Source of the DNA: Sulfuricurvum sp.
Lineage (GTDB): Bacteria > Campylobacterota > Campylobacteria > Campylobacterales > Sulfurimonadaceae
Direction of reading: 5' to 3'
NCBI GenBank assembly: GCA_024637295.1
Contig: JAGXFL010000001.1
Location: 1-64,000, forward strand
Length of the DNA stretch: 64,000 bases
Position numbers and translations under genes: made by a program. The notes under the pieces were generated by a model. The model was not told where the DNA came from and did no database searches. It saw only the letters and a program-made list of their open reading frames with translations. The first letter of the stretch is position 1. Every line of letters starts with the position of its first letter. Below, in pieces: positions 1 to 64,000 of this stretch.

Positions 1-81
1 TAGGTCGCCGCCTGGCCTCAGATTTACAACCCCCTTCTTCTTAACTTTTAATATCCCCTTTCTTTAATAATTTTAAACTGA

Positions 82-87
82 TATACT
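82..87 (+). promoter_or_regulatory. -10 box of the GNAT gene
   Basis: TATACT preceded by TGA lies 7 bases before the ATG at 95. Transcription should therefore start at or next to the start codon, giving a leaderless or nearly leaderless mRNA. No Shine-Dalgarno sequence is visible. The -35 region is only AT-rich, which is normal for the Campylobacterota housekeeping sigma factor. Confidence 0.5.
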
Positions 88-94
88 CCCATTC

Positions 95-595
95 ATGAAC
101 ACAACTTTATTTTTTCTCAGATCATCCGAACAAAAAATTGCGCATAATCTGTTCCCGTATGCTTTATCAATTGATAGTAATACAGATATTTATACGATGG
201 CTTACGGCCTTAAAAACACAGACTTAGGAATTTATTCACTAACAAACAATGTCGTCTCTGGCGCTGCGTGGATTCGTTTATTTAATGAATCAGATGGTGT
301 TGCCGCTTATGTTGATAATGTTACGCCTGTATTAACGTTAGCTATTCTTCCTGATATGAGGGGTAATGGTATTGGAACATTGATAATGAATCAGTTATTA
401 CAAGAGGCAGCTGTTGTGTATGAGAAGATAAGTGTTTTATCAAATAAAGACTCTGAAAGTTTTTATCAGAAGTTAGGTTTTTTTTCTTTAGATGATTCAG
501 AATCAAAAGATGTTTTTACAATGGTTAAGAAGCTTGAGAAGAAAGCAGTAATACGGCCAACGGATGGGTATGATCCGCGGCGTTGGATGGATTAA
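95..595 (+). CDS. GNAT family N-acetyltransferase
   Basis: 166-aa protein with the acetyl-CoA-binding signature of GNAT enzymes: the segment LAILPDMRGNGIGTLIM at about residues 88-104 contains the R-G-N-G-I-G pyrophosphate loop. A C-terminal SFYQKLGFF segment is the usual strand/helix that closes the fold. It should transfer an acetyl group from acetyl-CoA to an amine; the substrate cannot be read from the sequence. It stands alone, convergent with purL and only 4 bases from its end. The start is the first ATG, next to a TATACT box, and no ribosome binding site is seen. A ribosomal-protein acetyltransferase is possible but not shown. Confidence 0.75.
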   Translation: MNTTLFFLRSSEQKIAHNLFPYALSIDSNTDIYTMAYGLKNTDLGIYSLTNNVVSGAAWIRLFNESDGVAAYVDNVTPVLTLAILPDMRGNGIGTLIMNQLLQEAAVVYEKISVLSNKDSESFYQKLGFFSLDDSESKDVFTMVKKLEKKAVIRPTDGYDPRRWMD

Positions 596-599
596 GTGA

Positions 600-2810
600 C
601 TAAAGATCGCCCTCTATCACTTGTTTGAAGGTGTTGTAATAAACTGACTGCATAGAAGAGAGGTTCATAGTTACATCATTAACTCTAAAGGTGTCTCCAC
701 CTATTGTTCCTATTTTTTGAGATTTAAGGTCACCCAGCATTGCTTCAAATGCAGCACAATTTTCAGGAGCTACTTCGATCACTGCTCTTGACATGCTTTC
801 TGCAAAAATATCACGAGTATCAGCAACATTGATTGTAGCCTCGATACCTTTTCCACTGACGCACGCCATTTTGGCTAATGCTATTGCCACACCGCCTGAA
901 CTACAATCTTTTGCAGAGGCTAAAAGGCCTTTTTTATTTGCTTCGATGACGAGATTCCATAATGCACGTTCTGCTGTATAATCGATGCTTGGTATAGTTC
1001 CTGCAACGGTTGCATAAAGCTCTTTCATGTAAAGAGATCCACCAAATTCACTTTTGTTCTCGCCGATTAGATACAGGCTATTGCCTTCTTTTTGGAATGT
1101 TGAGAGCAATACTTTGTGCTGATCTTCATTCACCCCTACCATTGCAATTGCCGGTGTTGGAAATACTGATTTTCCATTGGTTTCATTGTAGAGAGAAACA
1201 TTTCCGCCGATGACAGGAGTGTTGAGTTCAAGACAAGCCTCTTTGATTCCAAGACATCCTTGTGCAAATTGCCACATCACTTCCGGATTTTCAGGGTTTC
1301 CATAGTTGAGACAATCGGTGATTGCTTTTGGTGTTGCTCCACTCATGGCAACATTACGGCCACTTTCGATAACGGCTGCAGCAGCTCCCGCTTTTGGATC
1401 AATATAGCAGTAGCGTACGTTACAGTCTGCACTCATAGCCAAAGCTGCACCCGTCTCTTTAATACGAATTACCGATGCGTCAAGCTCTCCACCTTTTTTG
1501 ACAGTGTTTGCTTGTACCATGGAATCGTATTGTTGATAGATCCATCCTTTATCGACCACTTCCATAGAAGCGATTAATTTTTCGAAAGCAGTCTGATTGT
1601 CAACGGTATCAAAGTCTGCCAAAGTGACATTCGCGATGGTATCCAAATAAGTTGGACGGCTCATTGGACGGTCTAAGATAGGAGCTTCTTCACTTACGGG
1701 ATCGACAGGTACTTCGGCACATTTTTCTCCATGCCAAAACAGTTCCATATTTCCAGTCGCAGTAACTTCACCGATGACGGCACAGTCAAGGTCCCATTTT
1801 TCAAAAATATCGATGATAGCTTGTTCAGTCCCTTTGCGTGCGCAGATAAGCATACGCTCTTGGGATTCTGAAAGCATGAATTCATACGGCATCATCCCTT
1901 CTTCACGAGCTGGGACTTTATCTAGATGCATGATCATTCCACTTCCTGAACGTCCTGCCATTTCAAATGAGCTGGATGTCAGACCTGCCGCACCCATATC
2001 TTGAATACCGACAACGTAATCGGTTTTGAAAAGTTCCAGACATGCTTCGAGAAGGAGTTTCTCGGTAAATGGATCACCCACTTGTACCGTAGGGCGAAGT
2101 CCTTTTGACTCTTCTGTAAAGCTGTCAGAACTCATAACGGCACCACCAAGTCCATCACGCCCTGTTTTGGATCCTACATAGATAACAGGGTTACCGATTC
2201 CCTCTGCACGACCGTAGAATATCTCATCGCTTTTCGCAAGACCAAGAGTAAAGGCATTGACGAGAATATTACCATTGTAACATTCATCAAAACTCGTCTC
2301 ACCACCGATAGTCGGAACCCCCATACAGTTACCGTATCCACCGATTCCAGCCACGACACCGCGTACTAAATAACGCTGATGAGCACTAATATCATCTTTG
2401 TTAAGCACATTCCCAAAACGAAGGGCATTGAGATTGGCAATAGGACGTGCCCCCATGGTAAAGACATCGCGCATGATTCCACCAACACCTGTAGCGGCGC
2501 CTTGATACGGTTCGATGAAACTAGGATGATTGTGGCTCTCCATTTTAAAAACTGCGGCATATCCGCCACCGATATCGATAACACCTGCGTTTTCACCGGG
2601 CCCTTGGATAACCCATGGAGCTTTAGTAGGAAAACCGTTTAAATGTTTTTTGGAAGATTTATAACTGCAGTGTTCACTCCACATCGCCGAAAAAATGCCG
2701 ATCTCAACAAGATTTGGCTCTCGTCCTAAAATTTTTTTAATATGAAGATAATCGTCATTGGATAGTTTGTGTTGTTTAAGTACGGTTTGGATGTTTTCGA
2801 GAGTGCTCAC
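600..2810 (-). CDS. purL: Phosphoribosylformylglycinamidine synthase subunit PurL
   Basis: 736-aa small-type PurL. It catalyses the ATP-dependent amidation of FGAR to FGAM, the fourth step of purine biosynthesis, in the cytoplasm with separate PurQ and PurS partners not present in this window. The N-terminal [18 protein letters not shown] motif (about residues 40-57), the MESHNHPS motif that binds nucleotide, and two duplicated AIRS-like halves (glycine-rich [11 protein letters not shown] and [12 protein letters not shown] segments) are clear. Length matches the family. The start is GTG at 2810 with AAGGA upstream. A -10 box at 2844-2849 suggests its own promoter downstream of the HDOD gene. 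Confidence 0.97.
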
Positions 2811-2843
2811 TGCGATTCCTTGAACAAATTAAAGATAGTCGCG

Positions 2844-2849
2844 ATTATA
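2844..2849 (-). promoter_or_regulatory. -10 box upstream of purL
   Basis: A perfect TATAAT on the minus strand lies about 34 bases before the purL GTG, between purL and the HDOD gene. It gives purL a promoter independent of the greA-HDOD transcript. No purine riboswitch-like structure was recognised in the short leader. Confidence 0.55.
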
Positions 2850-2894
2850 CCAAAAGGGGTCCGTCTCCTCTCTTAAAAGAAAAGGAAAATTGCG

Positions 2895-4133
2895 TTAAAA
2901 GTGGTTTTGTAGCATTGCATCAAATGCGTTGACTTTCTCCATAGCTTTTATAATGAGTGCATTCATCTGTTCGAGATTGATATGGTAGCGTTCAATAAAA
3001 GGCAGGAGGGAGTTATTGTCCATATTCTCAATATGGCGTGTCATTGTTAAAAGTTGCCCCCATTTGCCTTGCGCTTCAAACATAGCCTCTTCAATCTCAG
3101 CAGAAACATGAAGTTTGTGTAAAAACTCTCGATGGTCAATGTTCAACAAGAGGTGTATCAAGGATAGCATTCCGACTAAATAGGCGGTATCTAACTCTGA
3201 TCGTGTGTAGTTAGGTGTACTTAGTTTTAAGAGTCCTGTGACGATCTCTGTTCGATTAATGACCATCAACAATAAAGGATGATTGGTCTGAGTATCTGAT
3301 TTATGAGAAACGAGCATCAATAACAGCCAATTAGCCAATGCATCGCGTCCTACAAGGGTGATGACTTGCCGTATGGATTTGATGGAAGTTGTAAATGAAA
3401 AGAAAGATGAATTGATAAACTGTAACAAGTGAAGCAACAGGGCATGGCTTTGTTCTAATGTTTTAACAATGTCACCTACATCAGCATCGCTGCGTAGAAG
3501 ATTCCATACTTGTAAAATTTGTTCTTGAGGCATAGAGAGCGACTCATGTTCTATGGTATGGGGTCGCTTAATATAATAGCCTTGAAAATAATCAATATCA
3601 TATTTTTTAAATTGCTCAAATATTTCTTGCGTTTCAACTTTGATAGCGATGAGTTTTTGATGCATGCTTTTTAAGTGCTTATAGACATCCTCTCCATACT
3701 CGTTAATATTACGGAGTGCATCGATGCGTATATAATCCAACCATGGGTGAAGAAATTCAATTTGCTTAACTGTTTGGGTATTTAGTACGCAATTATTTAT
3801 ACCAAATCGATATCCTTTGTCATGTAATCGTTGAAGAACATCGGGCAAATCGGGATGAAAAAGGGATGATTCTAGAATCATAAGAATAAAATGCTCTTTG
3901 GGGATGGTTAAAAGAATATCACTTTTCAAAAATTGGATATCAATTTTTAAAAATCCCAAATATCCGCCAAGTACATTTTCGAGTCCAAAACTATTAAGAA
4001 TACGTTCGATAACTGAAGCTGAAATTGAGATATCAGAAGAGTCGGATTCCAATGATTCATCACGGAAGAGAATATCATATCCCATGATTTTATAGCGTGA
4101 ATCACTGATGGGTTGACGACCGATTAAACTCAT
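2895..4133 (-). CDS. HDOD domain protein with degenerate EAL-like N-terminus (YuxH type)
   Basis: 412-aa signalling protein. Residues 1-200 resemble an EAL domain (IGRQPISDSRYKIMGYDIL at the start, a YFQGYYIKRP segment near residue 188), but the catalytic EAL glutamate motif is replaced by DILFRD, so c-di-GMP hydrolysis is unlikely. Residues about 200-400 form an HDOD domain (DIVKTLEQSHALLLHLLQFI, then SIRQVITLVGRDALANWLLL). This combination is known as the YuxH/CdgJ type, associated in other bacteria with motility and second-messenger signalling. It begins 9 bases after greA, so it is probably co-transcribed with it. The exact signal is unknown. Confidence 0.85.
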   Translation of the reverse strand: MSLIGRQPISDSRYKIMGYDILFRDESLESDSSDISISASVIERILNSFGLENVLGGYLGFLKIDIQFLKSDILLTIPKEHFILMILESSLFHPDLPDVLQRLHDKGYRFGINNCVLNTQTVKQIEFLHPWLDYIRIDALRNINEYGEDVYKHLKSMHQKLIAIKVETQEIFEQFKKYDIDYFQGYYIKRPHTIEHESLSMPQEQILQVWNLLRSDADVGDIVKTLEQSHALLLHLLQFINSSFFSFTTSIKSIRQVITLVGRDALANWLLLMLVSHKSDTQTNHPLLLMVINRTEIVTGLLKLSTPNYTRSELDTAYLVGMLSLIHLLLNIDHREFLHKLHVSAEIEEAMFEAQGKWGQLLTMTRHIENMDNNSLLPFIERYHINLEQMNALIIKAMEKVNAFDAMLQNHF

Positions 4134-4142
4134 GAGCCCTCC

Positions 4143-4670
4143 TTAATGAAAACCATAATGCGATTCATCACGATGGATTTTTTTGAGAGTGAAAAGATCA
4201 ATATAGGTGATAGAGTCTACTTCAAAATATTTTTTCCCATGAGGTAATACAACAGAAAATTCGTCTCCTTCTTCTTTACCAAAAAGTGCACGAGCCAGTG
4301 GAGAGTGAACTGAGATTAGACCGTTTTCTGGTTCACTTTCGAGTGTACCGCAAATGGTATAGGTAAAAGACTCATTGGTGTCTTGATCGATAATGTGTAT
4401 TGTTGCCCCGAAATGTGCACGGTTATGATCCAATGTTGAAGGATCAATTATCTGAGCTTTTTGAACCATTGAATTAAGATAGAAAAGACGTTTGTCGATG
4501 TGTCTGAGTTTTTCTTTTGCTGCATGATATTCGGCGTTTTCGCTTCGATCCCCCAGCTCCGCCGCACGCTGTTTTTCGACATTTACACGAGGTTTTTCGA
4601 CATCTTTGAGGTATTTGAACTCTTTGAGGAGTTCATCGTATCCTCTCGGAGTCATGGGTTCAGTGGACAT
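4143..4670 (-). CDS. greA: Transcription elongation factor GreA/GreB family
   Basis: About 175 aa. It rescues backtracked RNA polymerase by stimulating transcript cleavage through the secondary channel. The N-terminal coiled coil carries the diagnostic GDRSENAEYHAAKEKL segment with the acidic tip residues. The C-terminal FKBP-like domain contains SPLARALFGKEEGDEFSV. The frame can be opened from a TTG at 4682, but the ATG at 4670 lies immediately after the upstream gene's stop codon and matches the usual GreA start, so translational coupling is likely. It is somewhat longer than typical GreA (about 158-164 aa), with a C-terminal extension. GreA versus GreB cannot be decided firmly by eye. Confidence 0.9.
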   Translation of the reverse strand: MSTEPMTPRGYDELLKEFKYLKDVEKPRVNVEKQRAAELGDRSENAEYHAAKEKLRHIDKRLFYLNSMVQKAQIIDPSTLDHNRAHFGATIHIIDQDTNESFTYTICGTLESEPENGLISVHSPLARALFGKEEGDEFSVVLPHGKKYFEVDSITYIDLFTLKKIHRDESHYGFH

Positions 4671-4671
4671 A

Positions 4672-4998
4672 TTATTTTTCAAAACCTAGGATGTAGTAGG
4701 TTGGTTTTCCGTCTACTTTCTGAATCTCAACTTTGTATTTTTCACAAAAATGGTTGATTTTTTCTTTTGCTTCAGATTGACTTATATCACTTGTCGCATC
4801 AATTTTTATTTTAAAATAGTCGTTGCTGTTCGAGAGGGATACGTAAGATTCACTTGTCTTTAGCGTCTCATGGAGGTCCATAATATGTTTGATTATTTTT
4901 TCATATCCGTGTGTATTTTTTTCAATATTTTCCAATTGCACTAAAAGTGCTTCGTTGGGGATTAGTCCCAGTTGATTTAAAATTGCGTCGTGTGTCAT
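4672..4998 (-). CDS. Hypothetical protein upstream of greA
   Basis: 108-aa protein I do not recognise. It has no membrane segment or signal peptide and is rich in charged residues. The first half looks helical; the second half (DYFKIKIDATSDISQSEAKE, then VDGKPTYYILGFEK) looks like a small alpha/beta unit. Its stop codon abuts the greA ATG, so it is the first gene of a greA-HDOD operon and may be translationally coupled to it. It is divergent from the RNase R gene at 5071. Reality as a gene is supported by the tight spacing and good amino-acid composition. Confidence 0.7.
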   Translation of the reverse strand: MTHDAILNQLGLIPNEALLVQLENIEKNTHGYEKIIKHIMDLHETLKTSESYVSLSNSNDYFKIKIDATSDISQSEAKEKINHFCEKYKVEIQKVDGKPTYYILGFEK

Positions 4999-5058
4999 GC
5001 GTGAAAATTCCTTCTCTTAAAATATAAGGATTATTCTACCATAGAAGGATAGATAGAC

Positions 5059-5064
5059 TATAAT
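5059..5064 (+). promoter_or_regulatory. -10 box of the RNase R gene
   Basis: TATAAT is followed by six bases and then the ATG at 5071. The expected transcription start falls on the A of the start codon or one base before it, so the message would be leaderless. No Shine-Dalgarno sequence is present. Confidence 0.6.
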
Positions 5065-5070
5065 AACTCT

Positions 5071-7020
5071 ATGAAATCACTCTTAATTCGTCTTACCCAT
5101 GGCCTTTATGATCAGGACATTGCTCCTGAAGAACGTGAGCTGGTAGCTCAATGGCAGGATATGAAACTGTTGACGCTAACAGATCATAAGTATCAGTTCT
5201 CGACACAGTATCGCGCAGGTATTATCAGTTTGGCCCAAACTTCCGGTGCTTATTTACAGACGATTGGCGAAAGTATCCGTGATCATTTTATTGATGCGGC
5301 ACATCTAATGAACGCTAAAAATGGGGATTTGGTCATTGCGCAGCGGTTACTTGGTAAAAGAGGAGGACCAAGTGCGAAGGTCATTCTCGTCGTTGGGAGA
5401 AGTGAGACATTCAGTGTTGCCATTTTGGTATCTAAAAACGGGACACTTGTTTTGCAGGATATTCGGACACAACAGTCGGTTGGATTTACCCTCTCCGATT
5501 TACCTGAAGCCCGCGAAGGGTCTGTCTATCAGATCAACAATCAGACCAATACGGTTATGGCATATCTGGGTAATATAAGTGACCCAAAAGTGGACGAAAA
5601 GATCGTTCTTGCTCTCTATAACAAACACGACAACTTTGAAGAAGATGTTTTGGAGATGGCGGCATCATTCCCAAAAGTTGTGGACGCCTCTCTTTATCCT
5701 CATCGTCGTGATCTGCGTCATCTGCCATTTTGTACGATCGATCCTGTGACGGCAAAAGATTTTGATGACGCAATCTATTATATTCCACAGACCAATACAC
5801 TGTATGTCGCGATTGCCGATGTCAGCGAATACGTAAAACCGTTTGGTGCTATCGATGCAGAAGCGATTTATCGTAGTTTTTCGATCTATTTACCTCATCG
5901 ATCTATTCCGATGCTGCCGCGAGAGTTGAGTGAAACGCTGTGCTCTCTTCAACCGTTGGTTGATCGTTTGGCATATACTTTTGAGCTAAAGATCAACTCC
6001 ACAACATTTGAAGTTGACTCTTTTGAACTTTATGAGGCACTTATCCATTCACATCGACGATTTACCTATGAAGATATTGATGCATTCTTGGAAGGGAATC
6101 TTGAAGCTACGAATGAAAAAGAAGCGCTTGTTCTTGCTTATATTCCTGCCCTCAATGAACTGACGGGAAAACTGCGTGATGAACGGTATAAAAAAGGGTA
6201 TCACTTCCGTTCAAGTGAACTTGAAATGCGTATTGATGAAGAGGGTAATATCACTAAAACGGAGTTTGCGATTGAGACTCCATCGCATGGTTTGATCGAG
6301 GACTGTATGCTGTTGGCAAACAAAGCAGCGGCTTCCATGTATGAGAGAGGTGTCTTCCGTATCCATGAGTCTCCAAGTGCTATGAAGCTTCAGTCTTTGT
6401 ATCAAGAGTTAGCTAGTATCGGTATTTTCGTCGAATTTCAAGGATCGATTAAAGATACGATTACCGCAATCCAAGCGGAAGCCGAAAAACGAGAACTCAT
6501 CAGTGAAGTGGATACGTTGATCATCCGTGCTCAGATGCAAGCACGCTATGCTCCTTATAATATGGGGCATTTTGGTTTGGGATTTGATCACTATACCCAT
6601 TTTACTTCCCCGATACGTCGATACAGCGACCTTATCGTTCATCGTCTACTTAAAGCAATTAAGGCGGGGGATACAGAAGAGGGCTCTTATGTATTGCGCA
6701 ACATTGAGTCTTTGTGTACCTCCATCAGCGAAAAAGAGCGCGAAGCCAGCGATATAGAGATTCGATTCCAAGAGCGTAAATTCGCACGCTGGGCTCATAC
6801 GGTTATCGGGCAAAGCTTCAAAGCCCGTGTCATGCGAGCAGAAGATCAGATCATTGCGGAAATTCATGATGAGATAACGGGTGCAAAAGTAAGCGTCAGC
6901 TCACAGTTTGGACTTATGCTCTTCGATGATATCATCGTAAAAATTGAGACTTCCGACCTTGCCACAGCAAAAATTACGGGTTCTTTTGTAAGCCGTGTCG
7001 AAAAGGAAACGGATGAATAG
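5071..7020 (+). CDS. rnr: Ribonuclease R family 3'-5' exoribonuclease
   Basis: 649-aa RNase II/R family exonuclease that degrades structured RNA processively from the 3' end in the cytoplasm. The RNB catalytic domain starts near residue 210 with TIDPVTAKDFDDAIYY, holding the metal-binding aspartates, and ends with FDHYTHFTSPIRRYSDLIVH, the family signature. An N-terminal cold-shock-like region and a short C-terminal S1-like segment (about residues 585-645) flank it. It is shorter than E. coli RNase R (about 810 aa), as is usual in Campylobacterota. Its stop overlaps the start of holA by 8 bases, so the two form an operon. Confidence 0.93.
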   Translation: MKSLLIRLTHGLYDQDIAPEERELVAQWQDMKLLTLTDHKYQFSTQYRAGIISLAQTSGAYLQTIGESIRDHFIDAAHLMNAKNGDLVIAQRLLGKRGGPSAKVILVVGRSETFSVAILVSKNGTLVLQDIRTQQSVGFTLSDLPEAREGSVYQINNQTNTVMAYLGNISDPKVDEKIVLALYNKHDNFEEDVLEMAASFPKVVDASLYPHRRDLRHLPFCTIDPVTAKDFDDAIYYIPQTNTLYVAIADVSEYVKPFGAIDAEAIYRSFSIYLPHRSIPMLPRELSETLCSLQPLVDRLAYTFELKINSTTFEVDSFELYEALIHSHRRFTYEDIDAFLEGNLEATNEKEALVLAYIPALNELTGKLRDERYKKGYHFRSSELEMRIDEEGNITKTEFAIETPSHGLIEDCMLLANKAAASMYERGVFRIHESPSAMKLQSLYQELASIGIFVEFQGSIKDTITAIQAEAEKRELISEVDTLIIRAQMQARYAPYNMGHFGLGFDHYTHFTSPIRRYSDLIVHRLLKAIKAGDTEEGSYVLRNIESLCTSISEKEREASDIEIRFQERKFARWAHTVIGQSFKARVMRAEDQIIAEIHDEITGAKVSVSSQFGLMLFDDIIVKIETSDLATAKITGSFVSRVEKETDE

Positions 7021-7978
7021 ACAAGAGCTAGACCGCCATCTTCAAAACAATTCTGCACCGCGAGCGATGGCTCTTTTTGGAGAGAGTCATTTTCTGATTG
7101 ATCGGTACGCTGCTAAATTGGCAAAAATAGAAGGTGCTTCGGTCCTGAGTCTTTATCATGACGAATACGATTTCAACACAGCAAAAGCGCATCTTTCGCA
7201 AGGCTCATTGTTCGGAGATCAAAATCTGCTGATAGTTAAACACGAGAAAAAGCTCCCAAAGGCTGAACTGGATACCCTCATAGAGCTGGTCGGAAAAAAT
7301 GAGGACAATACGTTCATCTACTGTTATATGGGAGAGGATGTAAAAGGTGCGGATACCGCATTCAAAGGTTCCCATGCTGGTTCGGTTCGTTTTTTTAACC
7401 CTTATGCTAATGAGGCACGTGCGATTATCCTTCAAGAAGCCAAAGAGATTGGATTGCATCTTGATTCACAAGCAGCATTTCATTTACTTGAAATGCAAAA
7501 TAACGATCTTTCGTTGGCATGTAATGAACTTTCAAAACTTTTTATTTTAAATAAAACAATTACAATGAAAGAGATCGATGAGCATGTATTTGGTCTTAGT
7601 GAAATAAAAATCGATCATTTCATAACTCAAGTCATCGAAAAAAGAGAGTTTCTCCCCTCTTTACAGCATTTATTGGAATCAGGAGAAGATGAGATTCGAC
7701 TCCTTACGGGAATTAGTGCTTTTCTGACACAGCTCTATTTATTTAATAGTGCTATCAAGATTCATGGTGTCGCTGATTCAGCACTCGTATTGGGGTATAA
7801 ACTTCCCGGATTTATTGAAAAGGAGCGTGCGGCACTTTCCATCAAAATCACACCTGATGCGTATAAAAAAGGGTTAAACCTGTTATTGGATACCGAACTA
7901 AAAATGAAATCGGTGGGCTCTCCGGATCAAGAGGCACTGTTGCTTTCATCATTGCTCAAGCTACAAAGCCTCATTTAG
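7013..7978 (+). CDS. holA: DNA polymerase III delta subunit
   Basis: About 321 aa. HolA opens the beta sliding clamp as part of the clamp loader. The N-terminal region reads RAMALFGESHFLIDRYAAKL, typical of the delta subunit. The middle has LSLACNELSKL, and the C-terminal helical collar follows to SPDQEALLLSSLLKLQ. I chose the ATG at 7013, which overlaps the upstream stop codon, over a GTG at 6995 that would extend six residues into the exonuclease gene. It is co-transcribed with rnr and followed by the rpsF promoter. Confidence 0.9.
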   Translation: MNRQELDRHLQNNSAPRAMALFGESHFLIDRYAAKLAKIEGASVLSLYHDEYDFNTAKAHLSQGSLFGDQNLLIVKHEKKLPKAELDTLIELVGKNEDNTFIYCYMGEDVKGADTAFKGSHAGSVRFFNPYANEARAIILQEAKEIGLHLDSQAAFHLLEMQNNDLSLACNELSKLFILNKTITMKEIDEHVFGLSEIKIDHFITQVIEKREFLPSLQHLLESGEDEIRLLTGISAFLTQLYLFNSAIKIHGVADSALVLGYKLPGFIEKERAALSIKITPDAYKKGLNLLLDTELKMKSVGSPDQEALLLSSLLKLQSLI

Positions 7979-8006
7979 ATAAAACTTATATTAAGTAAAT
8001 TTTTAG

Positions 8007-8095
8007 TATAATCCGCGCGTTCCTTGCTCTTTGCAACACGACTGTCGTGCTGTATAACAACCATAAGGGGCGAACACCATAAGGAGACATACGCT
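8007..8095 (+). promoter_or_regulatory. Promoter and 5' leader of the rpsF operon
   Basis: TATAAT at 8007-8012 is followed by a leader of about 75 bases. It contains a hairpin with CACGAC/GTCGTG arms near 8038-8050 and a G-rich stretch near 8067, before AAGGAG and the rpsF ATG at 8096. Many bacteria regulate rpsF-rpsR by binding of the S6:S18 complex to the leader. Whether this leader has that motif cannot be decided by eye. Confidence 0.45.
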
Positions 8096-8488
8096 ATGAG
8101 ACATTACGAAAACTTAGTAATCGTAAAACCTACTCTAACTGAAGAAGAAATCAAAAACACCCTCGCGATCGTCGAAGAGTTTATCACATCAAACGGTGGT
8201 GAAATCATTGCACGTGACCCAATGGGTATGAAAAAATTGGCTTACCCGATCGAGAAAAACGCTCGTGGTTATTTTTACGTAATCTATTACAAAATTGCAC
8301 CTTCAGCAATTAGTGAAATTGAGCGTCGTTTCCGTATCAACGAGGAAATTTTACGTTTCGTAACAATGAAATACGATACAAAACGTGAGATTAAAGCATG
8401 GAATGATATGGTTGAGAAAACTAAAAAAGTCGCTCCTACTGCTCCTGCCGCTGTTGTTGCTGAGAAAACAGAAGAAGTAGCTTCTTAA
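8096..8488 (+). CDS. rpsF: 30S ribosomal protein S6
   Basis: 130 aa. S6 binds S18 and 16S rRNA on the platform of the small subunit. The start MRHYENLVIVKPTLTEEEI and the RDPMGMKKLAYPIEKNARGY segment are diagnostic. The C-terminus is an Ala/Thr/Glu-rich tail (TAPAAVVAEKTEEVAS). The frame is open from 8024, but the ATG at 8096 has an AAGGAG site and matches the family start; the upstream part is leader RNA. It is the first gene of the rpsF-ssb-rpsR operon, with 16 bases before ssb. Confidence 0.97.
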   Translation: MRHYENLVIVKPTLTEEEIKNTLAIVEEFITSNGGEIIARDPMGMKKLAYPIEKNARGYFYVIYYKIAPSAISEIERRFRINEEILRFVTMKYDTKREIKAWNDMVEKTKKVAPTAPAAVVAEKTEEVAS

Positions 8489-8504
8489 GCCCTAAGGAAA
8501 ACAC

Positions 8505-9017
8505 ATGTTTAATAAAGTAATTTTGGTTGGAAATTTAACGCGCGATATCGAGCTTCGATATTCGCAAAACGGTTCTGCGATTGCAAATACTGCGATTGCT
8601 ACGAGCCGTAAGTTTACTGTGAACGGCGAGAAAAAAGAAGAAACATGTTTTGTGGACATCACTTTTTTCGGACGTTCAGGTGAGGTTGCCAATCAATACC
8701 TTCGCAAGGGTTCTAAAATCCTTGTAGAAGGAAGATTACAGTTTGAACAATGGGTTGACAAGACAAGCGGACAAAAGCGCTCTAAGCACTCCGTTATCGT
8801 TGAAACGATGCAAATGCTCGATTCACGTGGCGGCGAAGCCTCTCAGGGTGGTTACAATGAATACAGTGATGCCGGAAGTAGTCAAGGCGGGGGTTATGAT
8901 GCTCCACAGCCAAAAGCTTACAACCAAGCACCTGCATACAGCAAGCCATCTCCGGTTAGAATGCCGGAAAACAATCTTCCAGAGATTGATATTAACGAAG
9001 ACGAAATTCCGTTTTAA
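8505..9017 (+). CDS. ssb: Single-stranded DNA-binding protein
   Basis: 170 aa. SSB coats single-stranded DNA during replication and repair. The OB fold occupies about residues 1-105 (MFNKVILVGNLTRDIELRY at the start, FVDITFFGRSGEVANQYLRKG in the middle). It is followed by a Gly/Gln/Tyr/Pro-rich disordered linker. The conserved acidic tip ends in DEIPF, which recruits partner proteins. An AAGGAAA site precedes the ATG. Placement between rpsF and rpsR is a common bacterial arrangement. Confidence 0.97.
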   Translation: MFNKVILVGNLTRDIELRYSQNGSAIANTAIATSRKFTVNGEKKEETCFVDITFFGRSGEVANQYLRKGSKILVEGRLQFEQWVDKTSGQKRSKHSVIVETMQMLDSRGGEASQGGYNEYSDAGSSQGGGYDAPQPKAYNQAPAYSKPSPVRMPENNLPEIDINEDEIPF

Positions 9018-9038
9018 CGAAAGCACAAGGATAGAACC

Positions 9039-9299
9039 ATGTCAGAAAAAAGAAAATACAAAAAACGGTTTTGCAAATATTGCGAACAAAAAGTAGATTT
9101 CATTGATTACAAAGATGTATCATCATTGAAATATTCGCTCTCTGAGCGTTTTAAAATCATGCCTCGTCGTCTTACAGGTAACTGTAAGCGTCACCAAGAC
9201 ATGGTTACCATTTCAATCAAACAGTCTCGTGCTGCTGCATTGATCCCGTACACTGTATCACGTAAAGTGATCGCAGGTGCACCATTCGACGAGCGTTAA
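9039..9299 (+). CDS. rpsR: 30S ribosomal protein S18
   Basis: 86 aa. S18 pairs with S6 on the 30S platform. The [19 protein letters not shown] segment near the start and [21 protein letters not shown] in the middle are S18 hallmarks. Four cysteines (two in the CKYC-like N-terminal motif) make it look like a zinc-binding (C+) form. It is the last gene of the rpsF-ssb-rpsR operon and is followed by a hairpin terminator. Confidence 0.97.
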
Positions 9300-9306
9300 T
9301 CGCTCT

Positions 9307-9335
9307 TTTGCCGGCATAGTCCGGCAAACCTTTCC
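9307..9335 (+). terminator. Rho-independent terminator after rpsR
   Basis: A perfect 8-bp stem, TTTGCCGG (9307-9314) with CCGGCAAA (9321-9328), encloses a 6-base loop and is followed by a pyrimidine-rich tail. It lies 7 bases after the rpsR stop codon. Confidence 0.75.
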
Positions 9336-9403
9336 TCTTTACTTTTTCCCTCTCTTAAAACTCAAAATGTCACCATCGGAATAGTTTTTGCTTTGTATTT
9401 ATT

Positions 9404-9499
9404 ATGAGAAAATTATTACGTAAACTTTTTCGCAGACGTTCTTCAGTGCGTTCTTGTGACTATTACATCACCAATTTAAAGTATCACAGCGGAGAATAA
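9404..9499 (+). other. Possible 31-codon ORF in the rpsR-murA gap
   Basis: The 245-base gap between rpsR and murA contains an ATG-to-TAA frame for a 31-residue, very basic peptide beginning MRKLLRKLFRRRSS. No convincing ribosome binding site or promoter is visible, so it may be chance. The rest of the gap holds the rpsR terminator and a hairpin at the murA end. Confidence 0.2.
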
Positions 9500-9522
9500 A
9501 GGGGAAGATCTGAGGGGAGGTT

Positions 9523-9543
9523 TTGTGCGCTTAAAGCGCACAA
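9523..9543 (-). terminator. Hairpin at the end of murA
   Basis: A 9-bp inverted repeat (TTGTGCGCT with AGCGCACAA, 3-base loop) starts one base beyond the murA stop codon. On the minus strand it is followed by a short A/C run rather than a T tract. It may end murA transcription or protect the 3' end, but it is not a canonical intrinsic terminator. Confidence 0.4.
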
Positions 9544-9544
9544 G

Positions 9545-10813
9545 CTATTCTTTGAGTCGCTCGATTTTAGCACCAAGGGCACGTAATTTTTGCTCTAGAT
9601 TTTCGTATCCACGATCAAGATGGTAGATACGGTGGACATTCGTTGTTCCTTCTGCCGCCATCGCCGCTAGGACAAGGGCACTGGATGCACGTAAATCCGT
9701 TGCCATGACATCTGCTCCGAACAAGGGAGATTCGCCGATAACGGTCGCTGTATGACCATTTAGGCGAATATCGGCACCAAGACGCTGAAGCTCACTGACG
9801 TGCATAAAGCGATTTTCGAACAATCGCTCTTCGATGATACTGGTGCCCTTTGCCAATGTCGCCAGTGCTAAAAACTGTGCTTGCATGTCGGTTGGGAATG
9901 CAGGGTATTCTTGGGTGATGAGTTCGACATGCTTGAGTTCAGCAGCAGGGTGGATCGTCATAGTCATCTTCTCACTATCGGTATCAACGGTGCATCCCAT
10001 CTGTTCTAGTTTAGAGGTGACGGCATCCAGATGATCCGGGCGTACTTTTTCGAGAGTAATCGTCGAATTGGTGATCGCTCCTGCACACAAATAGGTACCT
10101 GCTTCAATACGGTCAGGGATAATCTCAAAATCAACCATATCAATCGTTTTCCCGCCTGTTCCGATGATGGTAAGTTCAGAAGTGCCGATACCTGTAATGT
10201 CGATACCGCTATCCCGTAAGATTTCACACAGTTGTACGACTTCAGGTTCTTTTGCGCAGTTGACGAGAACCGTTTTGCCATGAGCCAACGCTGCCGCCAT
10301 CACGATATTGGCAGTACCCGTAACCGTGATCTTATCAAAAATGATATGAGCACCTTGGAGCCCTTTTGGTGCTATCGCATTAACATACCCTGCATGAATG
10401 GTAATCTGGGCTCCCATTTGCTCAAGAGCTTTTAGATGCAAGTCGATCGGACGTTGTCCGATAGCGCATCCACCCGGTAAAGAGACTTCACAGTGCCCAA
10501 AACGTGCCAGTAATGGTCCCAAAACAAGGATGGATGCACGCATCGTTTTGACAATATCATAGTTTGCCATAGTGTGACTGACAGTGGACGTATCGAGTTC
10601 TAAAACATGATTTTTCAATGTTTGTGTAGCTCCAAGATTTTCCAACAGTTTGAGTAATGTTTTGATGTCTGCCACTTCCGGTGTATTGGTCAAAGTGACT
10701 TTATTGTGTGCTAGAAGGGTAAGTGTGATGAGTGGTAATGCCGCATTCTTCGCTCCTGATATAGTAACGGTTCCGCTAAGCTTTGTAGGGCCTTGAATAC
10801 GTAAATAGTCCAT
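9545..10813 (-). CDS. murA: UDP-N-acetylglucosamine 1-carboxyvinyltransferase
   Basis: About 422 aa. MurA adds enolpyruvate from PEP to UDP-GlcNAc, the first committed step of peptidoglycan synthesis. The start [27 protein letters not shown] carries the substrate-binding KN motif. The loop [19 protein letters not shown] holds the catalytic cysteine (the fosfomycin target) at about residue 117. [17 protein letters not shown] segment follows. The ATG at 10813 has GGGA upstream and fits the family start; a TTG at 10825 is less likely. It is monocistronic here and divergent from the hypothetical gene at 10904. Confidence 0.97.
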
Positions 10814-10867
10814 AAAAATTCCCAAATAAAAAAGTGTGACATTATAAGGTAATGTTGTTTAAAATGC

Positions 10868-10873
10868 TATAAT
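10868..10873 (+). promoter_or_regulatory. -10 box before the 10904 gene
   Basis: TATAAT lies 30 bases before the GTG at 10904, with AGAAGGAA as ribosome binding site between them. It should drive the pair of genes at 10904-12042. Confidence 0.55.
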
Positions 10874-10903
10874 CTTAACTATTAAGAAATAGAAGGAATA
10901 GTC

Positions 10904-11347
10904 GTGAGTTCAGCACTTGATCGTTTAAAAAATCTGACCGCGCAGATTTCCAGTTATGAATTAGAACGCAAGGATAATCTAAAGAGACTTGAAGTCCTCC
11001 ATATCTCTTTGGGTATCAATAGTAAAGTGGCTTCTTTTTTGGATCTATTTGAGTATAAAGCGATTAATTTGTCAGGTATTTCCTTGAGTGACGAGAATCT
11101 TGGAATGATCAAAGAGGGGAAGTATGCGCAGATTATTGGAATCCTTTATGATGGCACAGCAAAAGTAAAAAATAAAAACATCTCTTTAGCCTATTACGGG
11201 CGTGCTGAGAAAATAAGTGAAGAACTGAAGAAGGACATCATCGCATTTGTCTTGGGATGGCGTTTTGAGAAGAGCTTTAGAACATTGGAACACTATCACA
11301 ATCTTTTAGCACAGTTGCCAAAATTACCGCGAGAGGGTGCATGCTGA
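10904..11347 (+). CDS. Hypothetical protein paired with an exonuclease
   Basis: 147-aa cytoplasmic protein that I do not recognise. The first 30 residues look like a short amphipathic helix (SSALDRLKNLTAQISSYELE). The rest is mixed alpha/beta with no catalytic motif I can name. The start is GTG at 10904 after AGAAGGAA. Its end overlaps the next gene, a DEDDh exonuclease, by 7 bases, so the two are translationally coupled and may act together. A TATAAT box precedes it. Confidence 0.7.
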   Translation: MSSALDRLKNLTAQISSYELERKDNLKRLEVLHISLGINSKVASFLDLFEYKAINLSGISLSDENLGMIKEGKYAQIIGILYDGTAKVKNKNISLAYYGRAEKISEELKKDIIAFVLGWRFEKSFRTLEHYHNLLAQLPKLPREGAC

Positions 11348-12042
11348 TTTTTTTTGATACGGAAACAACCGGATTGGAAATCAATGATCGATTATGTGCT
11401 ATTGGACTTATCGATGGAGATGCTGTCCATTATGAGTTGATAAATCCCCTTAAAAAAATCCCTCCAGCTGCCAGCGCGATTCATCATATCACCAATGAAA
11501 TGGTTAAAGATTCCCCTGTTTTTGCGGTTTCAAAAAGCTACGAGAAACTTAGTGAACTTAATACCCCCCAAACCGTCATGGTGTCACATAATGCTCCTTT
11601 TGATTTAGCGATGTTGCAAAAAGAGGGAGTGACGTGGCAGGGGAGTGTTATTGACACTCTTAAATGTTCCAAAGCTTTGATGGATGATTTAGAAGGGTAT
11701 AGCTTACAATTTTTGCGGTATGAACTACGGCTCTATCGAACTGAAGATGAGTTTTTTAATGATTATGGTGTAGATATCACTCCACATCACCCTCTTAGCG
11801 ATGCGTTACATGCAAAGATGATTTATGAGTATTTATTGGATTTGGCAGATGAAAAGAGTCTCATAGAGATGTCTCAAAGCAGATTACTGCTTAAGAGACT
11901 CCCTTTTGGTAAATATGCCAAAAAACGTATTGAATCGATAGCTCTCAAAGATGCCGCGTATTTGAAGTGGATGTTGGACAGTCTGATGGATATGGATGAG
12001 GATCTGCGTTACAGCATCGAGTATTATCTGCGCGGTCTATGA
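11341..12042 (+). CDS. DnaQ-like 3'-5' exonuclease
   Basis: 233-aa DEDDh-type exonuclease. ExoI is FFDTETTGLE at residues 4-13 (catalytic Asp and Glu). ExoII is in SHNAPFDLAML near residue 81. ExoIII is HHPLSDALHAKMI near residue 150, with the His and final Asp. It should remove nucleotides from the 3' end of DNA or RNA. A role as a DNA polymerase proofreader is not shown, since a second DnaQ-like gene exists at 43118. The C-terminal part (about residues 175-233) contains LPFGKYAKKRIESIALKDAAYLKWML, resembling the putative quorum-type exodeoxyribonuclease extension known in DUF3820 proteins. Confidence 0.85.
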   Translation: MLIFFDTETTGLEINDRLCAIGLIDGDAVHYELINPLKKIPPAASAIHHITNEMVKDSPVFAVSKSYEKLSELNTPQTVMVSHNAPFDLAMLQKEGVTWQGSVIDTLKCSKALMDDLEGYSLQFLRYELRLYRTEDEFFNDYGVDITPHHPLSDALHAKMIYEYLLDLADEKSLIEMSQSRLLLKRLPFGKYAKKRIESIALKDAAYLKWMLDSLMDMDEDLRYSIEYYLRGL

Positions 12043-12052
12043 GATTATTAGA

Positions 12053-12058
12053 TATAAT
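12053..12058 (+). promoter_or_regulatory. -10 box before the REC-REC-GGDEF gene
   Basis: TATAAT sits 36 bases before the ATG at 12095, just beyond the exonuclease stop. It gives the diguanylate cyclase its own promoter. Confidence 0.5.
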
Positions 12059-12094
12059 TATTACAATAACCTAGTAATAAATGGAAATTTGATC

Positions 12095-13408
12095 ATGCAG
12101 TGCAACCAGTTTACTATAGTTAACGCTCATTGTAAAGCTATTAAGCACATTTTGATTATTGAAAATTCTATTAGCCTTGGGAGTCATCTCAAAGAGATGA
12201 TCGATGGATATTTTTCATTTTATTGTGATGTCGCTGGAACTGAAAAACAAGCCAAAGAGATGATTCAGCGCAAGCAATACGATTTGGTGATCTGCGATGT
12301 CTATTTACCCGATAGTAGCGGAAATTTTTTGGGTGAATTGGTGCGAAGTGATCTGCGTCTTATAGTGATGACAGGCAATGATAGCGAAGAACTTCGAACC
12401 GGTATTTTGACATTATCGATTATTGACTATGTGCTCAAAAATGATGTTAAGACCTTGGTTGATTATCTAATCAATACCATTCAGCGTTTGAATGAAAATC
12501 GTAAAACGGTTGTAGGGATTTGTGATGACTCAAAGCTTTCACGTCACGTTATGTCTGAACTTGTGAAATCACAAAATCTTGCTTATATCGAATTTATGAA
12601 TGGACAAGAGGTCTATGACTATCTAGTCAAAGAAGGCTGTAAAATTGATGTTTTAGTGGTAGAGTATGAGATGCCAAAGATAAATGGGCTTGAGTTGATA
12701 CGTCATCTTCGACATGAATTTTTACTGAGCGAACTGCCTATTATCGCTATTTCAGCATCAGATAAACCTCATCTTACCGTGCAGTTTTTAAAAGCGGGTG
12801 CTAATGATTATATTAAAAAACCTTTTGGGGGGGAAGAACTTTGCACACGAATTAATTTGACGTTGGATCAGCTTTATATTCATCGTCGTAACATTGAGCT
12901 GCGAATTGCGCTTGAAAAAGCAGCAACTCATGATCATTTAACGCAGTTATACAATCGCAACTTCTTTTTTACCCAGATTCAACATATAACAGCGGATGCG
13001 ATACGGCAAAAAAAGCCGTATGGAATTTTGATGATCGATATTGACCATTTTAAACATATTAATGACACATATGGGCATCATGTGGGAGATGTGGCGATCA
13101 TACATCTTGCTTCCATACTTAAAAATACAGCTAGAACATCAGATTATTGTATACGGTGGGGTGGAGAAGAATTTTTGATTTTAATTCCGCATACCAGTAT
13201 TGAAGAAGTGCGTCAATTTGCACAGCGGCTACGCAGTGAAGTTGAAAAATTGTCTGTTTGTGTAGGAGACAAGAAGATTACTTTCCCTCTTACCGTCAGT
13301 ATTGGAGTAGCAGTAGATTTAAAAGAAACGCCCGATGAATTGATTCAAAAAGCTGACGCATTGTTGTATGAGGCAAAACACTCGGGGAGAAACTGTGTTA
13401 GGGGATGA
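12095..13408 (+). CDS. Response regulator with two receiver domains and a GGDEF domain
   Basis: About 437 aa. It makes cyclic di-GMP under two-component control. REC1 (about residues 15-125) has the acceptor in YDLVICDVYLP. REC2 (about 140-260) keeps the acidic pair (GICDDS) and lysine (YIKKPFG), but the acceptor aspartate is glutamate 190 in VLVVEYEMP. The GGDEF domain (about 275-437) has RWGGEEFLIL, the active form, preceded five residues earlier by RTSD, an inhibitory I-site. The architecture resembles PleD. The frame opens at 11996, but the ATG at 12095 follows a -10 box. No histidine kinase lies next to it. Confidence 0.9.
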   Translation: MQCNQFTIVNAHCKAIKHILIIENSISLGSHLKEMIDGYFSFYCDVAGTEKQAKEMIQRKQYDLVICDVYLPDSSGNFLGELVRSDLRLIVMTGNDSEELRTGILTLSIIDYVLKNDVKTLVDYLINTIQRLNENRKTVVGICDDSKLSRHVMSELVKSQNLAYIEFMNGQEVYDYLVKEGCKIDVLVVEYEMPKINGLELIRHLRHEFLLSELPIIAISASDKPHLTVQFLKAGANDYIKKPFGGEELCTRINLTLDQLYIHRRNIELRIALEKAATHDHLTQLYNRNFFFTQIQHITADAIRQKKPYGILMIDIDHFKHINDTYGHHVGDVAIIHLASILKNTARTSDYCIRWGGEEFLILIPHTSIEEVRQFAQRLRSEVEKLSVCVGDKKITFPLTVSIGVAVDLKETPDELIQKADALLYEAKHSGRNCVRG

Positions 13409-13450
13409 TTCTAAATCTATGTTAAAATACGAAAAAACCAAGGAGGCCTC

Positions 13451-13834
13451 ATGAAAGTAGCAATAGCATGTGAATCTCCATTATTGCAACGTTCATTGGA
13501 GCTTTTTCTCGAAGGGTATTTGAGTTCACAACGACATTGTGACATTGTGATTCGGGACAACTTGGTGTATAGCGATGAGCATCTCTCCTTGATTATCGGA
13601 ACCTCTGAGGGTTCTGATTTACGTAAGCCGTTTTCAAAGGCACAATTGTTTCACGCCCTTGGGCAAAAGTTAGAGGCACTTAAGCAAGAGTTTGCTCCCA
13701 GCGTTTCTACTGTTATGGAAGAGGAAGAAGAGGGCGAAGTGAGCTTTGACATCCTTGAGCGTCATATTGATAAACTGACACGTGAATATCAAGCTAATGT
13801 TCTTAAAGCAGTACGGGCATTTTATGAAAAGTGA
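13451..13834 (+). CDS. Hypothetical protein upstream of rsmD
   Basis: 127-aa protein not assigned to a family. It starts MKVAIACESPLLQRSLELFLE. The N-terminal 80 residues look like a Rossmann-like or receiver-like fold (strand, helix, and KPFSKAQLFHALGQKL, which resembles the end of a receiver domain), but no phosphorylation aspartate is clear. An EEEEEGE acidic stretch and a C-terminal helix follow. A perfect AAGGAGG site precedes the ATG. Its end overlaps rsmD by 11 bases, indicating coupled translation. Confidence 0.7.
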   Translation: MKVAIACESPLLQRSLELFLEGYLSSQRHCDIVIRDNLVYSDEHLSLIIGTSEGSDLRKPFSKAQLFHALGQKLEALKQEFAPSVSTVMEEEEEGEVSFDILERHIDKLTREYQANVLKAVRAFYEK

Positions 13835-14411
13835 ACCAGTTTTGACTAAGCGCATCATTGCCGGAAAGTATAAAGGCAAGACGCTAAAGCTTCCTTCCAA
13901 AGAGACCACTCGAAGTTCTAAAGCGATTGTTTTGGAATCTTTTTTTAATACACTGCAATTTGACGTGGTTGATTCGGTGTTGGTTGAAGTATTTTCAGGA
14001 AGTGGTTCGATTGGTTTGGAAGCACTTAGTCGTGGGGCAAAGAAGATTATTTTCATGGAAAAAGACCGTGATGCGCTGAAGGCACTTCGCAGTAATATAG
14101 CTCAAACCGATCCTAATGCCTGCGAAGTGTATGAAGGCGATAGTTTTACGAATATCACACAAGTTAAAAAACGGCTTGAAAACCTAGGTGAAAGTGCGTT
14201 TGTCTATATTGATCCTCCATTTGCATTTCGTGAAGGGATGGAAGAGATTTATGACAAGATGCTGCATCTGATCACATCCTTGTCTCTTAGTATTGTCACA
14301 TTGATCACCATTGAGCATATGAGCACGCTGGAACTGCCTGATTCTATCGGTGAATTTAATCGTATTAAGTCCAAACGCTTCGGAAAAACTTCACTTACTT
14401 ATTACGCTTGA
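13824..14411 (+). CDS. rsmD: 16S rRNA (guanine966-N2)-methyltransferase
   Basis: About 195 aa. RsmD methylates G966 of 16S rRNA in the assembled small subunit using SAM. The start RIIAGKYKGKTLKLP is typical. VEVFSGSGSIGLEALSRGA is the SAM-binding motif I, and YIDPPFAF is the catalytic motif IV. The ATG at 13824 overlaps the previous gene; a frame extending upstream to 13782 is unlikely to be used. It is followed by the sigma-54 promoter of the flagellar genes. Confidence 0.92.
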   Translation: MKSEPVLTKRIIAGKYKGKTLKLPSKETTRSSKAIVLESFFNTLQFDVVDSVLVEVFSGSGSIGLEALSRGAKKIIFMEKDRDALKALRSNIAQTDPNACEVYEGDSFTNITQVKKRLENLGESAFVYIDPPFAFREGMEEIYDKMLHLITSLSLSIVTLITIEHMSTLELPDSIGEFNRIKSKRFGKTSLTYYA

Positions 14412-14437
14412 TTTTCTCTTCTTAAGCCTCTTAAACA

Positions 14438-14454
14438 TGGAACAATGTTTGCTA
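14438..14454 (+). promoter_or_regulatory. Sigma-54 promoter before flgI
   Basis: TGGAAC at -24 and TTTGCT at -12 are spaced exactly as required (GG at 14439-14440, GC at 14451-14452, 10 bases between). This matches the Campylobacterota sigma-54 consensus for middle flagellar genes. It lies 28 bases before the flgI ATG, so flgI is expected to depend on RpoN and the FlgR-type activator. Confidence 0.8.
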
Positions 14455-14481
14455 TCTCTTTGCATATAGCAAAGGATATCG

Positions 14482-15528
14482 ATGAAATTACTGGCTCTTT
14501 TTTTCCTATTAATGGGCTCATTACACGCAACACGTATTAGCGAAGTAGCTAATATTGTGGGGGTTCGTGACAACCAGATTATCGGTTACTCGCTGGTTGT
14601 GGGTTTGAAAAAAACCGGTGACGGTACGACTTCCAAATTTACTCTCCAATCCATTGCCAATATGCTCAAAGCCATGAATATCGATATGAATCCGGTCGAT
14701 ATCAAATCAAAAAATGTCGCAGCGGTTGTTGTAACCGCAAAGTTCGCTCCGTTTGCTCGTCAAGGGGATGCATTTGATGTAACGGTATCTTCCATTGGTG
14801 ATGCGAAATCACTGGAGGGCGGTACGCTTCTCATGACTCCTTTAAAAGGGGTGGATGGTAAGATCTATGCATTGGCACAGGGTCCTGTCAGTATTGGTGG
14901 AAAAAATGAAAAAGGGGCAGGAGCTGAATCACATCCAACAGCCGGTATGGTTTATGGTGGCGGTTTGGTTGAGCGTGAAATAGCACAAGACCTTGCCCAT
15001 CAAGAGAGCGCTACGCTTTCATTGAAGACTTCTAATTTTGCGAATGCTGTATCCATCCAAAATGCAGTAAATGCTCGATATAAGACAGAAATCGCAAGTG
15101 CTCTTGATTCACGTACGATTTTGATCAAGCGGCCAAGTAATAAAAGTATGGTTGAGTTTATTGCTGAGGTTGAAAATCTTTCCATTAACTATGCATTAGA
15201 GCAAAAGATCATTATCAATGAACGTACGGGTACGATTATTGCTGGTGTTGATGTAGAAGTCAAACCTGTTGTGATTACGCAAGGTGATATTACAGTGAAG
15301 ATTCTCTCACAAGATACCGTTGCCAAGCCAAGTGGAAGTGTTACTATGGATAAGTCACTGGTGATAGGGCTCAATGAAAATGAAGTCTATACCGAAAAAG
15401 GGACAACGACGGTTGCCAATATCGTCAGATCTCTTCAAAAATTGGGTGCAAGTCCAAAAGCGATGATCTCTATTTTACAAGCAATGAAAAGTGCCGGTGC
15501 CATTTCGGTCGAATTGGAAGTGATCTAA
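14482..15528 (+). CDS. flgI: Flagellar P-ring protein FlgI
   Basis: 348 aa. FlgI forms the P-ring around the rod in the periplasm. A signal peptide (KLLALFFLLMGSLHA, cleavage near residue 16) is followed by the family start RISEVANIVGVRDNQIIGYSLVVGL. The segments LLMTPLKGVDGKIYALAQGP and GGGLVEREI are also characteristic. Length matches the family. A sigma-54 promoter lies upstream. Its TAA overlaps the ATG of flgJ by one base, giving a flgI-flgJ operon. Confidence 0.97.
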   Translation: MKLLALFFLLMGSLHATRISEVANIVGVRDNQIIGYSLVVGLKKTGDGTTSKFTLQSIANMLKAMNIDMNPVDIKSKNVAAVVVTAKFAPFARQGDAFDVTVSSIGDAKSLEGGTLLMTPLKGVDGKIYALAQGPVSIGGKNEKGAGAESHPTAGMVYGGGLVEREIAQDLAHQESATLSLKTSNFANAVSIQNAVNARYKTEIASALDSRTILIKRPSNKSMVEFIAEVENLSINYALEQKIIINERTGTIIAGVDVEVKPVVITQGDITVKILSQDTVAKPSGSVTMDKSLVIGLNENEVYTEKGTTTVANIVRSLQKLGASPKAMISILQAMKSAGAISVELEVI

Positions 15529-15812
15529 TGGATATTGCAAACATCAATCCGCAAAAAATCGTTCCAACCATCGGTACTAAAGATGGAGACAAAGTCCTTC
15601 GAGAAAAGACCGATCAGTTTGAATCGATTATCGTCAAGATGATGCTGGACGAAGCGATGAAAGATGAAAAAAATCTTTACACTACGAATGATCCGGGTGA
15701 CAAGATTTTTAAATCAATGTATCGGGAAGAGTTATCCAATGCCAGTGCCGGCGGATTTGGATTTTCTCAAATGCTTTTTGAACACCTAACTCAAAAAGGG
15801 GTGAAGCATTAA
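15528..15812 (+). CDS. flgJ: Rod-binding protein, FlgJ N-terminal domain only
   Basis: 94 aa. It corresponds to the rod-capping N-terminal half of FlgJ, needed for rod assembly in the periplasm. The segment KTDQFESIIVKMMLDEAM and the SMYREELSNASAGGFGFSQMLFEHL end are typical. The peptidoglycan hydrolase half found in Enterobacteria is absent, as is normal in Campylobacterota, so another enzyme must open the wall. The start overlaps the flgI stop. Confidence 0.88.
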   Translation: MDIANINPQKIVPTIGTKDGDKVLREKTDQFESIIVKMMLDEAMKDEKNLYTTNDPGDKIFKSMYREELSNASAGGFGFSQMLFEHLTQKGVKH

Positions 15813-15836
15813 ATTTTTTTGTACTTTTACCGATAT
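15810..15836 (+). promoter_or_regulatory. Sigma-28 (FliA) promoter before flgM
   Basis: TAAATTTT, an 11-base spacer and ACCGATAT match the sigma-28 consensus closely (the -10 core CGATAT is the Campylobacterota form). It lies 41 bases before flgM, in the gap after flgJ. It places flgM, the flgN-like gene and flgK under FliA, the factor that FlgM inhibits, so the circuit is a feedback loop. Confidence 0.75.
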
Positions 15837-15877
15837 GATGAATAGACATCGTAAACGTAAAAAAATAAGGATTTAAC

Positions 15878-16084
15878 ATGATTTCAAGCGTTAACGGCTC
15901 ACTCATCAGAGGGGCTTATCCGGAAACAACATTGAAAAGCAAAGAGCAAGAGAAATCAGCTCAAACTGTAACAAAACAAGGTGATACCAGCCGGATCGAT
16001 GAGCTAAAAGCTTCTATCGAAAAGGGTGAGTATCGGGTGGACATTGAAGCGTTGGCTAAGCGTATTGCGCAAGAGCTAACCTGA
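15878..16084 (+). CDS. flgM: Anti-sigma-28 factor FlgM
   Basis: 68 aa. FlgM holds sigma-28 (FliA) inactive until the hook-basal body is complete. The C-terminal RIDELKASIEKGEYRVDIEALAKRIAQEL segment is the FliA-binding helix pattern; the N-terminal half is disordered and rich in Ser, Lys and Gln. It is short, as in other Campylobacterota. A sigma-28 promoter precedes it, so it is autoregulated. AAGGA precedes the ATG. Confidence 0.85.
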   Translation: MISSVNGSLIRGAYPETTLKSKEQEKSAQTVTKQGDTSRIDELKASIEKGEYRVDIEALAKRIAQELT

Positions 16085-16098
16085 ATCTTTAGGAGTTT

Positions 16099-16530
16099 AT
16101 GATGTTGTCTTTCCAATTACAAGGTGCAATCAAAGAGTTAGATACTTTGATTGCACTCTCGCTCGAAGATATTGAAAATATCAAAGAAGCTAAACATAAT
16201 CCACAGTTTGATCGCTTATCCATCAAAGAAGAAAAAATAAAAAGTTTTGAACATAAAAAAGCGATGATCGATCATGAAATATCAAAATTGATGACACAAG
16301 AACCTGTGAAGCCTTTGAGCGAACTTTTAGATGAAGAACAACATCAGCAACTAGAAACACTTAAATTACGCCTTGGTACGCTTCGTACCGTTAATCAACA
16401 ATACGCAAAAATGGTTTTAAGCGTAGGAGCATTTTTTAATACCTTATTAGAACGCATTATGCCAACGCAGATGCAAGGGTATCAAAGTGTTGCGACACGA
16501 GATTCAGCATTTTTGGAAGTGAGAGCATAA
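16099..16530 (+). CDS. FlgN-like flagellar chaperone candidate
   Basis: 143 aa, almost entirely helical and charged (LQGAIKELDTLIALSLEDIENIKEAK at the start). No membrane segment is present. Its position between flgM and flgK is where FlgN, the export chaperone for FlgK and FlgL, is usually found, and its size fits. Sequence similarity to FlgN is weak by eye, so this rests mainly on context. Two in-frame ATGs occur at 16099 and 16102; AGGAG spacing favours 16102. It ends one base before flgK. Confidence 0.65.
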   Translation: MMLSFQLQGAIKELDTLIALSLEDIENIKEAKHNPQFDRLSIKEEKIKSFEHKKAMIDHEISKLMTQEPVKPLSELLDEEQHQQLETLKLRLGTLRTVNQQYAKMVLSVGAFFNTLLERIMPTQMQGYQSVATRDSAFLEVRA

Positions 16531-16531
16531 C

Positions 16532-18406
16532 ATGGCATCTATATTTAATGCACTTCATATCGGCTATTCTGGTCTTAATGCGGCACAAATAGGGATAGAT
16601 ACGACGGGACATAATATAGCTAATGCAGAAACAGAAGGATATACACGTCAGCGAGTTGTAACCTCTGAGGCAACCCCAATTAGTATTACTCCTGGTAGCA
16701 GAGGTAATGGAACAAGAATAACTGAGATTGTGCGTGTATTTGATTCATTTGTTAATGATCGATACAGTTTGGCAGCGCAGAATAAAGAATATTCTGACAC
16801 ACTCAAAAAAAATTTAGAAGAGTTGTCCAGCTATTTTCCCGATATTGATAATGTTGGTATCAAAGAGGATCTGAAAAATTATTTTGATTTGTGGCAATCG
16901 CTTGCATCAAATCCAAGTAATAGTGCAGTAAAAGTAGCTTTGGCTCAGCAGACACAGACTTTGACGCAGCATATCACTCAAACAATGGATAAAATCGAAT
17001 CATTGCAACGTTCAACGGATAATCAGTTGCTTGTTAATGTGGAAGAGGTTAACCGTATCGCCGGTCAGATCGCTGATTTAAATAAAGCGATAGATACGGC
17101 AGAAAGCGATGGTGTCAGTAATGCAAATGATTTACGAGACCAACGCGAACAATTGTCGATGTCGCTTGGAAAGCTCATAGGGGCGAAGGTATTTTCAGGA
17201 CAAATTCAAAGTAATATGCCTGTAGATGGCAACATAGCAACAAAGAATGGTACGTACACCATCCAAGTGGGTGGCTTTAATATCGTAGATGGCTCGTTTT
17301 TTCATCCAATAGGCATTGACGCAAAGAATAATGCCGGACAATTCAATGATATTTATTATGAGCGTCAGGATGGAGTTCAATTTCCCTTTGCAGAAAAAAT
17401 AACAGGGGGTAAGATTGGTGCCTTGCTGGAATTACGCGGATCGATTATAGGTCAAGACGGAAAATTCGAAAATGGATTTTTACAAGAGAGTATGAATACT
17501 TTTGATGTATTTTCAAAAGGGTTGATTGAAGCTACTAATAATTTGTATGCACAATCTGCAACTGACACTATGCAATCGAATCCTTTGTCGTTTAGTGATA
17601 ATCAGGCGTTGTTGAGTACGGATGAAAATTTCAAAGAAGGTACCTTTGATGTTGTTGCTTACGACATTGATGGTAATGAAGTTGCTCGTCGAAGCATAAG
17701 TATCAATAACAGTACGGTTATTGATAATGCAGGTCCTACGAATTTGTTGACCAATGGTGTGACTAAAAACAGTATTGCAGAGCAGATACAAGCGCAAAAA
17801 GATGATACGGGTGATAATAATTCACTCAATGATATTGATGATATGATCACGGCTACTTTTGCAAAACCTAGTAATGTTTTTTCCCTTTCGGTTAAAGGAC
17901 AATATTCCTCTTTAGGTTATACTTTTGCGATTGAAGATCATGGGACTAATTTTGCAGGAGTGACAGGTGTAAGCCGATTTTTTGATGGGAATAATGCTAA
18001 AAATATTACGTTAAGTGCACCCTTGCAAGTCGACTCTTCTGCAATTAACGCATTCAAAGCTCCAGCTTCCGGTGATAACCAAACAGCATTGGACATGGTC
18101 CAGTTACAATTCAACTCTTTTGGTTTTAAAGAGAATAATAGAACAACGACATCGGATACTATGTATGGTTATTTTGATCATATGGTTACAAGAATTGGAA
18201 CCAAAACAAATTCGGTTATTGCCGCAAATGACACGATTACTGCTCAATACAATGCTATTAAGCAAGAACATGATTCTATTAGCAAAGTCAGTATAGATGA
18301 AGAACTTGCCAATCTGATTCGTTATCAAACATCGTATGGGGCTGCAGCAAAAGTGATTACGACAATTGATCAGATGATGACGACCCTTTTAGGACTCAAG
18401 CAGTAA
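16532..18406 (+). CDS. flgK: Flagellar hook-associated protein 1 (HAP1)
   Basis: 624 aa. FlgK forms the hook-filament junction outside the cell. The N-terminal rod-family motif FNALHIGYSGLNAAQIGIDTTGHNIANAETEGYTRQR and the C-terminal EELANLIRYQTSYGAAAKVITTIDQMMTTLLGL helix are the conserved D0 regions. The middle is variable, as expected for an exposed domain. It is the last flagellar gene of the sigma-28 transcript. Its TAA shares one base with the next gene, an ABC permease. Confidence 0.95.
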   Translation: MASIFNALHIGYSGLNAAQIGIDTTGHNIANAETEGYTRQRVVTSEATPISITPGSRGNGTRITEIVRVFDSFVNDRYSLAAQNKEYSDTLKKNLEELSSYFPDIDNVGIKEDLKNYFDLWQSLASNPSNSAVKVALAQQTQTLTQHITQTMDKIESLQRSTDNQLLVNVEEVNRIAGQIADLNKAIDTAESDGVSNANDLRDQREQLSMSLGKLIGAKVFSGQIQSNMPVDGNIATKNGTYTIQVGGFNIVDGSFFHPIGIDAKNNAGQFNDIYYERQDGVQFPFAEKITGGKIGALLELRGSIIGQDGKFENGFLQESMNTFDVFSKGLIEATNNLYAQSATDTMQSNPLSFSDNQALLSTDENFKEGTFDVVAYDIDGNEVARRSISINNSTVIDNAGPTNLLTNGVTKNSIAEQIQAQKDDTGDNNSLNDIDDMITATFAKPSNVFSLSVKGQYSSLGYTFAIEDHGTNFAGVTGVSRFFDGNNAKNITLSAPLQVDSSAINAFKAPASGDNQTALDMVQLQFNSFGFKENNRTTTSDTMYGYFDHMVTRIGTKTNSVIAANDTITAQYNAIKQEHDSISKVSIDEELANLIRYQTSYGAAAKVITTIDQMMTTLLGLKQ

Positions 18407-19200
18407 TGTTCTATACGAGTGTCGTCCTGCTTGCAGGCGTCATGTTCTTCTCTTTTTTTGGTAGTATATTTTATTCTGTTGATCCCTCATATTTGGATAA
18501 GAACAGTATATTATTGTCTCCATCGTACGATCATTGGTTTGGGACTGATCGCCTAGGACGTGACTTATTGGCGCGTTTGATTGAGGGGGGAAAAGTCTCT
18601 TTGATCATTGGCTTTGTCAGTGCATTGTTTTCTACATTGATAGGTTTACTCTACGGAGTTAGTGCAGCATTACTGCGTGGTGGATACGATAAGCTTTTCA
18701 TTGTAGTGGTTGACTTGTTTTTGACGTTTCCGACACTGTTTTTATTACTGACGCTTGTCAGTTATGTCAATGCATCTGTGTGGGTATTGATACTTATTAT
18801 TTCGATCACAGGGTGGATGGGAACGGCACGTCTTATACGTTCTGAGAGTTTTTCGATTGCGTCTAAACCGTTTATCCGAATTTTACATATTGCCCATGTC
18901 CATCCTCTCAAAATTATTTTTAAATATTATGCGCCGTTGCTTGCACCTATTGTATTGGTGAGTTTTACGTTCGGAGTAGGGGGAGCAATCTTAGCGGAAT
19001 CGGGACTCTCGTTTTTGGGGCTTGGGATTGTTGCCCCGCAGATGAGCTGGGGAAGTATTCTCAGTACCGGTAAAGAAGTTATTGATATTGCATGGTGGGT
19101 GAGTTTTTTCCCGGGTCTTATGATCTTTATTGTTACTTTTTCTCTGATGAATATTTCCAATACACTGCAAGCGCGCCTGAATCAAAAAGAGGTGAGGTAG
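18406..19200 (+). CDS. ABC transporter permease, OppC/DppC family
   Basis: 264 aa with about five or six membrane helices (first at residues 2-22). HWFGTDRLGRDLLARLIEGGKVSL is the N-terminal family signature. The coupling loop lies in GGAILAESGLSFLGLGIVAPQMSWGSIL near residues 185-212. It should form half of the channel of a peptide, nickel or similar importer. The partner permease, ATPase and binding protein are not in this window. It overlaps flgK by one base, so it may be read through from the flagellar transcript. Confidence 0.85.
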   Translation: MFYTSVVLLAGVMFFSFFGSIFYSVDPSYLDKNSILLSPSYDHWFGTDRLGRDLLARLIEGGKVSLIIGFVSALFSTLIGLLYGVSAALLRGGYDKLFIVVVDLFLTFPTLFLLLTLVSYVNASVWVLILIISITGWMGTARLIRSESFSIASKPFIRILHIAHVHPLKIIFKYYAPLLAPIVLVSFTFGVGGAILAESGLSFLGLGIVAPQMSWGSILSTGKEVIDIAWWVSFFPGLMIFIVTFSLMNISNTLQARLNQKEVR

Positions 19201-19226
19201 TTGCTCAAATTTTTTTTATTCGTTAT

Positions 19227-19242
19227 ACCCGCGAAAGCGGGT
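19227..19242 (+). repeat. GAAA-loop hairpin
   Basis: ACCCGC and GCGGGT pair perfectly around a GAAA tetraloop, 27 bases after the ABC permease stop. It may end that transcript. It lies next to the longer palindromic element at 19259. Confidence 0.55.
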
Positions 19243-19258
19243 GCGGGTAAATCCAGCT

Positions 19259-19318
19259 CCCGTTCGTGGTGAGCCTGTCGAACCATGAACTAGCCCTTCA
19301 ACAAGCTCAGGGCGAACT
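19259..19318. repeat. Palindromic repeat element, copy 1
   Basis: A 60-base imperfect palindrome with arms CGTTCGTGGTGAGCCTGTCG and, inverted, the AAGCTCAGGGCGAAC end. It ends immediately before the stop codon of the HTH gene at 19320. A second copy in inverted orientation is at 33532-33595. Such GAGCCTGTCGAA palindromes are dispersed in many environmental genomes and behave like REP/BIME elements. Confidence 0.75.
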
Positions 19319-19319
19319 G

Positions 19320-19508
19320 CTACTTCTTTTTTTCTTCCCCCGCACTCTCTAACTTATCCAAGCTCTCTTTTAATAGCTTTTTTACCTCTTCAACTGCAAA
19401 GCCTTGCATAACTATTTTATAAAGATTTTCTTTGTCTTTTCGCCAATTTCGGAGGGTTGCCGTAGTGATCCCTAGAATACGTGCCATATCTTGTTGAGTT
19501 AGTTTCAT
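19320..19508 (-). CDS. Small helix-turn-helix protein
   Basis: 62 aa. LTQQDMARILGITTATLRNWRK at residues 3-24 is a helix-turn-helix. The rest is a charged helix ending in four lysine/glutamate residues. It is probably a DNA-binding regulator. It is divergent from the HsdR-N-type nuclease at 19673 and could control it. A TAGAAT box ends six bases before its ATG, so its message may be leaderless. A palindromic repeat begins at its stop codon. Confidence 0.7.
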   Translation of the reverse strand: MKLTQQDMARILGITTATLRNWRKDKENLYKIVMQGFAVEEVKKLLKESLDKLESAGEEKKK

Positions 19509-19514
19509 TTAAAA

Positions 19515-19520
19515 ATTCTA
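19515..19520 (-). promoter_or_regulatory. -10 box of the small HTH gene
   Basis: TAGAAT on the minus strand is followed by six bases and then the ATG at 19508. Transcription should begin at the start codon. The surrounding sequence is very AT-rich, so chance is possible. Confidence 0.35.
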
Positions 19521-19672
19521 TTAAAACAAATCTACAAAGAAAATTCGAAAAATATTATCTATTTATTAATATTAATAGATAATATTTTGCTATAATGATC
19601 AACAATGACAAATATTTTTCTAAAAATAAGCAATTTTAGTAAATATTTATTTTTATATTTAGAAGGAAACAG

Positions 19673-20737
19673 ATGGAACTTGATATTAGATTAAAACAAT
19701 TAGCAGAGCGAATTAAAAATTTAAAAGAAAAAATTTTGACAGAAGAAGCAACAAAGCATTCATTCATTATGCCTTTTTTGAGTGCATTAGGATACGATGT
19801 ATTTGATCCTACTATTATTGTCCCTGAATTTACAGCAGACATAGGAACAAAAAAAGGGGAAAAAGTAGATTATGCAATTCTTCGGGATGGTAAGCCAATT
19901 ATTGTTATAGAAGCTAAAAATCATACTGAAAAATTAGATAATCATAACAATCAGTTAATACGATACTTTAATGTTACGGATTCAAAATTTGCTATATTAA
20001 CCAATGGGATTGAGTATCGATTTTTTTCAGATATGGAAGAGACTAATCGTATGGATAAAACACCATTTCTTGTTGTTAATCTTGACAATCTACGAGATCG
20101 TGATATTAAAGAACTTGAGAAATTTGCCAGAGATAATCTTGATGTAGATTTGATTTTAACTATGGCTAGTGCAAAAAAGTATCATCGGGAAATTCAAGCG
20201 GTTTTTAAGACTGAAACGGAATCACCATCGGATGAATTTGTTAAATTTTTTGCACGTAAACTGACGGACAAGATGATGACAGTAGCAATTATTGATGAAT
20301 TCAGAGGGTATATAAAAAAATCATTTGCAGAAGTTTTGCATGATATGGCAAGCGATAAAATTAATGCTCTGCAAACAAACTTACAAATTGACTTACCTTT
20401 AGATGATGAAACTATTCAAGAAGATAAAAATCAGATTATTACTACCGATGAAGAATTAGAAGGATACTATATTGTCAAAGCCCTACTTGGGGATACAACA
20501 GACATGGTCAATATCACATTTAAAGATACTGTTAATTATTTTACAATCATGTATCAAGGCAAGGTGACCAAGTGGCTTTGTCGTTTATATTTTAATGGTA
20601 GACAAAAAGTAGTCGCCTTTCCAGGCGATGACAAAGGTGCAGAAATCAAAATTAATATTGATAAAGTGGAAGAACTCTATGGATTTAAAAATCAACTCAA
20701 AACTGCATTAGAAAAACGTTTAGCAGGAAAAGAATAA
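19673..20737 (+). CDS. HsdR-N domain nuclease-like protein
   Basis: 354 aa. The N-terminal 150 residues match the HsdR N-terminal nuclease fold: SFIMPFLSALGYDVFDPTII, then VDYAILRDGKPIIVIEAKN, whose Asp and E-x-K form a PD-(D/E)xK site, then a LIRYFNVTDSKFAILTNGIEYRF strand-helix. No helicase motor, methylase or specificity subunit is present, so this is a stand-alone protein of the COG4748 type, whose function is not established. The C-terminal 100 residues are an uncharacterised domain (about 250-350). AAGGAAACAG precedes the ATG. The gene is AT-rich compared with its neighbours and flanked by hairpin repeats, which suggests transfer. Confidence 0.8.
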   Translation: MELDIRLKQLAERIKNLKEKILTEEATKHSFIMPFLSALGYDVFDPTIIVPEFTADIGTKKGEKVDYAILRDGKPIIVIEAKNHTEKLDNHNNQLIRYFNVTDSKFAILTNGIEYRFFSDMEETNRMDKTPFLVVNLDNLRDRDIKELEKFARDNLDVDLILTMASAKKYHREIQAVFKTETESPSDEFVKFFARKLTDKMMTVAIIDEFRGYIKKSFAEVLHDMASDKINALQTNLQIDLPLDDETIQEDKNQIITTDEELEGYYIVKALLGDTTDMVNITFKDTVNYFTIMYQGKVTKWLCRLYFNGRQKVVAFPGDDKGAEIKINIDKVEELYGFKNQLKTALEKRLAGKE

Positions 20738-20757
20738 CTAGGCTATTTATAACTAGA

Positions 20758-20775
20758 TTCCCGCTTACACGGGAA
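20758..20775. terminator. Hairpin between convergent genes
   Basis: TTCCCG and CGGGAA pair around a 6-base loop between the nuclease gene and the [2Fe-2S] gene. On the minus strand it follows the end of the latter. It may terminate both genes. Its TTCCCGC...GCGGGAA-like form resembles dispersed repeats. Confidence 0.45.
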
Positions 20776-20782
20776 AATGATA

Positions 20783-20986
20783 TCATGGTTGTTTTAAAAT
20801 CGCCTCAGCATTCATAATGGCATAGGGGAAGGGGAGATCGACGGAGTCACACGATGTTTCCAAGCACTCTCCACATCCTTTGCCGATATCTGCTTTGGCT
20901 TTGATCACTTCGGAATCATTGCCGTATTTTTCTACCAAATCAACAACATCATCCAGTGTGACATTTTGGCAGATACAGACGGTCAT
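20783..20986 (-). CDS. BFD-like [2Fe-2S] protein
   Basis: 67 aa. The four cysteines are arranged as C4-x-C6 and C38-x2-C41, the pattern of bacterioferritin-associated ferredoxin and related small [2Fe-2S] domains. It probably passes electrons to or senses iron for a partner protein. Its start overlaps the end of the glutathionylspermidine-synthase-like gene by 4 bases (ATGA), so they are translated together. No bacterioferritin gene is nearby, so the partner is unknown. Confidence 0.8.
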   Translation of the reverse strand: MTVCICQNVTLDDVVDLVEKYGNDSEVIKAKADIGKGCGECLETSCDSVDLPFPYAIMNAEAILKQP

Positions 20987-22161
20987 CGCAGTACATGCCC
21001 TACAAACTTGGACATATTGTTAAGGATTTTAGTACCACGTCGGAATCCTAATCCACACGCTTCATACGCAAAACAGACTCCTGCTTGATAAGATTTTCCT
21101 TGTGCATCCTGCGGTAATTCGATGTACTCTTGATAAACTGCTTTGAAGTTGCCGTACGGTCCGTCATTGGCTTCTAATGTATTACCTTTAGCATCCAAAA
21201 TACGTATATTTGCCCCTTCACGCCCAAAGACTCTTTTTTCAACACACGGTGTACCGGTTAACGGCTCAAATGAGGTCTTAAGAAGATACGGGGAGTTTGG
21301 AAACAGATCATACAAAATTTTGAGCATCCCTTTGGATTGGAATAAGACGGTATAAGCAGGATTGAGAATAATCGCTTTTTGGTTGTTGACAATTGAGCTC
21401 AGCAAACCAGCAAGTTCCGGTTCATCAATGGCGACATCTTCCCATGGAAAAAGTTTGAACCAGTATTCGTAAGGGTTATCTTCACTGTCGTATATCCCCT
21501 CCTCATCAAATTTAACACCTGCCATGGATTCAAATCCTGTCTCAAATCCGGTATCGATAGCCATTTGTTGCAGGAGTCGAACCGTTTGTTCTTCTTCGAC
21601 GTTATCATTGATCGAGCTGAACAAGATTTTCCATCCGTCGTAGTGCTCATCGAATGTTTCGGTATCGTCAAAGAGGGTAACAAGCCTGCGGAAATTATCG
21701 CTTATTGCTTCGTATACATTGTTAAATTGACGCTCTTCATCCATTTTGTTGTGTTTTAAAATGGCCCATTGCAATATGGCGGTTTCAAAAAGTGAGGTTG
21801 GGGTGTCGGCATTGAACTCTATGAGTTTGATGGGTTTACCATCGATTCCACCTGCGAGATCAAAGCGGCCGTACAGATGCCAGTGAACATCATTATCCCA
21901 ACTTTTTTTGATCAATTCGATCAGATTAAAGGGGATTCCGAGTTCAAAGAAGAGATTATTATCAATGACATGCTGGGCAGCTGTTGTGTACATCTCATAG
22001 AGTTCATTTACGCTTGCATAATAGGCTTCTGCCTCTTGATCGGTCACTACGACTAACTCATCTGCAACATACTTGGTTTGATCGCTGTCTGTGTGCCAGT
22101 GGAAGCCTATTTGCTCTAGTACGCTATCGTCGATAGGTTGTATTTTTTGAAGAGTTACCAT
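20983..22161 (-). CDS. Glutathionylspermidine synthase family protein
   Basis: 392 aa with the C-terminal ATP-grasp fold of glutathionylspermidine synthase. Recognisable segments are YGRFDLAGGIDGKPIKLIEFN (near residue 93), NADTPTSLFE, and KRVFGREGANIRIL. The amidase half of the E. coli enzyme is absent. It would ligate an amine to a peptide-like acid using ATP, but the true substrate in this phylum is unknown. It starts 2 bases after the UPF0323 lipoprotein gene; the same pair is adjacent in Campylobacter as I recall. Confidence 0.85.
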   Translation of the reverse strand: MVTLQKIQPIDDSVLEQIGFHWHTDSDQTKYVADELVVVTDQEAEAYYASVNELYEMYTTAAQHVIDNNLFFELGIPFNLIELIKKSWDNDVHWHLYGRFDLAGGIDGKPIKLIEFNADTPTSLFETAILQWAILKHNKMDEERQFNNVYEAISDNFRRLVTLFDDTETFDEHYDGWKILFSSINDNVEEEQTVRLLQQMAIDTGFETGFESMAGVKFDEEGIYDSEDNPYEYWFKLFPWEDVAIDEPELAGLLSSIVNNQKAIILNPAYTVLFQSKGMLKILYDLFPNSPYLLKTSFEPLTGTPCVEKRVFGREGANIRILDAKGNTLEANDGPYGNFKAVYQEYIELPQDAQGKSYQAGVCFAYEACGLGFRRGTKILNNMSKFVGHVLR

Positions 22162-22163
22162 GG

Positions 22164-22742
22164 TTATCCTCCGAAGCTACTGGAAGAACCAAAGCTTTTT
22201 GACCCAGAATTTCCAAAAAAGCTTTTTTTTGTACTGCCGGATGATGATTTTGATCCGCTTTGATTGGCGGAGCGATGATAGGCGGATTTATTGGAAGCAT
22301 CTTGATTTTTACGGAAATTGCTATTATTCATAAGGGCATTTCCAATCATATTACCTAACAATGCTCCTCCTGCTGCTGCGAGAATGGTTCCACCAAGACC
22401 CATCCCTTCACCTCTTGGTTCCGAATTGAGTTCGGATTTTCCTTCTTGCATCTTTTTGTATTCTTGATCTGCTAGCTCTTTGAGTTCGGCTTCACTCATG
22501 ACACGTTCATGAACGGTACCATTTTCGTCAGTGGAACGTATGATCGCATGGCTAGGACCTGTTGTCGGTACCTCTTCGACGACGACGTATTTACCGCTAG
22601 GCTGTTGTTCTACAACCAAAAATTTATTAGCAGGTGCTTGTTCTTGTTCATTTTGAGAACTTTGACATCCACTAAGGGCACTTAAAACAGCGATGCCCAC
22701 TGTTCCCATAATAACATTTTGTGCGCTAATAGTATGTTTCAT
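22164..22742 (-). CDS. UPF0323 family lipoprotein
   Basis: About 192 aa. A signal peptide ends in the lipobox LSALSGC (cysteine near residue 26), so it is lipid-anchored. A glycine-rich GLGGTILAAAGGALLGNMIGNAL segment (near residues 116-138) may insert in a membrane. The C-terminus is a Ser/Gly/Lys-rich low-complexity tail ending SFGSSSSFGG. The frame opens at 22814, but the ATG at 22742 (MKHTISAQN) fits the signal peptide and family. Function is unknown; co-operonic with the glutathionylspermidine-synthase-like gene. Confidence 0.85.
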   Translation of the reverse strand: MKHTISAQNVIMGTVGIAVLSALSGCQSSQNEQEQAPANKFLVVEQQPSGKYVVVEEVPTTGPSHAIIRSTDENGTVHERVMSEAELKELADQEYKKMQEGKSELNSEPRGEGMGLGGTILAAAGGALLGNMIGNALMNNSNFRKNQDASNKSAYHRSANQSGSKSSSGSTKKSFFGNSGSKSFGSSSSFGG

Positions 22743-22752
22743 GTTGATGTTC

Positions 22753-23181
22753 CTATCGTAGTTTTTTAGATTGAGTAGTTGTAAGTTTGAAAATTGTTGA
22801 AGGAGACGATTCATGCAGTCCGGATGAATCTTCTATGATGAGGTCACTGTGGCTTTCACAAAAACTTCGGTTGAAGTCTTTACCGCTTTCGTTTGCTGAT
22901 GTTGAATACAGCCAACCATATTTTGCGATTAAAGAGGCATGGGGCTCTTTGTCTACATAGCGATAGGCCTGATTTTTGATGACAAAAGTTGTTTGGCGTG
23001 CATGACGAAACCAAATACGGTGTTTTAGAGGAATGCGCGTGTGTTCTTGTAATGTTTTAAGAGAAGCGAACACTTTTAAAAACGGTTTTTTTTCTTCACG
23101 TCCTTTAGTCGCAGCCAAGCGCAATGCGTCTTGGGAAAGAAATCCGACAGTCGTGTCGGTTTGTGTAAGGATGAGGTGCAT
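22753..23181 (-). CDS. Sua5/YciO/YrdC-like protein, short form
   Basis: 142 aa. It starts MHLILTQTDTTVGFLSQD and has EEKKPFLKVF, YSTSANESGKDF and SPSTIFKL, in the order seen in the threonylcarbamoyl-AMP synthase fold. It is shorter than Sua5 or TsaC (about 190 aa or more) and lacks part of the domain, as do related proteins in this phylum. It may act in t6A tRNA modification, but catalytic ability is uncertain. It lies 4 bases after carB. Confidence 0.75.
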   Translation of the reverse strand: MHLILTQTDTTVGFLSQDALRLAATKGREEKKPFLKVFASLKTLQEHTRIPLKHRIWFRHARQTTFVIKNQAYRYVDKEPHASLIAKYGWLYSTSANESGKDFNRSFCESHSDLIIEDSSGLHESSPSTIFKLTTTQSKKLR

Positions 23182-23185
23182 TGGC

Positions 23186-26100
23186 TTATTGGATTAGATA
23201 GTCTTGTAATGCTTGAGGTTTCATCCAAGCATCATCATGCATTTGTGTCATTGCTTCAATAGCGGCACGCGCTGCACTAAGAGTAGTGAAATACGGGATC
23301 CCCATACGCAATACGATTTGGCGAATTTGCTCTGCATCTTTTTTGGCCGTTTGGTTATCCGATGTATTGATAGCAAGGGAAATGTCCCCATTTTTCATGA
23401 TATCTTCGATATTTGGGCGTCCTTCGGAGATTTTGAGCACTTTTTCACACGCTATACCGGCATCCGCAATGATCTTTTGCGTTCCGCCCGTTGCAACAAG
23501 GGTAAAACCTTGTTTGATCAGTCCTTGTGCGATCTCTACGGCGTGTTTTTTATCGGCATCAATAAAGGATAGGAAACACGTACCCGATGTTGGGATCTTA
23601 TTACCTGCAGCCAGCTGACTTTTTGCAAAACTGACCCCAAAGTTTTGGCTGATACCCATGACCTCACCGGTTGATTTCATCTCAGGAGAGAGGACAAGAT
23701 CGGCACCATAGAGTTTATTGAATGGGAATACGGCTTCTTTAATCGCAACGTGTCCTTTTAAACGTGGTTTAAGAAGACCGTCTTCTTCCATCACGACATC
23801 ATAGTTATCGTAATATTTGAGAGCATTTCGTAATGTATCACCCAGCATAACACGTGTCGCGATTTTAGCCAACGGCATACCGGTTGCTTTTGAGACAAAC
23901 GGTACAGTACGGGATGCACGTGGATTGACTTCAATAAGATAAATTTCGTTTTGATAGATGGCGTATTGGATATTGAGCAATCCTATAACACCTAGACCCA
24001 ATGCGATGGTCTTCGTTTGTTGTTCTACTTGCTGCTGAAGCTCTTTGCTCAAGCTAACCGGTGGGAGTGAACACGCACTGTCTCCAGAGTGAATACCGGC
24101 TTCCTCGATGTGCTGCATGACTGATCCGATATAGACTTCGGTTCCATCACAAATGGCATCAACATCAAGTTCAACGGCTTGATCCAAGAACTTATCAACC
24201 AGTACCGGAGAGTCGTTACTGACTGATACCGCGACATCCATGTAATGGCGTAGATCATCTTCGTTATAAACGATACGCATTGCACGTCCACCCAAAACGT
24301 ATGACGGGCGTACAAGTACCGGATAACCTAGTTTTTCGGCAACGACAAATGCTTGTTCCTTAGTCATAGCAATACCATTTTCAGGTTGCTTTAGACCTTT
24401 TTCGACGACAAATGCTGAGAACTTTTCACGATTTTCAGCAAGATCAATGACAGCAGCAGACGTTCCGGCGATAACAGCCCCCATCTCTTCTAATGCATTA
24501 GCGAGCTTCAACGGTGTCTGTCCGCCAAAGTGAACGATGATACCGTTTGGCTGTTCTGCTTCGACAACAGCGCGTACATGTTCAAAATCGATCGGCTCGA
24601 AATAAAGGACATCGGAAGTATCGTAATCGGTTGAGACGGTTTCTGGATTACAGTTGTACATGATTGTTTCGATCCCCATCTCTTTGAGGGCGAATGCTGC
24701 GTGGACACAACAATAGTCAAACTCGATCCCTTGACCGATACGGTTTGGTCCTCCACCTAGGATCAGGACTTTTTTCTTATCACTTTTACGAGGTTCTGCA
24801 GCATCAAGACGAGAGATATTGGTCGTTGAATACAAATACGGTGTTAATGCTCCAAACTCCGCGGCACAGGTGTCGACTTCATTGTATTCAAAAGCGATAT
24901 TGAGTCCTTTACGGGCATTGTAGACATCATTTTCTTTTGCATTGCCACCATTTTGGGTGATGAGACGTGCAATATTTTTATCAGAGAATCCTTCGGTCTT
25001 AAGACGTCGCAATTGTGCTTCATCGGATAAAGTCGCTGTTGTGATAACTGATTCTTGTGCAATGATCTCTTCTATTTGCGTGAGGAACCACGGATCGATT
25101 TTTGAAAGTTCAAAAATATCGCCTAAACTTAGACCCATACGGAACCCTTGCGCGACGTAGAGTATGCGTTCAGCGTTTGGACGGCGTATCTCATGTTTAA
25201 CAAACTCTAAATCACCTGCGATCGGATCAAATCCACTTAATCCTGTTTCGAGAGAACAGAGTGCTTTTTGGACGGATTCCTTGAAAGTGCGCCCGATGGC
25301 CATCGCTTCTCCCACCGATTTCATACTTGTAGTGAGAGTTGACTCAGCTTCCGGGAATTTTTCAAAGGTAAAGCGTGGTACTTTGGTGACGATATAGTCG
25401 ATGACCGGTTCAAAACTTGCAGGAGTGCCGGTGATATCATTGGTAAGCTCATCGAGTGTAAATCCAACCGCTAGCATGGTTGCGATCTTGGCAATCGGAT
25501 ATCCGGTTGCTTTGGATGCCAATGCCGACGAACGTGAAACACGTGGGTTCATTTCGATAACGATCATACGTCCCGTTTTAGGATCAACAGAGAATTGGAC
25601 ATTGGACCCGCCTGTGTCTACACCTACTTCACGTAAAATGGCGAATGAAGCATCGCGCATACGCTGATACTCTTTATCCGTTAAAGTCAACGCAGGGGCA
25701 ACAGTGATGGAATCACCCGTATGTACCCCCATTGGATCAAAGTTTTCGATAGAACAGACGATGACACAGTTATCGTTACGGTCACGGATAACTTCCATCT
25801 CGTATTCTTTCCATCCAAGAAGTGACTCTTCGATCAAGATCTCAGTTACAGGACTCTCATCCAACCCTCTTTGTGCGAGTAATTTGAATTCATCGATGTT
25901 ATAAGCAACACCGCTTCCTCCACCTGCAAGTGTGTATGAAGCGCGGATGATGAGTGGAAAACCTATTGTATTAGCCGCATTAAGAGCTTCATCCATATTG
26001 TAGGCATACTGAGAGATAGGAAGGTCCATGCCGATCTTGATCATACACTCCTTGAAGGCTTGTCGATCTTCCCCTTTTTTAATGGCAGCAGGATTAGCAC

Positions 26101-26443
26101 CCAAAAACTTGACACCTTCAAGCATTCCGGCTTCATGCATGAGCATAGCGGCATTAAGTGCTGTTTGTCCTCCCATGGTCGGTAAAACGGCATCAACATT
26201 TTCTTGTTTAATAATTTGAGCAATGATTTCTGGTTTGATCGGTTCGATATAGGTGCGATCCGCAAACTCAGGATCGGTCATAATAGTAGCTGGATTGGAG
26301 TTGATCAAAACAACGCGATAGCCTAACTCTTTGAGCGTTTTTACCGCTTGTGTACCGGAGTAGTCAAATTCGCACGCCTGACCGATGACAATGGGCCCTG
26401 ATCCGATAAGGAGTATGGTTTTGATGTCGTCGCGTTTTGGCAT
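23186..26443 (-). CDS. carB: Carbamoyl-phosphate synthase large subunit
   Basis: 1085 aa. CarB makes carbamoyl phosphate from bicarbonate, ATP and ammonia supplied by CarA, feeding pyrimidine and arginine synthesis. It has two ATP-grasp halves: the first starts [23 protein letters not shown]; the second repeats as [22 protein letters not shown] near residue 556. Each is followed by EVNPR or EMNPR metal sites. The C-terminal MGS-like allosteric domain (about 940-1070) includes [15 protein letters not shown]. CarA is not in the window. It is the likely continuation of the fabZ-mreC operon. Confidence 0.98.
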
Positions 26444-26514
26444 TAGTGTCCCTCATAATCAATAAATTTGCAAATTATAGGGCAAAAGCACTTAAAATCG
26501 GATTATTGAGGGGG

Positions 26515-27276
26515 CTATCTAACCTTGGTGATAATGTGAAAATAAGCAGGTTTTTTAGCGTAAAAATAAGGTTTAACAACAGCACTTTGATAACCGCTGG
26601 CTCTGGAGATAGAAATGACTTTTCCAACTTGCAATCCCGAGAGGAATATTTGGTCAAGACCCGAAGTGGTGACTTCATCCCCAATAGCAATCGGAACCCA
26701 TGTTGGAATAAAATCGACGATCAGATGACGCTCATTATTACCGCGTACAATGCCAGGTGCCTGTGAACTTCCAACAGAAACGGCATAGGTACTTTTAACA
26801 TCGCCATTGAGCAAAGCAACCGGGCGATTGTTATTGGCAACGACAATACCGGCCGCATAGCCACGATACAAAAGTCCGTAGACGTGTTTTGGATCAAAAT
26901 TATCCATCTCTAACCAGAGTTTATGCGGATCACCCATACGGACATACGATATGGTTCGTACTAAGGCAATTGAAGGGAGTATCTTGATTGAACTGTTTTG
27001 TTCACGAAGTATATTGGTATATTCGTCGGCTATTTGGTGCATAGTTAAAAGTTCACGTTCATAATAACGGTTTTCACGCTGAAGACGAATGATGGTGTTT
27101 TTTTGAGCGATATGTTCTGTCAACGTTTGATCAAACTTTTGAAGCTGGTTTAAATAAGCAAGTTTGACGGTTTGTGACAGTTTAATAAATGGGGATTGGA
27201 GAATCGGGCTAAAATAGAGAGCTCCGCCCACGCACCCTACAAAGAAAAGTGTGAGCGAAAAGCGCTGTTTATTCAT
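26515..27276 (-). CDS. mreC: Rod shape-determining protein MreC
   Basis: About 253 aa. MreC is a single-pass membrane protein of the elongasome that links MreB to peptidoglycan synthases. A membrane segment lies at residues 5-25 (FSLTLFFVGCVGGALYF), then a coiled coil (TEHIAQKNTIIRLQRENRYY) and a C-terminal beta domain. The ATG at 27276 overlaps the mreB stop by 8 bases. mreD is not adjacent. Confidence 0.93.
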   Translation of the reverse strand: MNKQRFSLTLFFVGCVGGALYFSPILQSPFIKLSQTVKLAYLNQLQKFDQTLTEHIAQKNTIIRLQRENRYYERELLTMHQIADEYTNILREQNSSIKILPSIALVRTISYVRMGDPHKLWLEMDNFDPKHVYGLLYRGYAAGIVVANNNRPVALLNGDVKSTYAVSVGSSQAPGIVRGNNERHLIVDFIPTWVPIAIGDEVTTSGLDQIFLSGLQVGKVISISRASGYQSAVVKPYFYAKKPAYFHIITKVR

Positions 27277-28306
27277 TATCAAAAAGTTCGTGAAGTTGAT
27301 CGATCTCTTCTAGAGCACGTCCGGTTCCGCGCGCAACACATAAAAGTGGCTCGTCGGCAACGTAAACAGGAATTTTAATGGTTTCGGAGAGGAATTTATC
27401 CAGTTGGCGAATCAAGGCTCCACCACCGGTTAAGATAACACCGTTGTTGACAATATCGCCTGCCAAGTCCGGTGGCATGTTTTCAAGAACATCACGGACT
27501 GCTTCTAATATCTCTTTGAGAGGGTCACGCATCGCTTCACGGGCATCTTCACTGCTGAGTTCGAGGGATGTCAAGAGACCTTCCACTTGGTCACGACCAT
27601 TGACGATCATTTTGAGTTCCTGCGCCAATGGCATTGCGGTACCGATATTGATTTTGATGTCCTCGGCGATACGCTCACCGATAAGGAGATTGTATTTGCG
27701 TTTGACGTAATCCATAATCGCTCGGTCAATTTTATCCCCTGCTACACGAATTGATCGGCACAGAACAAGACCACCCAATGAGATAACACCTATTTCGGTA
27801 GTTCCCCCACCGATATCAACAATGATATTTCCCTTTGGCTCACGGATATCGATTCCTGCACCAATAGCAGCTGCCATTGGCTCATCGATAAGATATACTT
27901 CACGTGCACCGGCACTCATAGCCGACTCACGGACGGCTTTTCGCTCAACTTGTGTTAAACCGTACGGGATACAGATGATGATACGAGGGCTGATAAGACT
28001 ACTACGTCCATGAGCTTTTTCGATGAATTTACGGATCATTTTTTCAGTCATATCAAAGTCAGCGATGACTCCGTCTTTCATCGGACGAATTGCTTTAATG
28101 TTTCCCGGTGTTTTACCGACCATTTCTTTGGCTTCGCTACCGACTGCCAAGACTCTTTGTACTCCATTTTTTTCTGTTTTAACCGCAACAACAGAAGGCT
28201 CATTGATGACGATCCCTTTTCCCTTTACAATCACTAGGGTATTTGCAGTCCCCAAGTCAATGGAGAGATCACTGGAAAACATACCGATAAATTTATTAAA
28301 TAACAT
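27269..28306 (-). CDS. mreB: Rod shape-determining protein MreB
   Basis: 345 aa. MreB is the actin-like filament that guides lateral wall growth. It has the phosphate loops SIDLGTANTLV (near residue 17) and VDIGGGTTEIGVISLGG (near 165), and the adenosine loop VILTGGGALIRQLDKFL near residue 290. Length is typical. It starts 9 bases after the clpX stop, and mreC overlaps its end, so all are in one operon. Confidence 0.98.
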   Translation of the reverse strand: MLFNKFIGMFSSDLSIDLGTANTLVIVKGKGIVINEPSVVAVKTEKNGVQRVLAVGSEAKEMVGKTPGNIKAIRPMKDGVIADFDMTEKMIRKFIEKAHGRSSLISPRIIICIPYGLTQVERKAVRESAMSAGAREVYLIDEPMAAAIGAGIDIREPKGNIIVDIGGGTTEIGVISLGGLVLCRSIRVAGDKIDRAIMDYVKRKYNLLIGERIAEDIKINIGTAMPLAQELKMIVNGRDQVEGLLTSLELSSEDAREAMRDPLKEILEAVRDVLENMPPDLAGDIVNNGVILTGGGALIRQLDKFLSETIKIPVYVADEPLLCVARGTGRALEEIDQLHELFDNE

Positions 28307-28315
28307 TGTTGTGTC

Positions 28316-29548
28316 CTATGCGCTTTTTTTAGCAGTTTTTTTGATGTAAACGGGTTTGATTCCCTCTTCGACCACTTCTTTTGTGATGAGCACTTCGTAT
28401 CCCGGGTATTCAGGAAGTTCATACATGATGTCACCCATGATCTCCTCAAGGATTGCTCGTAATCCACGTGCTCCTGTCTTACGAGCCAATGCTTTTGCCC
28501 CAATTGCACTAAGTGCCTCTTTTTCAAAAGAGAGTTCTACGTCATCTATGGCAAAAAGTTTGGTGTATTGTTTGATCAATGAATTTTTAGGCTCAGTGAG
28601 GATGCGTACCATCTCTTCTTCGCTAATTTTGTTAAGAGAGGCAATGATCGGAAGACGACCGATGAGCTCCGGGATAAGCCCGTAGCTAACCAAATCATCC
28701 GGCTCAACGTTTTCGAAACTGTCATCAATGTCATTGGTTGAACGTTTGTCATGTCCGAAGCCCATGACATTGTTACCGCGTTTACGCTCTAAAATTTGGC
28801 TAAGTCCATCAAAGGCACCGCCGCAGATAAACAAAATTCCTGATGTGTCTATTTGGATGAAATCTTGATTAGGATGTTTTCGTCCGCCTTTAGGAGGGAT
28901 ATTGACGATTGCACCTTCGATGATTTTTAGAAGTGCTTGCTGTACACCTTCGCCTGAGACGTCACGGGTAATGGAGCGGTTTTCGCTCATGCGTGAAATT
29001 TTATCAATTTCATCGATAAAGACGATCCCCTGCTGTGACCGTTCAATATCGCCATCGGCAGCTTGAAGAAGTTTGGTAAGAATATTTTCGACATCTTCCC
29101 CGACATATCCCGCTTCTGTAAGGCTTGTTGCATCGGCAATAGCAATAGGAACATTCAAAACACGGGCAATAGTCTGCGCCATGAGTGTTTTACCGCTTCC
29201 TGTCGGCCCTATGAGAAGTACATTGGATTTTGCGATCTCCGTTTCATCATCTACAAGATGACGCTTGAATATACGTTTATAGTGATTATACACGGCTACA
29301 GAGAGGAGTTTACGTGCACGTTCTTGCCCAATAATATATTGTCCCAAGAAGAGGTTGAGCTCTTTGGGTGTCAGCAATTCTGTGGTGATTGTCTCAGATG
29401 TTTCAGACGCAGCAACATCGCCGTCTCCAAACATGATTTTATAGGCTGAAAATACACAATTTTTACAAATATAGACAGCTGTTCCGGCAATTAGTGGGTT
29501 GTGATCACTCTCTTGAGCTTCACAAAAACTGCAATGGCGATGAATCAT
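28316..29548 (-). CDS. clpX: ClpX ATP-dependent unfoldase
   Basis: 410 aa. ClpX unfolds substrates and feeds them to ClpP. The N-terminal zinc-binding domain has C6-x2-C9 and C28-x2-C31. Walker A is [12 protein letters not shown] and Walker B is [21 protein letters not shown] lies in the C-terminal small domain. It overlaps lpxA by 4 bases and is followed by mreB. clpP is elsewhere. Confidence 0.98.
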
Positions 29549-30330
29549 CCTTGAGTCCTTTCATAGGGAATACCCCGTTTGGTATTGATTATAAACGTAC
29601 ATATGTTTTTGACATAATCGCTTGAAGTACTTTCCAAAAGGGAGATGGCTACTTCTTGCAATGGTTTACCTGATTCAAACAGTTCACGATAAGCACTGCG
29701 TAGTGCGTCTATATCTTCACGTGCAACATGGCGACGTAGACCGTTGAGATTTAGACCTCGCAAGACTGCACGGTTTCCTTCAACTAAACAATACGGAGGT
29801 ACGTCTTGAGAAAGGGCAGATGCACCCGCTACCATCGCATAGTCACCGATTTTTACAAATTGATGGATTGGTGTCATGCCACCGATTACAGCATGATTAC
29901 CCATTTCGACGTGACCAGCGAGTGTTGCGGCATTGGCTAAAATACAGTTGTCCCCGATAATAACATCATGCCCTAAGTGAACGTATCCCATAAACAGATT
30001 GTGAGATCCGACGATGGTTTTTCCGCCGCCGCCTGCAGTACCTGGGTTGAATAGTGTAAACTCACGGATGGTATTATAGTCACCGATGATAAGTTCTACT
30101 TCTTCTCCGGCATATTTAAGGTCCTGTGGGATCGATCCTAAAACGGCATGAGAAAAAATAGTATTGTATTCACCGATCGTCGTGTTGCCATAGATGCAGA
30201 CACCTTGAGCAATTTTGGTCCCTTTGCCGATTTTTGATTTACTTGAAATGAAACAAAAAGCGCCTATTTCGACATCATCGGCAATGATGGCACCTTCTTC
30301 AACAATAGCATGAGGAGAGATTAAACTCAT
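29545..30330 (-). CDS. lpxA: UDP-N-acetylglucosamine acyltransferase
   Basis: 261 aa. LpxA performs the first step of lipid A synthesis, acylating UDP-GlcNAc from acyl-ACP. The N-terminal two-thirds is a left-handed beta helix of hexapeptide repeats ([20 protein letters not shown] onward) with the catalytic His in [11 protein letters not shown]. The C-terminal helical part is also present. It starts 6 bases after the fabZ stop and overlaps clpX. The fabZ-lpxA pairing supplies acyl chains to the same pathway. Confidence 0.97.
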
Positions 30331-30336
30331 TGTGAC

Positions 30337-30780
30337 CTACTTGTCTACGATCATGGCTTTGAGTTCGGCTTCGGAAACGAGTACGTCATCTACGTACGCT
30401 TTTCCTTCTAATACCCAGATTGAACCTTTGTGTTTAACCACTTTCATACGGTACTCAAGACGATCTCCAGGACGAACAGGAGCACGAAATTTTGCGCCGT
30501 CAATACTCATAAAATAAACGACTTTGTTGGCAGCTTCTTCTTCGGTCATGTCCATGCTTTGAAATGCCAATATTCCACCAGCTTGTGCCATTCCTTCTAA
30601 AATCATAACGCCCGGATAAATAGGGTGACCCGGGAAATGTCCTTCAAATATTTGCTCACCGATGGTGACGTTTTTAAATCCTATAAGAGATTCGTTAGGG
30701 GTGATTTGGGTTACTCGGTCTACAAGTAAAAACGGAAATCGGTGAGGTAAAATTTTTTGTATTTGAACAACATCCATCAT
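30337..30780 (-). CDS. fabZ: 3-hydroxyacyl-ACP dehydratase FabZ
   Basis: About 147 aa. FabZ dehydrates 3-hydroxyacyl-ACP in fatty acid elongation. It has [14 protein letters not shown] near the start and the active site [18 protein letters not shown], with catalytic His and Glu. The frame opens with a GTG at 30792, but the ATG at 30780 has a better-placed AAGG and fits the family start. It is the first gene of the fabZ-lpxA-clpX-mreB-mreC operon. A TATAAT box lies about 60 bases upstream. Confidence 0.95.
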
Positions 30781-30841
30781 ATGCAATAACACCTTGGTTA
30801 AATTAAGTCGTTAATTTTAGCGTAAAAACGGTTAATTGATA

Positions 30842-30847
30842 ATTATA
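30842..30847 (-). promoter_or_regulatory. -10 box upstream of fabZ
   Basis: TATAAT on the minus strand, in a gap between fabZ and the brnA end. It is the likely promoter of the whole fabZ-to-carB operon. A second TATAAT-like sequence on the plus strand near 30859 has no gene downstream. Confidence 0.5.
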
Positions 30848-30919
30848 AGTGCTCTAGCATATAATTTACCAGTAGAGTTCTAATACGCTTTTTGGGTTTT
30901 AGTGTGATGTTGAGGATTG

Positions 30920-31162
30920 TTATCCTGCTTTTTTTTGATGGTTTGCTGCATATACATTCAATAAATTGCGTATCATTTTTTGGTACTGTGTATGGTGCTT
31001 TTCTGCCTCTTTTTTAAAGAATTCGACGCTTTCTTTGGTCAATGAAATCGTAATTTTGACCGTGTCATCTTTAAAAATCAAATCTTTCGGCGAAGGTAAA
31101 AAATCGGTTACGATTTTCAAATCTCCGATGGGTTCATCTGTATATTTAATGGTTTTCTTCAT
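30920..31162 (-). CDS. brnA: BrnA-like antitoxin
   Basis: 80 aa. The N-terminal part is KKTIKYTDEPIGDLKIVTDFLPSP, and DTVKITISLTKESVEFFKKEAEKHHTQYQKMIRNLLNVYA is a ribbon-helix-helix DNA-binding domain. Size and order after a BrnT gene fit the BrnA antitoxin, which neutralises the toxin and represses the operon. A longer frame from 31249 lies inside the brnT gene and is not used. It overlaps brnT by 17 bases. Confidence 0.8.
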   Translation of the reverse strand: MKKTIKYTDEPIGDLKIVTDFLPSPKDLIFKDDTVKITISLTKESVEFFKKEAEKHHTQYQKMIRNLLNVYAANHQKKAG

Positions 31163-31424
31163 AAGTCTTTTTTCCTTTTCTCCAATATCCTGCACCAAAA
31201 ATCCGAATGACGTTATCTCTGTAGGTAAATCGGACAGTGAGTATTTCACCCTCTACTTTACCGATACAGAAATAGCGTTTCTCGTCTTGGCTATGTTCCA
31301 AATCCTCTGCGATTATTCTCTTCTCATCTGTAAAAGCGTATTGAGCATGCTCAAACGAGACATGATGCTTTTCCTGATTTTGAGAATTTTTATTTTCATC
31401 CCAATCGAATTTGGTTTTTTTCAT
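31146..31424 (-). CDS. brnT: BrnT-like ribonuclease toxin
   Basis: 92 aa. FDWDENKNSQNQEKHHVSFE at residues 5-24 is the BrnT start pattern; a DEKRYFCIGKVEGEILTVRF strand pair and VIRIFGAGYWRKGKKTYEE end follow. BrnT cleaves RNA and arrests growth unless bound by BrnA. Together with the overlapping brnA it forms a type II toxin-antitoxin pair. A TACACT box six bases before the ATG suggests a leaderless message. It lies at the edge of an accessory island. Confidence 0.85.
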   Translation of the reverse strand: MKKTKFDWDENKNSQNQEKHHVSFEHAQYAFTDEKRIIAEDLEHSQDEKRYFCIGKVEGEILTVRFTYRDNVIRIFGAGYWRKGKKTYEENH

Positions 31425-31430
31425 AGAGTA

Positions 31431-31436
31431 AGTGTA
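31431..31436 (-). promoter_or_regulatory. -10 box of brnTA
   Basis: TACACT on the minus strand, six bases before the brnT ATG. A TATAAA-like sequence further upstream (near 31445-31450) is an alternative that would give a normal leader. Confidence 0.35.
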
Positions 31437-31594
31437 TCATGTAATTTATAAATTAGCAATACTTTTATATGGGTAATATGGTGTGTAAAAGTGAAGATTG
31501 AATATTTTACTGCTTCTTTCGATAAAATGAAGCATCAGACTGATTTGACTAGAATATAGGATATGAATCAAGTAGGTAAAAATAAGGAATTTGA

Positions 31595-33181
31595 ATGACT
31601 CAAATTAGCATACCCCTTTTTGTAAAAAATATGGGACACAGAATTGTTTCCTATATTCTTAACCTTTCGGAAGAGGATGCCGAGAATGTCCTTAACAATA
31701 ATATTGAGATATCTGATGAAAGAACACAAATACTTCAGCAATTCATAGATATTTGCAAGCATTTTAGAATGCAAGGAATTGATCAACCTGATGTTGATTT
31801 TTTAGTATTTCATAGCCTTCCGGGAATATTTTTAGAAGGACAACATATCTTTAATATTTGGCATGAGCAAATGGGTGGGAAAGTTGAGATTCAGTCAAGT
31901 GATGATCCGATAGTTGAAATCATTAATAAAATTGTATCAAAACTATATCCTTTGTTTCTTATCAAAATGATTGGAACTCCTAATTTTTTTAATAAGATGC
32001 ACAACCATATTTTATCTAGCATTTATTCTCTTCCTGAGTACAGGCTGTTGTGTTCAGCGTTAAAGAAAGACCCTGTTTTTTTATCAATTTTCGATAAAGT
32101 TGGTGATAATGAGATAAATACTACGGGATCATATATGGCTTCCTCCGGAAATGGTGGCACTATGCAACTAGCAACTTTTCCTTCAACTTTAGTTGTAAAT
32201 TCATTTGAATTGATGAGAATGAGAGGTGAATTTAGTTTGGAATCATTCGCCAATGCTACTGAATATACCGTAAGCACTATCAGACAATGCATAAAAGGTG
32301 ATGTGGTAAATGTCCCAGTATTTTTAGGATTCAATAATATATCCGTAGATAAAGTTGGTGAGATTAAAACTGAGTGGGGAATTTTGCGTCCAATAACCGA
32401 AGGTATTTCGGAGCTAACACCAAATAATACATCGACTACAAATATTGATGGAAAAACTTATAATCTTGGATTTGTATTAGAATCCACATATCCTTACAAA
32501 GTAAATTTTGGAGAAGCTATTAAAAAAGCGAAATTCCCAAAAGAGTTAAATGAGGCAACGGTTCAGTTAAATAAAATTACTGAAAATCTTTCTTTGTCAT
32601 TTTCTTTGGCTTGTGAAAGAGTACCTGCGGTTGGAATGTCGTCTGCATGGACAGTTAAATTTAATCCGCTAAGTCATGGCACCAGTATCTCTTGGAACTC
32701 AGTGCAAAATTCTCCTGCTCGATTTCACATTCTAGAAAATGGAAAAGAACTAGATGAATTGCTGAAATGGAGTGATTTACTAAAAAATGTTGAAGATAGT
32801 AAAATTAGAATTGCTTTGCGCCGAATATTGTCGGCTATAAACCAAAGAAATGATCCAATTGATGGTTTTATTGACACGGTTATAGCATGGGAAAATTTAT
32901 TTGGTGGGAATGCAGAGCTTAAATTTAGAATTTCAGTTTCAATTGCAAAATTGCTTGGAAATAACGAAGCCGAAAAACTGGAACTTCAAAAAATGGTCAG
33001 TGAATATTATGATACTAGAAGTAAATTAGTGCATGGAGTGAAAGAGATAACGCCTGAACAAGCAATTGAATACAGAGATAACGCTCTCGATATTGCATTG
33101 AAAGCAATACGAAAACTCTATTTAGAAAGAGTCGAATTAATTCAAGATGCTAACAGAGCAAAAGTATTGGCTCTTATATAA
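31595..33181 (+). CDS. Large protein with a C-terminal Apea-like HEPN domain
   Basis: 528 aa. Residues about 405-525 resemble an Apea-like HEPN domain: FIDTVIAWENLFGG, LKFRISVSIAKLLG and YYDTRSKLVHG, with R475-x4-H480, the HEPN RNase motif. Residues 1-400 form no family I recognise; no signal peptide, membrane segment, NTPase or nuclease motif is visible there. HEPN proteins are often RNases in toxin-antitoxin or anti-phage systems, so an RNA-cleaving defence role is an inference. It stands between BrnT/BrnA and MntA/HepT and has low GC. AAGGAATTTGA precedes the ATG. Confidence 0.75.
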   Translation: MTQISIPLFVKNMGHRIVSYILNLSEEDAENVLNNNIEISDERTQILQQFIDICKHFRMQGIDQPDVDFLVFHSLPGIFLEGQHIFNIWHEQMGGKVEIQSSDDPIVEIINKIVSKLYPLFLIKMIGTPNFFNKMHNHILSSIYSLPEYRLLCSALKKDPVFLSIFDKVGDNEINTTGSYMASSGNGGTMQLATFPSTLVVNSFELMRMRGEFSLESFANATEYTVSTIRQCIKGDVVNVPVFLGFNNISVDKVGEIKTEWGILRPITEGISELTPNNTSTTNIDGKTYNLGFVLESTYPYKVNFGEAIKKAKFPKELNEATVQLNKITENLSLSFSLACERVPAVGMSSAWTVKFNPLSHGTSISWNSVQNSPARFHILENGKELDELLKWSDLLKNVEDSKIRIALRRILSAINQRNDPIDGFIDTVIAWENLFGGNAELKFRISVSIAKLLGNNEAEKLELQKMVSEYYDTRSKLVHGVKEITPEQAIEYRDNALDIALKAIRKLYLERVELIQDANRAKVLALI

Positions 33182-33192
33182 ATGATCTGTGA

Positions 33193-33378
33193 TTAAAGAC
33201 AAATAAGCTGCTCTTTGGTATCGTCGTAGGTTTTTGTCTCTAAAATGAGAGTAATTTTAGTGGTGGGTATTTCATCGACAACGATAATGGCTGAGGTATT
33301 AAAGGGTGTTCCCGTAAGTTGTGTGCGTAAAGCGGTTTCAATATCAATGAGAATAGGGGTCAGGTCTTCAATCTTCAC
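33193..33378 (-). pseudogene. Duplicated 3' end of queH
   Basis: The 61-codon frame from a GTG encodes, over its last 49 residues, a near-copy of the QueH C-terminus (IETALRTQLTGTPFNTSAII against IETALRTQLTGTSFNTSAVI). DNA identity to 34311-34465 is high over about 155 bases, starting at the same stop codon. The first 12 codons are unrelated. It has no independent domain and is best read as a remnant of a duplication. See findings. Confidence 0.8.
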
Positions 33379-33401
33379 TTTTATATCGGTGTGTCAAATA
33401 A

Positions 33402-33449
33402 GGGGGCAAGGGGTCATTACTCCCTCAGCCTAATCTTGCCGCTCCATTG
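33402..33449 (-). repeat. Hairpin repeat, copy related to the acs terminator
   Basis: On the minus strand this reads CAATGGAGCGGCAA, then GGCTGAGGGAGTAATGACCC and CTTG, about 85% identical to 45764-45810 after acs. The internal inverted repeat is weaker here and no T tract follows. Confidence 0.7.
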
Positions 33450-33531
33450 TCTGTATGAAGAAGATGTATTCGCAACTAAAATTATATCGATCCGAAATCA
33501 ACAAATCAATGCTTGGAAATTTAAATTTTTA

Positions 33532-33595
33532 TTCCGTTCGCCCTGAGCCTGTCGAAGGGTATGTTCATGGTTCGACAGGCTCACCACGAACGGAA
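33532..33595. repeat. Palindromic repeat element, copy 2
   Basis: A 64-base palindrome with perfect outer arms TTCCGTTCG/CGAACGGAA and perfect inner 13-base arms TGAGCCTGTCGAA/TTCGACAGGCTCA. It is the inverted counterpart of the element at 19259-19318 and lies 6 bases from the hepT stop codon. Confidence 0.85.
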
Positions 33596-33601
33596 GTAAG
33601 G

Positions 33602-33961
33602 CTATTTTTCGCCAAGTATCTTCTTGACCGCTTGCGCTATGACGGGTAATCGTTCTTCAATAACATTTTCAACAATATGCAAATCAATTCCCTCATAATC
33701 GTGTGCGATGAAGTTACGAAGTTCATAGCTTCCTTTTATGTCTTGTTTCTCGAAGTGTGTGAGTATTTCGAGTTCCCCTGCGTGCAAAAGTTTATCAAAC
33801 TGTTCGGCAATGGAGGTGAGGTGCATCATGATTGAGGCTCGTGAGTTTTCTTCATCTTCTAAAGCGTTGATAATAGAACCGCGAGCGCGGATAATATTTT
33901 CGATAAAACCAATTTTTTTGGCTATTACCCGAATACGCTCTAGCGCTCTTTGACTATACAT
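33602..33961 (-). CDS. hepT: HepT-like HEPN ribonuclease toxin
   Basis: 119 aa, all helical, DUF86/HepT family. R82-N-F-I-A-H87-D-Y89 is the RX4HXY motif; this arginine-histidine pair is the RNase site and the tyrosine is the residue AMPylated by the partner MntA. It overlaps mntA by 8 bases, giving the usual antitoxin-toxin operon. A palindromic repeat lies just after its stop codon. Confidence 0.9.
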   Translation of the reverse strand: MYSQRALERIRVIAKKIGFIENIIRARGSIINALEDEENSRASIMMHLTSIAEQFDKLLHAGELEILTHFEKQDIKGSYELRNFIAHDYEGIDLHIVENVIEERLPVIAQAVKKILGEK

Positions 33962-34268
33962 AGATAATATCCCTGATAATAGAGTCTTTCATACTGGAAC
34001 TGCTGTCTAAATCAAATACATCGCTACTACGACGAAATTTTTCAAATAATAGATGTTTAATTTTTGCTATGTCTTCAAAATAGACATAAGCATTACGATG
34101 CTTGAGGTAGTTTTCTTCTTTTTTTATGGCTACATCTATGTCGCTGTATAGGGTTTGATCACCGCGTGCGTAACTTCCAAATAATCCCAATTGAATAATA
34201 CCTGCTTGATGCAATTCGGATTTTAGTTCGTGAAGATACTCTAAAATATTTTCTTGTGTCGGTTTCAT
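33954..34268 (-). CDS. mntA: MntA-like nucleotidyltransferase antitoxin
   Basis: About 104 aa. GLFGSYARGDQTLYSDIDVAI contains GS-x10-D-x-D, the active site of minimal nucleotidyltransferases. MntA inactivates HepT by transferring AMP to its tyrosine. The frame opens at 34295, but the ATG at 34268 (MKPTQENILEYLHEL) follows a TATAAT box by 7 bases, so the message appears leaderless. It overlaps hepT. Both genes sit between two copies of the queH 3' end. Confidence 0.9.
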   Translation of the reverse strand: MKPTQENILEYLHELKSELHQAGIIQLGLFGSYARGDQTLYSDIDVAIKKEENYLKHRNAYVYFEDIAKIKHLLFEKFRRSSDVFDLDSSSSMKDSIIRDIIYV

Positions 34269-34275
34269 ACCAATG

Positions 34276-34281
34276 ATTATA
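34276..34281 (-). promoter_or_regulatory. -10 box of mntA-hepT
   Basis: A perfect TATAAT on the minus strand lies 7 bases before the mntA ATG. The expected transcription start coincides with the start codon. Confidence 0.6.
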
Positions 34282-34310
34282 CAATGAATGATCAATAAAA
34301 GAGATATTTA

Positions 34311-35390
34311 TTAAAGACGAATAAGTTTCTCTCTCGTGTCATCATAGGTTTTTGTCTCTAATGTGAGGGTGATTTTAGTGGTGGGTATTTCATCAACAAC
34401 GATAACGGCTGAGGTATTAAAAGATGTTCCCGTTAGTTGTGTGCGTAAAGCGGTTTCAATCTCAATGGCAGGAGCATTGTACATCAGTTCACGGGTATTT
34501 TTATACGACAATGAGGTGAGGGCATTGAAAGTGTCGATAGTGATAAAACGGACCTCTTCGCGATTGAGGAAAAACTGACCTTCAAGTTCAAAATCGATTT
34601 TTCCCTCGGTTCGTGTACGATTGATCGTTGAATAAATGAGTGGATAGGATGGGATCACTTTTTTCTCAACGGTGATGGATGAACGTAACAATCGATAGTT
34701 TAAAAAGCGTTCTCTGATGATTTTATAGGGGATATTTGCATCTTCGAGATCCATGCGCTTGGCATAAAGTTCAAGCCGTTCTTCAATAGAGGCCGGGAGG
34801 ATTTGTTTGGACAGGGGTGAAAACATCTCATCCATTAAGCGGTGTTGCTGATCGCGCTGCATGGTAAGTCCGAAGATACAGCCGCAATAGTCTTGGCGAT
34901 AGAGCTGTTCTTCTTTGCTGACTCTCGACTGATCGTTTGTTCCACCGTTTTTACGGTAATCAAACGCGATGAACTCGACACCGTGAGAGGCATGAAACGC
35001 ATCACCCGATTTTTTGAGCTGATCTTGGGATTTTTGGGGACTTACAAGGAGGGTGGTCGTCATCGACGTTTCGCCCAATTCCAATGCTTTATGGGCGCTT
35101 ACTTCGAAACGGCGGTCAAAACATACTTCGCAGCGAGCCCCTTTTTCAGGCTCTTTTTCAAGACCTCGAACGGCGTCCATCCATGCTTCAAAATCATAAG
35201 GTCCTTCGATGAGGTCAATACCCAGTCTTTTACAGCTGCGTTGGACGTCCAGATATCGGAGTTGGTATTCGCTGTAAGGGTGGATATTGGGATCATAGAA
35301 GAACCCGGTGAGTTTTTCATCGGGGTATTCCTGCTGCAGCTTTTCCATAAAAAAATGGGAGTCGACACTGCAGCAGATATGGACAAGCAT
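34311..35390 (-). CDS. queH: Epoxyqueuosine reductase QueH with C-terminal extension
   Basis: 359 aa. QueH reduces epoxyqueuosine to queuosine in tRNA, replacing QueG. It begins MLVHICCSVDSHFF with the adjacent cysteines, and has RCEVCFDRRFE and LYRQDYCGCIFGL; these supply the ligands of the iron-sulfur and metal centre. QueH alone spans about residues 1-180. The remaining 180 residues are an extension found in the phylum, ending in a beta-rich segment (VVDEIPTTKITLTLETKTYD). It starts 2 bases after the cyclophilin stop. The last 155 bases are duplicated at 33193. Confidence 0.88.
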   Translation of the reverse strand: MLVHICCSVDSHFFMEKLQQEYPDEKLTGFFYDPNIHPYSEYQLRYLDVQRSCKRLGIDLIEGPYDFEAWMDAVRGLEKEPEKGARCEVCFDRRFEVSAHKALELGETSMTTTLLVSPQKSQDQLKKSGDAFHASHGVEFIAFDYRKNGGTNDQSRVSKEEQLYRQDYCGCIFGLTMQRDQQHRLMDEMFSPLSKQILPASIEERLELYAKRMDLEDANIPYKIIRERFLNYRLLRSSITVEKKVIPSYPLIYSTINRTRTEGKIDFELEGQFFLNREEVRFITIDTFNALTSLSYKNTRELMYNAPAIEIETALRTQLTGTSFNTSAVIVVDEIPTTKITLTLETKTYDDTREKLIRL

Positions 35391-35392
35391 GA

Positions 35393-35899
35393 TTAGTCGC
35401 GTGCGCTCAAAATTTCTACTTTTTCAATGACATCACGCATTTGGATGCTGTCAAGGACTGCCATAGATTCTTTGTCATCCGCTTCGATGCCGCCGAAAAC
35501 TGTGTGAACACCGTCAAGGTGTGGAGTGCTAGCAAAACAGATGAAGAACTGGCTTCCACCTGTGTTTGGTCCTGCGTGTGCCATTGACAATGTACCCTTA
35601 ACGTGACGGTGCTTGTTGAGTGATGTCTCGCACGGGATAGCCCAACCCGGTCCGCCTGTACCTGTACCGGTAGGACAACCGCCTTGCGCCATGAATCCAG
35701 GGATTACACGGTGAAAATTAAGACCGTTATAGTAGCCATCATTAACGAGTGCCGCGAAGTTTGCAACCGTATTTGGGGTTTCGTCATTGTACAGTTTGAT
35801 CCACATAACCCCTTTTGCAGTGGTCATTTTTGCCCATTGGTAGCTTGCCATCTCTTCTGAAGTGACATCGTAAGTTTTAAGTTCTTTGCGTCCGAACAT
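35393..35899 (-). CDS. Cyclophilin-type peptidyl-prolyl isomerase
   Basis: 168 aa, a single cyclophilin domain without signal peptide, so cytoplasmic. FHRVIPGFMAQGG holds the catalytic arginine; GGSQFFICFASTPHLDGVHTVFG is also characteristic. It catalyses cis-trans isomerisation of prolyl bonds. The ATG at 35899 has AAGGACA upstream. It forms a two-gene unit with queH and is divergent from the histidine kinase gene. Confidence 0.93.
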   Translation of the reverse strand: MFGRKELKTYDVTSEEMASYQWAKMTTAKGVMWIKLYNDETPNTVANFAALVNDGYYNGLNFHRVIPGFMAQGGCPTGTGTGGPGWAIPCETSLNKHRHVKGTLSMAHAGPNTGGSQFFICFASTPHLDGVHTVFGGIEADDKESMAVLDSIQMRDVIEKVEILSARD

Positions 35900-35967
35900 G
35901 TGTTTGTCCTTGAGGGAATTTTTTGCAATTATAGTCGCTTTTTCTTAACCAATCGGGGGTAATGGGC

Positions 35968-35973
35968 TATAAT
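35968..35973 (+). promoter_or_regulatory. -10 box before the histidine kinase gene
   Basis: TATAAT lies 27 bases before the ATG at 36001 and within a frame that could be opened from 35962. This is the reason to place the start of the kinase at 36001. AGGAA is the ribosome binding site. Confidence 0.5.
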
Positions 35974-36000
35974 TGGAGAATTTTATTTGATAGGAATGGC

Positions 36001-37209
36001 ATGGAATCATGGCTACAACGTCGATTGTCCCGAATCTCGTTGCGGGAACTTAATTTTTATACGATTGTATTCATCTTATTTTTCACGGTTATTTTCTCTT
36101 CTTTACTTATTTACGATGAGTATCGTCAATTTACTACGGCATCAGAGGATACCTTTGCCGTCATGCGAAATGATCCTCATGCATTAAAAAGTCGATTGAT
36201 CAAGATCATTGTCGAAATTGCAACATTGGCACTGATTTTGTTTGGCCTGATCGTTGGGATTGCGAAAATCGTCAACAGTATGATCGGTCGGGATATGGAG
36301 CGGTTTTTGACATTTTTTGAATCGATACACGAAAAAAAGATGTGTATTGTCCCCAATGACCTTTATTTTAACGAGTTTAAAAAAATGGCTGGGTATGCCA
36401 ACGAAATGGCGGCGGTCATTTATGAACAAAAAGCGTCGCTTTACACCCTTAATGCCAGTTTGGAAGAGAGGGTAATACAAAAGACCCATGATTTAGAACT
36501 TAAAAATGAAGCGTTGAAAGAGGAACAAAAGTTCTCACAAGGGTTACTCGAATCGCATAAACAGTTTATCCGTTATGCTATCCACGAGACCCATACACCG
36601 CTTTCAGTTATTATGGCAAATATCGAACTTTTTTCCATGAATGAGGGACGTAACCGCTATTTGGCAAAGATCGAAGCTGCAGTAAAAAACATCTTCAGTA
36701 TTTATGATGATTTGAGTTATCTGGTTAAAAAAGATCAGATTGACTATCCTAAAAAAGCGATTGATTTAGGAGAATACGTTCAGAAACGACTCGAGTTTTT
36801 CGATGAAGTTGCCCAATTCTCGAATCTTAAGTTCAACTATCTTGAGCCGAAGTTCGTATCATGGGTACAGTTTAATGAAACCAAACTTCAGCGGGTGATC
36901 GATAATAATTTGACCAATGCGATTAAATACACCAAAAATGGTGAAGAGATCCGAGTCGGAGTGCAGTGCGATACAGTTGGGTGTATATTTTGGGTTGAGA
37001 GCCGCTCCCAGAAAATTCATGACCCGCAAAAGATTTTTGAGGCATACTATCGGGAACGTAAAAAAACGGATGGGTTTGGTCTTGGGCTTAGCTTGGTCAA
37101 ATCAATTTGTGATGAGGAAGAGGTCGAAATCAAAATATCTTCGGATAGTGAGCTGACCCGTTTCGAATACCATTTTAAAAAGGGCAGTGTTGAAAATACT
37201 TCTTCTTGA
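36001..37209 (+). CDS. Sensor histidine kinase
   Basis: About 402 aa. Two membrane segments (near residues 17-38 and 70-92) border a short periplasmic loop of about 30 residues. A coiled coil (LEERVIQKTHDLELKNEALKE) follows. The HisKA phosphorylation site is AIHETHTPLSVIM. The ATPase N box is NNLTNAIKYTKNG and the G box DGFGLGLSLVK. The start at 36001 follows AGGAA. It overlaps the response regulator gene and is followed by a porin and acetate genes, so it may sense a carbon source. The ligand is unknown. Confidence 0.9.
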   Translation: MESWLQRRLSRISLRELNFYTIVFILFFTVIFSSLLIYDEYRQFTTASEDTFAVMRNDPHALKSRLIKIIVEIATLALILFGLIVGIAKIVNSMIGRDMERFLTFFESIHEKKMCIVPNDLYFNEFKKMAGYANEMAAVIYEQKASLYTLNASLEERVIQKTHDLELKNEALKEEQKFSQGLLESHKQFIRYAIHETHTPLSVIMANIELFSMNEGRNRYLAKIEAAVKNIFSIYDDLSYLVKKDQIDYPKKAIDLGEYVQKRLEFFDEVAQFSNLKFNYLEPKFVSWVQFNETKLQRVIDNNLTNAIKYTKNGEEIRVGVQCDTVGCIFWVESRSQKIHDPQKIFEAYYRERKKTDGFGLGLSLVKSICDEEEVEIKISSDSELTRFEYHFKKGSVENTSS

Positions 37210-37855
37210 AGATGAGCAAATGCTTAGCGAAGCGATCCATGAGTATCTCCTCTCGCTGGGGCATCGCGCTACTTTGTTTTTTAATGGAGAAGAAGCTCTT
37301 GAAGTGCTTAAAAAAGAGACGTACGATCTGCTTATTTTAGATATCAATGTTCCCGGAATTGATGGATTGGAGCTTCTAGAAGCACTTCATACACTTAAAA
37401 TTCGGACTCCTGCTATCTACATCAGCGCCCTTGTTGATATCGAGGGGATATCTCGGGCCTACGATCTTGGGTGCTATGACTATTTGAAAAAACCGTTTCA
37501 TCTCAAAGAACTTGCTTTACGGATTGATAAAGTCATGCAAAGCTGCACACTACCTCAAAGCCATTTACGATTATCGAAGAGTTACGCCTACGATGCTTCG
37601 ACTTCTACTTTGATGTGTGATAACGTATCCCAGCCTCTTAGTAAACGACAGCTTCAAATCATCGATCTTTTAGCTCGAAACCGCAGTAGAGTAGTCGATT
37701 TCGACCAGTTTCGCAACTATGTATGGGTTGAAGAATACGTGGATAATGCTACTATACGGGCTGAAGTGAGCCGATTGAAAAAAAGTCTCAAAGAGGATTT
37801 TATTCAAAATATTCGTGCATTAGGTTACATGATCGATATTCCACGCAACCAATAA
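37187..37855 (+). CDS. OmpR-family response regulator
   Basis: 222 aa. The receiver domain (residues 1-115) has EDEQ acidic residues at the start, the acceptor in LLILDINVPGIDGLELL, and YLKKPFHLKEL. The C-terminal winged helix (about 130-220) has SKRQLQIIDLLARN and NATIRAEVSRLKKSL. It should bind direct repeats upstream of target genes. GTG at 37187 (or TTG at 37190) starts the frame inside the kinase gene. Tandem repeats at 37924 in the next promoter are a likely site. Confidence 0.9.
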   Translation: MLKILLLEDEQMLSEAIHEYLLSLGHRATLFFNGEEALEVLKKETYDLLILDINVPGIDGLELLEALHTLKIRTPAIYISALVDIEGISRAYDLGCYDYLKKPFHLKELALRIDKVMQSCTLPQSHLRLSKSYAYDASTSTLMCDNVSQPLSKRQLQIIDLLARNRSRVVDFDQFRNYVWVEEYVDNATIRAEVSRLKKSLKEDFIQNIRALGYMIDIPRNQ

Positions 37856-37923
37856 GTTACTTTTTTACTCATTAATCCTCTCGTATTTCACTTTATAATG
37901 ATAAATTTTTCTAATTTTACAAT

Positions 37924-37943
37924 TGCTACGTTCATGCTACGTT
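37924..37943 (+). promoter_or_regulatory. Tandem direct repeat, likely response-regulator site
   Basis: TGCTACGTT occurs twice, starts 11 bases apart, one helical turn. This is the spacing of OmpR-type dimer sites. It covers about -33 to -52 relative to the TATAAA box at 37964-37969, so an activator here could contact RNA polymerase. The regulator gene is immediately upstream. Confidence 0.6.
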
Positions 37944-37963
37944 TCGTTTTCATAATGGCACTG

Positions 37964-37969
37964 TATAAA
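37964..37969 (+). promoter_or_regulatory. -10 box of the porin-acetate operon
   Basis: TATAAA followed by AAGGAG and the porin ATG at 37987. The leader would be about 11 bases. A CATAAT at 37951 is an alternative. Confidence 0.4.
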
Positions 37970-37986
37970 ACTTACAAGGAGCAAGA

Positions 37987-39303
37987 ATGAGACATACGAT
38001 AGGTCTTTCACTCTTAGCGTCAGTATTCGTATTGAGCGCAACAGCAGCCGATGATTTTGCAGGAGCTTTTAAAGAAGGCAAAGTAAGCGGACAAGCACGT
38101 GCCTTTTACCTTAATAGAGATACATCTCCTGGAGCTGACCGTGATGGCTTGGCAATCGGTGGGTATTTAAAATATGAAACGGAATCATTAAAAGGATTTA
38201 GTCTAGGAGCTGCAGTTTATACAACAAATAAGCTTGATAAAAAAAGCGATATTGCAGCTAAAAACGACACGACACTGTTTGGTCAAAATGGTGATAATGA
38301 AACCTATCTCGGTGAAGCGTATTTACAATATAAGTACAGTAATACGATGTTTAAAGCAGGACGTCAAAAACTTGATACACCCCTTGCCGGAGCTGATGAT
38401 ACTCGGATGTTACCGAATTTATTTGAAGCGTATGTCCTGAGTAATACAGATATTAAAGATACTACATTGATCGCGGCTCATGTCACAAAGTTTGCTGCTG
38501 GAACGTTTGCAAACGCGTATGATGCAGGCGGAGCTTTAGGATTGACTTCAGGATATAGCAATGTCGCGGGTAATGCAACTGGGCATGTCGGTGAATTTAC
38601 GAATATGGGTGAATGGGCTATCGGTAGAGAAAATAGTGGCGTGAGTGCTCTTGGAATGGCGTATAGCGGGATAAAAGGGCTAAAAGTCCAGCTTTGGGAC
38701 TATTATGCGTATGATATTCTCAATGCGATTTATACGGATGCGACGTATGGTTGGTCGTATGCCAGTGGTATTGCACCGTATGTTGCAGTTCAGTATATAC
38801 ATGAAGATAATGTTGGTGATGCTTATGCAAGTAAGGTGCAAAGTGATTTTATCGCCGGGAAAGTGGGAGTCAAAATCGACAATTTTGATCTATATGGCGC
38901 TGTATCACATAACAGTAAGGATGCATCGTCTGCGATTAACGGAGGAACGATTACTCCATGGGGTGGAATGCCTGCGTATACACAGGGTATGGTTACGCGT
39001 CATCAGTTTATGGCGGGAACCGATGCTTACAAAGTAGCTGGTACTTACAATTGGAAAGACGCTGGTATGAATTTCACTACTGGGGTCTATTATGTTAGAT
39101 TTGATATGGATAGCTTAAACGGGTATTCGACAAATTATAGCTGGACGGCTAGTGAATCAGGGTTTGATATGATATATTCTCCCCAAGCAATGAAAAATTT
39201 GCAGTTACGCTTTCGAGGAAATTTTCCGCGTGACTTCAAAGAGACGGCAACATCGCATACAAGTTGGGATGAATACCGCCTTATCGCCAATTATAACTTT
39301 TAA
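37987..39303 (+). CDS. OprD-like outer membrane porin
   Basis: 438 aa. A signal peptide (residues 1-21, LASVFVLSATAAD) is followed by alternating beta strands typical of a barrel and a C-terminal YRLIANYNF with terminal Phe. The N-terminal GKVSGQARAFYLNRDTSPGA and GGYLKYETESLKGFSLGAAVY match the OprD family. It should pass small solutes across the outer membrane; next to ActP and Acs, acetate or another carboxylate is likely. A ribosome site AAGGAGC precedes the ATG. Confidence 0.88.
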   Translation: MRHTIGLSLLASVFVLSATAADDFAGAFKEGKVSGQARAFYLNRDTSPGADRDGLAIGGYLKYETESLKGFSLGAAVYTTNKLDKKSDIAAKNDTTLFGQNGDNETYLGEAYLQYKYSNTMFKAGRQKLDTPLAGADDTRMLPNLFEAYVLSNTDIKDTTLIAAHVTKFAAGTFANAYDAGGALGLTSGYSNVAGNATGHVGEFTNMGEWAIGRENSGVSALGMAYSGIKGLKVQLWDYYAYDILNAIYTDATYGWSYASGIAPYVAVQYIHEDNVGDAYASKVQSDFIAGKVGVKIDNFDLYGAVSHNSKDASSAINGGTITPWGGMPAYTQGMVTRHQFMAGTDAYKVAGTYNWKDAGMNFTTGVYYVRFDMDSLNGYSTNYSWTASESGFDMIYSPQAMKNLQLRFRGNFPRDFKETATSHTSWDEYRLIANYNF

Positions 39304-39315
39304 AGGAGTGATAGT

Positions 39316-39633
39316 ATGAAACAAGATATGGTAGATCGACTTAAGAACGATCCTGATTTTTTAAAACTGGTGCGTGTACGCAGCCGTTTTGCATGGACTT
39401 TGACCATTGTGATGTTGGTGATTTATTTTGGATTTGTGTTGACGATTGCTTTTGACCCTTCGATCTTAGGAACTCCGCTTTGTGATGGTTTGGTCACAAC
39501 GGTAGGGATACCAGTGGGAATCGCTGTTATTATCAGTGCGTTTCTTTTGACGGGGATCTATGTACGTCGTGCAAATGGCGAGTTTGATGAACTTACCCAT
39601 CGTATTAAAATGAAAGCGAAGGGGGAAGTATGA
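39316..39633 (+). CDS. DUF485 inner-membrane protein
   Basis: 105 aa with two membrane helices (near residues 27-50 and 63-85). The start [25 protein letters not shown] is the DUF485 signature. The E. coli homologue yjcH lies beside actP, as here, and is assumed to assist the symporter. AAGGAGTG precedes the ATG. Its stop overlaps actP (ATGA). Confidence 0.92.
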
Positions 39634-41291
39634 AACCAATAATCTTCTTACTGCTCGGGTCAGCAGGTATTTTTGCGGGTGAAGCCATCAGTGGGGCGGT
39701 CGAAAAACAACCGTTGAACATATCGGCAATCATTATGTTTTTGATTTTTGTGGGAGCAACGCTGGCAATAACCTATTGGGCAGCCAAACGTACGAAAACC
39801 GCCAAAGATTTTTATACTGCAGGTGGTGGAATCACCGGTTTTCAAAACGGTATGGCGATTGCGGGAGATTATATGTCAGCCGCATCGTTTTTGGGTATTT
39901 CAGCTCTTGTTTACGGAAAAGGGTATGACGGTTTGATCTACTCGATTGGATTTTTGGTCGGTTGGCCGATTATTTTGTTTATGGTGGCGGAACAGCTTCG
40001 TAACCTTGGTAAATATACGTTTGCGGACGTTGCCTCGTATCGCTTGCGTCAGATGCCTATTCGCACATTGGCGGCGTTTGGGTCAATTTTGACTGTTGTT
40101 TTGTATCTCATCGCTCAAATGGTCGGTGCAGGTAAACTTATCCAGCTTCTTTTTGGATTGGATTATGAAATAGCCGTTGTTCTCGTGGGTGTCTTGATGA
40201 TCCTCTATGTAACGTTTGGCGGAATGTTGGCAACGACATGGGTACAGATCATTAAAGCGTTCTTGTTGCTATCGGGTGCAACGTTTATGGCGATTGCGGT
40301 TATGGCCCACTACAACTTTAATTTTGAGTCATTGTTTGCAACAGCGGTTCAGATGAAAGACGTTTCGATTATGGCTCCAGGTAAACTGGTGAGTGATCCA
40401 ATTTCGGCACTTTCACTGGGTATTGCGTTGATGTTCGGTACGGCGGGTCTTCCACATATCTTGATGCGTTTTTTCACGGTCAGTGATGCAAAAGAGGCTC
40501 GTAAATCAGTTTTTTATGCAACAGGGTTCATCGGGTATTTTTATATTTTGACATTCATCATCGGTTTTGGTGCGATCGTTATGGTTTTCCAAAACCCGCA
40601 ATATCTTGATCTCGCAAAACAAGCGGTTGATGGTGGTTATCCGATCCTTGGCGGCGATAATATGGCGGCGATTCACTTGTCTCATGCAGTTGGTGGCGAT
40701 TTCTTCCTCGGATTTATCTCGGCAGTTGCTTTTGCAACAATCCTTGCGGTTGTATCGGGTCTGACGCTCGCCGGTGCATCTGCAATATCTCATGATTTGT
40801 ACGCCAGTGTCATTAAAAAAGGGAAAACCGATGGATTGATGGAGATGAAAGTCTCTAAGATCGCTACGGTTATTCTCGGTATCGTAGCGATTTTCTTGGG
40901 GATTATTTTTGAAGATCAAAACATCGCGTTCATGGTCGGGTTGGCATTTGCGATCGCTGCTAGTGCTAACTTTCCGATTCTTTTCCTCTCAATGTACTGG
41001 TCTAAACTTACGACACGCGGTGCATTGTTTGGCGGTTCATTGGGCTTATTAACGGCCGCAGTGTTAGTGGTCTTAGGGCCGACCGTATGGGTAGACGTTA
41101 TGGGTAATGCCCAAGCGATCTTCCCGTATAAATATCCGGCACTGTTTTCTGTGAGCGCGGCGTTTATCGGTATCTGGTTCTTCTCGATTACCGATAGTAG
41201 TGATGAGGCCGCCAAAGAGCGTGAGGCATTTGAAGCGCAATACATTCGTGCACAAACGGGTATTGGTGCCGAGGGCGCAACGGAGCACTAA
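39630..41291 (+). CDS. actP: Acetate/cation symporter ActP
   Basis: 553 aa, a sodium:solute symporter with about 13 membrane helices and a signal-like N-terminal segment. [31 protein letters not shown] is the ActP signature; [17 protein letters not shown] lies further on. It takes up acetate with a cation. It is translationally coupled to the DUF485 gene and followed 3 bases later by the DUF294 gene, in one operon with acs. Confidence 0.95.
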
Positions 41292-41294
41292 CCC

Positions 41295-43118
41295 ATGAGC
41301 CTTTTTGATCAAAAAGCATTGCTAATGTCGATCCATCCTTTTGACCTTTTGGGTGAGAGGATGATTGAGCAGCTCATGACGCAGATGGATATTGCTTATT
41401 ATCCAAAGGAGACGGTCTTGATCGCTCCAAGGGTACGAGCAGAGTCTTTGACTATTATCATTAAAGGAATTGTTAACGAGACCGTTGAGGGGGAATTGCA
41501 AAATGTCTACTCTGAACGTGACAGTTTTGATTCCAACGCGCTGATATACGGGAATACGCAAAGTACGTTTATCGTAGCAGAGGACCTGATCTGTTACGAA
41601 CTTCCCAAAGAAGCATTTTTGAATCTACTTCAAGATGTTGAACCTTTTCAAAATTATTTTATGCAAGACTTCATCACCAAACATCAAAATCTCAAAGAAC
41701 GTCAGCATCAAAATGAGTTAACCCCGTTTATGGTATCGCGGGTGGATGAAATTTATCTCCATACACCGTGTTTTGTGGAGGCAACACTCTCCATCAAAGA
41801 AGCATTGCGCAACATGGCAGATCAGAAAGCTGATGTGATTCTTGTTCGTGATAGGGAATCTACGGGAATTGTCACCGATACGGATCTACGTGAAAAAGTA
41901 CTGTTAGCAGGGAAAGACACGCAAGATCACATTGGGGAGATCGCAACATTTGGACTTGTGACTATCCAGCGCAGTGATTTTCTCTTTAATGCATTGCTTC
42001 TTTTTACGAAATACGGAGTCAAACGGTTGGTCGTGGTAGAGGATGAGAAGATTATCGGTATTTTGGAACAGCTTGATCTCTTGAGTCATTTTGCCAACCA
42101 TACGCATCTTATTGCCGCATCGATTGACCGTTCTTCCAGTATTGATGAGCTTCAAAATGCACAGCGCTCATTGACTCATCTTATCAGTTCATTGACCTCA
42201 AAAGGGGTTAAGATACGATATATCTCGAAGCTCGTAAGTGAGCTTAACGCCAAGATGTATCGTAAAGTATTCGAACTGGTTGTCCCTCAAGAGTTACATA
42301 CTAAATGTGCTCTTATCGTGATGGGGAGCGAGGGGCGAGGTGAGCAGATATTGCGTACGGATCAAGACAATGCGCTGATACTGCGTGATGGCGAAGATGA
42401 AGCAGTATTTGAACCATGTATGATGAGGTTCAACGAGTGTTTGCTGCGATTGGGATTTCCCAAATGCAGTGGCAATGTCATGGTGAGCAACCCCTATTGG
42501 CGTCAAAGTGTTTCTGGGTATAAACGTATGATCTTCGAGTGGGTGGAGACACTTAATGAAGAGACACTTCTCTCGCTTTCTATTTTTTTGGATGCCCATT
42601 GTGTGGCAGGAGATGTGGCACTTTTGAACGAATGTTCACACTATCTTCGTGAACAATTTGAAGGACGCAGTGACGTTTTGGCCCATTTGGCAAAATCAGC
42701 ACTCGCATTTGAAACGCCTTTAAGCCTTTTTTCGGGATTTGTTCTGGGGCGTGAGGGGCATGAAAGTGAACTGGATATCAAAAGAGGGGGGATATTTGCA
42801 ATCGTTCACGGTATACGTATTTTAGCATTGGAAAACAAAATCGAGTGTACAAATACGACAGAGAGGATTAAAAAACTCAACAATATCGGATTGTTTGACA
42901 AGCGGTTTGCAAACGAGTTGATCGAGGCGTATGATACGTTACTGGGGATACGTCTACACTCAATGCTTTTGCAAAAGCAAAACAATGATGAGCAAAATTA
43001 TGTCAATCCAAAACTGCTGACAAAGCCAGAGAGGGATTTACTCAAAGATGCTTTTAAAATTGTCAATACCTTTAAAAAATTTCTGACCTATCACTTTCAT
43101 CTGGGAATGGTAGTGTGA
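41295..43118 (+). CDS. DUF294 nucleotidyltransferase with cNMP and CBS domains
   Basis: 607 aa. Residues 1-130 form a cyclic-nucleotide-binding-like domain, 150-275 a CBS pair, and 310-440 a DUF294 nucleotidyltransferase with GSEGRGEQILRTDQDNALIL. A DUF294 C-terminal helical domain completes it. Genes of this type often lie beside acs and actP. A regulatory or glutamine-synthetase-adenylyltransferase-like activity is suggested by the family; the target is unknown. Its last codon overlaps the exonuclease gene. Confidence 0.88.
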   Translation: MSLFDQKALLMSIHPFDLLGERMIEQLMTQMDIAYYPKETVLIAPRVRAESLTIIIKGIVNETVEGELQNVYSERDSFDSNALIYGNTQSTFIVAEDLICYELPKEAFLNLLQDVEPFQNYFMQDFITKHQNLKERQHQNELTPFMVSRVDEIYLHTPCFVEATLSIKEALRNMADQKADVILVRDRESTGIVTDTDLREKVLLAGKDTQDHIGEIATFGLVTIQRSDFLFNALLLFTKYGVKRLVVVEDEKIIGILEQLDLLSHFANHTHLIAASIDRSSSIDELQNAQRSLTHLISSLTSKGVKIRYISKLVSELNAKMYRKVFELVVPQELHTKCALIVMGSEGRGEQILRTDQDNALILRDGEDEAVFEPCMMRFNECLLRLGFPKCSGNVMVSNPYWRQSVSGYKRMIFEWVETLNEETLLSLSIFLDAHCVAGDVALLNECSHYLREQFEGRSDVLAHLAKSALAFETPLSLFSGFVLGREGHESELDIKRGGIFAIVHGIRILALENKIECTNTTERIKKLNNIGLFDKRFANELIEAYDTLLGIRLHSMLLQKQNNDEQNYVNPKLLTKPERDLLKDAFKIVNTFKKFLTYHFHLGMVV

Positions 43119-43732
43119 TGTTGGAGTCGTTGTTTCGTAGATGGAACCGCAAAAACGTGCTTGACTCAAAATATGAATGGCTTTTTGATCCGTATGATGG
43201 GGATGAAGTTGTGGTCTTTGATACCGAAACAACGGGCTTGGATACCAAAAAAGATGCGATTATAAGTATAGGCGCGGTCAAGGTAAGAGGCAATAAGATC
43301 CTTAGTTCCCAGAGCTTTGAGCTGTTCTTAAAAGCATCCAAAGAGATCAGTACTCAGAGTATCAAAATTCATCATATACGCCCCTGTGATCTGGAACATG
43401 CGGTTGAGCCGCTTGAAGCGGCACGAGCATTCTTGGAATTTATCGGTAATCGACCCTTGATCGGCTATTATCTTGAGTTTGATATGGCAATGATTAATCG
43501 CCTTATAAAGCCATGGCTTGGGGTTACTTTGCCTAATAAACAAATAGAAGTTTCTGGGCTATATTTTGATAAAAAAATTGCTTTGATTCCGCAAGGAAAT
43601 ATTGATTTACGCTTTGATACAATCCTCCGAGATTTAAATATTCCGAGGATGGGTCAGCACAATGCATTGAACGATGCAATCATGACTGCCATGATCTATA
43701 TAAAGTTACAACAACCATTTAAACTACATTAA
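43118..43732 (+). CDS. DnaQ-like 3'-5' exonuclease in the acetate operon
   Basis: About 204 aa. ExoI is VVFDTETTGLDTKKDAIISIG. ExoII is IGYYLEFDMAMINRL. ExoIII is HNALNDAIMTAMIYIKL. These are complete DEDDh residues. The start can be GTG at 43115 or ATG at 43118; TGATG overlap with the DUF294 stop favours the latter. Neighbouring DUF294 and exonuclease genes recur in acetate operons of Proteobacteria, as I recall, but the biochemical link to acetate is not explained. Confidence 0.85.
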   Translation: MLESLFRRWNRKNVLDSKYEWLFDPYDGDEVVVFDTETTGLDTKKDAIISIGAVKVRGNKILSSQSFELFLKASKEISTQSIKIHHIRPCDLEHAVEPLEAARAFLEFIGNRPLIGYYLEFDMAMINRLIKPWLGVTLPNKQIEVSGLYFDKKIALIPQGNIDLRFDTILRDLNIPRMGQHNALNDAIMTAMIYIKLQQPFKLH

Positions 43733-43744
43733 GAGGAATTAAAA

Positions 43745-45703
43745 ATGAGTACTATCGTAAAACCGACTTTTCAACCTAATCGAGAGTTTTCAAAACAAGC
43801 ACGTATTAAAAATATGTGCGAGTATAACGATCTTCAAACATGGGCGTCAGAGGATTATGAAGGCTTTTGGGGACATTTTGCCAACGAAAAAATCGATTGG
43901 TTCTCTCCTTATACGCAAGTTCTTGATGAGAGTACTGCACCGTTTTATAAGTGGTTTGTAAATGGTAAATTGAATGTCGCATACCAATGTATCGACCGTC
44001 ACCTCACGTCTCGTAAAAACAAAGCGGCGATCATTTTCGAAGGTGATCGTGGTGATAAACAGATCATTACCTATCTCGAACTGTATTACAACGTCAATAA
44101 ATTTGCAAATCTTCTTAAAAATGAGTTCAGTGTCAAAAAAGGTGACCGTGTTGTTATCTATATGCCGATGATCCCGGAAGCTGCGTATGCGATGTTAGCA
44201 TGTGCTCGTATCGGTGCTATTCACTCGATCGTCTTCGGTGGATTTTCTTCTGAGGCGCTCAAAGACAGAATCGAAGATGCCGATGCAAAAGTGGTCATCA
44301 CAGCCGATGGTGCCTTTAGAAAAGATAAGCCGTATATGCTAAAGCCGGTTGTCGATGAAGCATTGAGTGGGAGTACTCCGGTACAAAAAGTCTTGGTCGT
44401 TGAGAGAAATAATGAAGAGATCACATGGGTAGCAGGACGTGACTACTCGTATAATGAACTGATCAAAAATCAATCAAGTACATGTGAGCCGGAAGTGATG
44501 GATGCAGAAGATCCTCTCTTCTTACTCTACACATCAGGTTCAACGGGAAAACCAAAAGGGGTTCAACACAACAGTGCAGGGTATATCCTTTGGGCTCAGA
44601 TGACAATGGAATGGGTATTTGATGTCAAAGAAAACGATACCTATTGGTGTACTGCAGACGTTGGCTGGATCACTGGGCACACCTATATCGTTTACGGACC
44701 GCTTGCTATGGGTGCTACAACAGTGATGTTTGAAGGAGTACCTACGTATCCTGATGCCGGGCGTCCGTGGAAAATGGTCGAAGAGTATAAGATCAATCAG
44801 TTCTATACCGCTCCAACAGCGATCCGTGTTTTGCACAAAATGGGTGAAGATGAACCGGCTAAATACGACCTCTCCTCTTTAAAAGTCTTGGGTACCGTTG
44901 GTGAACCGATCGATCCTCCGGCATGGAAATGGTATTATGAGGCAGTCGGCGGCAGTAAATGTGCTATCGTTGATACGTACTGGCAAACGGAGACGGGCGG
45001 TCACATCGTCTCTCCACTTCCGGGTGCGACACCGATCAAACCAGCTTGCGCGACGTTCCCTCTTCCGGGTATCATCGCTGAGATCCTTGATCCGCAAACA
45101 GGGGTAAAAGTTGAAGCAGGGGAGAGCGGTTATATGTGTGTAACACGTCCTTGGCCATCAATGATTCGCGGAATTTGGGGTGATCCTGAGCGTTTTGTAA
45201 AATCGTATTTCGGTGATGTCAAAAAAGATGGACAACCTGTTTACTTTACCGGTGACGGCGCTATCTATGATGAAGAGGGATACATCACTATCACAGGTCG
45301 TACCGATGACGTTATCAACGTTTCCGGTCACCGTATGGGTACCGCAGAAGTAGAAGCAGCGTGTAAAAAACATGCAAATGTGGCGGAAGTAGCCGTTGTC
45401 GGTAAACCGCATGAACTCAAAGGTGAAGGTATTTTCGCGTATATCGTTTTAAAAAGCGAGGACACGGTGGGTGAAGAGATGGAGATGGTCAAGGAGATCA
45501 ATAAAGTCATCACCAAAGAGATCGGAAACATCGCTATTTGTGATGACATCGTTTTCGTACCGGGCTTGCCGAAAACACGTTCAGGAAAAATCATGCGCCG
45601 TATACTTCGCTCTATCGCGAAAGGCGAAGCAATCACGCAAGATATCTCGACTCTCGAAGACCCGAGTATCGTTGCTACGATCGAAGCGAAAGTTAAAGGG
45701 TAA
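43745..45703 (+). CDS. acs: Acetyl-CoA synthetase
   Basis: 652 aa. Acs activates acetate to acetyl-CoA through acetyl-AMP. It has the ATP loop [16 protein letters not shown], the adenylate-forming WWQTETGG-like [17 protein letters not shown], and the C-terminal [12 protein letters not shown] with the lysine acetylated in other species. Length is typical. AAGAGGAA precedes the ATG. It is the last gene of the porin-DUF485-actP-DUF294-exonuclease operon and is followed by a terminator with nine T residues. Confidence 0.98.
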
Positions 45704-45727
45704 GTTTTAGAATAGTAAAAAATATGT

Positions 45728-45733
45728 TATAAT
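45728..45733 (+). promoter_or_regulatory. -10 box between acs and its terminator
   Basis: TATAAT at 45728-45733, 25 bases after the acs stop and about 50 before the terminator hairpin. No gene lies between, so it could start a short RNA (see findings). The 300-base region 45704-46005 contains this box, the terminator, a second hairpin at 45919 and no gene I can support. Confidence 0.35.
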
Positions 45734-45763
45734 TTTTTCGTGAGTATAACTTTTCTGTGAATT

Positions 45764-45810
45764 CAATGGAGCGGCAACGCTAAGGCTAAGGGAGTAATTA
45801 CCCCTTGGCC
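45764..45810 (+). repeat. Hairpin repeat containing the acs terminator stem
   Basis: CAATGGAGCGGCAA, a short spacer and the hairpin GGCTAAGGGAGTAATTACCC with CTTGGCC. It is about 85% identical to the minus-strand copy at 33402-33449. Confidence 0.7.
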
Positions 45811-45819
45811 TTTTTTTTT
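45784..45819 (+). terminator. Rho-independent terminator of the acetate operon
   Basis: A 9-bp stem (45784-45792 with 45802-45810, one G-T pair) is followed by nine T residues at 45811-45819. It ends transcription 80 bases after acs. Confidence 0.9.
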
Positions 45820-45918
45820 GCCCTCCAAAGAATTCTCAGAAGGGGGTCTTTATGGATAAGCTTATACTCACACTATTGCTTATGTGTCTTTTTGCACCTA
45901 TGCTCAATTGAGTGTAGC

Positions 45919-45938
45919 CAAGGGGTTTACGCCCCTTG
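45919..45938 (+). repeat. CAAGGGG hairpin
   Basis: CAAGGGG and CCCCTTG pair perfectly around TTTACG, followed by a run of C. It resembles the core of the hairpins at 33402 and 45784 and belongs to the same loose family. Confidence 0.55.
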
Positions 45939-46005
45939 CCCCCCTAAAACATTTGCTTTTTCTATATTTTTTAGCTATTCTGTTTATACAAAATAAAACA
46001 TAATA

Positions 46006-46188
46006 ATGAAAATTTTATACGAGTTTCGGGGGATGGAAAACGATCCCAAATACGCCGAACGTAAACGGGCGAAAAAAGCGATTTATGAGAAATACAATTT
46101 CAAACTGATAGAGCTACGGGATGAGGACGTTTTCAACCTCGATGATATCCTACCGAAGATGCTATTGATTGGGGTGCAGACGTATTAA
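46006..46188 (+). pseudogene. Fragment of an endonuclease-like domain
   Basis: 60 codons. The segment ENDPKYAERKRAKKAIYEKY and FKLIELRDEDVFNLDDILPK resembles the C-terminal end of PD-(D/E)xK-like domains in larger proteins, in which similar ends follow the catalytic core. The catalytic part itself is missing, and the frame starts inside the domain. It is best read as a remnant. An independent small protein cannot be excluded. Confidence 0.5.
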
Positions 46189-46203
46189 AAATAAGGGCAG
46201 AAA

Positions 46204-46737
46204 TTGGAAGCTTCAGTAATTAAAGATGTAATGCCAGTTATAACTGCATTAATCGTAAGTATTTCTACATTATTAGGTATATATTTAACGAATAAATTTA
46301 ATAGTAAGCAAGTAAAAGTTAATCTTGAGTTTACACGTGATCAAAAAATGCTTGAATTACGGCTTCAAAAGCTTGAAGAACTATATTTACTCTTTGAACA
46401 GTGGGAAGCATTTTTATTGAGCACATATCTTATTTATTCTCATGCATATGCAGGTAAGTTGAATTATACACAAGTGTTAGATACGGTAAATCAAAAGTCT
46501 GAGAATGATAATATAGATTTTCATAAAATTCAAATGTTATTAAATATATATTTTCCTGAATTACGTGAAAATTATGAAAACGTAATATCTAAGAGGTCAT
46601 CTTTAGCTAAATATATTCTTAGTGATCCTTCGAAAAATAATCTCAAAACAAATGATTTTTTCAACGAGCAAGAAGAATTTGAAATTTTATGCACGCAATT
46701 TAAAAATAAACTTAGTGATATTCAGAAGTTATTGTAG
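46204..46737 (+). CDS. Hypothetical membrane-anchored protein
   Basis: 177 aa, not recognised. A membrane segment lies at residues 10-30 (PVITALIVSISTLLGIYLT). The following region is charged and helical, starting with a probable coiled coil (FTRDQKMLELRLQKLEELYLL), with the bulk in the cytoplasm. The start is TTG at 46204; no better ATG precedes the membrane segment. It is AT-rich and lies in an accessory patch. No operon partner is clear. Confidence 0.55.
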   Translation: MEASVIKDVMPVITALIVSISTLLGIYLTNKFNSKQVKVNLEFTRDQKMLELRLQKLEELYLLFEQWEAFLLSTYLIYSHAYAGKLNYTQVLDTVNQKSENDNIDFHKIQMLLNIYFPELRENYENVISKRSSLAKYILSDPSKNNLKTNDFFNEQEEFEILCTQFKNKLSDIQKLL

Positions 46738-46765
46738 AAAATCCAGTTAATAGAGGAAAATAAAG

Positions 46766-46918
46766 ATGAAACCTAAAGCACTAAATATTGGAATACTAAG
46801 CAAAACTGATTACATCAAACGCACTATTGCCATCGCAAAAGGGGAGTATAAACCCAAAACAGATGAACCGAAAGTATGGTTTGAATCGATCAAATCACTG
46901 GCGCAGGTTAAAGGGTAA
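46766..46918 (+). pseudogene. Truncated transcriptional-regulator fragment
   Basis: A 50-codon frame beginning MKPKALNIGILSKTDY and containing RTIAIAKGEYKPKTDEPKVW, followed by FESIKSLAQV. This resembles the N-terminus of HVO_A0114-type putative regulators, which are longer and carry a winged helix afterwards. Here the frame ends at VKG plus stop, and the last 17 bases are identical to the end of acs. It appears cut short by recombination. Confidence 0.5.
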
Positions 46919-46934
46919 GTTTTCTCCAACGTGT

Positions 46935-46940
46935 TATAAT
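46935..46940 (+). promoter_or_regulatory. -10 box of the antitoxin-toxin pair
   Basis: TATAAT, 26 bases before the antitoxin ATG at 46967, with AGGAGG as ribosome binding site. It gives the pair its own promoter. Confidence 0.5.
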
Positions 46941-46966
46941 ATTTCATTGATATTAGGAGGATGAAA

Positions 46967-47188
46967 ATGCATACGATTCGACTCAATATTCACGATGCAA
47001 TTTATGATAAACTGATGGGATTGCTAGAGATTTTACCGAAAGATAAAATTGAGATTCTCGAAGATAATAACTATCCCTCTATTTCGTTCGAAGAGGCTCA
47101 AATTAAAGTTCAAAAAGCGATGAATAATATCCCTAACGCAGAGGGGCTTTCTCTCTCGGATGCTATCGACAAAGTGATTCATTCTTAA
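46967..47188 (+). CDS. Antitoxin of a ParE/RelE-type pair
   Basis: About 73 aa. MHTIRLNIHDAIYDKLMGLLEILPKDKIEIL resembles the ribbon-helix-helix start of small antitoxins; the remainder is charged and probably wraps the toxin. The ATG at 46967 is placed 6 bases after AGGAGG; an ATG at 46961 is closer. It abuts the toxin gene with no gap. Confidence 0.75.
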   Translation: MHTIRLNIHDAIYDKLMGLLEILPKDKIEILEDNNYPSISFEEAQIKVQKAMNNIPNAEGLSLSDAIDKVIHS

Positions 47189-47464
47189 ATGCTCTATTCA
47201 ATTATCGTCGAACCTGAAGCGCTCGACGATCTCCAATCTATTTTTCGCTATATCTCTCAAAAAGATTCTCAAAATAAAGCTATAGCGTTTGTGCGTGAGT
47301 TGGAAATGAGTATTAGTACACTCTCTGAAATGCCATTTCGTTGCCGTAAAAGTTATTATACGGATGATGAAACTACGCGGGATTTAATCCATAAAGGGTA
47401 TACGATTGTTTTTCAAGTAAACGCGACAAAGGTACATATTCTTACCATTTTTCGTCAAAAGTAA
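47189..47464 (+). CDS. ParE/RelE-superfamily toxin
   Basis: 91 aa. It begins MLYSIIVEPEALDDLQSIFRYI and ends KGYTIVFQVNATKVHILTIFRQ, with the alpha-alpha-beta pattern of the ParE/RelE fold. Gyrase-poisoning (ParE) and mRNA-cleaving (RelE) forms cannot be told apart by eye. It starts immediately after the antitoxin stop codon. Confidence 0.85.
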   Translation: MLYSIIVEPEALDDLQSIFRYISQKDSQNKAIAFVRELEMSISTLSEMPFRCRKSYYTDDETTRDLIHKGYTIVFQVNATKVHILTIFRQK

Positions 47465-47551
47465 GTTTTTTTCCGCGCAGGAATAATGTGACAATAAATT
47501 ATTGAACCATGCGTTATACTTATGCCTAAACTTTAGAATAATGGAATTTTC

Positions 47552-48274
47552 ATGAGATATAAAATTGGACGCTTACAAAACAGCATTTCGACACTTGAAT
47601 TAAAAGAGAGAACTTTATACCAAAACACCCTGATTCTGGGAGAGGATGGATCGGGAAAGACTCATTTGGCCAATAAAATCCGTCATTACGTAATGGAGAA
47701 CAATATACCTACTTTGTATCTTGATTTTTCAGACCCTTCTATCGAAAAGATCGAAGAGAAGTTCAAAGATGCGGATACGTTCTTTTATCTTCGTTTTGAG
47801 GAGAGTGATGAGTTTGAAGCGGCGCTTGATAACGCGATCGCAGAACGCCGAAATATCTATATGGCGGCTAATCCTTCGTATTTTGCAAGTAAGCGCAATG
47901 TAAAAAGCAAGCTTTCCCGTATGATTCAAAAGCACGATTTATTGGAAAATTATTACTACTTTTTCCATGAAATCGAGAGTTTGAATGGATTTTATACCAA
48001 ATTTGAAGATTTTATTTATTATATTTTCGATCTTGTGAATATGAAAAAATACGGATTTACTTTTCTCGCACAGCCCAATGAAATTTTTGAAGATTCACGT
48101 ATCAAGCTTCTTTTCACGTTTCTTTATTTGGGGCGTTGTTCAAATGCGCACTATTACAATACGTCGGTCTTGCGCAGTTTGAAAACGAACACCTTTTATT
48201 ATCAGTATCGTATGGACAACCGCTCGTTGTTGTTTAATCAGATACAAAGTGATATTGCCATTATTGATGCCTAA
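47552..48274 (+). CDS. P-loop ATPase of unknown function
   Basis: 240 aa. LILGEDGSGKTHLANKI at residues 28-44 is a Walker A motif. YYYFFHEIESL near residue 133 could serve as Walker B. FTFLAQPNEIF near 170 resembles a sensor strand found in HerA/FtsK or Zot-like ATPases. No other domain is visible. It should bind ATP; a role in DNA handling is only a guess. It is convergent with the MCP gene, next to a toxin-antitoxin pair. Confidence 0.7.
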   Translation: MRYKIGRLQNSISTLELKERTLYQNTLILGEDGSGKTHLANKIRHYVMENNIPTLYLDFSDPSIEKIEEKFKDADTFFYLRFEESDEFEAALDNAIAERRNIYMAANPSYFASKRNVKSKLSRMIQKHDLLENYYYFFHEIESLNGFYTKFEDFIYYIFDLVNMKKYGFTFLAQPNEIFEDSRIKLLFTFLYLGRCSNAHYYNTSVLRSLKTNTFYYQYRMDNRSLLFNQIQSDIAIIDA

Positions 48275-48289
48275 TCAAATCGATTAGGC
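48269..48289. terminator. Hairpin between convergent genes
   Basis: GCCTAATC and GATTAGGC form a perfect 8-bp stem with a 5-base loop that contains both stop codons. Bidirectional termination is plausible though a T tract is missing. Confidence 0.4.
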
Positions 48290-49735
48290 GGGATTGGCTT
48301 CTTGAACCATCTTCTCCAATAATTCAAACAGCTGCTTACTATTGTCTTCCATTAACTGCATGTTTTTCAGAATTGAATCTTTGGTTTTGACATTTTGACA
48401 ATCTTTTCGTTGTAGGCAGGTAATGGTTTCTAAGACAAGCTTGTGGACAGCAGCATGCGGTGCTTCCATCATTTTATACGCGGATGTATGTGAAAAGAGC
48501 TGTTTTCCTTCTCCTTCGTAATACCATTTACCCATACGACAATTGTGCTGGTCAACGTTAGAAGAGGTATTTTTAATATCTTGGTGCATTATGGTCGAAT
48601 AGGTATTGTGTTTGTAAATAATATGATCCACCTTGATGAGGGCTGTATAGAGTGAATCGTTGATGTATTTTGCAGCTTTCGCTGATGTGTATGCAGTCTT
48701 GGAAAAGTTATCCAGTATGGTTTCAAACTCATGAACATCGGTGCGTGATTTTTGAGCGATATTACTGATCGTATCGGAGTTACCTTGGATATCATTTGCT
48801 TCTTGCTGTAACGTGTTAAGGGTGATGGAAATCTCTTGGGTTGCTTTTTGGGTACGCTCGGCGAGTTTGCGCACTTCATCAGCAACGACGGCAAATCCGC
48901 GTCCATGCTCTCCTGCACGAGCCGCTTCGATCGCGGCATTAAGGGCTAGGAGATTGGTTTGATCGGCAATATCTTTGATCAGATTGGCAACCGTGCTGAT
49001 ATCATTGGTTCGTTGGCTAAGTGAGGCTATAGCTTCACTGGAGTTGGAGATAAGCTCCATGAGGTTTTCCAAGTTTGAGACGATAGTGGTGACACTGGCT
49101 TGACTTTTTGTGACCTCTTGTGCTGTGTTTGACGATGTTGTGTTAATCTCTTTTGAGTAGTCGCAATTTCGTTGTATGTCATTTTGGATGGTGAACAAAG
49201 AGGTTGAAATACCACCGCTCATTTTTTCAAATTCACGTCCTAAGTCACTGCTCATTTTTCCTTTGAATGAGAGAGCGATCTCATCAATGGCTTTGTTAAA
49301 AACAACTGCGATCTCGGTGAAATCTCCTTTGTACCCCTCTTTGAAAAGAATACGGTTCATTTTACCATTATTGGCTGCATCAAGCGAAGCATGAATATCT
49401 CTTATGAACTGTTCTACTTGGTCAAGTAGATCATTGATGCTCCACGCAACACCTTGAAGAATATGGGTATGCGCAATATTCGTGATTCGTTCTGAGAGGT
49501 TACCATTGGATGCTTTGGATAAAACGTCACGGATCTGACGTATCAGCGGATCATTAAAAATTTTATCGCAAGCCATATCATTTTGAGGAATCAATACCCC
49601 TCCAATAGCAGCAATGAATACAATGACAGCGGGAATATAATTACCTATAATCGCTAAATAGAGAGCTGTTCCTATCGTCAGCACAAGATAAAATAGATTT
49701 TTTTTATTGCTGAAGAGAGAGGACGAGTTCGTCAT
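48284..49735 (-). CDS. Methyl-accepting protein with CZB domain (CetA-like)
   Basis: About 483 aa. Two close hydrophobic segments (near residues 10-50) form a membrane hairpin with no periplasmic domain. A HAMP-like region follows, then the methyl-accepting signalling domain with the tip [33 protein letters not shown] zinc-binding domain (about residues 365-465) has [10 protein letters not shown] and HAAVHKLV. It should relay a signal to CheA/CheW. Pairing with the aerotaxis-type PAS protein upstream, overlapping by 32 bases, matches CetA of Campylobacter. Confidence 0.88.
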
Positions 49736-50213
49736 AGGTGATTCCTTGTTCATTTAATACGTTGTTTAATAAGGCTAGTGATGCGTCCATACCGCCTGTT
49801 TTTTCAGCTGCAAGCAGTTGTGCATAAATACCTGGGATAACATCAAGCCCTTTTTTGCTTGGCTTGCGCCGTACAGAATGAAAATCTCGAATCGTTCCAT
49901 TGCTGTTAATCGTTGCGGTCACATTTGCAAAGACCCAGTAATATGAACCGTCTTTTGCCAAATTTTTGACATAAGCAAATATCTCTTCTTTTTTTTGAAT
50001 ACGATCCCATAAAAGTTTAAAGACAATTTTAGGCATGTCGGGATGACGTAAAATAGAGTGAGGGGCACCTAAAAGCTCAGCTTCTGAATAGCCTGACATA
50101 TCGATAAATATTTTATTACCGTAAATTATCTTACCTTTCGTATCTGTTTTGGAAACAATAAAGTCATTTTCACTTAATAGCTTTTGATTTTGGGTTGGAT
50201 TGGGTCTGTGCAT
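49704..50213 (-). CDS. Aerotaxis-type PAS protein (CetB-like)
   Basis: 169 aa. The PAS domain (about residues 12-115) has [37 protein letters not shown] and [19 protein letters not shown], the pattern of Aer/CetB PAS domains that bind FAD and sense redox state. A short C-terminal tail follows. AGGAAG precedes the ATG. It overlaps the MCP gene, so a bipartite energy-taxis receptor is likely. Confidence 0.88.
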
Positions 50214-50251
50214 TCTTCCTCATTAACATGGATTAAACGATCTACTAACAT

Positions 50252-50257
50252 ATTATA
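50252..50257 (-). promoter_or_regulatory. -10 box of the PAS-MCP operon
   Basis: TATAAT on the minus strand, about 38 bases before the PAS gene ATG. No sigma-28 box was seen. Confidence 0.5.
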
Positions 50258-50325
50258 ACATGATTGTAATAGAAATTTTAAATCGTCATAGGTATAATTT
50301 TTATTGATGTGTTTATTTAAACATA

Positions 50326-53300
50326 TTATGCATTATTTGTTCTTAGATATTTTTCGAAGAGCTGGCTTGAAAGCGGTTTACTGTAAAAATATCCTTGTAT
50401 TTCATCGCATCCTTGTTGCTGTAAGTATTCAAGCTGCGCTTTGGTTTCAACTCCTTCGGCAATGGTGGTGAGGCCAAGACTGTGTGCCATATTTATAACT
50501 GCACTGACGATTGCTCTGTCTCCTGAATCGGTCTGGATATCTCGTACAAAGGATTGATCGATTTTTAGTTTATAGATTTTGAACTGTTTGAGATAAGATA
50601 GGGATGAGTAGCCGGTACCAAAGTCATCGATAGACATACGAATACCTATGTTGTGCAGTGTATTCATCATAGCAATAGCGGCATGTGGATCATACATCGC
50701 CGCTCCCTCCGTGAGTTCGATTTCCAAATACTGAGGATCAAACCCTATTTGGCGTATGAGGTTTGTAATGATATCGGGCAGTGCCGGATGACGGAACTGG
50801 ATTGCAGAGAGATTAACTGCTATGATGATTGGTTTCATACCGTTTTGATTCCAATCATGTGCTTGTTCAATCGCAGTACGAATGACCCATTCTCCGATGG
50901 AGAGGATCATTCCGTTATCTTCGGCGATAGGGATAAACTCTACAGGAGAAACCGAACCCAATTGTGGATTGTTCCAGCGTATCAATGCTTCTGCACCGAC
51001 GAGTATACCATCGGAGGCCGAGAGTTGAGGCTGATAAACGAGGTGAAATTCATTGCGCTCTAATGCGGTATGCAATGCATTACTAATGGTAAGGGTACGT
51101 TGAGCATGCTCCTGCATCTCTTCGGTAAAGAAACGATAGGCATTGCGTCCCTCTTTTTTTGCACGATACATGGCAGTATCGGCATTCTTAGACAAGGTTT
51201 CAATATTGGTTCCATCTGATGGGTATATGGCGATACCTATGGAAGCAGTTACAGCAAGTGAATGCTCATTGATCGTGAATATTTCAGAGATGGATGCTAG
51301 GAGCTTTTGGGCAACTTGCGCGGCTCCTTTGGCATTTGTATCAGGCAGTAGGAGGACGAATTCATCGCCTCCCATACGCGAAACGGTGTCTTCATCTCTC
51401 AGCGCTTGTGTGAGACGTTTTGCAAGATGTATAATAAGATGGTCTCCCAAGTTATGTCCTAGTGTATCATTGATGTTTTTGAAGTGATCAAGATCAAGGA
51501 ACATCAGGGTAAATGTCCCCTCTTTACGCTTGGTAAGATTGAGCGTGTAGTTGAGATGATCGTCCATTTGTATCCGATTGGGAAGTCCGGTAAGAGGATC
51601 AAAATTGGCAAGATAGTGGATCTTCTCTTGGGTCTTTTTTTGTTCGCTGATATCTTCTTCGATAGCGATGTAGTGCGTTGTCTTACCATCACTGTCGAGG
51701 ACGGGAGCAATATTGATGGAATAGATGTATTTGGTTCCGTCTTTGCGTTTATTGATAAACTCGCCCTGCCATTTTTCCTGACGTATGAGTGCTGTCCACA
51801 TCGCATCATAAGCATGAAGGGGAGTGTTTCCTGATTGTAATAGACGCGGATTTTGACCGATTACTTCTTCTGGTGTGTAACCGGTATTTTCGACAAAAGC
51901 GGCATTTACGTATTGGATATTGGCTTTGAAATCGGTGATAATGATAGAACTTGGGCTTTGTTCCATAGCATGTGTGCGTAGCATAAGGGCATTTTCTGCA
52001 TTGAGGCGTGCTGTATTGCGATCAAAATTATCCAAGGCGTAATCGATATCTGCACCCATCTCTAGGAGAAGTTTTTGAGCATCTTTGTCAAATCCGTTTA
52101 TCTCATCGGAATAGAATGTGAAAATGGCGCAAGGGACACCATTTCGATGAAGAGGTATTGCAGCGGAGGAAGCCCATCCAAATTGTGCACCTTTATGATG
52201 CCATTTTTTAGTAGCAGGGTCATTGGCAAAGTCCTGACACCAAAACGGACGGTCTTCACGGAATGCTGTTCCCGTAGGACCGTGAGCAAATTCAGATGAC
52301 GGATCGATCGAAATATTCAGATCATTCAAATAATCAGATCCGTCTCCGGCATAGGCAACTACTTTTATCATTTTCGCCTCTTCATCTGCCAAGCCGATCC
52401 ATGCCATTCTCATTTTGCCGAAGCTAACCGCATCTTGACAGATGAGTTCAAAAAGCTCTTCTTGTGTGTTACTGCGGACAATGGCTTGATTACATTGACT
52501 CAGTGCTGCGTACAAATCGCGCATATGGTTGGCGTCCTTTTGTGCTTGCACACGTTCCTCATCGATTTTGGATAATTTCTTTTGTGTCTGAGCTAACCAA
52601 CTTAGAATACTGTTTTCCATACCTGTTGGTATTGCAATTGGAGACGACAAATCTCCTTGACCTATTTTAGTAATAGACGAATAGAGTAAGTGTAGGGAAC
52701 CCCCCAATGTCAAATGCAATGAACGATGGACACTCCATAACATTAATATTAAGATAAGCCCAAATAAGATAAAGACAATACGCATTTGAATTGCTGTATG
52801 TTGGGCATCACGTAGTGATTTGAGTGTTCGCTGATCCATCAGAAAGTGTGCATCACTGATGGGTTTCATAATACGGTATTTAGCTTTGTGATAGGTATCA
52901 TTATGCAGCATCATAAAGGCAAGATGACGATTTTTATCGGTCACAGGTGTCGTTGATTCGATGAGTTTCATCGCATCAAACTCTAGTTTAGTTAGTTCAT
53001 CAGAGTTTTTCTTGGCTTCAGAGAGTTTGGCAAATTCTTGCGGTGTAAATCCGGCCTTTTGCATTAATGCCAATAGTGATATCGATTTTGATGTCAGTGG
53101 GAATGGGCGTTTATCATCCGATAATACAAGATCCCAATAGATGTCTTCATAATGCATTGGAAGAGGTTTTAGACCATTGCGAATATCTAAGATCTCTTGG
53201 TAATGTTGTTTATAGATAGGATTTCCGGTCAGAATATAGGTGCGGACCATCCGTGTCAGGTCATCAGAAGTCTGACGTAAATGATCTGCAAGCTGATGAG

Positions 53301-53445
53301 ATATGAATCGTTGTTCGTTCGCAGTATCGATTGCTTTTTCAGATCGGACGTAGAGGAGAAACATCGTGGAAAAAAGGGTAAATACAATAATAGCTCCCCA
53401 TACGGAACGATTAAAAAGCGATAAATTCCTATCTGAAAAGACCAT
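50326..53445 (-). CDS. GAF-PAS-GGDEF-EAL protein with membrane N-terminus
   Basis: 1039 aa. Membrane segments near residues 13-30 and 225-245 border a sensor region. A GAF domain (about 320-470), PAS (490-600), GGDEF and EAL follow. GGDEF is SRMGGDEFVLLLP with an RDED I-site five residues before it. EAL has EALIRW, NLSAIQF, IELTEG, DDFGTGYSSLSYLK, AEGVET and IQGYFYSKPL, all intact. Both synthesis and hydrolysis of cyclic di-GMP are possible. Its C-terminal half closely resembles the 53874 gene. TTGGAGT precedes the ATG. Confidence 0.92.
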   Translation of the reverse strand: MVFSDRNLSLFNRSVWGAIIVFTLFSTMFLLYVRSEKAIDTANEQRFISHQLADHLRQTSDDLTRMVRTYILTGNPIYKQHYQEILDIRNGLKPLPMHYEDIYWDLVLSDDKRPFPLTSKSISLLALMQKAGFTPQEFAKLSEAKKNSDELTKLEFDAMKLIESTTPVTDKNRHLAFMMLHNDTYHKAKYRIMKPISDAHFLMDQRTLKSLRDAQHTAIQMRIVFILFGLILILMLWSVHRSLHLTLGGSLHLLYSSITKIGQGDLSSPIAIPTGMENSILSWLAQTQKKLSKIDEERVQAQKDANHMRDLYAALSQCNQAIVRSNTQEELFELICQDAVSFGKMRMAWIGLADEEAKMIKVVAYAGDGSDYLNDLNISIDPSSEFAHGPTGTAFREDRPFWCQDFANDPATKKWHHKGAQFGWASSAAIPLHRNGVPCAIFTFYSDEINGFDKDAQKLLLEMGADIDYALDNFDRNTARLNAENALMLRTHAMEQSPSSIIITDFKANIQYVNAAFVENTGYTPEEVIGQNPRLLQSGNTPLHAYDAMWTALIRQEKWQGEFINKRKDGTKYIYSINIAPVLDSDGKTTHYIAIEEDISEQKKTQEKIHYLANFDPLTGLPNRIQMDDHLNYTLNLTKRKEGTFTLMFLDLDHFKNINDTLGHNLGDHLIIHLAKRLTQALRDEDTVSRMGGDEFVLLLPDTNAKGAAQVAQKLLASISEIFTINEHSLAVTASIGIAIYPSDGTNIETLSKNADTAMYRAKKEGRNAYRFFTEEMQEHAQRTLTISNALHTALERNEFHLVYQPQLSASDGILVGAEALIRWNNPQLGSVSPVEFIPIAEDNGMILSIGEWVIRTAIEQAHDWNQNGMKPIIIAVNLSAIQFRHPALPDIITNLIRQIGFDPQYLEIELTEGAAMYDPHAAIAMMNTLHNIGIRMSIDDFGTGYSSLSYLKQFKIYKLKIDQSFVRDIQTDSGDRAIVSAVINMAHSLGLTTIAEGVETKAQLEYLQQQGCDEIQGYFYSKPLSSQLFEKYLRTNNA

Positions 53446-53568
53446 TGGACTCCAACATTATCTAGGTGTGTAAACTACAAATAGTATAACATATTTTTGA
53501 TTGCTGTATTGTTTGTCATAATTGCTTAAAACAGCTATTATGGCGACAATTTTTATGGGAGTCTGTGT

Positions 53569-53631
53569 ATGGATAGAGCGTTTGAATATCGTAAAGTCGC
53601 AAAAATGAAACGTTGGGCTAATTTTAGCTGA
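53569..53631 (+). pseudogene. Truncated copy of the yebC 5' end
   Basis: 20 codons, MDRAFEYRKVAKMKRWANFS and stop, against [20 protein letters not shown] in the intact yebC at 56304. The 30 bases upstream are also duplicated, including a -10 box (TATTAT instead of TATAAT at 53536-53541). It lies upstream of and divergent from the first GGDEF-EAL gene, just as intact yebC does for the second. Confidence 0.85.
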
Positions 53632-53640
53632 TAAGTATGC

Positions 53641-53828
53641 CATATCATGATGAACATCATTGCACCAGATACTAAAGAGAGGATAAAAATAGTATTAGTG
53701 TATGAAGTATTTTGAATAAATGAGTGATCGAGAATAACAAGAAACATAAAAAAGGGAATAAACGTGATTTTGCGACTGCGGGTCAATAATGAAATGCTAT
53801 GGCAATCGGACATTGAGTATCTTTGCAA
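53641..53828 (-). other. Possible remnant of a membrane protein
   Basis: A minus-strand frame from 53828 encodes two hydrophobic segments (FIPFFMFLVILDHSFI and TIFILSLVSGAMMFIMIW), then runs antisense into the yebC fragment. No known domain is visible. It might be the start of a sensor that was cut by the duplication, or chance. The gap between the two GGDEF-EAL genes (53446-53873) otherwise holds only the yebC fragment. Confidence 0.3.
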
Positions 53829-53873
53829 ATAACTTTAAATTGCTACGGGTTATAGCTAGATTTGTCTCAATAT

Positions 53874-56147
53874 TTAATTGTTCCATTGTTTGACAAATGT
53901 TTCAAATGCACTAGGCAATAACGGTTTGCTGTAATAGTACCCTTGTATCTCATCGCACCCTTGTTCGCGTAAGTATTCCAACTGTTCCAGTGTTTCTACC
54001 CCCTCCGCAATTGTTTTGAGCTCAAGGCTTCGGGCCATATTGATGATGGCACTGACGATAGCTTTGTCTTCGGGATTATTGCTGATGTCTTGGACAAATG
54101 ATTGATCGATCTTGAGCTTGTAAATTTTGAATTTTTTGAGATAACTCAAAGAGGAATAACCGGTACCAAAATCATCGATAGACATTCGGATACCGCGTTC
54201 GTGTAGATCGTTCATTGTGTTGATAGCGACTTGCGGACTGCTCATCGCTATGCCTTCGGTTAATTCAATCTCCAAATATTGGGGAGGCAACCCTGCCTCA
54301 TCTAAGATACTGGTGATTAGATCGGGTAAATTGGGATGACGAAACTGAATTGCGGAGATATTAACGGCGACAATTATGGGAAGCTGTCCGTTGTCTATCC
54401 AACTTTTTGCTTGAAAAATTGCGGTTCGCAATACCCACTCTCCAATGGACAAGATCATTCCATTGTCTTCAGCGATGGGGATAAATTCAGCTGGAGAGAT
54501 GGCACCAAACTCAGGATGTTGCCAGCGAAGCAATGCCTCTGCCCCTACAACACGTCCTTCTGATGCATAAAGCTGCGGTTGATAGACAAGATGCAGTTCG
54601 TTATTCTCAAGCGCATGATGCAAGGCATTGCTTAGTTGAAGAATACGATGAGAATTGGCTTGCATCTCGGGAGTAAAGAAACAGTAGTTGTTTCGCCCTT
54701 CATTCTTGGCCCGATACATCGCGGTATCGGCATTTTTGGAGAGCATCTCAATATCTACACCATCATTGGGATACAAAGCGATGCCGATGGAGGCAGTAAT
54801 TGAGAGTTGGTATTCTTCTATCAAGAATGTTTGCGCGATGGAATCCAATAATTTTTGGGCTACTTGAATCGTTCCTTGTGCGTCAGAACTGGGTAATAAA
54901 ATAATGAACTCGTCACCGCCCATACGTGATACGGTATCTTGATCACGCAATGTTACGGTGAGACGTTTGGCTAGCTCAATGAGTAATTTATCTCCAATGC
55001 TGTGTCCTAATGTATCGTTGATGTTTTTGAAATGATCGAGATCGAGGAATAAAACGGCAAAAAATCCATCATTTCGCTTTGCCAAGTTTAAGGTGTACTG
55101 CAAATGGTTGTCCATTTGTATTCGGTTGGGCAACCCCGTAAGAGGGTCGAAATTCACGAGATAGTGGATATGTTCCTCAGCTAGTTTACGTTGGGATATA
55201 TCCTCTTTTATGGCCATGTAGTGCGTTATTTTTCCATCACTTTGATGAACGGGCGCGATGTGAATAAATTCGATGTACTCGGTACCGTCTTTGCGCCGAT
55301 TGATAAATTCACCCTGCCAATTTTCACCTCGTGTCAGATGTTCCCACATATCGGCATACGTAGCAGAGGGGGTTTTGTCTGAATGTAGTAGATTTGAATT
55401 TTTGCCGATCACTTCGTCCAGCGTATAGCCTGTTGTTTTGAAAAAAGCGGCATTGGCGTACTCGATGTTTGCATCCAGATCCGTAATGACGATCGTGTTA
55501 GGGCTTTGTTCCACTGCTTGGGAGAGTTTAAGGAGTTGATCTTCACTCGTTTTACGCTGGGTGATGTCACGAGACAAAACGATAAAGCGGGGGTTCTCTT
55601 CGTCAACGTCTAATTTTTTAGATATGGAAAGTTCGAACCAGCTTTTTCCTTGTGGAAGCAGTAGCTCGATTTGCCTATCGTATGAAAATCCTTTTTCATT
55701 GGCTTCTTGTAACGCCAAAAGACACGTTTGAGCAGCTTGCACAGGGAGGATGTCTTGGACGGTTTTTCCTAAGAATGTTTCGGGTGGGGCTGCGAGTAAA
55801 TGGACACGCGGCGAATGGTAATCGTAATATTTTCCTTGCAAATCTACTTCAAACAACAAATCAGGAATAGCGTTTAACGTAGCGGATATTTGGTTGTTTA
55901 CTTTGAGTAATTGTTTATGCCAGTTTTCTACTAATACATAGAGAATACTTCCGGTTACGAGGACAAAAAACACCCCTTTTCCCAATTGAAATGCACTTGC
56001 GATAACGGGATTAGCAATATTAATGGCCAATACATAATCAGACCCAAAGATCCATAAAAGGCCGACAAAAATATAAAATAAGGTTAAGGAGAGAGGTGTC
56101 AGCCAACACGTACGACACAAGCGTAAAAATCTGTTAACCATGGACAT
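53874..56147 (-). CDS. PAS-PAS-GGDEF-EAL protein with membrane N-terminus
   Basis: About 757 aa. Two membrane helices (near residues 15-35 and 45-70) are followed by two PAS domains (about 80-205 and 208-325), GGDEF and EAL. GGDEF is SRMGGDEFIILLP with RDQD as I-site. EAL has EALLRW, NISAIQF, IELTEG, DDFGTGYSSLSYLK, AEGVET and IQGYYYSKPL, so both activities appear intact. The ATG at 56147 follows TTGGAGT; GTG at 56162 is less likely. It lacks the GAF domain of the neighbouring paralogue. Confidence 0.92.
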   Translation of the reverse strand: MSMVNRFLRLCRTCWLTPLSLTLFYIFVGLLWIFGSDYVLAINIANPVIASAFQLGKGVFFVLVTGSILYVLVENWHKQLLKVNNQISATLNAIPDLLFEVDLQGKYYDYHSPRVHLLAAPPETFLGKTVQDILPVQAAQTCLLALQEANEKGFSYDRQIELLLPQGKSWFELSISKKLDVDEENPRFIVLSRDITQRKTSEDQLLKLSQAVEQSPNTIVITDLDANIEYANAAFFKTTGYTLDEVIGKNSNLLHSDKTPSATYADMWEHLTRGENWQGEFINRRKDGTEYIEFIHIAPVHQSDGKITHYMAIKEDISQRKLAEEHIHYLVNFDPLTGLPNRIQMDNHLQYTLNLAKRNDGFFAVLFLDLDHFKNINDTLGHSIGDKLLIELAKRLTVTLRDQDTVSRMGGDEFIILLPSSDAQGTIQVAQKLLDSIAQTFLIEEYQLSITASIGIALYPNDGVDIEMLSKNADTAMYRAKNEGRNNYCFFTPEMQANSHRILQLSNALHHALENNELHLVYQPQLYASEGRVVGAEALLRWQHPEFGAISPAEFIPIAEDNGMILSIGEWVLRTAIFQAKSWIDNGQLPIIVAVNISAIQFRHPNLPDLITSILDEAGLPPQYLEIELTEGIAMSSPQVAINTMNDLHERGIRMSIDDFGTGYSSLSYLKKFKIYKLKIDQSFVQDISNNPEDKAIVSAIINMARSLELKTIAEGVETLEQLEYLREQGCDEIQGYYYSKPLLPSAFETFVKQWNN

Positions 56148-56269
56148 AATACTCCAATGCACGGGATAATTTGAAATAAGATCAAGATTTGTTGTATTTT
56201 ATCATAAACTATTATTTTTATGAGGGGTGTTTGAAGAGATTGTAAATTGGTTTTTAACCATTAAACAGC

Positions 56270-56275
56270 TATAAT
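56270..56275 (+). promoter_or_regulatory. -10 box of yebC
   Basis: TATAAT, 28 bases before the yebC ATG. The same sequence, altered to TATTAT, precedes the truncated copy at 53569. Confidence 0.55.
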
Positions 56276-56303
56276 TGCGACAATTTTTCATGGGAGTCTG
56301 TGT

Positions 56304-57011
56304 ATGGGAAGAGCGTTTGAGTATCGTAAAGCTGCAAAAATGAAACGTTGGGGAAATATGTCTCGCGTATTTCCTAAGCTTGGAAAAATCATTACGATGG
56401 CAGCAAAAGAGGGTGGAGAAGACCCTGACATGAACCCGAAACTGCGTTCTGCGATAATGACCGCAAAAGCGCAAAACATGCCAAAAGATAATATTGATGC
56501 TGCTATCAAACGTGCATCGGGAAAAGACGCTGTTTCACTTGCAGAGATGAACATCGAGGGTAAAGGTCCTCACGGTGTCTTGTTTTTTGTCGAGTGTGCA
56601 ACCGATAACAATGCTCGTACCATCTCCAATGTTCGTACGATCTTTGGCCGTGCCAAGGGTGAGACACTCAACAATGGCTCATTGGAGTTTATGTTTAGCC
56701 GTAAAGCGGTATTTCGATTCCCAAAACCTGATATGGATCTGGATGAGTTAGAGTTTGCACTCATCGATGCCGGGATCGAGAGTATTGAAGAAGAAGAGGG
56801 CGAAGTGAGTGTGTTTGGTGAATACACGGCGTTTGGTGCTTTATCTGCTGAATTGGAAAAAATGGGGATCACCCCTGACAGTGCAGCACTCGAGCGCATC
56901 GCGAATTCTCCGGTAGAATTTACCGATGAGCAAATGGCTGATGTTGAGAAACTCATAGATAAACTTGAAGACGATGAAGACGTTCAGGCTGTTTACACGA
57001 ACATCGCCTAA
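56304..57011 (+). CDS. yebC: YebC/PmpR family protein
   Basis: 235 aa. It has the family start [20 protein letters not shown], then [22 protein letters not shown] and [18 protein letters not shown]. Members act as transcription regulators or, as shown recently for several, help ribosomes through proline stretches. Length is typical. GGGAG precedes the ATG. A truncated copy of its first 20 codons is at 53569. Confidence 0.95.
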
Positions 57012-57027
57012 CAGAGAGTTCCTGCTT

Positions 57028-58243
57028 TTAATCCGCTAGTCGCCGTGAGGCGACCATCCCCCCCAATAACATCACGATTGTAAAACAAATCAAAACCGTA
57101 AAGCCAAAGTTTTCTAAGAGTATCGCTCCGGGAATGGCGAAAAAAAGTCCGATGGAGGTGATATTGGATTGCAGTGCGAGATAGACCGGACGCAGATGCT
57201 CCGGGGCGATGATGAGGATATTGTTGGAAAATGCCAAACGCATCCCATCCATAGCAGCACCCAGTAAAAAAAAACAGCAGTGCGTAATGCCATAGCTCAT
57301 ATGCAAACAGTGCAAGGGCATTGGCACCGATATAGCCTAGAAAAGAGACGGTAACAATAAGGCGTATTTTCCCCTTGGAGGAGAGTTTTCCCCATAAGAT
57401 ATTACTCAGCATCCCCCCAACTACCTGAGAGGTCAATAGATAGCCGATTTGGACACCTCCTAGATGCAATACAGACTGCGCATGCAGGATGATGAAGGGG
57501 AGTGAAAAAAGATGACTGTAGGCAAGTAAATAGGTGCGAATCTGGCGTCGAAGCTGTCCATCTGAACGTAACAAGGCAAATGAATTGCGTAAAAACGTGT
57601 AAAAATGAGCTTCTTTGGGGGTGATGTTTTCTTTGATGGGCTCTTGAATGAGGGCATAGGGGATAATACCCAGTAACATCACCAGTGCACTGAAGATGAA
57701 AAGATAGGCAAAGCTTTGCGGGGCAGGGGTATATTCCAAGATGACACCGGCACTCACACCGCTGATGAGTGCTCCTACGCCTGCGGCAAACTGGCGCTGT
57801 GCAAACACACGTCCCCGATAGCGGTGTGAGAACACTTTACCCAAAATCTCATTGAAATAGATCGATCCAAAACCTGCCGCAAAGGAGAAAATAAAAAGCC
57901 CGATGCCAATACACCACAAGGTCAGAGTAGGGTTGGTAGAACCAAAAAAATAGAGACCCACACCGATACCGAACCAGGATAGAAAGCGTGCCAGAAATAC
58001 AAAGCGAAGATGGGGCATAACACGCGTATAGCTTTGGGCACTGAATGCGGCGAAGAGCTGAACGATGATGGCTCCCCCTTTGAGCAGTGAAGAGAGCAGT
58101 CCGATGATAAGTGAGCTTGCCCCAAAAAAATGCAGTATCAATGGCAAGATGATGGCGGGTTCGGCTATGGTTGTGGTGATCGAGAGAAAAAAGCCGTGTG
58201 TGACTGCTTTTAGTCGGGATGATTTGGAGTCAATAAGGGACAT
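57028..58243 (-). pseudogene. MFS transporter with a homopolymer frameshift
   Basis: A major facilitator protein of about 404 aa if corrected. The first frame runs from MSLIDSKSSRLKAVTHGFFL through about 10 membrane segments to LLFFFTG. The second frame (stop at 57028) continues with LLGAAMDGMRLAFSNNILII and two further helices. The switch lies at nine consecutive T residues on the coding strand (57266-57274); eight would restore one frame. As written the protein would end in an unrelated tail reaching 57008. Substrate is unknown. It could be phase-variable, a sequencing error or a true pseudogene. Confidence 0.8.
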
Positions 58244-58899
58244 CAGGGGGTATCGTCATCCGATTTGGTATGGTGGATGGCTGCATCCAATAGGAGGGTC
58301 TTGCAAAAATGGTTTCGGGTCCCTTTGGGAAACTCGGGGTCTTTTAACAGGAGAGAGATTTTTTGACTATCGTTTTTTCGTATAAGGCGTTTTAGTTTGA
58401 GTTCACCCATTCCATAGGCAAAATCAACCAGATACCACTCTTTGAAAATACTTTTGAGGTCTTTGATGTAGCGGATTGCGGCATCGGTAGAGAGGCAGAC
58501 GTCGGTACGTTCATCGTTTCCTTTTTCGATCTTCAATCCATACGTTCGACCCGATTGTGCCATAAACTGCCATAGTCCAACTGCACCATAGCCTCGTGCG
58601 TCGCTTTTGAAATTGGACTCACAATAGGGGATAAGAGAGAAGTATGCAGGGATACCGGCATCTTTAAACTTTTTTGCTATTTTTAGGTGTTCTTCTTTGG
58701 TATTTTTGTAGCGGTTATAAAGCCCTTTGTAGCCTGTTTTATAATCATCGTTAATCGTTGAAAGAGACGGAATTTCATCCAGTGACTCGGGTGATCCTAT
58801 GGAGGTGAGGGATGCCTCGATTGCAGTATTGCTAGGCCCTGCATACAAAGAGGTGAATCCAAGAGTAACGATTAAAAAAAAGATGGTTAAGGTCTTCAT
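58243..58899 (-). CDS. Lytic transglycosylase, SLT domain
   Basis: About 218 aa. A signal peptide (KTLTIFFLIVTLGFTSLYAG) precedes an SLT domain with AYFSLIPYCESNFKSDARGY and GAVGLWQFMAQSGRTYGL; the glutamate in CESNF is the catalytic acid. It should cut peptidoglycan in the periplasm. The frame extends to 58941, but the ATG at 58899 starts the signal peptide just after the MFS stop. It overlaps the frameshifted MFS gene by one base. Confidence 0.88.
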   Translation of the reverse strand: MKTLTIFFLIVTLGFTSLYAGPSNTAIEASLTSIGSPESLDEIPSLSTINDDYKTGYKGLYNRYKNTKEEHLKIAKKFKDAGIPAYFSLIPYCESNFKSDARGYGAVGLWQFMAQSGRTYGLKIEKGNDERTDVCLSTDAAIRYIKDLKSIFKEWYLVDFAYGMGELKLKRLIRKNDSQKISLLLKDPEFPKGTRNHFCKTLLLDAAIHHTKSDDDTP

Positions 58900-58900
58900 A

Positions 58901-60133
58901 TCAGGCTTCGATGTAATCCAGGTCTTTATGAAATGTTTCATGGGTGTAGTAGAGTGCTACAAGCGCTAGGGTAAAACAGACTGACCCTACGATCGCGGCA
59001 GATGACAAAAATCCGTAATGTCCTTTCAGCGCCATGAACGATAGGGTGATAGGGACAACCGAACCGCGTACAAAATTAGGAACCGTGGTGGCAACAGTAG
59101 CACGGATATTGGTACCGAACTGTTCTGCTGCCATGGTGATAAACAAAGCCCAATAGCCGCAGAATACTCCCAGCGCGAAACATGACCAATAAAAGTCTTG
59201 GACTTCAGCACCTTTTAGCGTGTACATCCATGCAACGCTAAACAGCGATAAGAGCAAGAAAAAGGTAAACGCTTTTTTACGGCTTTTGAGTTTTTGTGAG
59301 AGATACCCGCTGGCAAAATCACCGACGGAGAGACCGATGTAACAGTACATCAATGCCTGACCTGCCGTCACTTCTCCAGCGATCTCCAGCGATTTGGCGA
59401 ACTCAGGGGAGAACATGACCAAGATTCCAACCACAAACCAAAGAGGAATCCCGATTGCGATGGCTTTGAGGTATTTCCCCAAAAGGGCTCGATGGCTAAA
59501 AAGGGAGAGGAAATCACCGCGATGGATGTTTTCACTCAAGTTATGCTCAAACATGCCCGATTCTCGTACTTTGAGACGAAGTACAAGGAGAGAAAAACCT
59601 AAAACCCCACCCAATATGTACGCAGTACGCCAGTCAAAATTTTGTGCGACAATGTTTGCAGCAACAACACCCAGTACTCCGACTGCGGCAATGGTCATAA
59701 TCCCATACCCGCGCAAATGTTTTGGGAGGATCTCTGCAACCAGTGTGACTCCTGCCCCTAGCTCACCTGCCAAACCGATACCTGCGATAAAACGAAGTGC
59801 GGCATATTGTTCCACATTGGTGACGAAGGCATTGAGAAAATTGGCAACGGAGTAAAGGATAATCGAGGCAAAAAGGACTGAAAGACGTCCTCTCTTATCT
59901 CCCAAAATTCCCCACAGAATTCCTCCGATGAGCATACCTCCCATTTGCATATTTAAAATTGTCGTTCCCCATAGAGTAACTTGCTCTGGGTTGAGACCAA
60001 GCTCGGTGAGGCTTGCGACGCGGACAACGCCAAACAAAATAAGATCATAGATGTCGACAAAATAGCCCATCGCGATAACGATGACAGGTAGCGTCAATAC
60101 TTGTCGGATGATAGAAAGTGATGAGGTTGGCAT
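58901..60133 (-). CDS. MFS transporter, sugar/metabolite:H+ symporter type
   Basis: 410 aa with 12 predicted membrane helices. IGGILWGILGDKRGRLSVLF (near residue 75) is the loop 2-3 motif and RFIAGIGLAGELGAGVTLVAEILPKHLRGYG (near 130) is motif B plus the region beyond, typical of the metabolite:H+ symporter subfamily (shikimate, proline/betaine, citrate). The substrate is unknown. ACGGAG precedes the ATG. It heads a minus-strand unit with the lytic transglycosylase. Confidence 0.9.
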   Translation of the reverse strand: MPTSSLSIIRQVLTLPVIVIAMGYFVDIYDLILFGVVRVASLTELGLNPEQVTLWGTTILNMQMGGMLIGGILWGILGDKRGRLSVLFASIILYSVANFLNAFVTNVEQYAALRFIAGIGLAGELGAGVTLVAEILPKHLRGYGIMTIAAVGVLGVVAANIVAQNFDWRTAYILGGVLGFSLLVLRLKVRESGMFEHNLSENIHRGDFLSLFSHRALLGKYLKAIAIGIPLWFVVGILVMFSPEFAKSLEIAGEVTAGQALMYCYIGLSVGDFASGYLSQKLKSRKKAFTFFLLLSLFSVAWMYTLKGAEVQDFYWSCFALGVFCGYWALFITMAAEQFGTNIRATVATTVPNFVRGSVVPITLSFMALKGHYGFLSSAAIVGSVCFTLALVALYYTHETFHKDLDYIEA

Positions 60134-60159
60134 TAAAACTCCGTAAAAAAATGTTTTTT

Positions 60160-60165
60160 ATTATA
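60160..60165 (-). promoter_or_regulatory. -10 box of the MFS gene
   Basis: TATAAT on the minus strand, 26 bases before the ATG at 60133. Confidence 0.5.
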
Positions 60166-60188
60166 TAAGGTTTCTACTTAGGAGAGCT

Positions 60189-60219
60189 TATAAGTGGCGT
60201 TGTGTCATAGTTACACAAC
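60189..60219 (+). promoter_or_regulatory. -10 box and inverted repeat before the YaeQ-like gene
   Basis: TATAAG at 60189-60194 is followed by GTTGTGT, a 7-base spacer and ACACAAC (60199-60219). The palindrome covers the expected transcription start, so it could be a repressor site or an RNA hairpin in the leader. AAGGAG and the ATG at 60234 follow. Confidence 0.45.
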
Positions 60220-60233
60220 TACAAGGAGCTATC

Positions 60234-60764
60234 ATGGCCGCGGGCTCAACGATTTGCAAAGCACAGCTTAGTATGGCGGATATGGATCGTAATTATTACG
60301 AAATGCATGAGATCACCATCGCACAGCACCCTTCCGAAACTCAACAGCGTCTTATGATACGTCTTGCAGCATTTGCACTCAATGCGGCGGATCGCTTGAG
60401 CATCTGCAAAGGTATTGGAGGAGAGGACGAAGAACCTGAACTGTGGGAAAAAGATTACGGTGGCGATATCCAACTGTGGATCGATCTGGGGCAGGTGGAT
60501 GAAAAACGATTGCGTAAAGCATGCGGTAGAGCCGATAAAGTGATCGTCTACACCTACAATCTCAAAAGTGCTCAAGCATGGTGGCGACAAAACAGTGCCA
60601 CCTATGCACGATTTAAAAATCTTAGTGTCATACATCTGCACGTGGATGACATCGAAAAACTGTGTGCCAGATCAATGCGGCTGCAGTGCAATATCAGTGA
60701 TGGAGAACTTTCGATGCACAGTGAGCTTGGAGATGTGACAATCACACAGGAAATCTGGCAATAA
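60234..60764 (+). CDS. YaeQ family protein
   Basis: 176 aa. The start ICKAQLSMADMDRNYYEMHE and the later RLAAFALNAADRLSICKGI, DYGGDIQLWIDLGQVDEKRL and CGRADKVIVYTYN are the YaeQ family pattern. The fold is related to restriction endonuclease-like proteins, but cellular function is not established. Length matches. AAGGAGCTATC precedes the ATG. It stands alone, divergent from the MFS gene. Confidence 0.88.
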   Translation: MAAGSTICKAQLSMADMDRNYYEMHEITIAQHPSETQQRLMIRLAAFALNAADRLSICKGIGGEDEEPELWEKDYGGDIQLWIDLGQVDEKRLRKACGRADKVIVYTYNLKSAQAWWRQNSATYARFKNLSVIHLHVDDIEKLCARSMRLQCNISDGELSMHSELGDVTITQEIWQ

Positions 60765-60842
60765 TCGGTACGATTAAGGAATTTGTGAAAACAGACGATT
60801 TTCCAATGGATAAGTAGCTTACACAGTCAAAAGGACAGTGAT

Positions 60843-61073
60843 ATGGATAAACAAAGACGAGACGTCCTTCAGTACGCATTGAATCTTGATATCAGTGATG
60901 TTCAGACATATGCGGGTTACCGAGGAGATCTGATGGTGAAAATTATCACCGATGATGAATCGGTCATGAATGCGATACATGATTATGCTCTTTCTTTGGG
61001 TGTCAAAGAAGTCGTCATCAAGCATAGTGTCGATTATGTCCTCTATTGTGTTACGTCTGGAGAAATTGAATAA
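60843..61073 (+). CDS. Small hypothetical protein, tandem paralogue 1
   Basis: 76 aa, not recognised. It contains ALNLDISDVQTYAGYRGDLM and VMNAIHDYALSLGVKEVVIK, closely parallel to the next gene. It may be a small alpha/beta domain. AAGGACAG precedes the ATG. The pair arose by duplication. Confidence 0.7.
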   Translation: MDKQRRDVLQYALNLDISDVQTYAGYRGDLMVKIITDDESVMNAIHDYALSLGVKEVVIKHSVDYVLYCVTSGEIE

Positions 61074-61100
61074 AACAGATATATTCTAAGAAGGAGATAC

Positions 61101-61388
61101 ATGCAAGTAGAACAAACTAAAATTATTCGATATGCATTGGATTTTCATATCGAAGATGTTAATACCTATTCAGGTTATAAGGGTGATCTGGTTGTTAAGA
61201 TCACGACCAAAGACAAGGATGTGGTATCAGCAATACGCAAGTATGGGCTCTCTTTGGGAATTGAAGACATTGTTGTCAAACATAACCCAAATTTACTGTT
61301 ATATGAGCTGTATTGTGTGACGACTAATGAAGAGGTTTATCACGTTAAAATAGAAGAACTCATGCATGATATTAATCACAACTCATGA
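61101..61388 (+). CDS. Small hypothetical protein, tandem paralogue 2
   Basis: 95 aa. ALDFHIEDVNTYSGYKGDLV and VVSAIRKYGLSLGIEDIVVK match the previous gene over nearly its whole length; the C-terminus is about 20 residues longer (EEVYHVKIEELMHDINHNS). AAGGAGATAC precedes the ATG. Its end overlaps the convergent methyltransferase gene by 17 bases. Function is unknown. Confidence 0.7.
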   Translation: MQVEQTKIIRYALDFHIEDVNTYSGYKGDLVVKITTKDKDVVSAIRKYGLSLGIEDIVVKHNPNLLLYELYCVTTNEEVYHVKIEELMHDINHNS

Positions 61389-62313
61389 GATTGATCCGCG
61401 TTGCCGTTAAAAATACATAATCTTTTCCCGTCAAGGTCACTCGAAACTTCTTTTGCTGTAAATATTTTTTACAGTAGTACACATCTTTGTACAGCAACGT
61501 CATCTCAGAGTACGGATAATTAGGCGCTTTGGCTCCGTAAATCATCTCTCCACCCATCCATCGGCAGTTTGGAAATCCCAAGATCAGTGCACCATCATGG
61601 GTTAAATACTCTTGAACGAGTTTCATAAACAGCGGTTTAAACTCGATTCCCGGACTTTGCAGTGTACCGATTGTGATGATGAGGTCAAATCTCCCAAGAT
61701 TCATAGAAGCAAGCTCATTGATATCATGGACATAAAACGTCGCATTTCCTTCATTAAAGCGTTCTCTGGCATGTTCAATCGCTGAGGTGGAGTGATCGAT
61801 ACCCACAAGTTCGATGGTGCGATACTCTTCGTGTGAGAGCATTTGACGAATCAAATCAAACTCATCCCCCGTATTGATCCCCAGATTGAGAATCCGTTTT
61901 CGCTCACCCACACGGACACTGCGCAGTGCTCGCAGATAGGGAGAGAGAAAAGCAGGTTCTTCGTTTTTATGGATAGCAGAAAAACGGGATGTTGTGCCGT
62001 ATTTTTCCTCTTTCGCGTCACTGTGATGAAAGGAGTCATTCAGATCGAGTTTCTCATAGGTGATTTGTACGGTATGCTCACAAACACTCTTTGGGGTCAG
62101 CATACGGCAAAAAAGAATCTCGCCTAAATCGCTCCATGCTTTGTAACTGCGGTAGGTGTAGGCAGTTCCCTCTAGCGTAATCGCTTTTCCTGCATAGCTT
62201 CCTCGACCGATATCGGGATTGAGTACTTCAAAGCTAAGGGTATTCGATTCTTTGAGTGTTGCATTTGCCCAGCTGAGAATTTCGTTCATGGGTTCATTGG
62301 TAAACAGTTTCAA
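61372..62313 (-). CDS. SAM-dependent methyltransferase
   Basis: 313 aa. The class I methyltransferase domain (about residues 130-270) has RILNLGINTGDEFDLIRQM as motif I, TIELVGIDHSTSAIEHARERF as motif II and DLIITIGTLQSPG as the later strand. The first 130 residues are unclassified. The substrate is unknown. It overlaps the N-acetyltransferase gene by 4 bases, so they form an operon. Confidence 0.82.
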   Translation of the reverse strand: MKLFTNEPMNEILSWANATLKESNTLSFEVLNPDIGRGSYAGKAITLEGTAYTYRSYKAWSDLGEILFCRMLTPKSVCEHTVQITYEKLDLNDSFHHSDAKEEKYGTTSRFSAIHKNEEPAFLSPYLRALRSVRVGERKRILNLGINTGDEFDLIRQMLSHEEYRTIELVGIDHSTSAIEHARERFNEGNATFYVHDINELASMNLGRFDLIITIGTLQSPGIEFKPLFMKLVQEYLTHDGALILGFPNCRWMGGEMIYGAKAPNYPYSEMTLLYKDVYYCKKYLQQKKFRVTLTGKDYVFLTATRINLMSCD

Positions 62314-63062
62314 AGGGGAAACAATCCAAAATGTTCGTGTGCGGCAGAGGTGTAATCGACGTCACTGATGGTCGTAATCCCTTTGTCGATGATCTTGAGG
62401 TTATTATCCATGAGAATCTTACGTCCTGTAGCACTTTGCATGACGGCGAGTCTCTTTTGGGTGAAGATGGTATCGGGATGGGTAGCGTTGAAATAGTTGG
62501 CGAGGCTAAACTCGATCCACTCCTGCGGTGTCAGGGCAAAACCGTATTGAGGTGTCCACTCATCGTTGACTAATGATGTGAGAACGTATTCGCCATCACG
62601 AAGCTCAAGAGCAAAACGATCGCCGTTTTGGTCAGCATGTTGCTCATGTGTAACTAGCATCGGTTCGCGCAGACCGTACCCGCCAAATCCTGTATCACAC
62701 AGATAGTTTTGTCCGTCGATAACTACGACCACAACCATATGAGTCTTGGGGCGGCGAGTAGGGTAGAACATCGGACGCGCCCCTGCAAAATACCACTCAA
62801 ATCCTATAGCGGTAAGTGCCATAGCAAACAGTCCATTGACCTCGTAGCAGTATCCACCCCGTCCATCGGTGACGATTTTCGCGTAGATATCTTCGGGGAT
62901 GAGAGAGGGGATATTCCCCGCATGAACGGTTGTGTTTTCAAACGGTACGCATTGCAGCTGTGCACTCATGAGTGCAGTCAGTGTTGTAAAATCGGGATGA
63001 ACATCGCCATGGTATCTGATACGATTGAGATAATCAGGGAGGGAGAAGTTGGATGCGGTCAT
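62310..63062 (-). CDS. Arylamine N-acetyltransferase
   Basis: 250 aa. The NAT catalytic triad is visible: C72 in GRGGYCYEVN, H108 in KTHMVV and D123 in YLCDTGFGG. It transfers acetyl from acetyl-CoA to aromatic amines or hydrazines; its natural substrate here is unknown. Length is slightly below the usual 270-290. The ATG at 63062 is the likely start. Confidence 0.92.
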   Translation of the reverse strand: MTASNFSLPDYLNRIRYHGDVHPDFTTLTALMSAQLQCVPFENTTVHAGNIPSLIPEDIYAKIVTDGRGGYCYEVNGLFAMALTAIGFEWYFAGARPMFYPTRRPKTHMVVVVVIDGQNYLCDTGFGGYGLREPMLVTHEQHADQNGDRFALELRDGEYVLTSLVNDEWTPQYGFALTPQEWIEFSLANYFNATHPDTIFTQKRLAVMQSATGRKILMDNNLKIIDKGITTISDVDYTSAAHEHFGLFPL

Positions 63063-63121
63063 GGTCGAGCCTTTGGGATGACAATCGATGGGTATAGTTA
63101 GAATGCAATTTTATCATATAC

Positions 63122-63138
63122 GAGAACGATTTTTGCTT
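63122..63138 (+). promoter_or_regulatory. Sigma-54-like sequence before the 63173 gene
   Basis: AGAAC, GATTT and TTGC repeat exactly the spacing of the flgI sigma-54 promoter (GGAAC, AATGT, TTGC), with one mismatch in the -24 GG. It lies 35 bases before the ATG. A TATAAG-like sequence just downstream is a sigma-70 alternative. Confidence 0.4.
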
Positions 63139-63172
63139 GTCAACATTATAAGATCTGTTAAGGGAGTTTATT

Positions 63173-63709
63173 ATGAATGTAGCCTCTGTTTCCAATATTT
63201 CCACGAGTTCAGCTTATGCTGGTGTCAAAGACGAGAGTGTCGATCAAGATTATATGGCGCTGATTGGACAATTTTATCATGCCCAACCGTACAAAACGAG
63301 AGATGAGATCAATGCCGAAGATGGTGAATTGGCGCAATTTCGAAAAGACCTGAGCGTAAAAGGGGCAGCCGTTTTTTTAAAAGAACTGGATGAAGAGAAA
63401 ATCGAAGCATTGGTTGAAGAGTACCGCCAAAAACTCATCAAGGAAAAAGAAAAAAATCCCCAGATACCGATGGATATTAATCAGATGGTGAATGATTTTA
63501 GAAAACAGCTTCTCAAAGAGCTGATGGAAGCGCAAAAAGCACAGAAAGACAACAAGCCAACGGAGAGTACAGCATTGATGAGTAAAGACATTCTCGAGAA
63601 GATCAAAACTACTAAAGATGATGGAAAATCAGGGTTGCCGGAGATTGGATTTCTGGAACAGATACTTAGCTCTTCAAATAGCGAAGCTAAGAAAAAAGAG
63701 ATTGTGTAA
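63173..63709 (+). CDS. Hypothetical protein, possibly flagellum-related
   Basis: 178 aa, no signal peptide or membrane segment. It begins MNVASVSNISTSSAYAG, is acidic and lysine-rich, and is probably largely helical (EEKIEALVEEYRQKLIKEKE). No family is recognised. The Ser/Thr-rich, disordered start is like that of FlgM or other exported flagellar proteins, and a sigma-54-like promoter lies upstream; both are weak hints. AAGGGAG precedes the ATG. Confidence 0.65.
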   Translation: MNVASVSNISTSSAYAGVKDESVDQDYMALIGQFYHAQPYKTRDEINAEDGELAQFRKDLSVKGAAVFLKELDEEKIEALVEEYRQKLIKEKEKNPQIPMDINQMVNDFRKQLLKELMEAQKAQKDNKPTESTALMSKDILEKIKTTKDDGKSGLPEIGFLEQILSSSNSEAKKKEIV

Positions 63710-63744
63710 GTTAGGTGATATTTATAAGAGAGACTAAATAAATT

Positions 63745-64000
63745 ATGGATGAGTCTAAAAACACGACCAAGTATATGATATGGATGATAATCGCGATGCT
63801 TTTTTGGGGCATTGCGTGGACAGCAGGTAAAGTGGCGGCACAACATTCTAATGCACAAGTCGCCGCTTTTTGGCGCTATGCCGTTTCATTTATAACGATT
63901 ATTCCAGTGATCTGGTATATGAAAATACCGCTTAAAACAGACCGTATAGGGGTTATGTATATGGTGTGGGCGGGGGCATTGACGTCGCTGTTTAACTATC
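63745..64000 (+). CDS. EamA/DMT transporter, 5' part
   Basis: The window ends inside this gene after about 85 codons. MIWMIIAMLFWGIAWTAGKV is the first membrane helix with the W-G-x-x-W pattern of EamA transporters; AAFWRYAVSFITIIPVIW is the second. It would export or import small metabolites. The ATG at 63745 is the apparent start; the 3' end is not seen. Confidence 0.8.
   Translation, partial: MDESKNTTKYMIWMIIAMLFWGIAWTAGKVAAQHSNAQVAAFWRYAVSFITIIPVIWYMKIPLKTDRIGVMYMVWAGALTSLFNY

Follow-up and report, generated by a model that had tools for sequence, protein, structure and literature searches.

The spot behind queH in Sulfuricurvum repeatedly gains and loses toxin–antitoxin and other accessory genes. 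Comparison of the sequences suggests that the queH end is probably a recombination hotspot that operates without an integrase, and that two insertions are probably layered at this point in the window, the 64,000-nucleotide stretch analysed here, which is part of contig C2 of a 2.17-Mb Sulfuricurvum genome.

Features between queH and fabZ in the window

The window carries a complete queH and a second copy of its 3′ end, followed by further accessory genes and a third, short queH piece before fabZ. From queH to fabZ the features are:

34311–35390, minus strand: queH, complete, 359 aa (Pfam QueH, 9.9e-60); its last 158 nt (34310–34467) are copy c1
33954–34268, minus strand: mntA, predicted nucleotidyltransferase antitoxin (Pfam NTP_transf_2/Polbeta; GSX10DXD), with an alternative TTG start at 34295
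33602–33961, minus strand: hepT, predicted HEPN RNase toxin (Pfam HepT-like, 5.7e-10; RX4HXY, as RNFIAHDY)
33532–33595, no strand assigned: CCTGAGCCTGTCGAA, palindromic dispersed repeat (an inverted repeat) directly behind hepT
33396–33449, no strand assigned: dispersed intergenic repeat, with a second copy at 45764–45818 on the minus strand (84% match)
33356–33382, minus strand: repeat AAAAGTGAAGATTGAAGACCTGACCCC, 6 nt off the 5′ edge of c2; a copy flanks a Y1 transposase (RAYT-like) gene in genome G003
33192–33349, minus strand: c2, duplicated queH 3′ end (last 51 codons plus stop, without the queH body), 140/158 identical to c1
31595–33181, plus strand: p528, orphan gene encoding 528 aa, convergent with c2, the two stops lying about 12 nt apart
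31487–31504, plus strand: truncated inverted copy (18 nt) of the AAAAGTGAAGATTGAAGACCTGACCCC repeat, before brnT
31146–31424, minus strand: brnT toxin (Pfam BrnT_toxin, 6.6e-24)
30920–31249, minus strand: brnA antitoxin, assigned from its position behind brnT; same-locus homologues in G017 and G018
30832–30853, minus strand: third queH 3′ piece, 22 nt including the stop codon, 51 nt before the fabZ ATG, as in empty genomes
30337–30792, minus strand: fabZ, downstream neighbour of queH, with a TANAAT box 38–40 nt before its ATG

A repeat search returned c2 and c1 as a single direct repeat pair of 158 nt with a start-to-start spacing of 1118, and a blastn comparison of the insert with the queH end gave an E value of ~1e-52. 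The copies share strand, reading frame and terminating stop codon. A sequence-only reading of this DNA had described about 155 nt of queH end in direct repeat with a shared stop codon, one base in eight differing between the copies, and mntA, hepT and a palindromic repeat between them. The 158 nt measured, the 18 differences in 158 and the location of all three features there by repeat search and Pfam agree with this description, which did not mention the 22-nt piece at 30832–30853 or the transposase-linked repeat next to c2. The palindrome has about eight further full or partial copies elsewhere in its own genome, and brnA had no Pfam or NCBIfam match.

The two genes directly behind queH are adjacent members of PF01909 (MNT) and PF01934 (HEPN), as in class I HepT/MntA systems. 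The mntA translation contains GSX10DXD as GS-YARGDQTLYS-DID and HepT contains RX4HXY as R-NFIA-H-D-Y, which are signature motifs of HepT/MntA toxin–antitoxin systems (PMC7641770). The pair resembles these described systems in its mntA-hepT gene order, its Pfam families and both motifs, and differs from them in lying under the NCBIfam equivalog cut-offs (34.6 bits for HepT and 36.4 bits for MntA, against a cut-off of 60 bits that is a naming threshold rather than a biological definition). It is predicted to be a class I HepT/MntA toxin–antitoxin pair; a PDB sequence search with HepT returned nothing useful. The location at queH is the sole unusual trait of the pair, and an HEPN RNase toxin with an adenylyltransferase antitoxin would be cargo rather than a mobiliser of DNA.

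Empty sites, inserts and queH remnants across the genus

The genus set comprised 41 genomes, of which 39 carry queH and one (G039) was left unclassified. In 13 of the 39, fabZ follows queH after 50–89 nt and the site is empty, while 25, including the window, have accessory genes between the two genes or fabZ on another contig. Outside the genus, fabZ lies within 35–301 nt of queH in 29 of the 32 genomes inspected, which points to adjacency as the ancestral arrangement. A queH-body tree requires at least six changes between the empty and carrier states. The commonest insert is a kefB-like transporter, and kefB losses probably account for part of the empty genomes, so not all of these changes are insertions. 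Other inserts include MNT/HEPN, BrnT, ParE, Phd/YefM and Gp49-like modules and a probable restriction system. The same two core genes thus enclose variable content and also occur as empty sites, as at homologous-recombination hotspots between core genes. The sequence-only reading had suggested looking for relatives whose queH locus lacks the module and for other modules at queH ends; the empty genomes are examples of the first, and the second include an MNT/HEPN pair in G021 and an addiction module in G005.

Several of these loci are worth describing individually. The G021 pair (L065) is a second, distant MNT/HEPN pair (mntA 31% identical) that lies directly behind queH, in the first 0.7 kb, with BrnT-like and ParE genes beyond it. 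In L130 (G013:C98), an apparent type I restriction–modification set, judged by eye from the open reading frames, lies directly before fabZ. In L113 (G005:C19) and L134, a gene for a Gp49-like toxin and one for a dnstrm_HI1420-type antidote directly precede a 70-nt queH remnant and fabZ.

Such remnants were found in several carriers. Pieces of the queH 3′ end lie in register 51–52 nt before the fabZ ATG in G005 (70 nt, a native piece with the addiction module on its other side), G029 (48 nt, separating kefB from fabZ) and the window (22 nt); in the first two of these, the contig that carries the fragment is not the one that carries queH. Decayed pieces of 45–55 nt precede fabZ in G017, G019 and G020, and in G018 the remnant score before fabZ was not above shuffles. 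For the remnants listed, none of 300 shuffles scored as well, with a narrow margin for G020 and for the window piece, which is 21/22 identical to the queH ends of empty relatives and whose best shuffle was one point lower. The recurrence of these remnants in several carriers indicates that a queH end is repeatedly left beyond the insertion. The sequence-only reading had proposed an incoming element that restored the queH 3′ end; insertion with a queH end on the far side does recur in relatives, and that part of the proposal is supported.

A TANAAT box lies 38–40 nt before fabZ in all 30 genus loci. A promoter built on this box would overlap the stop codon and final codons of queH, and we infer that the fabZ promoter lies at this box and that the queH piece was retained for that reason. 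The 22-nt piece could also have been conserved simply as promoter, and this counts against the hotspot reading.

Diagnostic sites in the flanking queH genes were examined for recombination tracts. A clear switch was seen in G029, where queH is mostly of the empty-clade type up to roughly column 584 and of the carrier type from roughly column 753, as expected if kefB arrived with a donor queH end. Informative sites are few in the window, where the body of queH largely follows the empty clade through column 903 and its 3′ end clusters with those of carriers G029 and G034. Within the copies, c1 is empty-clade-like at columns 1027–1052 and carrier-like at 1062, and c2 is the opposite; this handful of sites, too few to place a breakpoint, hints at a mosaic of c1 and c2.

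Proposed origin of the duplicated end and order of events

The mntA-hepT module and the queH fragment can be followed separately. In G018, mntA-hepT lies directly behind the queH stop at 94.4% nucleotide identity over 697 nt, with queH itself about 80% identical and the long queH fragment absent from the junction. Versions at 86% identity are located away from queH in G005, G016 and G032. The claim that mntA-hepT had brought the fragment with it is therefore not supported, because the module occurs without the fragment in G018 and fragments occur without the module in G005 and G029, the two kinds of finding that the sequence-only reading had named as refuting it. From these comparisons, module and fragment are not one element. 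The G018 queH end is 75% identical to c1 and 78% to c2; it is thus no nearer to c1 despite the 94.4% identical module, and an end of the expected donor type is missing there, which also argues against our preferred explanation.

The 18 differences between c1 and c2 are distributed 4/2/12 over the three codon positions (p=0.004 against an even distribution), a third-position share that resembles working queH pairs of similar divergence, and nearly all c1 and c2 alleles recur in relatives. The predominance of third positions indicates that the copies diverged as coding alleles. An origin of the incoming copy in another strain, one of the two possibilities named in the sequence-only reading, is in keeping with this pattern, which is that of alleles from two lineages. 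The phylogenetic check suggested there did not separate the copies: c1 and c2 are sisters in the 3′-end tree (support 0.925), so the tree singles out neither as foreign.

To the observed duplications, their common register, the empty sites and the allele-like divergence we would add the following mechanism. In the ancestral layout, queH would have been followed directly by fabZ, with the fabZ promoter region running into the last queH codons. Foreign DNA, taken up or circular, that carries a relative's queH end with accessory genes would recombine by homology with the resident queH end, and the other join would fall at a repeat or within the 3′ end of the resident gene, giving queH a working end and leaving a queH piece on the far side. 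Since neither the last codons of queH nor the promoter of fabZ can be lost, surviving insertions would be those that hold this overlap in two copies. Two such events are probably overlaid in the window: one would have left the 22-nt piece by fabZ, and the other would have set mntA-hepT behind queH and left c2, which was probably an earlier queH end facing p528.

The transposase-linked repeat AAAAGTGAAGATTGAAGACCTGACCCC follows hepT in the same orientation in both G018 (within about 50 nt) and the window (about 220 nt), and it may have travelled together with the mntA-hepT module. The same repeat underlies the rival explanation that fares best, which we still regard as unlikely: c2 and p528 would have arrived later as joint cargo, between two repeat copies that already separated hepT from brnTA. 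Their source would be a strain in which queH faces p528, and c1 would be the older copy. Consistent with this, the window copies of the AAAAGTGAAGATTGAAGACCTGACCCC repeat (33356–33382 and 31487–31504) are inverted and enclose exactly c2 and the 528-aa gene, the G018 scaffold reads queH–mntA–hepT–repeat–other genes–repeat–brnA, and the repeat flanks the Y1 transposase gene in G003. Of the right-hand window copy, however, just 18 nt remain, the searches turned up no second locus that pairs queH with p528, and brnTA, which other genomes also carry at this site, may have belonged to the resident.

Site-specific insertion is less probable still. Here a site-specific recombinase, since lost or acting in trans, would recognise a core site within the 3′ end of queH, and c1 and c2 would be attL and attR. 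Direct repeats running to the stop codon and a restored gene end, both present in the window, are the classic signature of such islands, which would also account for the many genomes in which insertions share this gene end. Against this, the tyrosine integrase domain PF00589 was absent from the queH–fabZ intervals read in 16 genomes (some intervals end at contig ends, and the search was confined to that domain). The fragments start 158, 70, 48 and 22 nt from the stop codon, so that a constant core length is lacking and a fixed attachment core is unlikely. The queH 3′ end had no match on plasmids or phages, and on viral contigs there was only a distant queH of 38% identity. Tyrosine integrases insert elements at tRNA genes; no tRNA or RNA family was found at the queH locus, and there is thus no tRNA attachment site.

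The weakest alternative is that the queH end was duplicated locally in tandem, after which the module was inserted and the spare copy decayed. The sister relationship of c1 and c2 speaks for it, but a decaying spare copy is expected to vary evenly over codon positions, whereas the third-position excess is like the one seen when working queH genes are compared, and other genomes contain most of the alleles of both copies.

Relation to known systems and remaining features

The queH locus has parallels in three known systems, of which the first two are close to the mechanism proposed here. Integrase-free hotspots (2017, PMC5635113) likewise have accessory genes that turn over strongly between two core genes, lack a visible integrase and bear traces of recombination in one of the core genes alongside; here, in addition, partial 3′ copies of the flanking gene stay on the far side, which points to one crossover inside the gene end rather than a double crossover placed cleanly in the two flanks. 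Homology-facilitated illegitimate recombination (e.g. PMC3240628), with one homologous and one illegitimate end, would yield a restored gene and a truncated duplicate; it is known from laboratory transformation and conjugation, whereas at queH it would be deduced from natural loci. Tyrosine-integrase islands in gene 3′ ends share the restored gene end and the displaced 3′ fragment as a direct repeat, and differ in that the queH locus shows no integrase in the intervals read, has no fixed core length and involves a protein-coding target.

Many gene-gain hotspots lack integrases, and their mechanics are mostly deduced from statistics. The queH locus shows footprints directly, as in-register gene-end copies that vary in length and age and occur in several species. 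A possible reason for the tolerance and marking of such sites also emerges, since an insertion that keeps both gene end and promoter must duplicate their overlap, an idea testable in other gene pairs. More speculatively, and with little confidence, the overlap of queH end and fabZ promoter might serve as an attachment site without an integrase, with RecA excising cassettes bounded by two queH ends and inserting them at any queH end. If so, toxin–antitoxin and other small cassettes would form a pool shared among Sulfuricurvum species.

The orphan gene p528 matched no Pfam, NCBIfam or PADLOC family at curated cut-offs and gave nothing useful in a PDB sequence search. Relatives were absent from the other 199 family genomes searched, from genome contigs and from phages; among plasmids, relatives of 28% identity occurred on Salinivibrio large replicons only, with partial matches in Rhodococcus. 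Its product has an RX4H string (RSKLVH) of a type known from HEPN RNases, without a domain match. The repeat AAAAGTGAAGATTGAATACCTGACCCC (33356–33382 and 31487–31504 in the window; L190–L193, L195 and L203 elsewhere) was detected in 18 of the 41 genus genomes, against 0 for a reversed control, and in G018, G022 and G038 it forms inverted pairs around roughly 1–3 kb with other genes.
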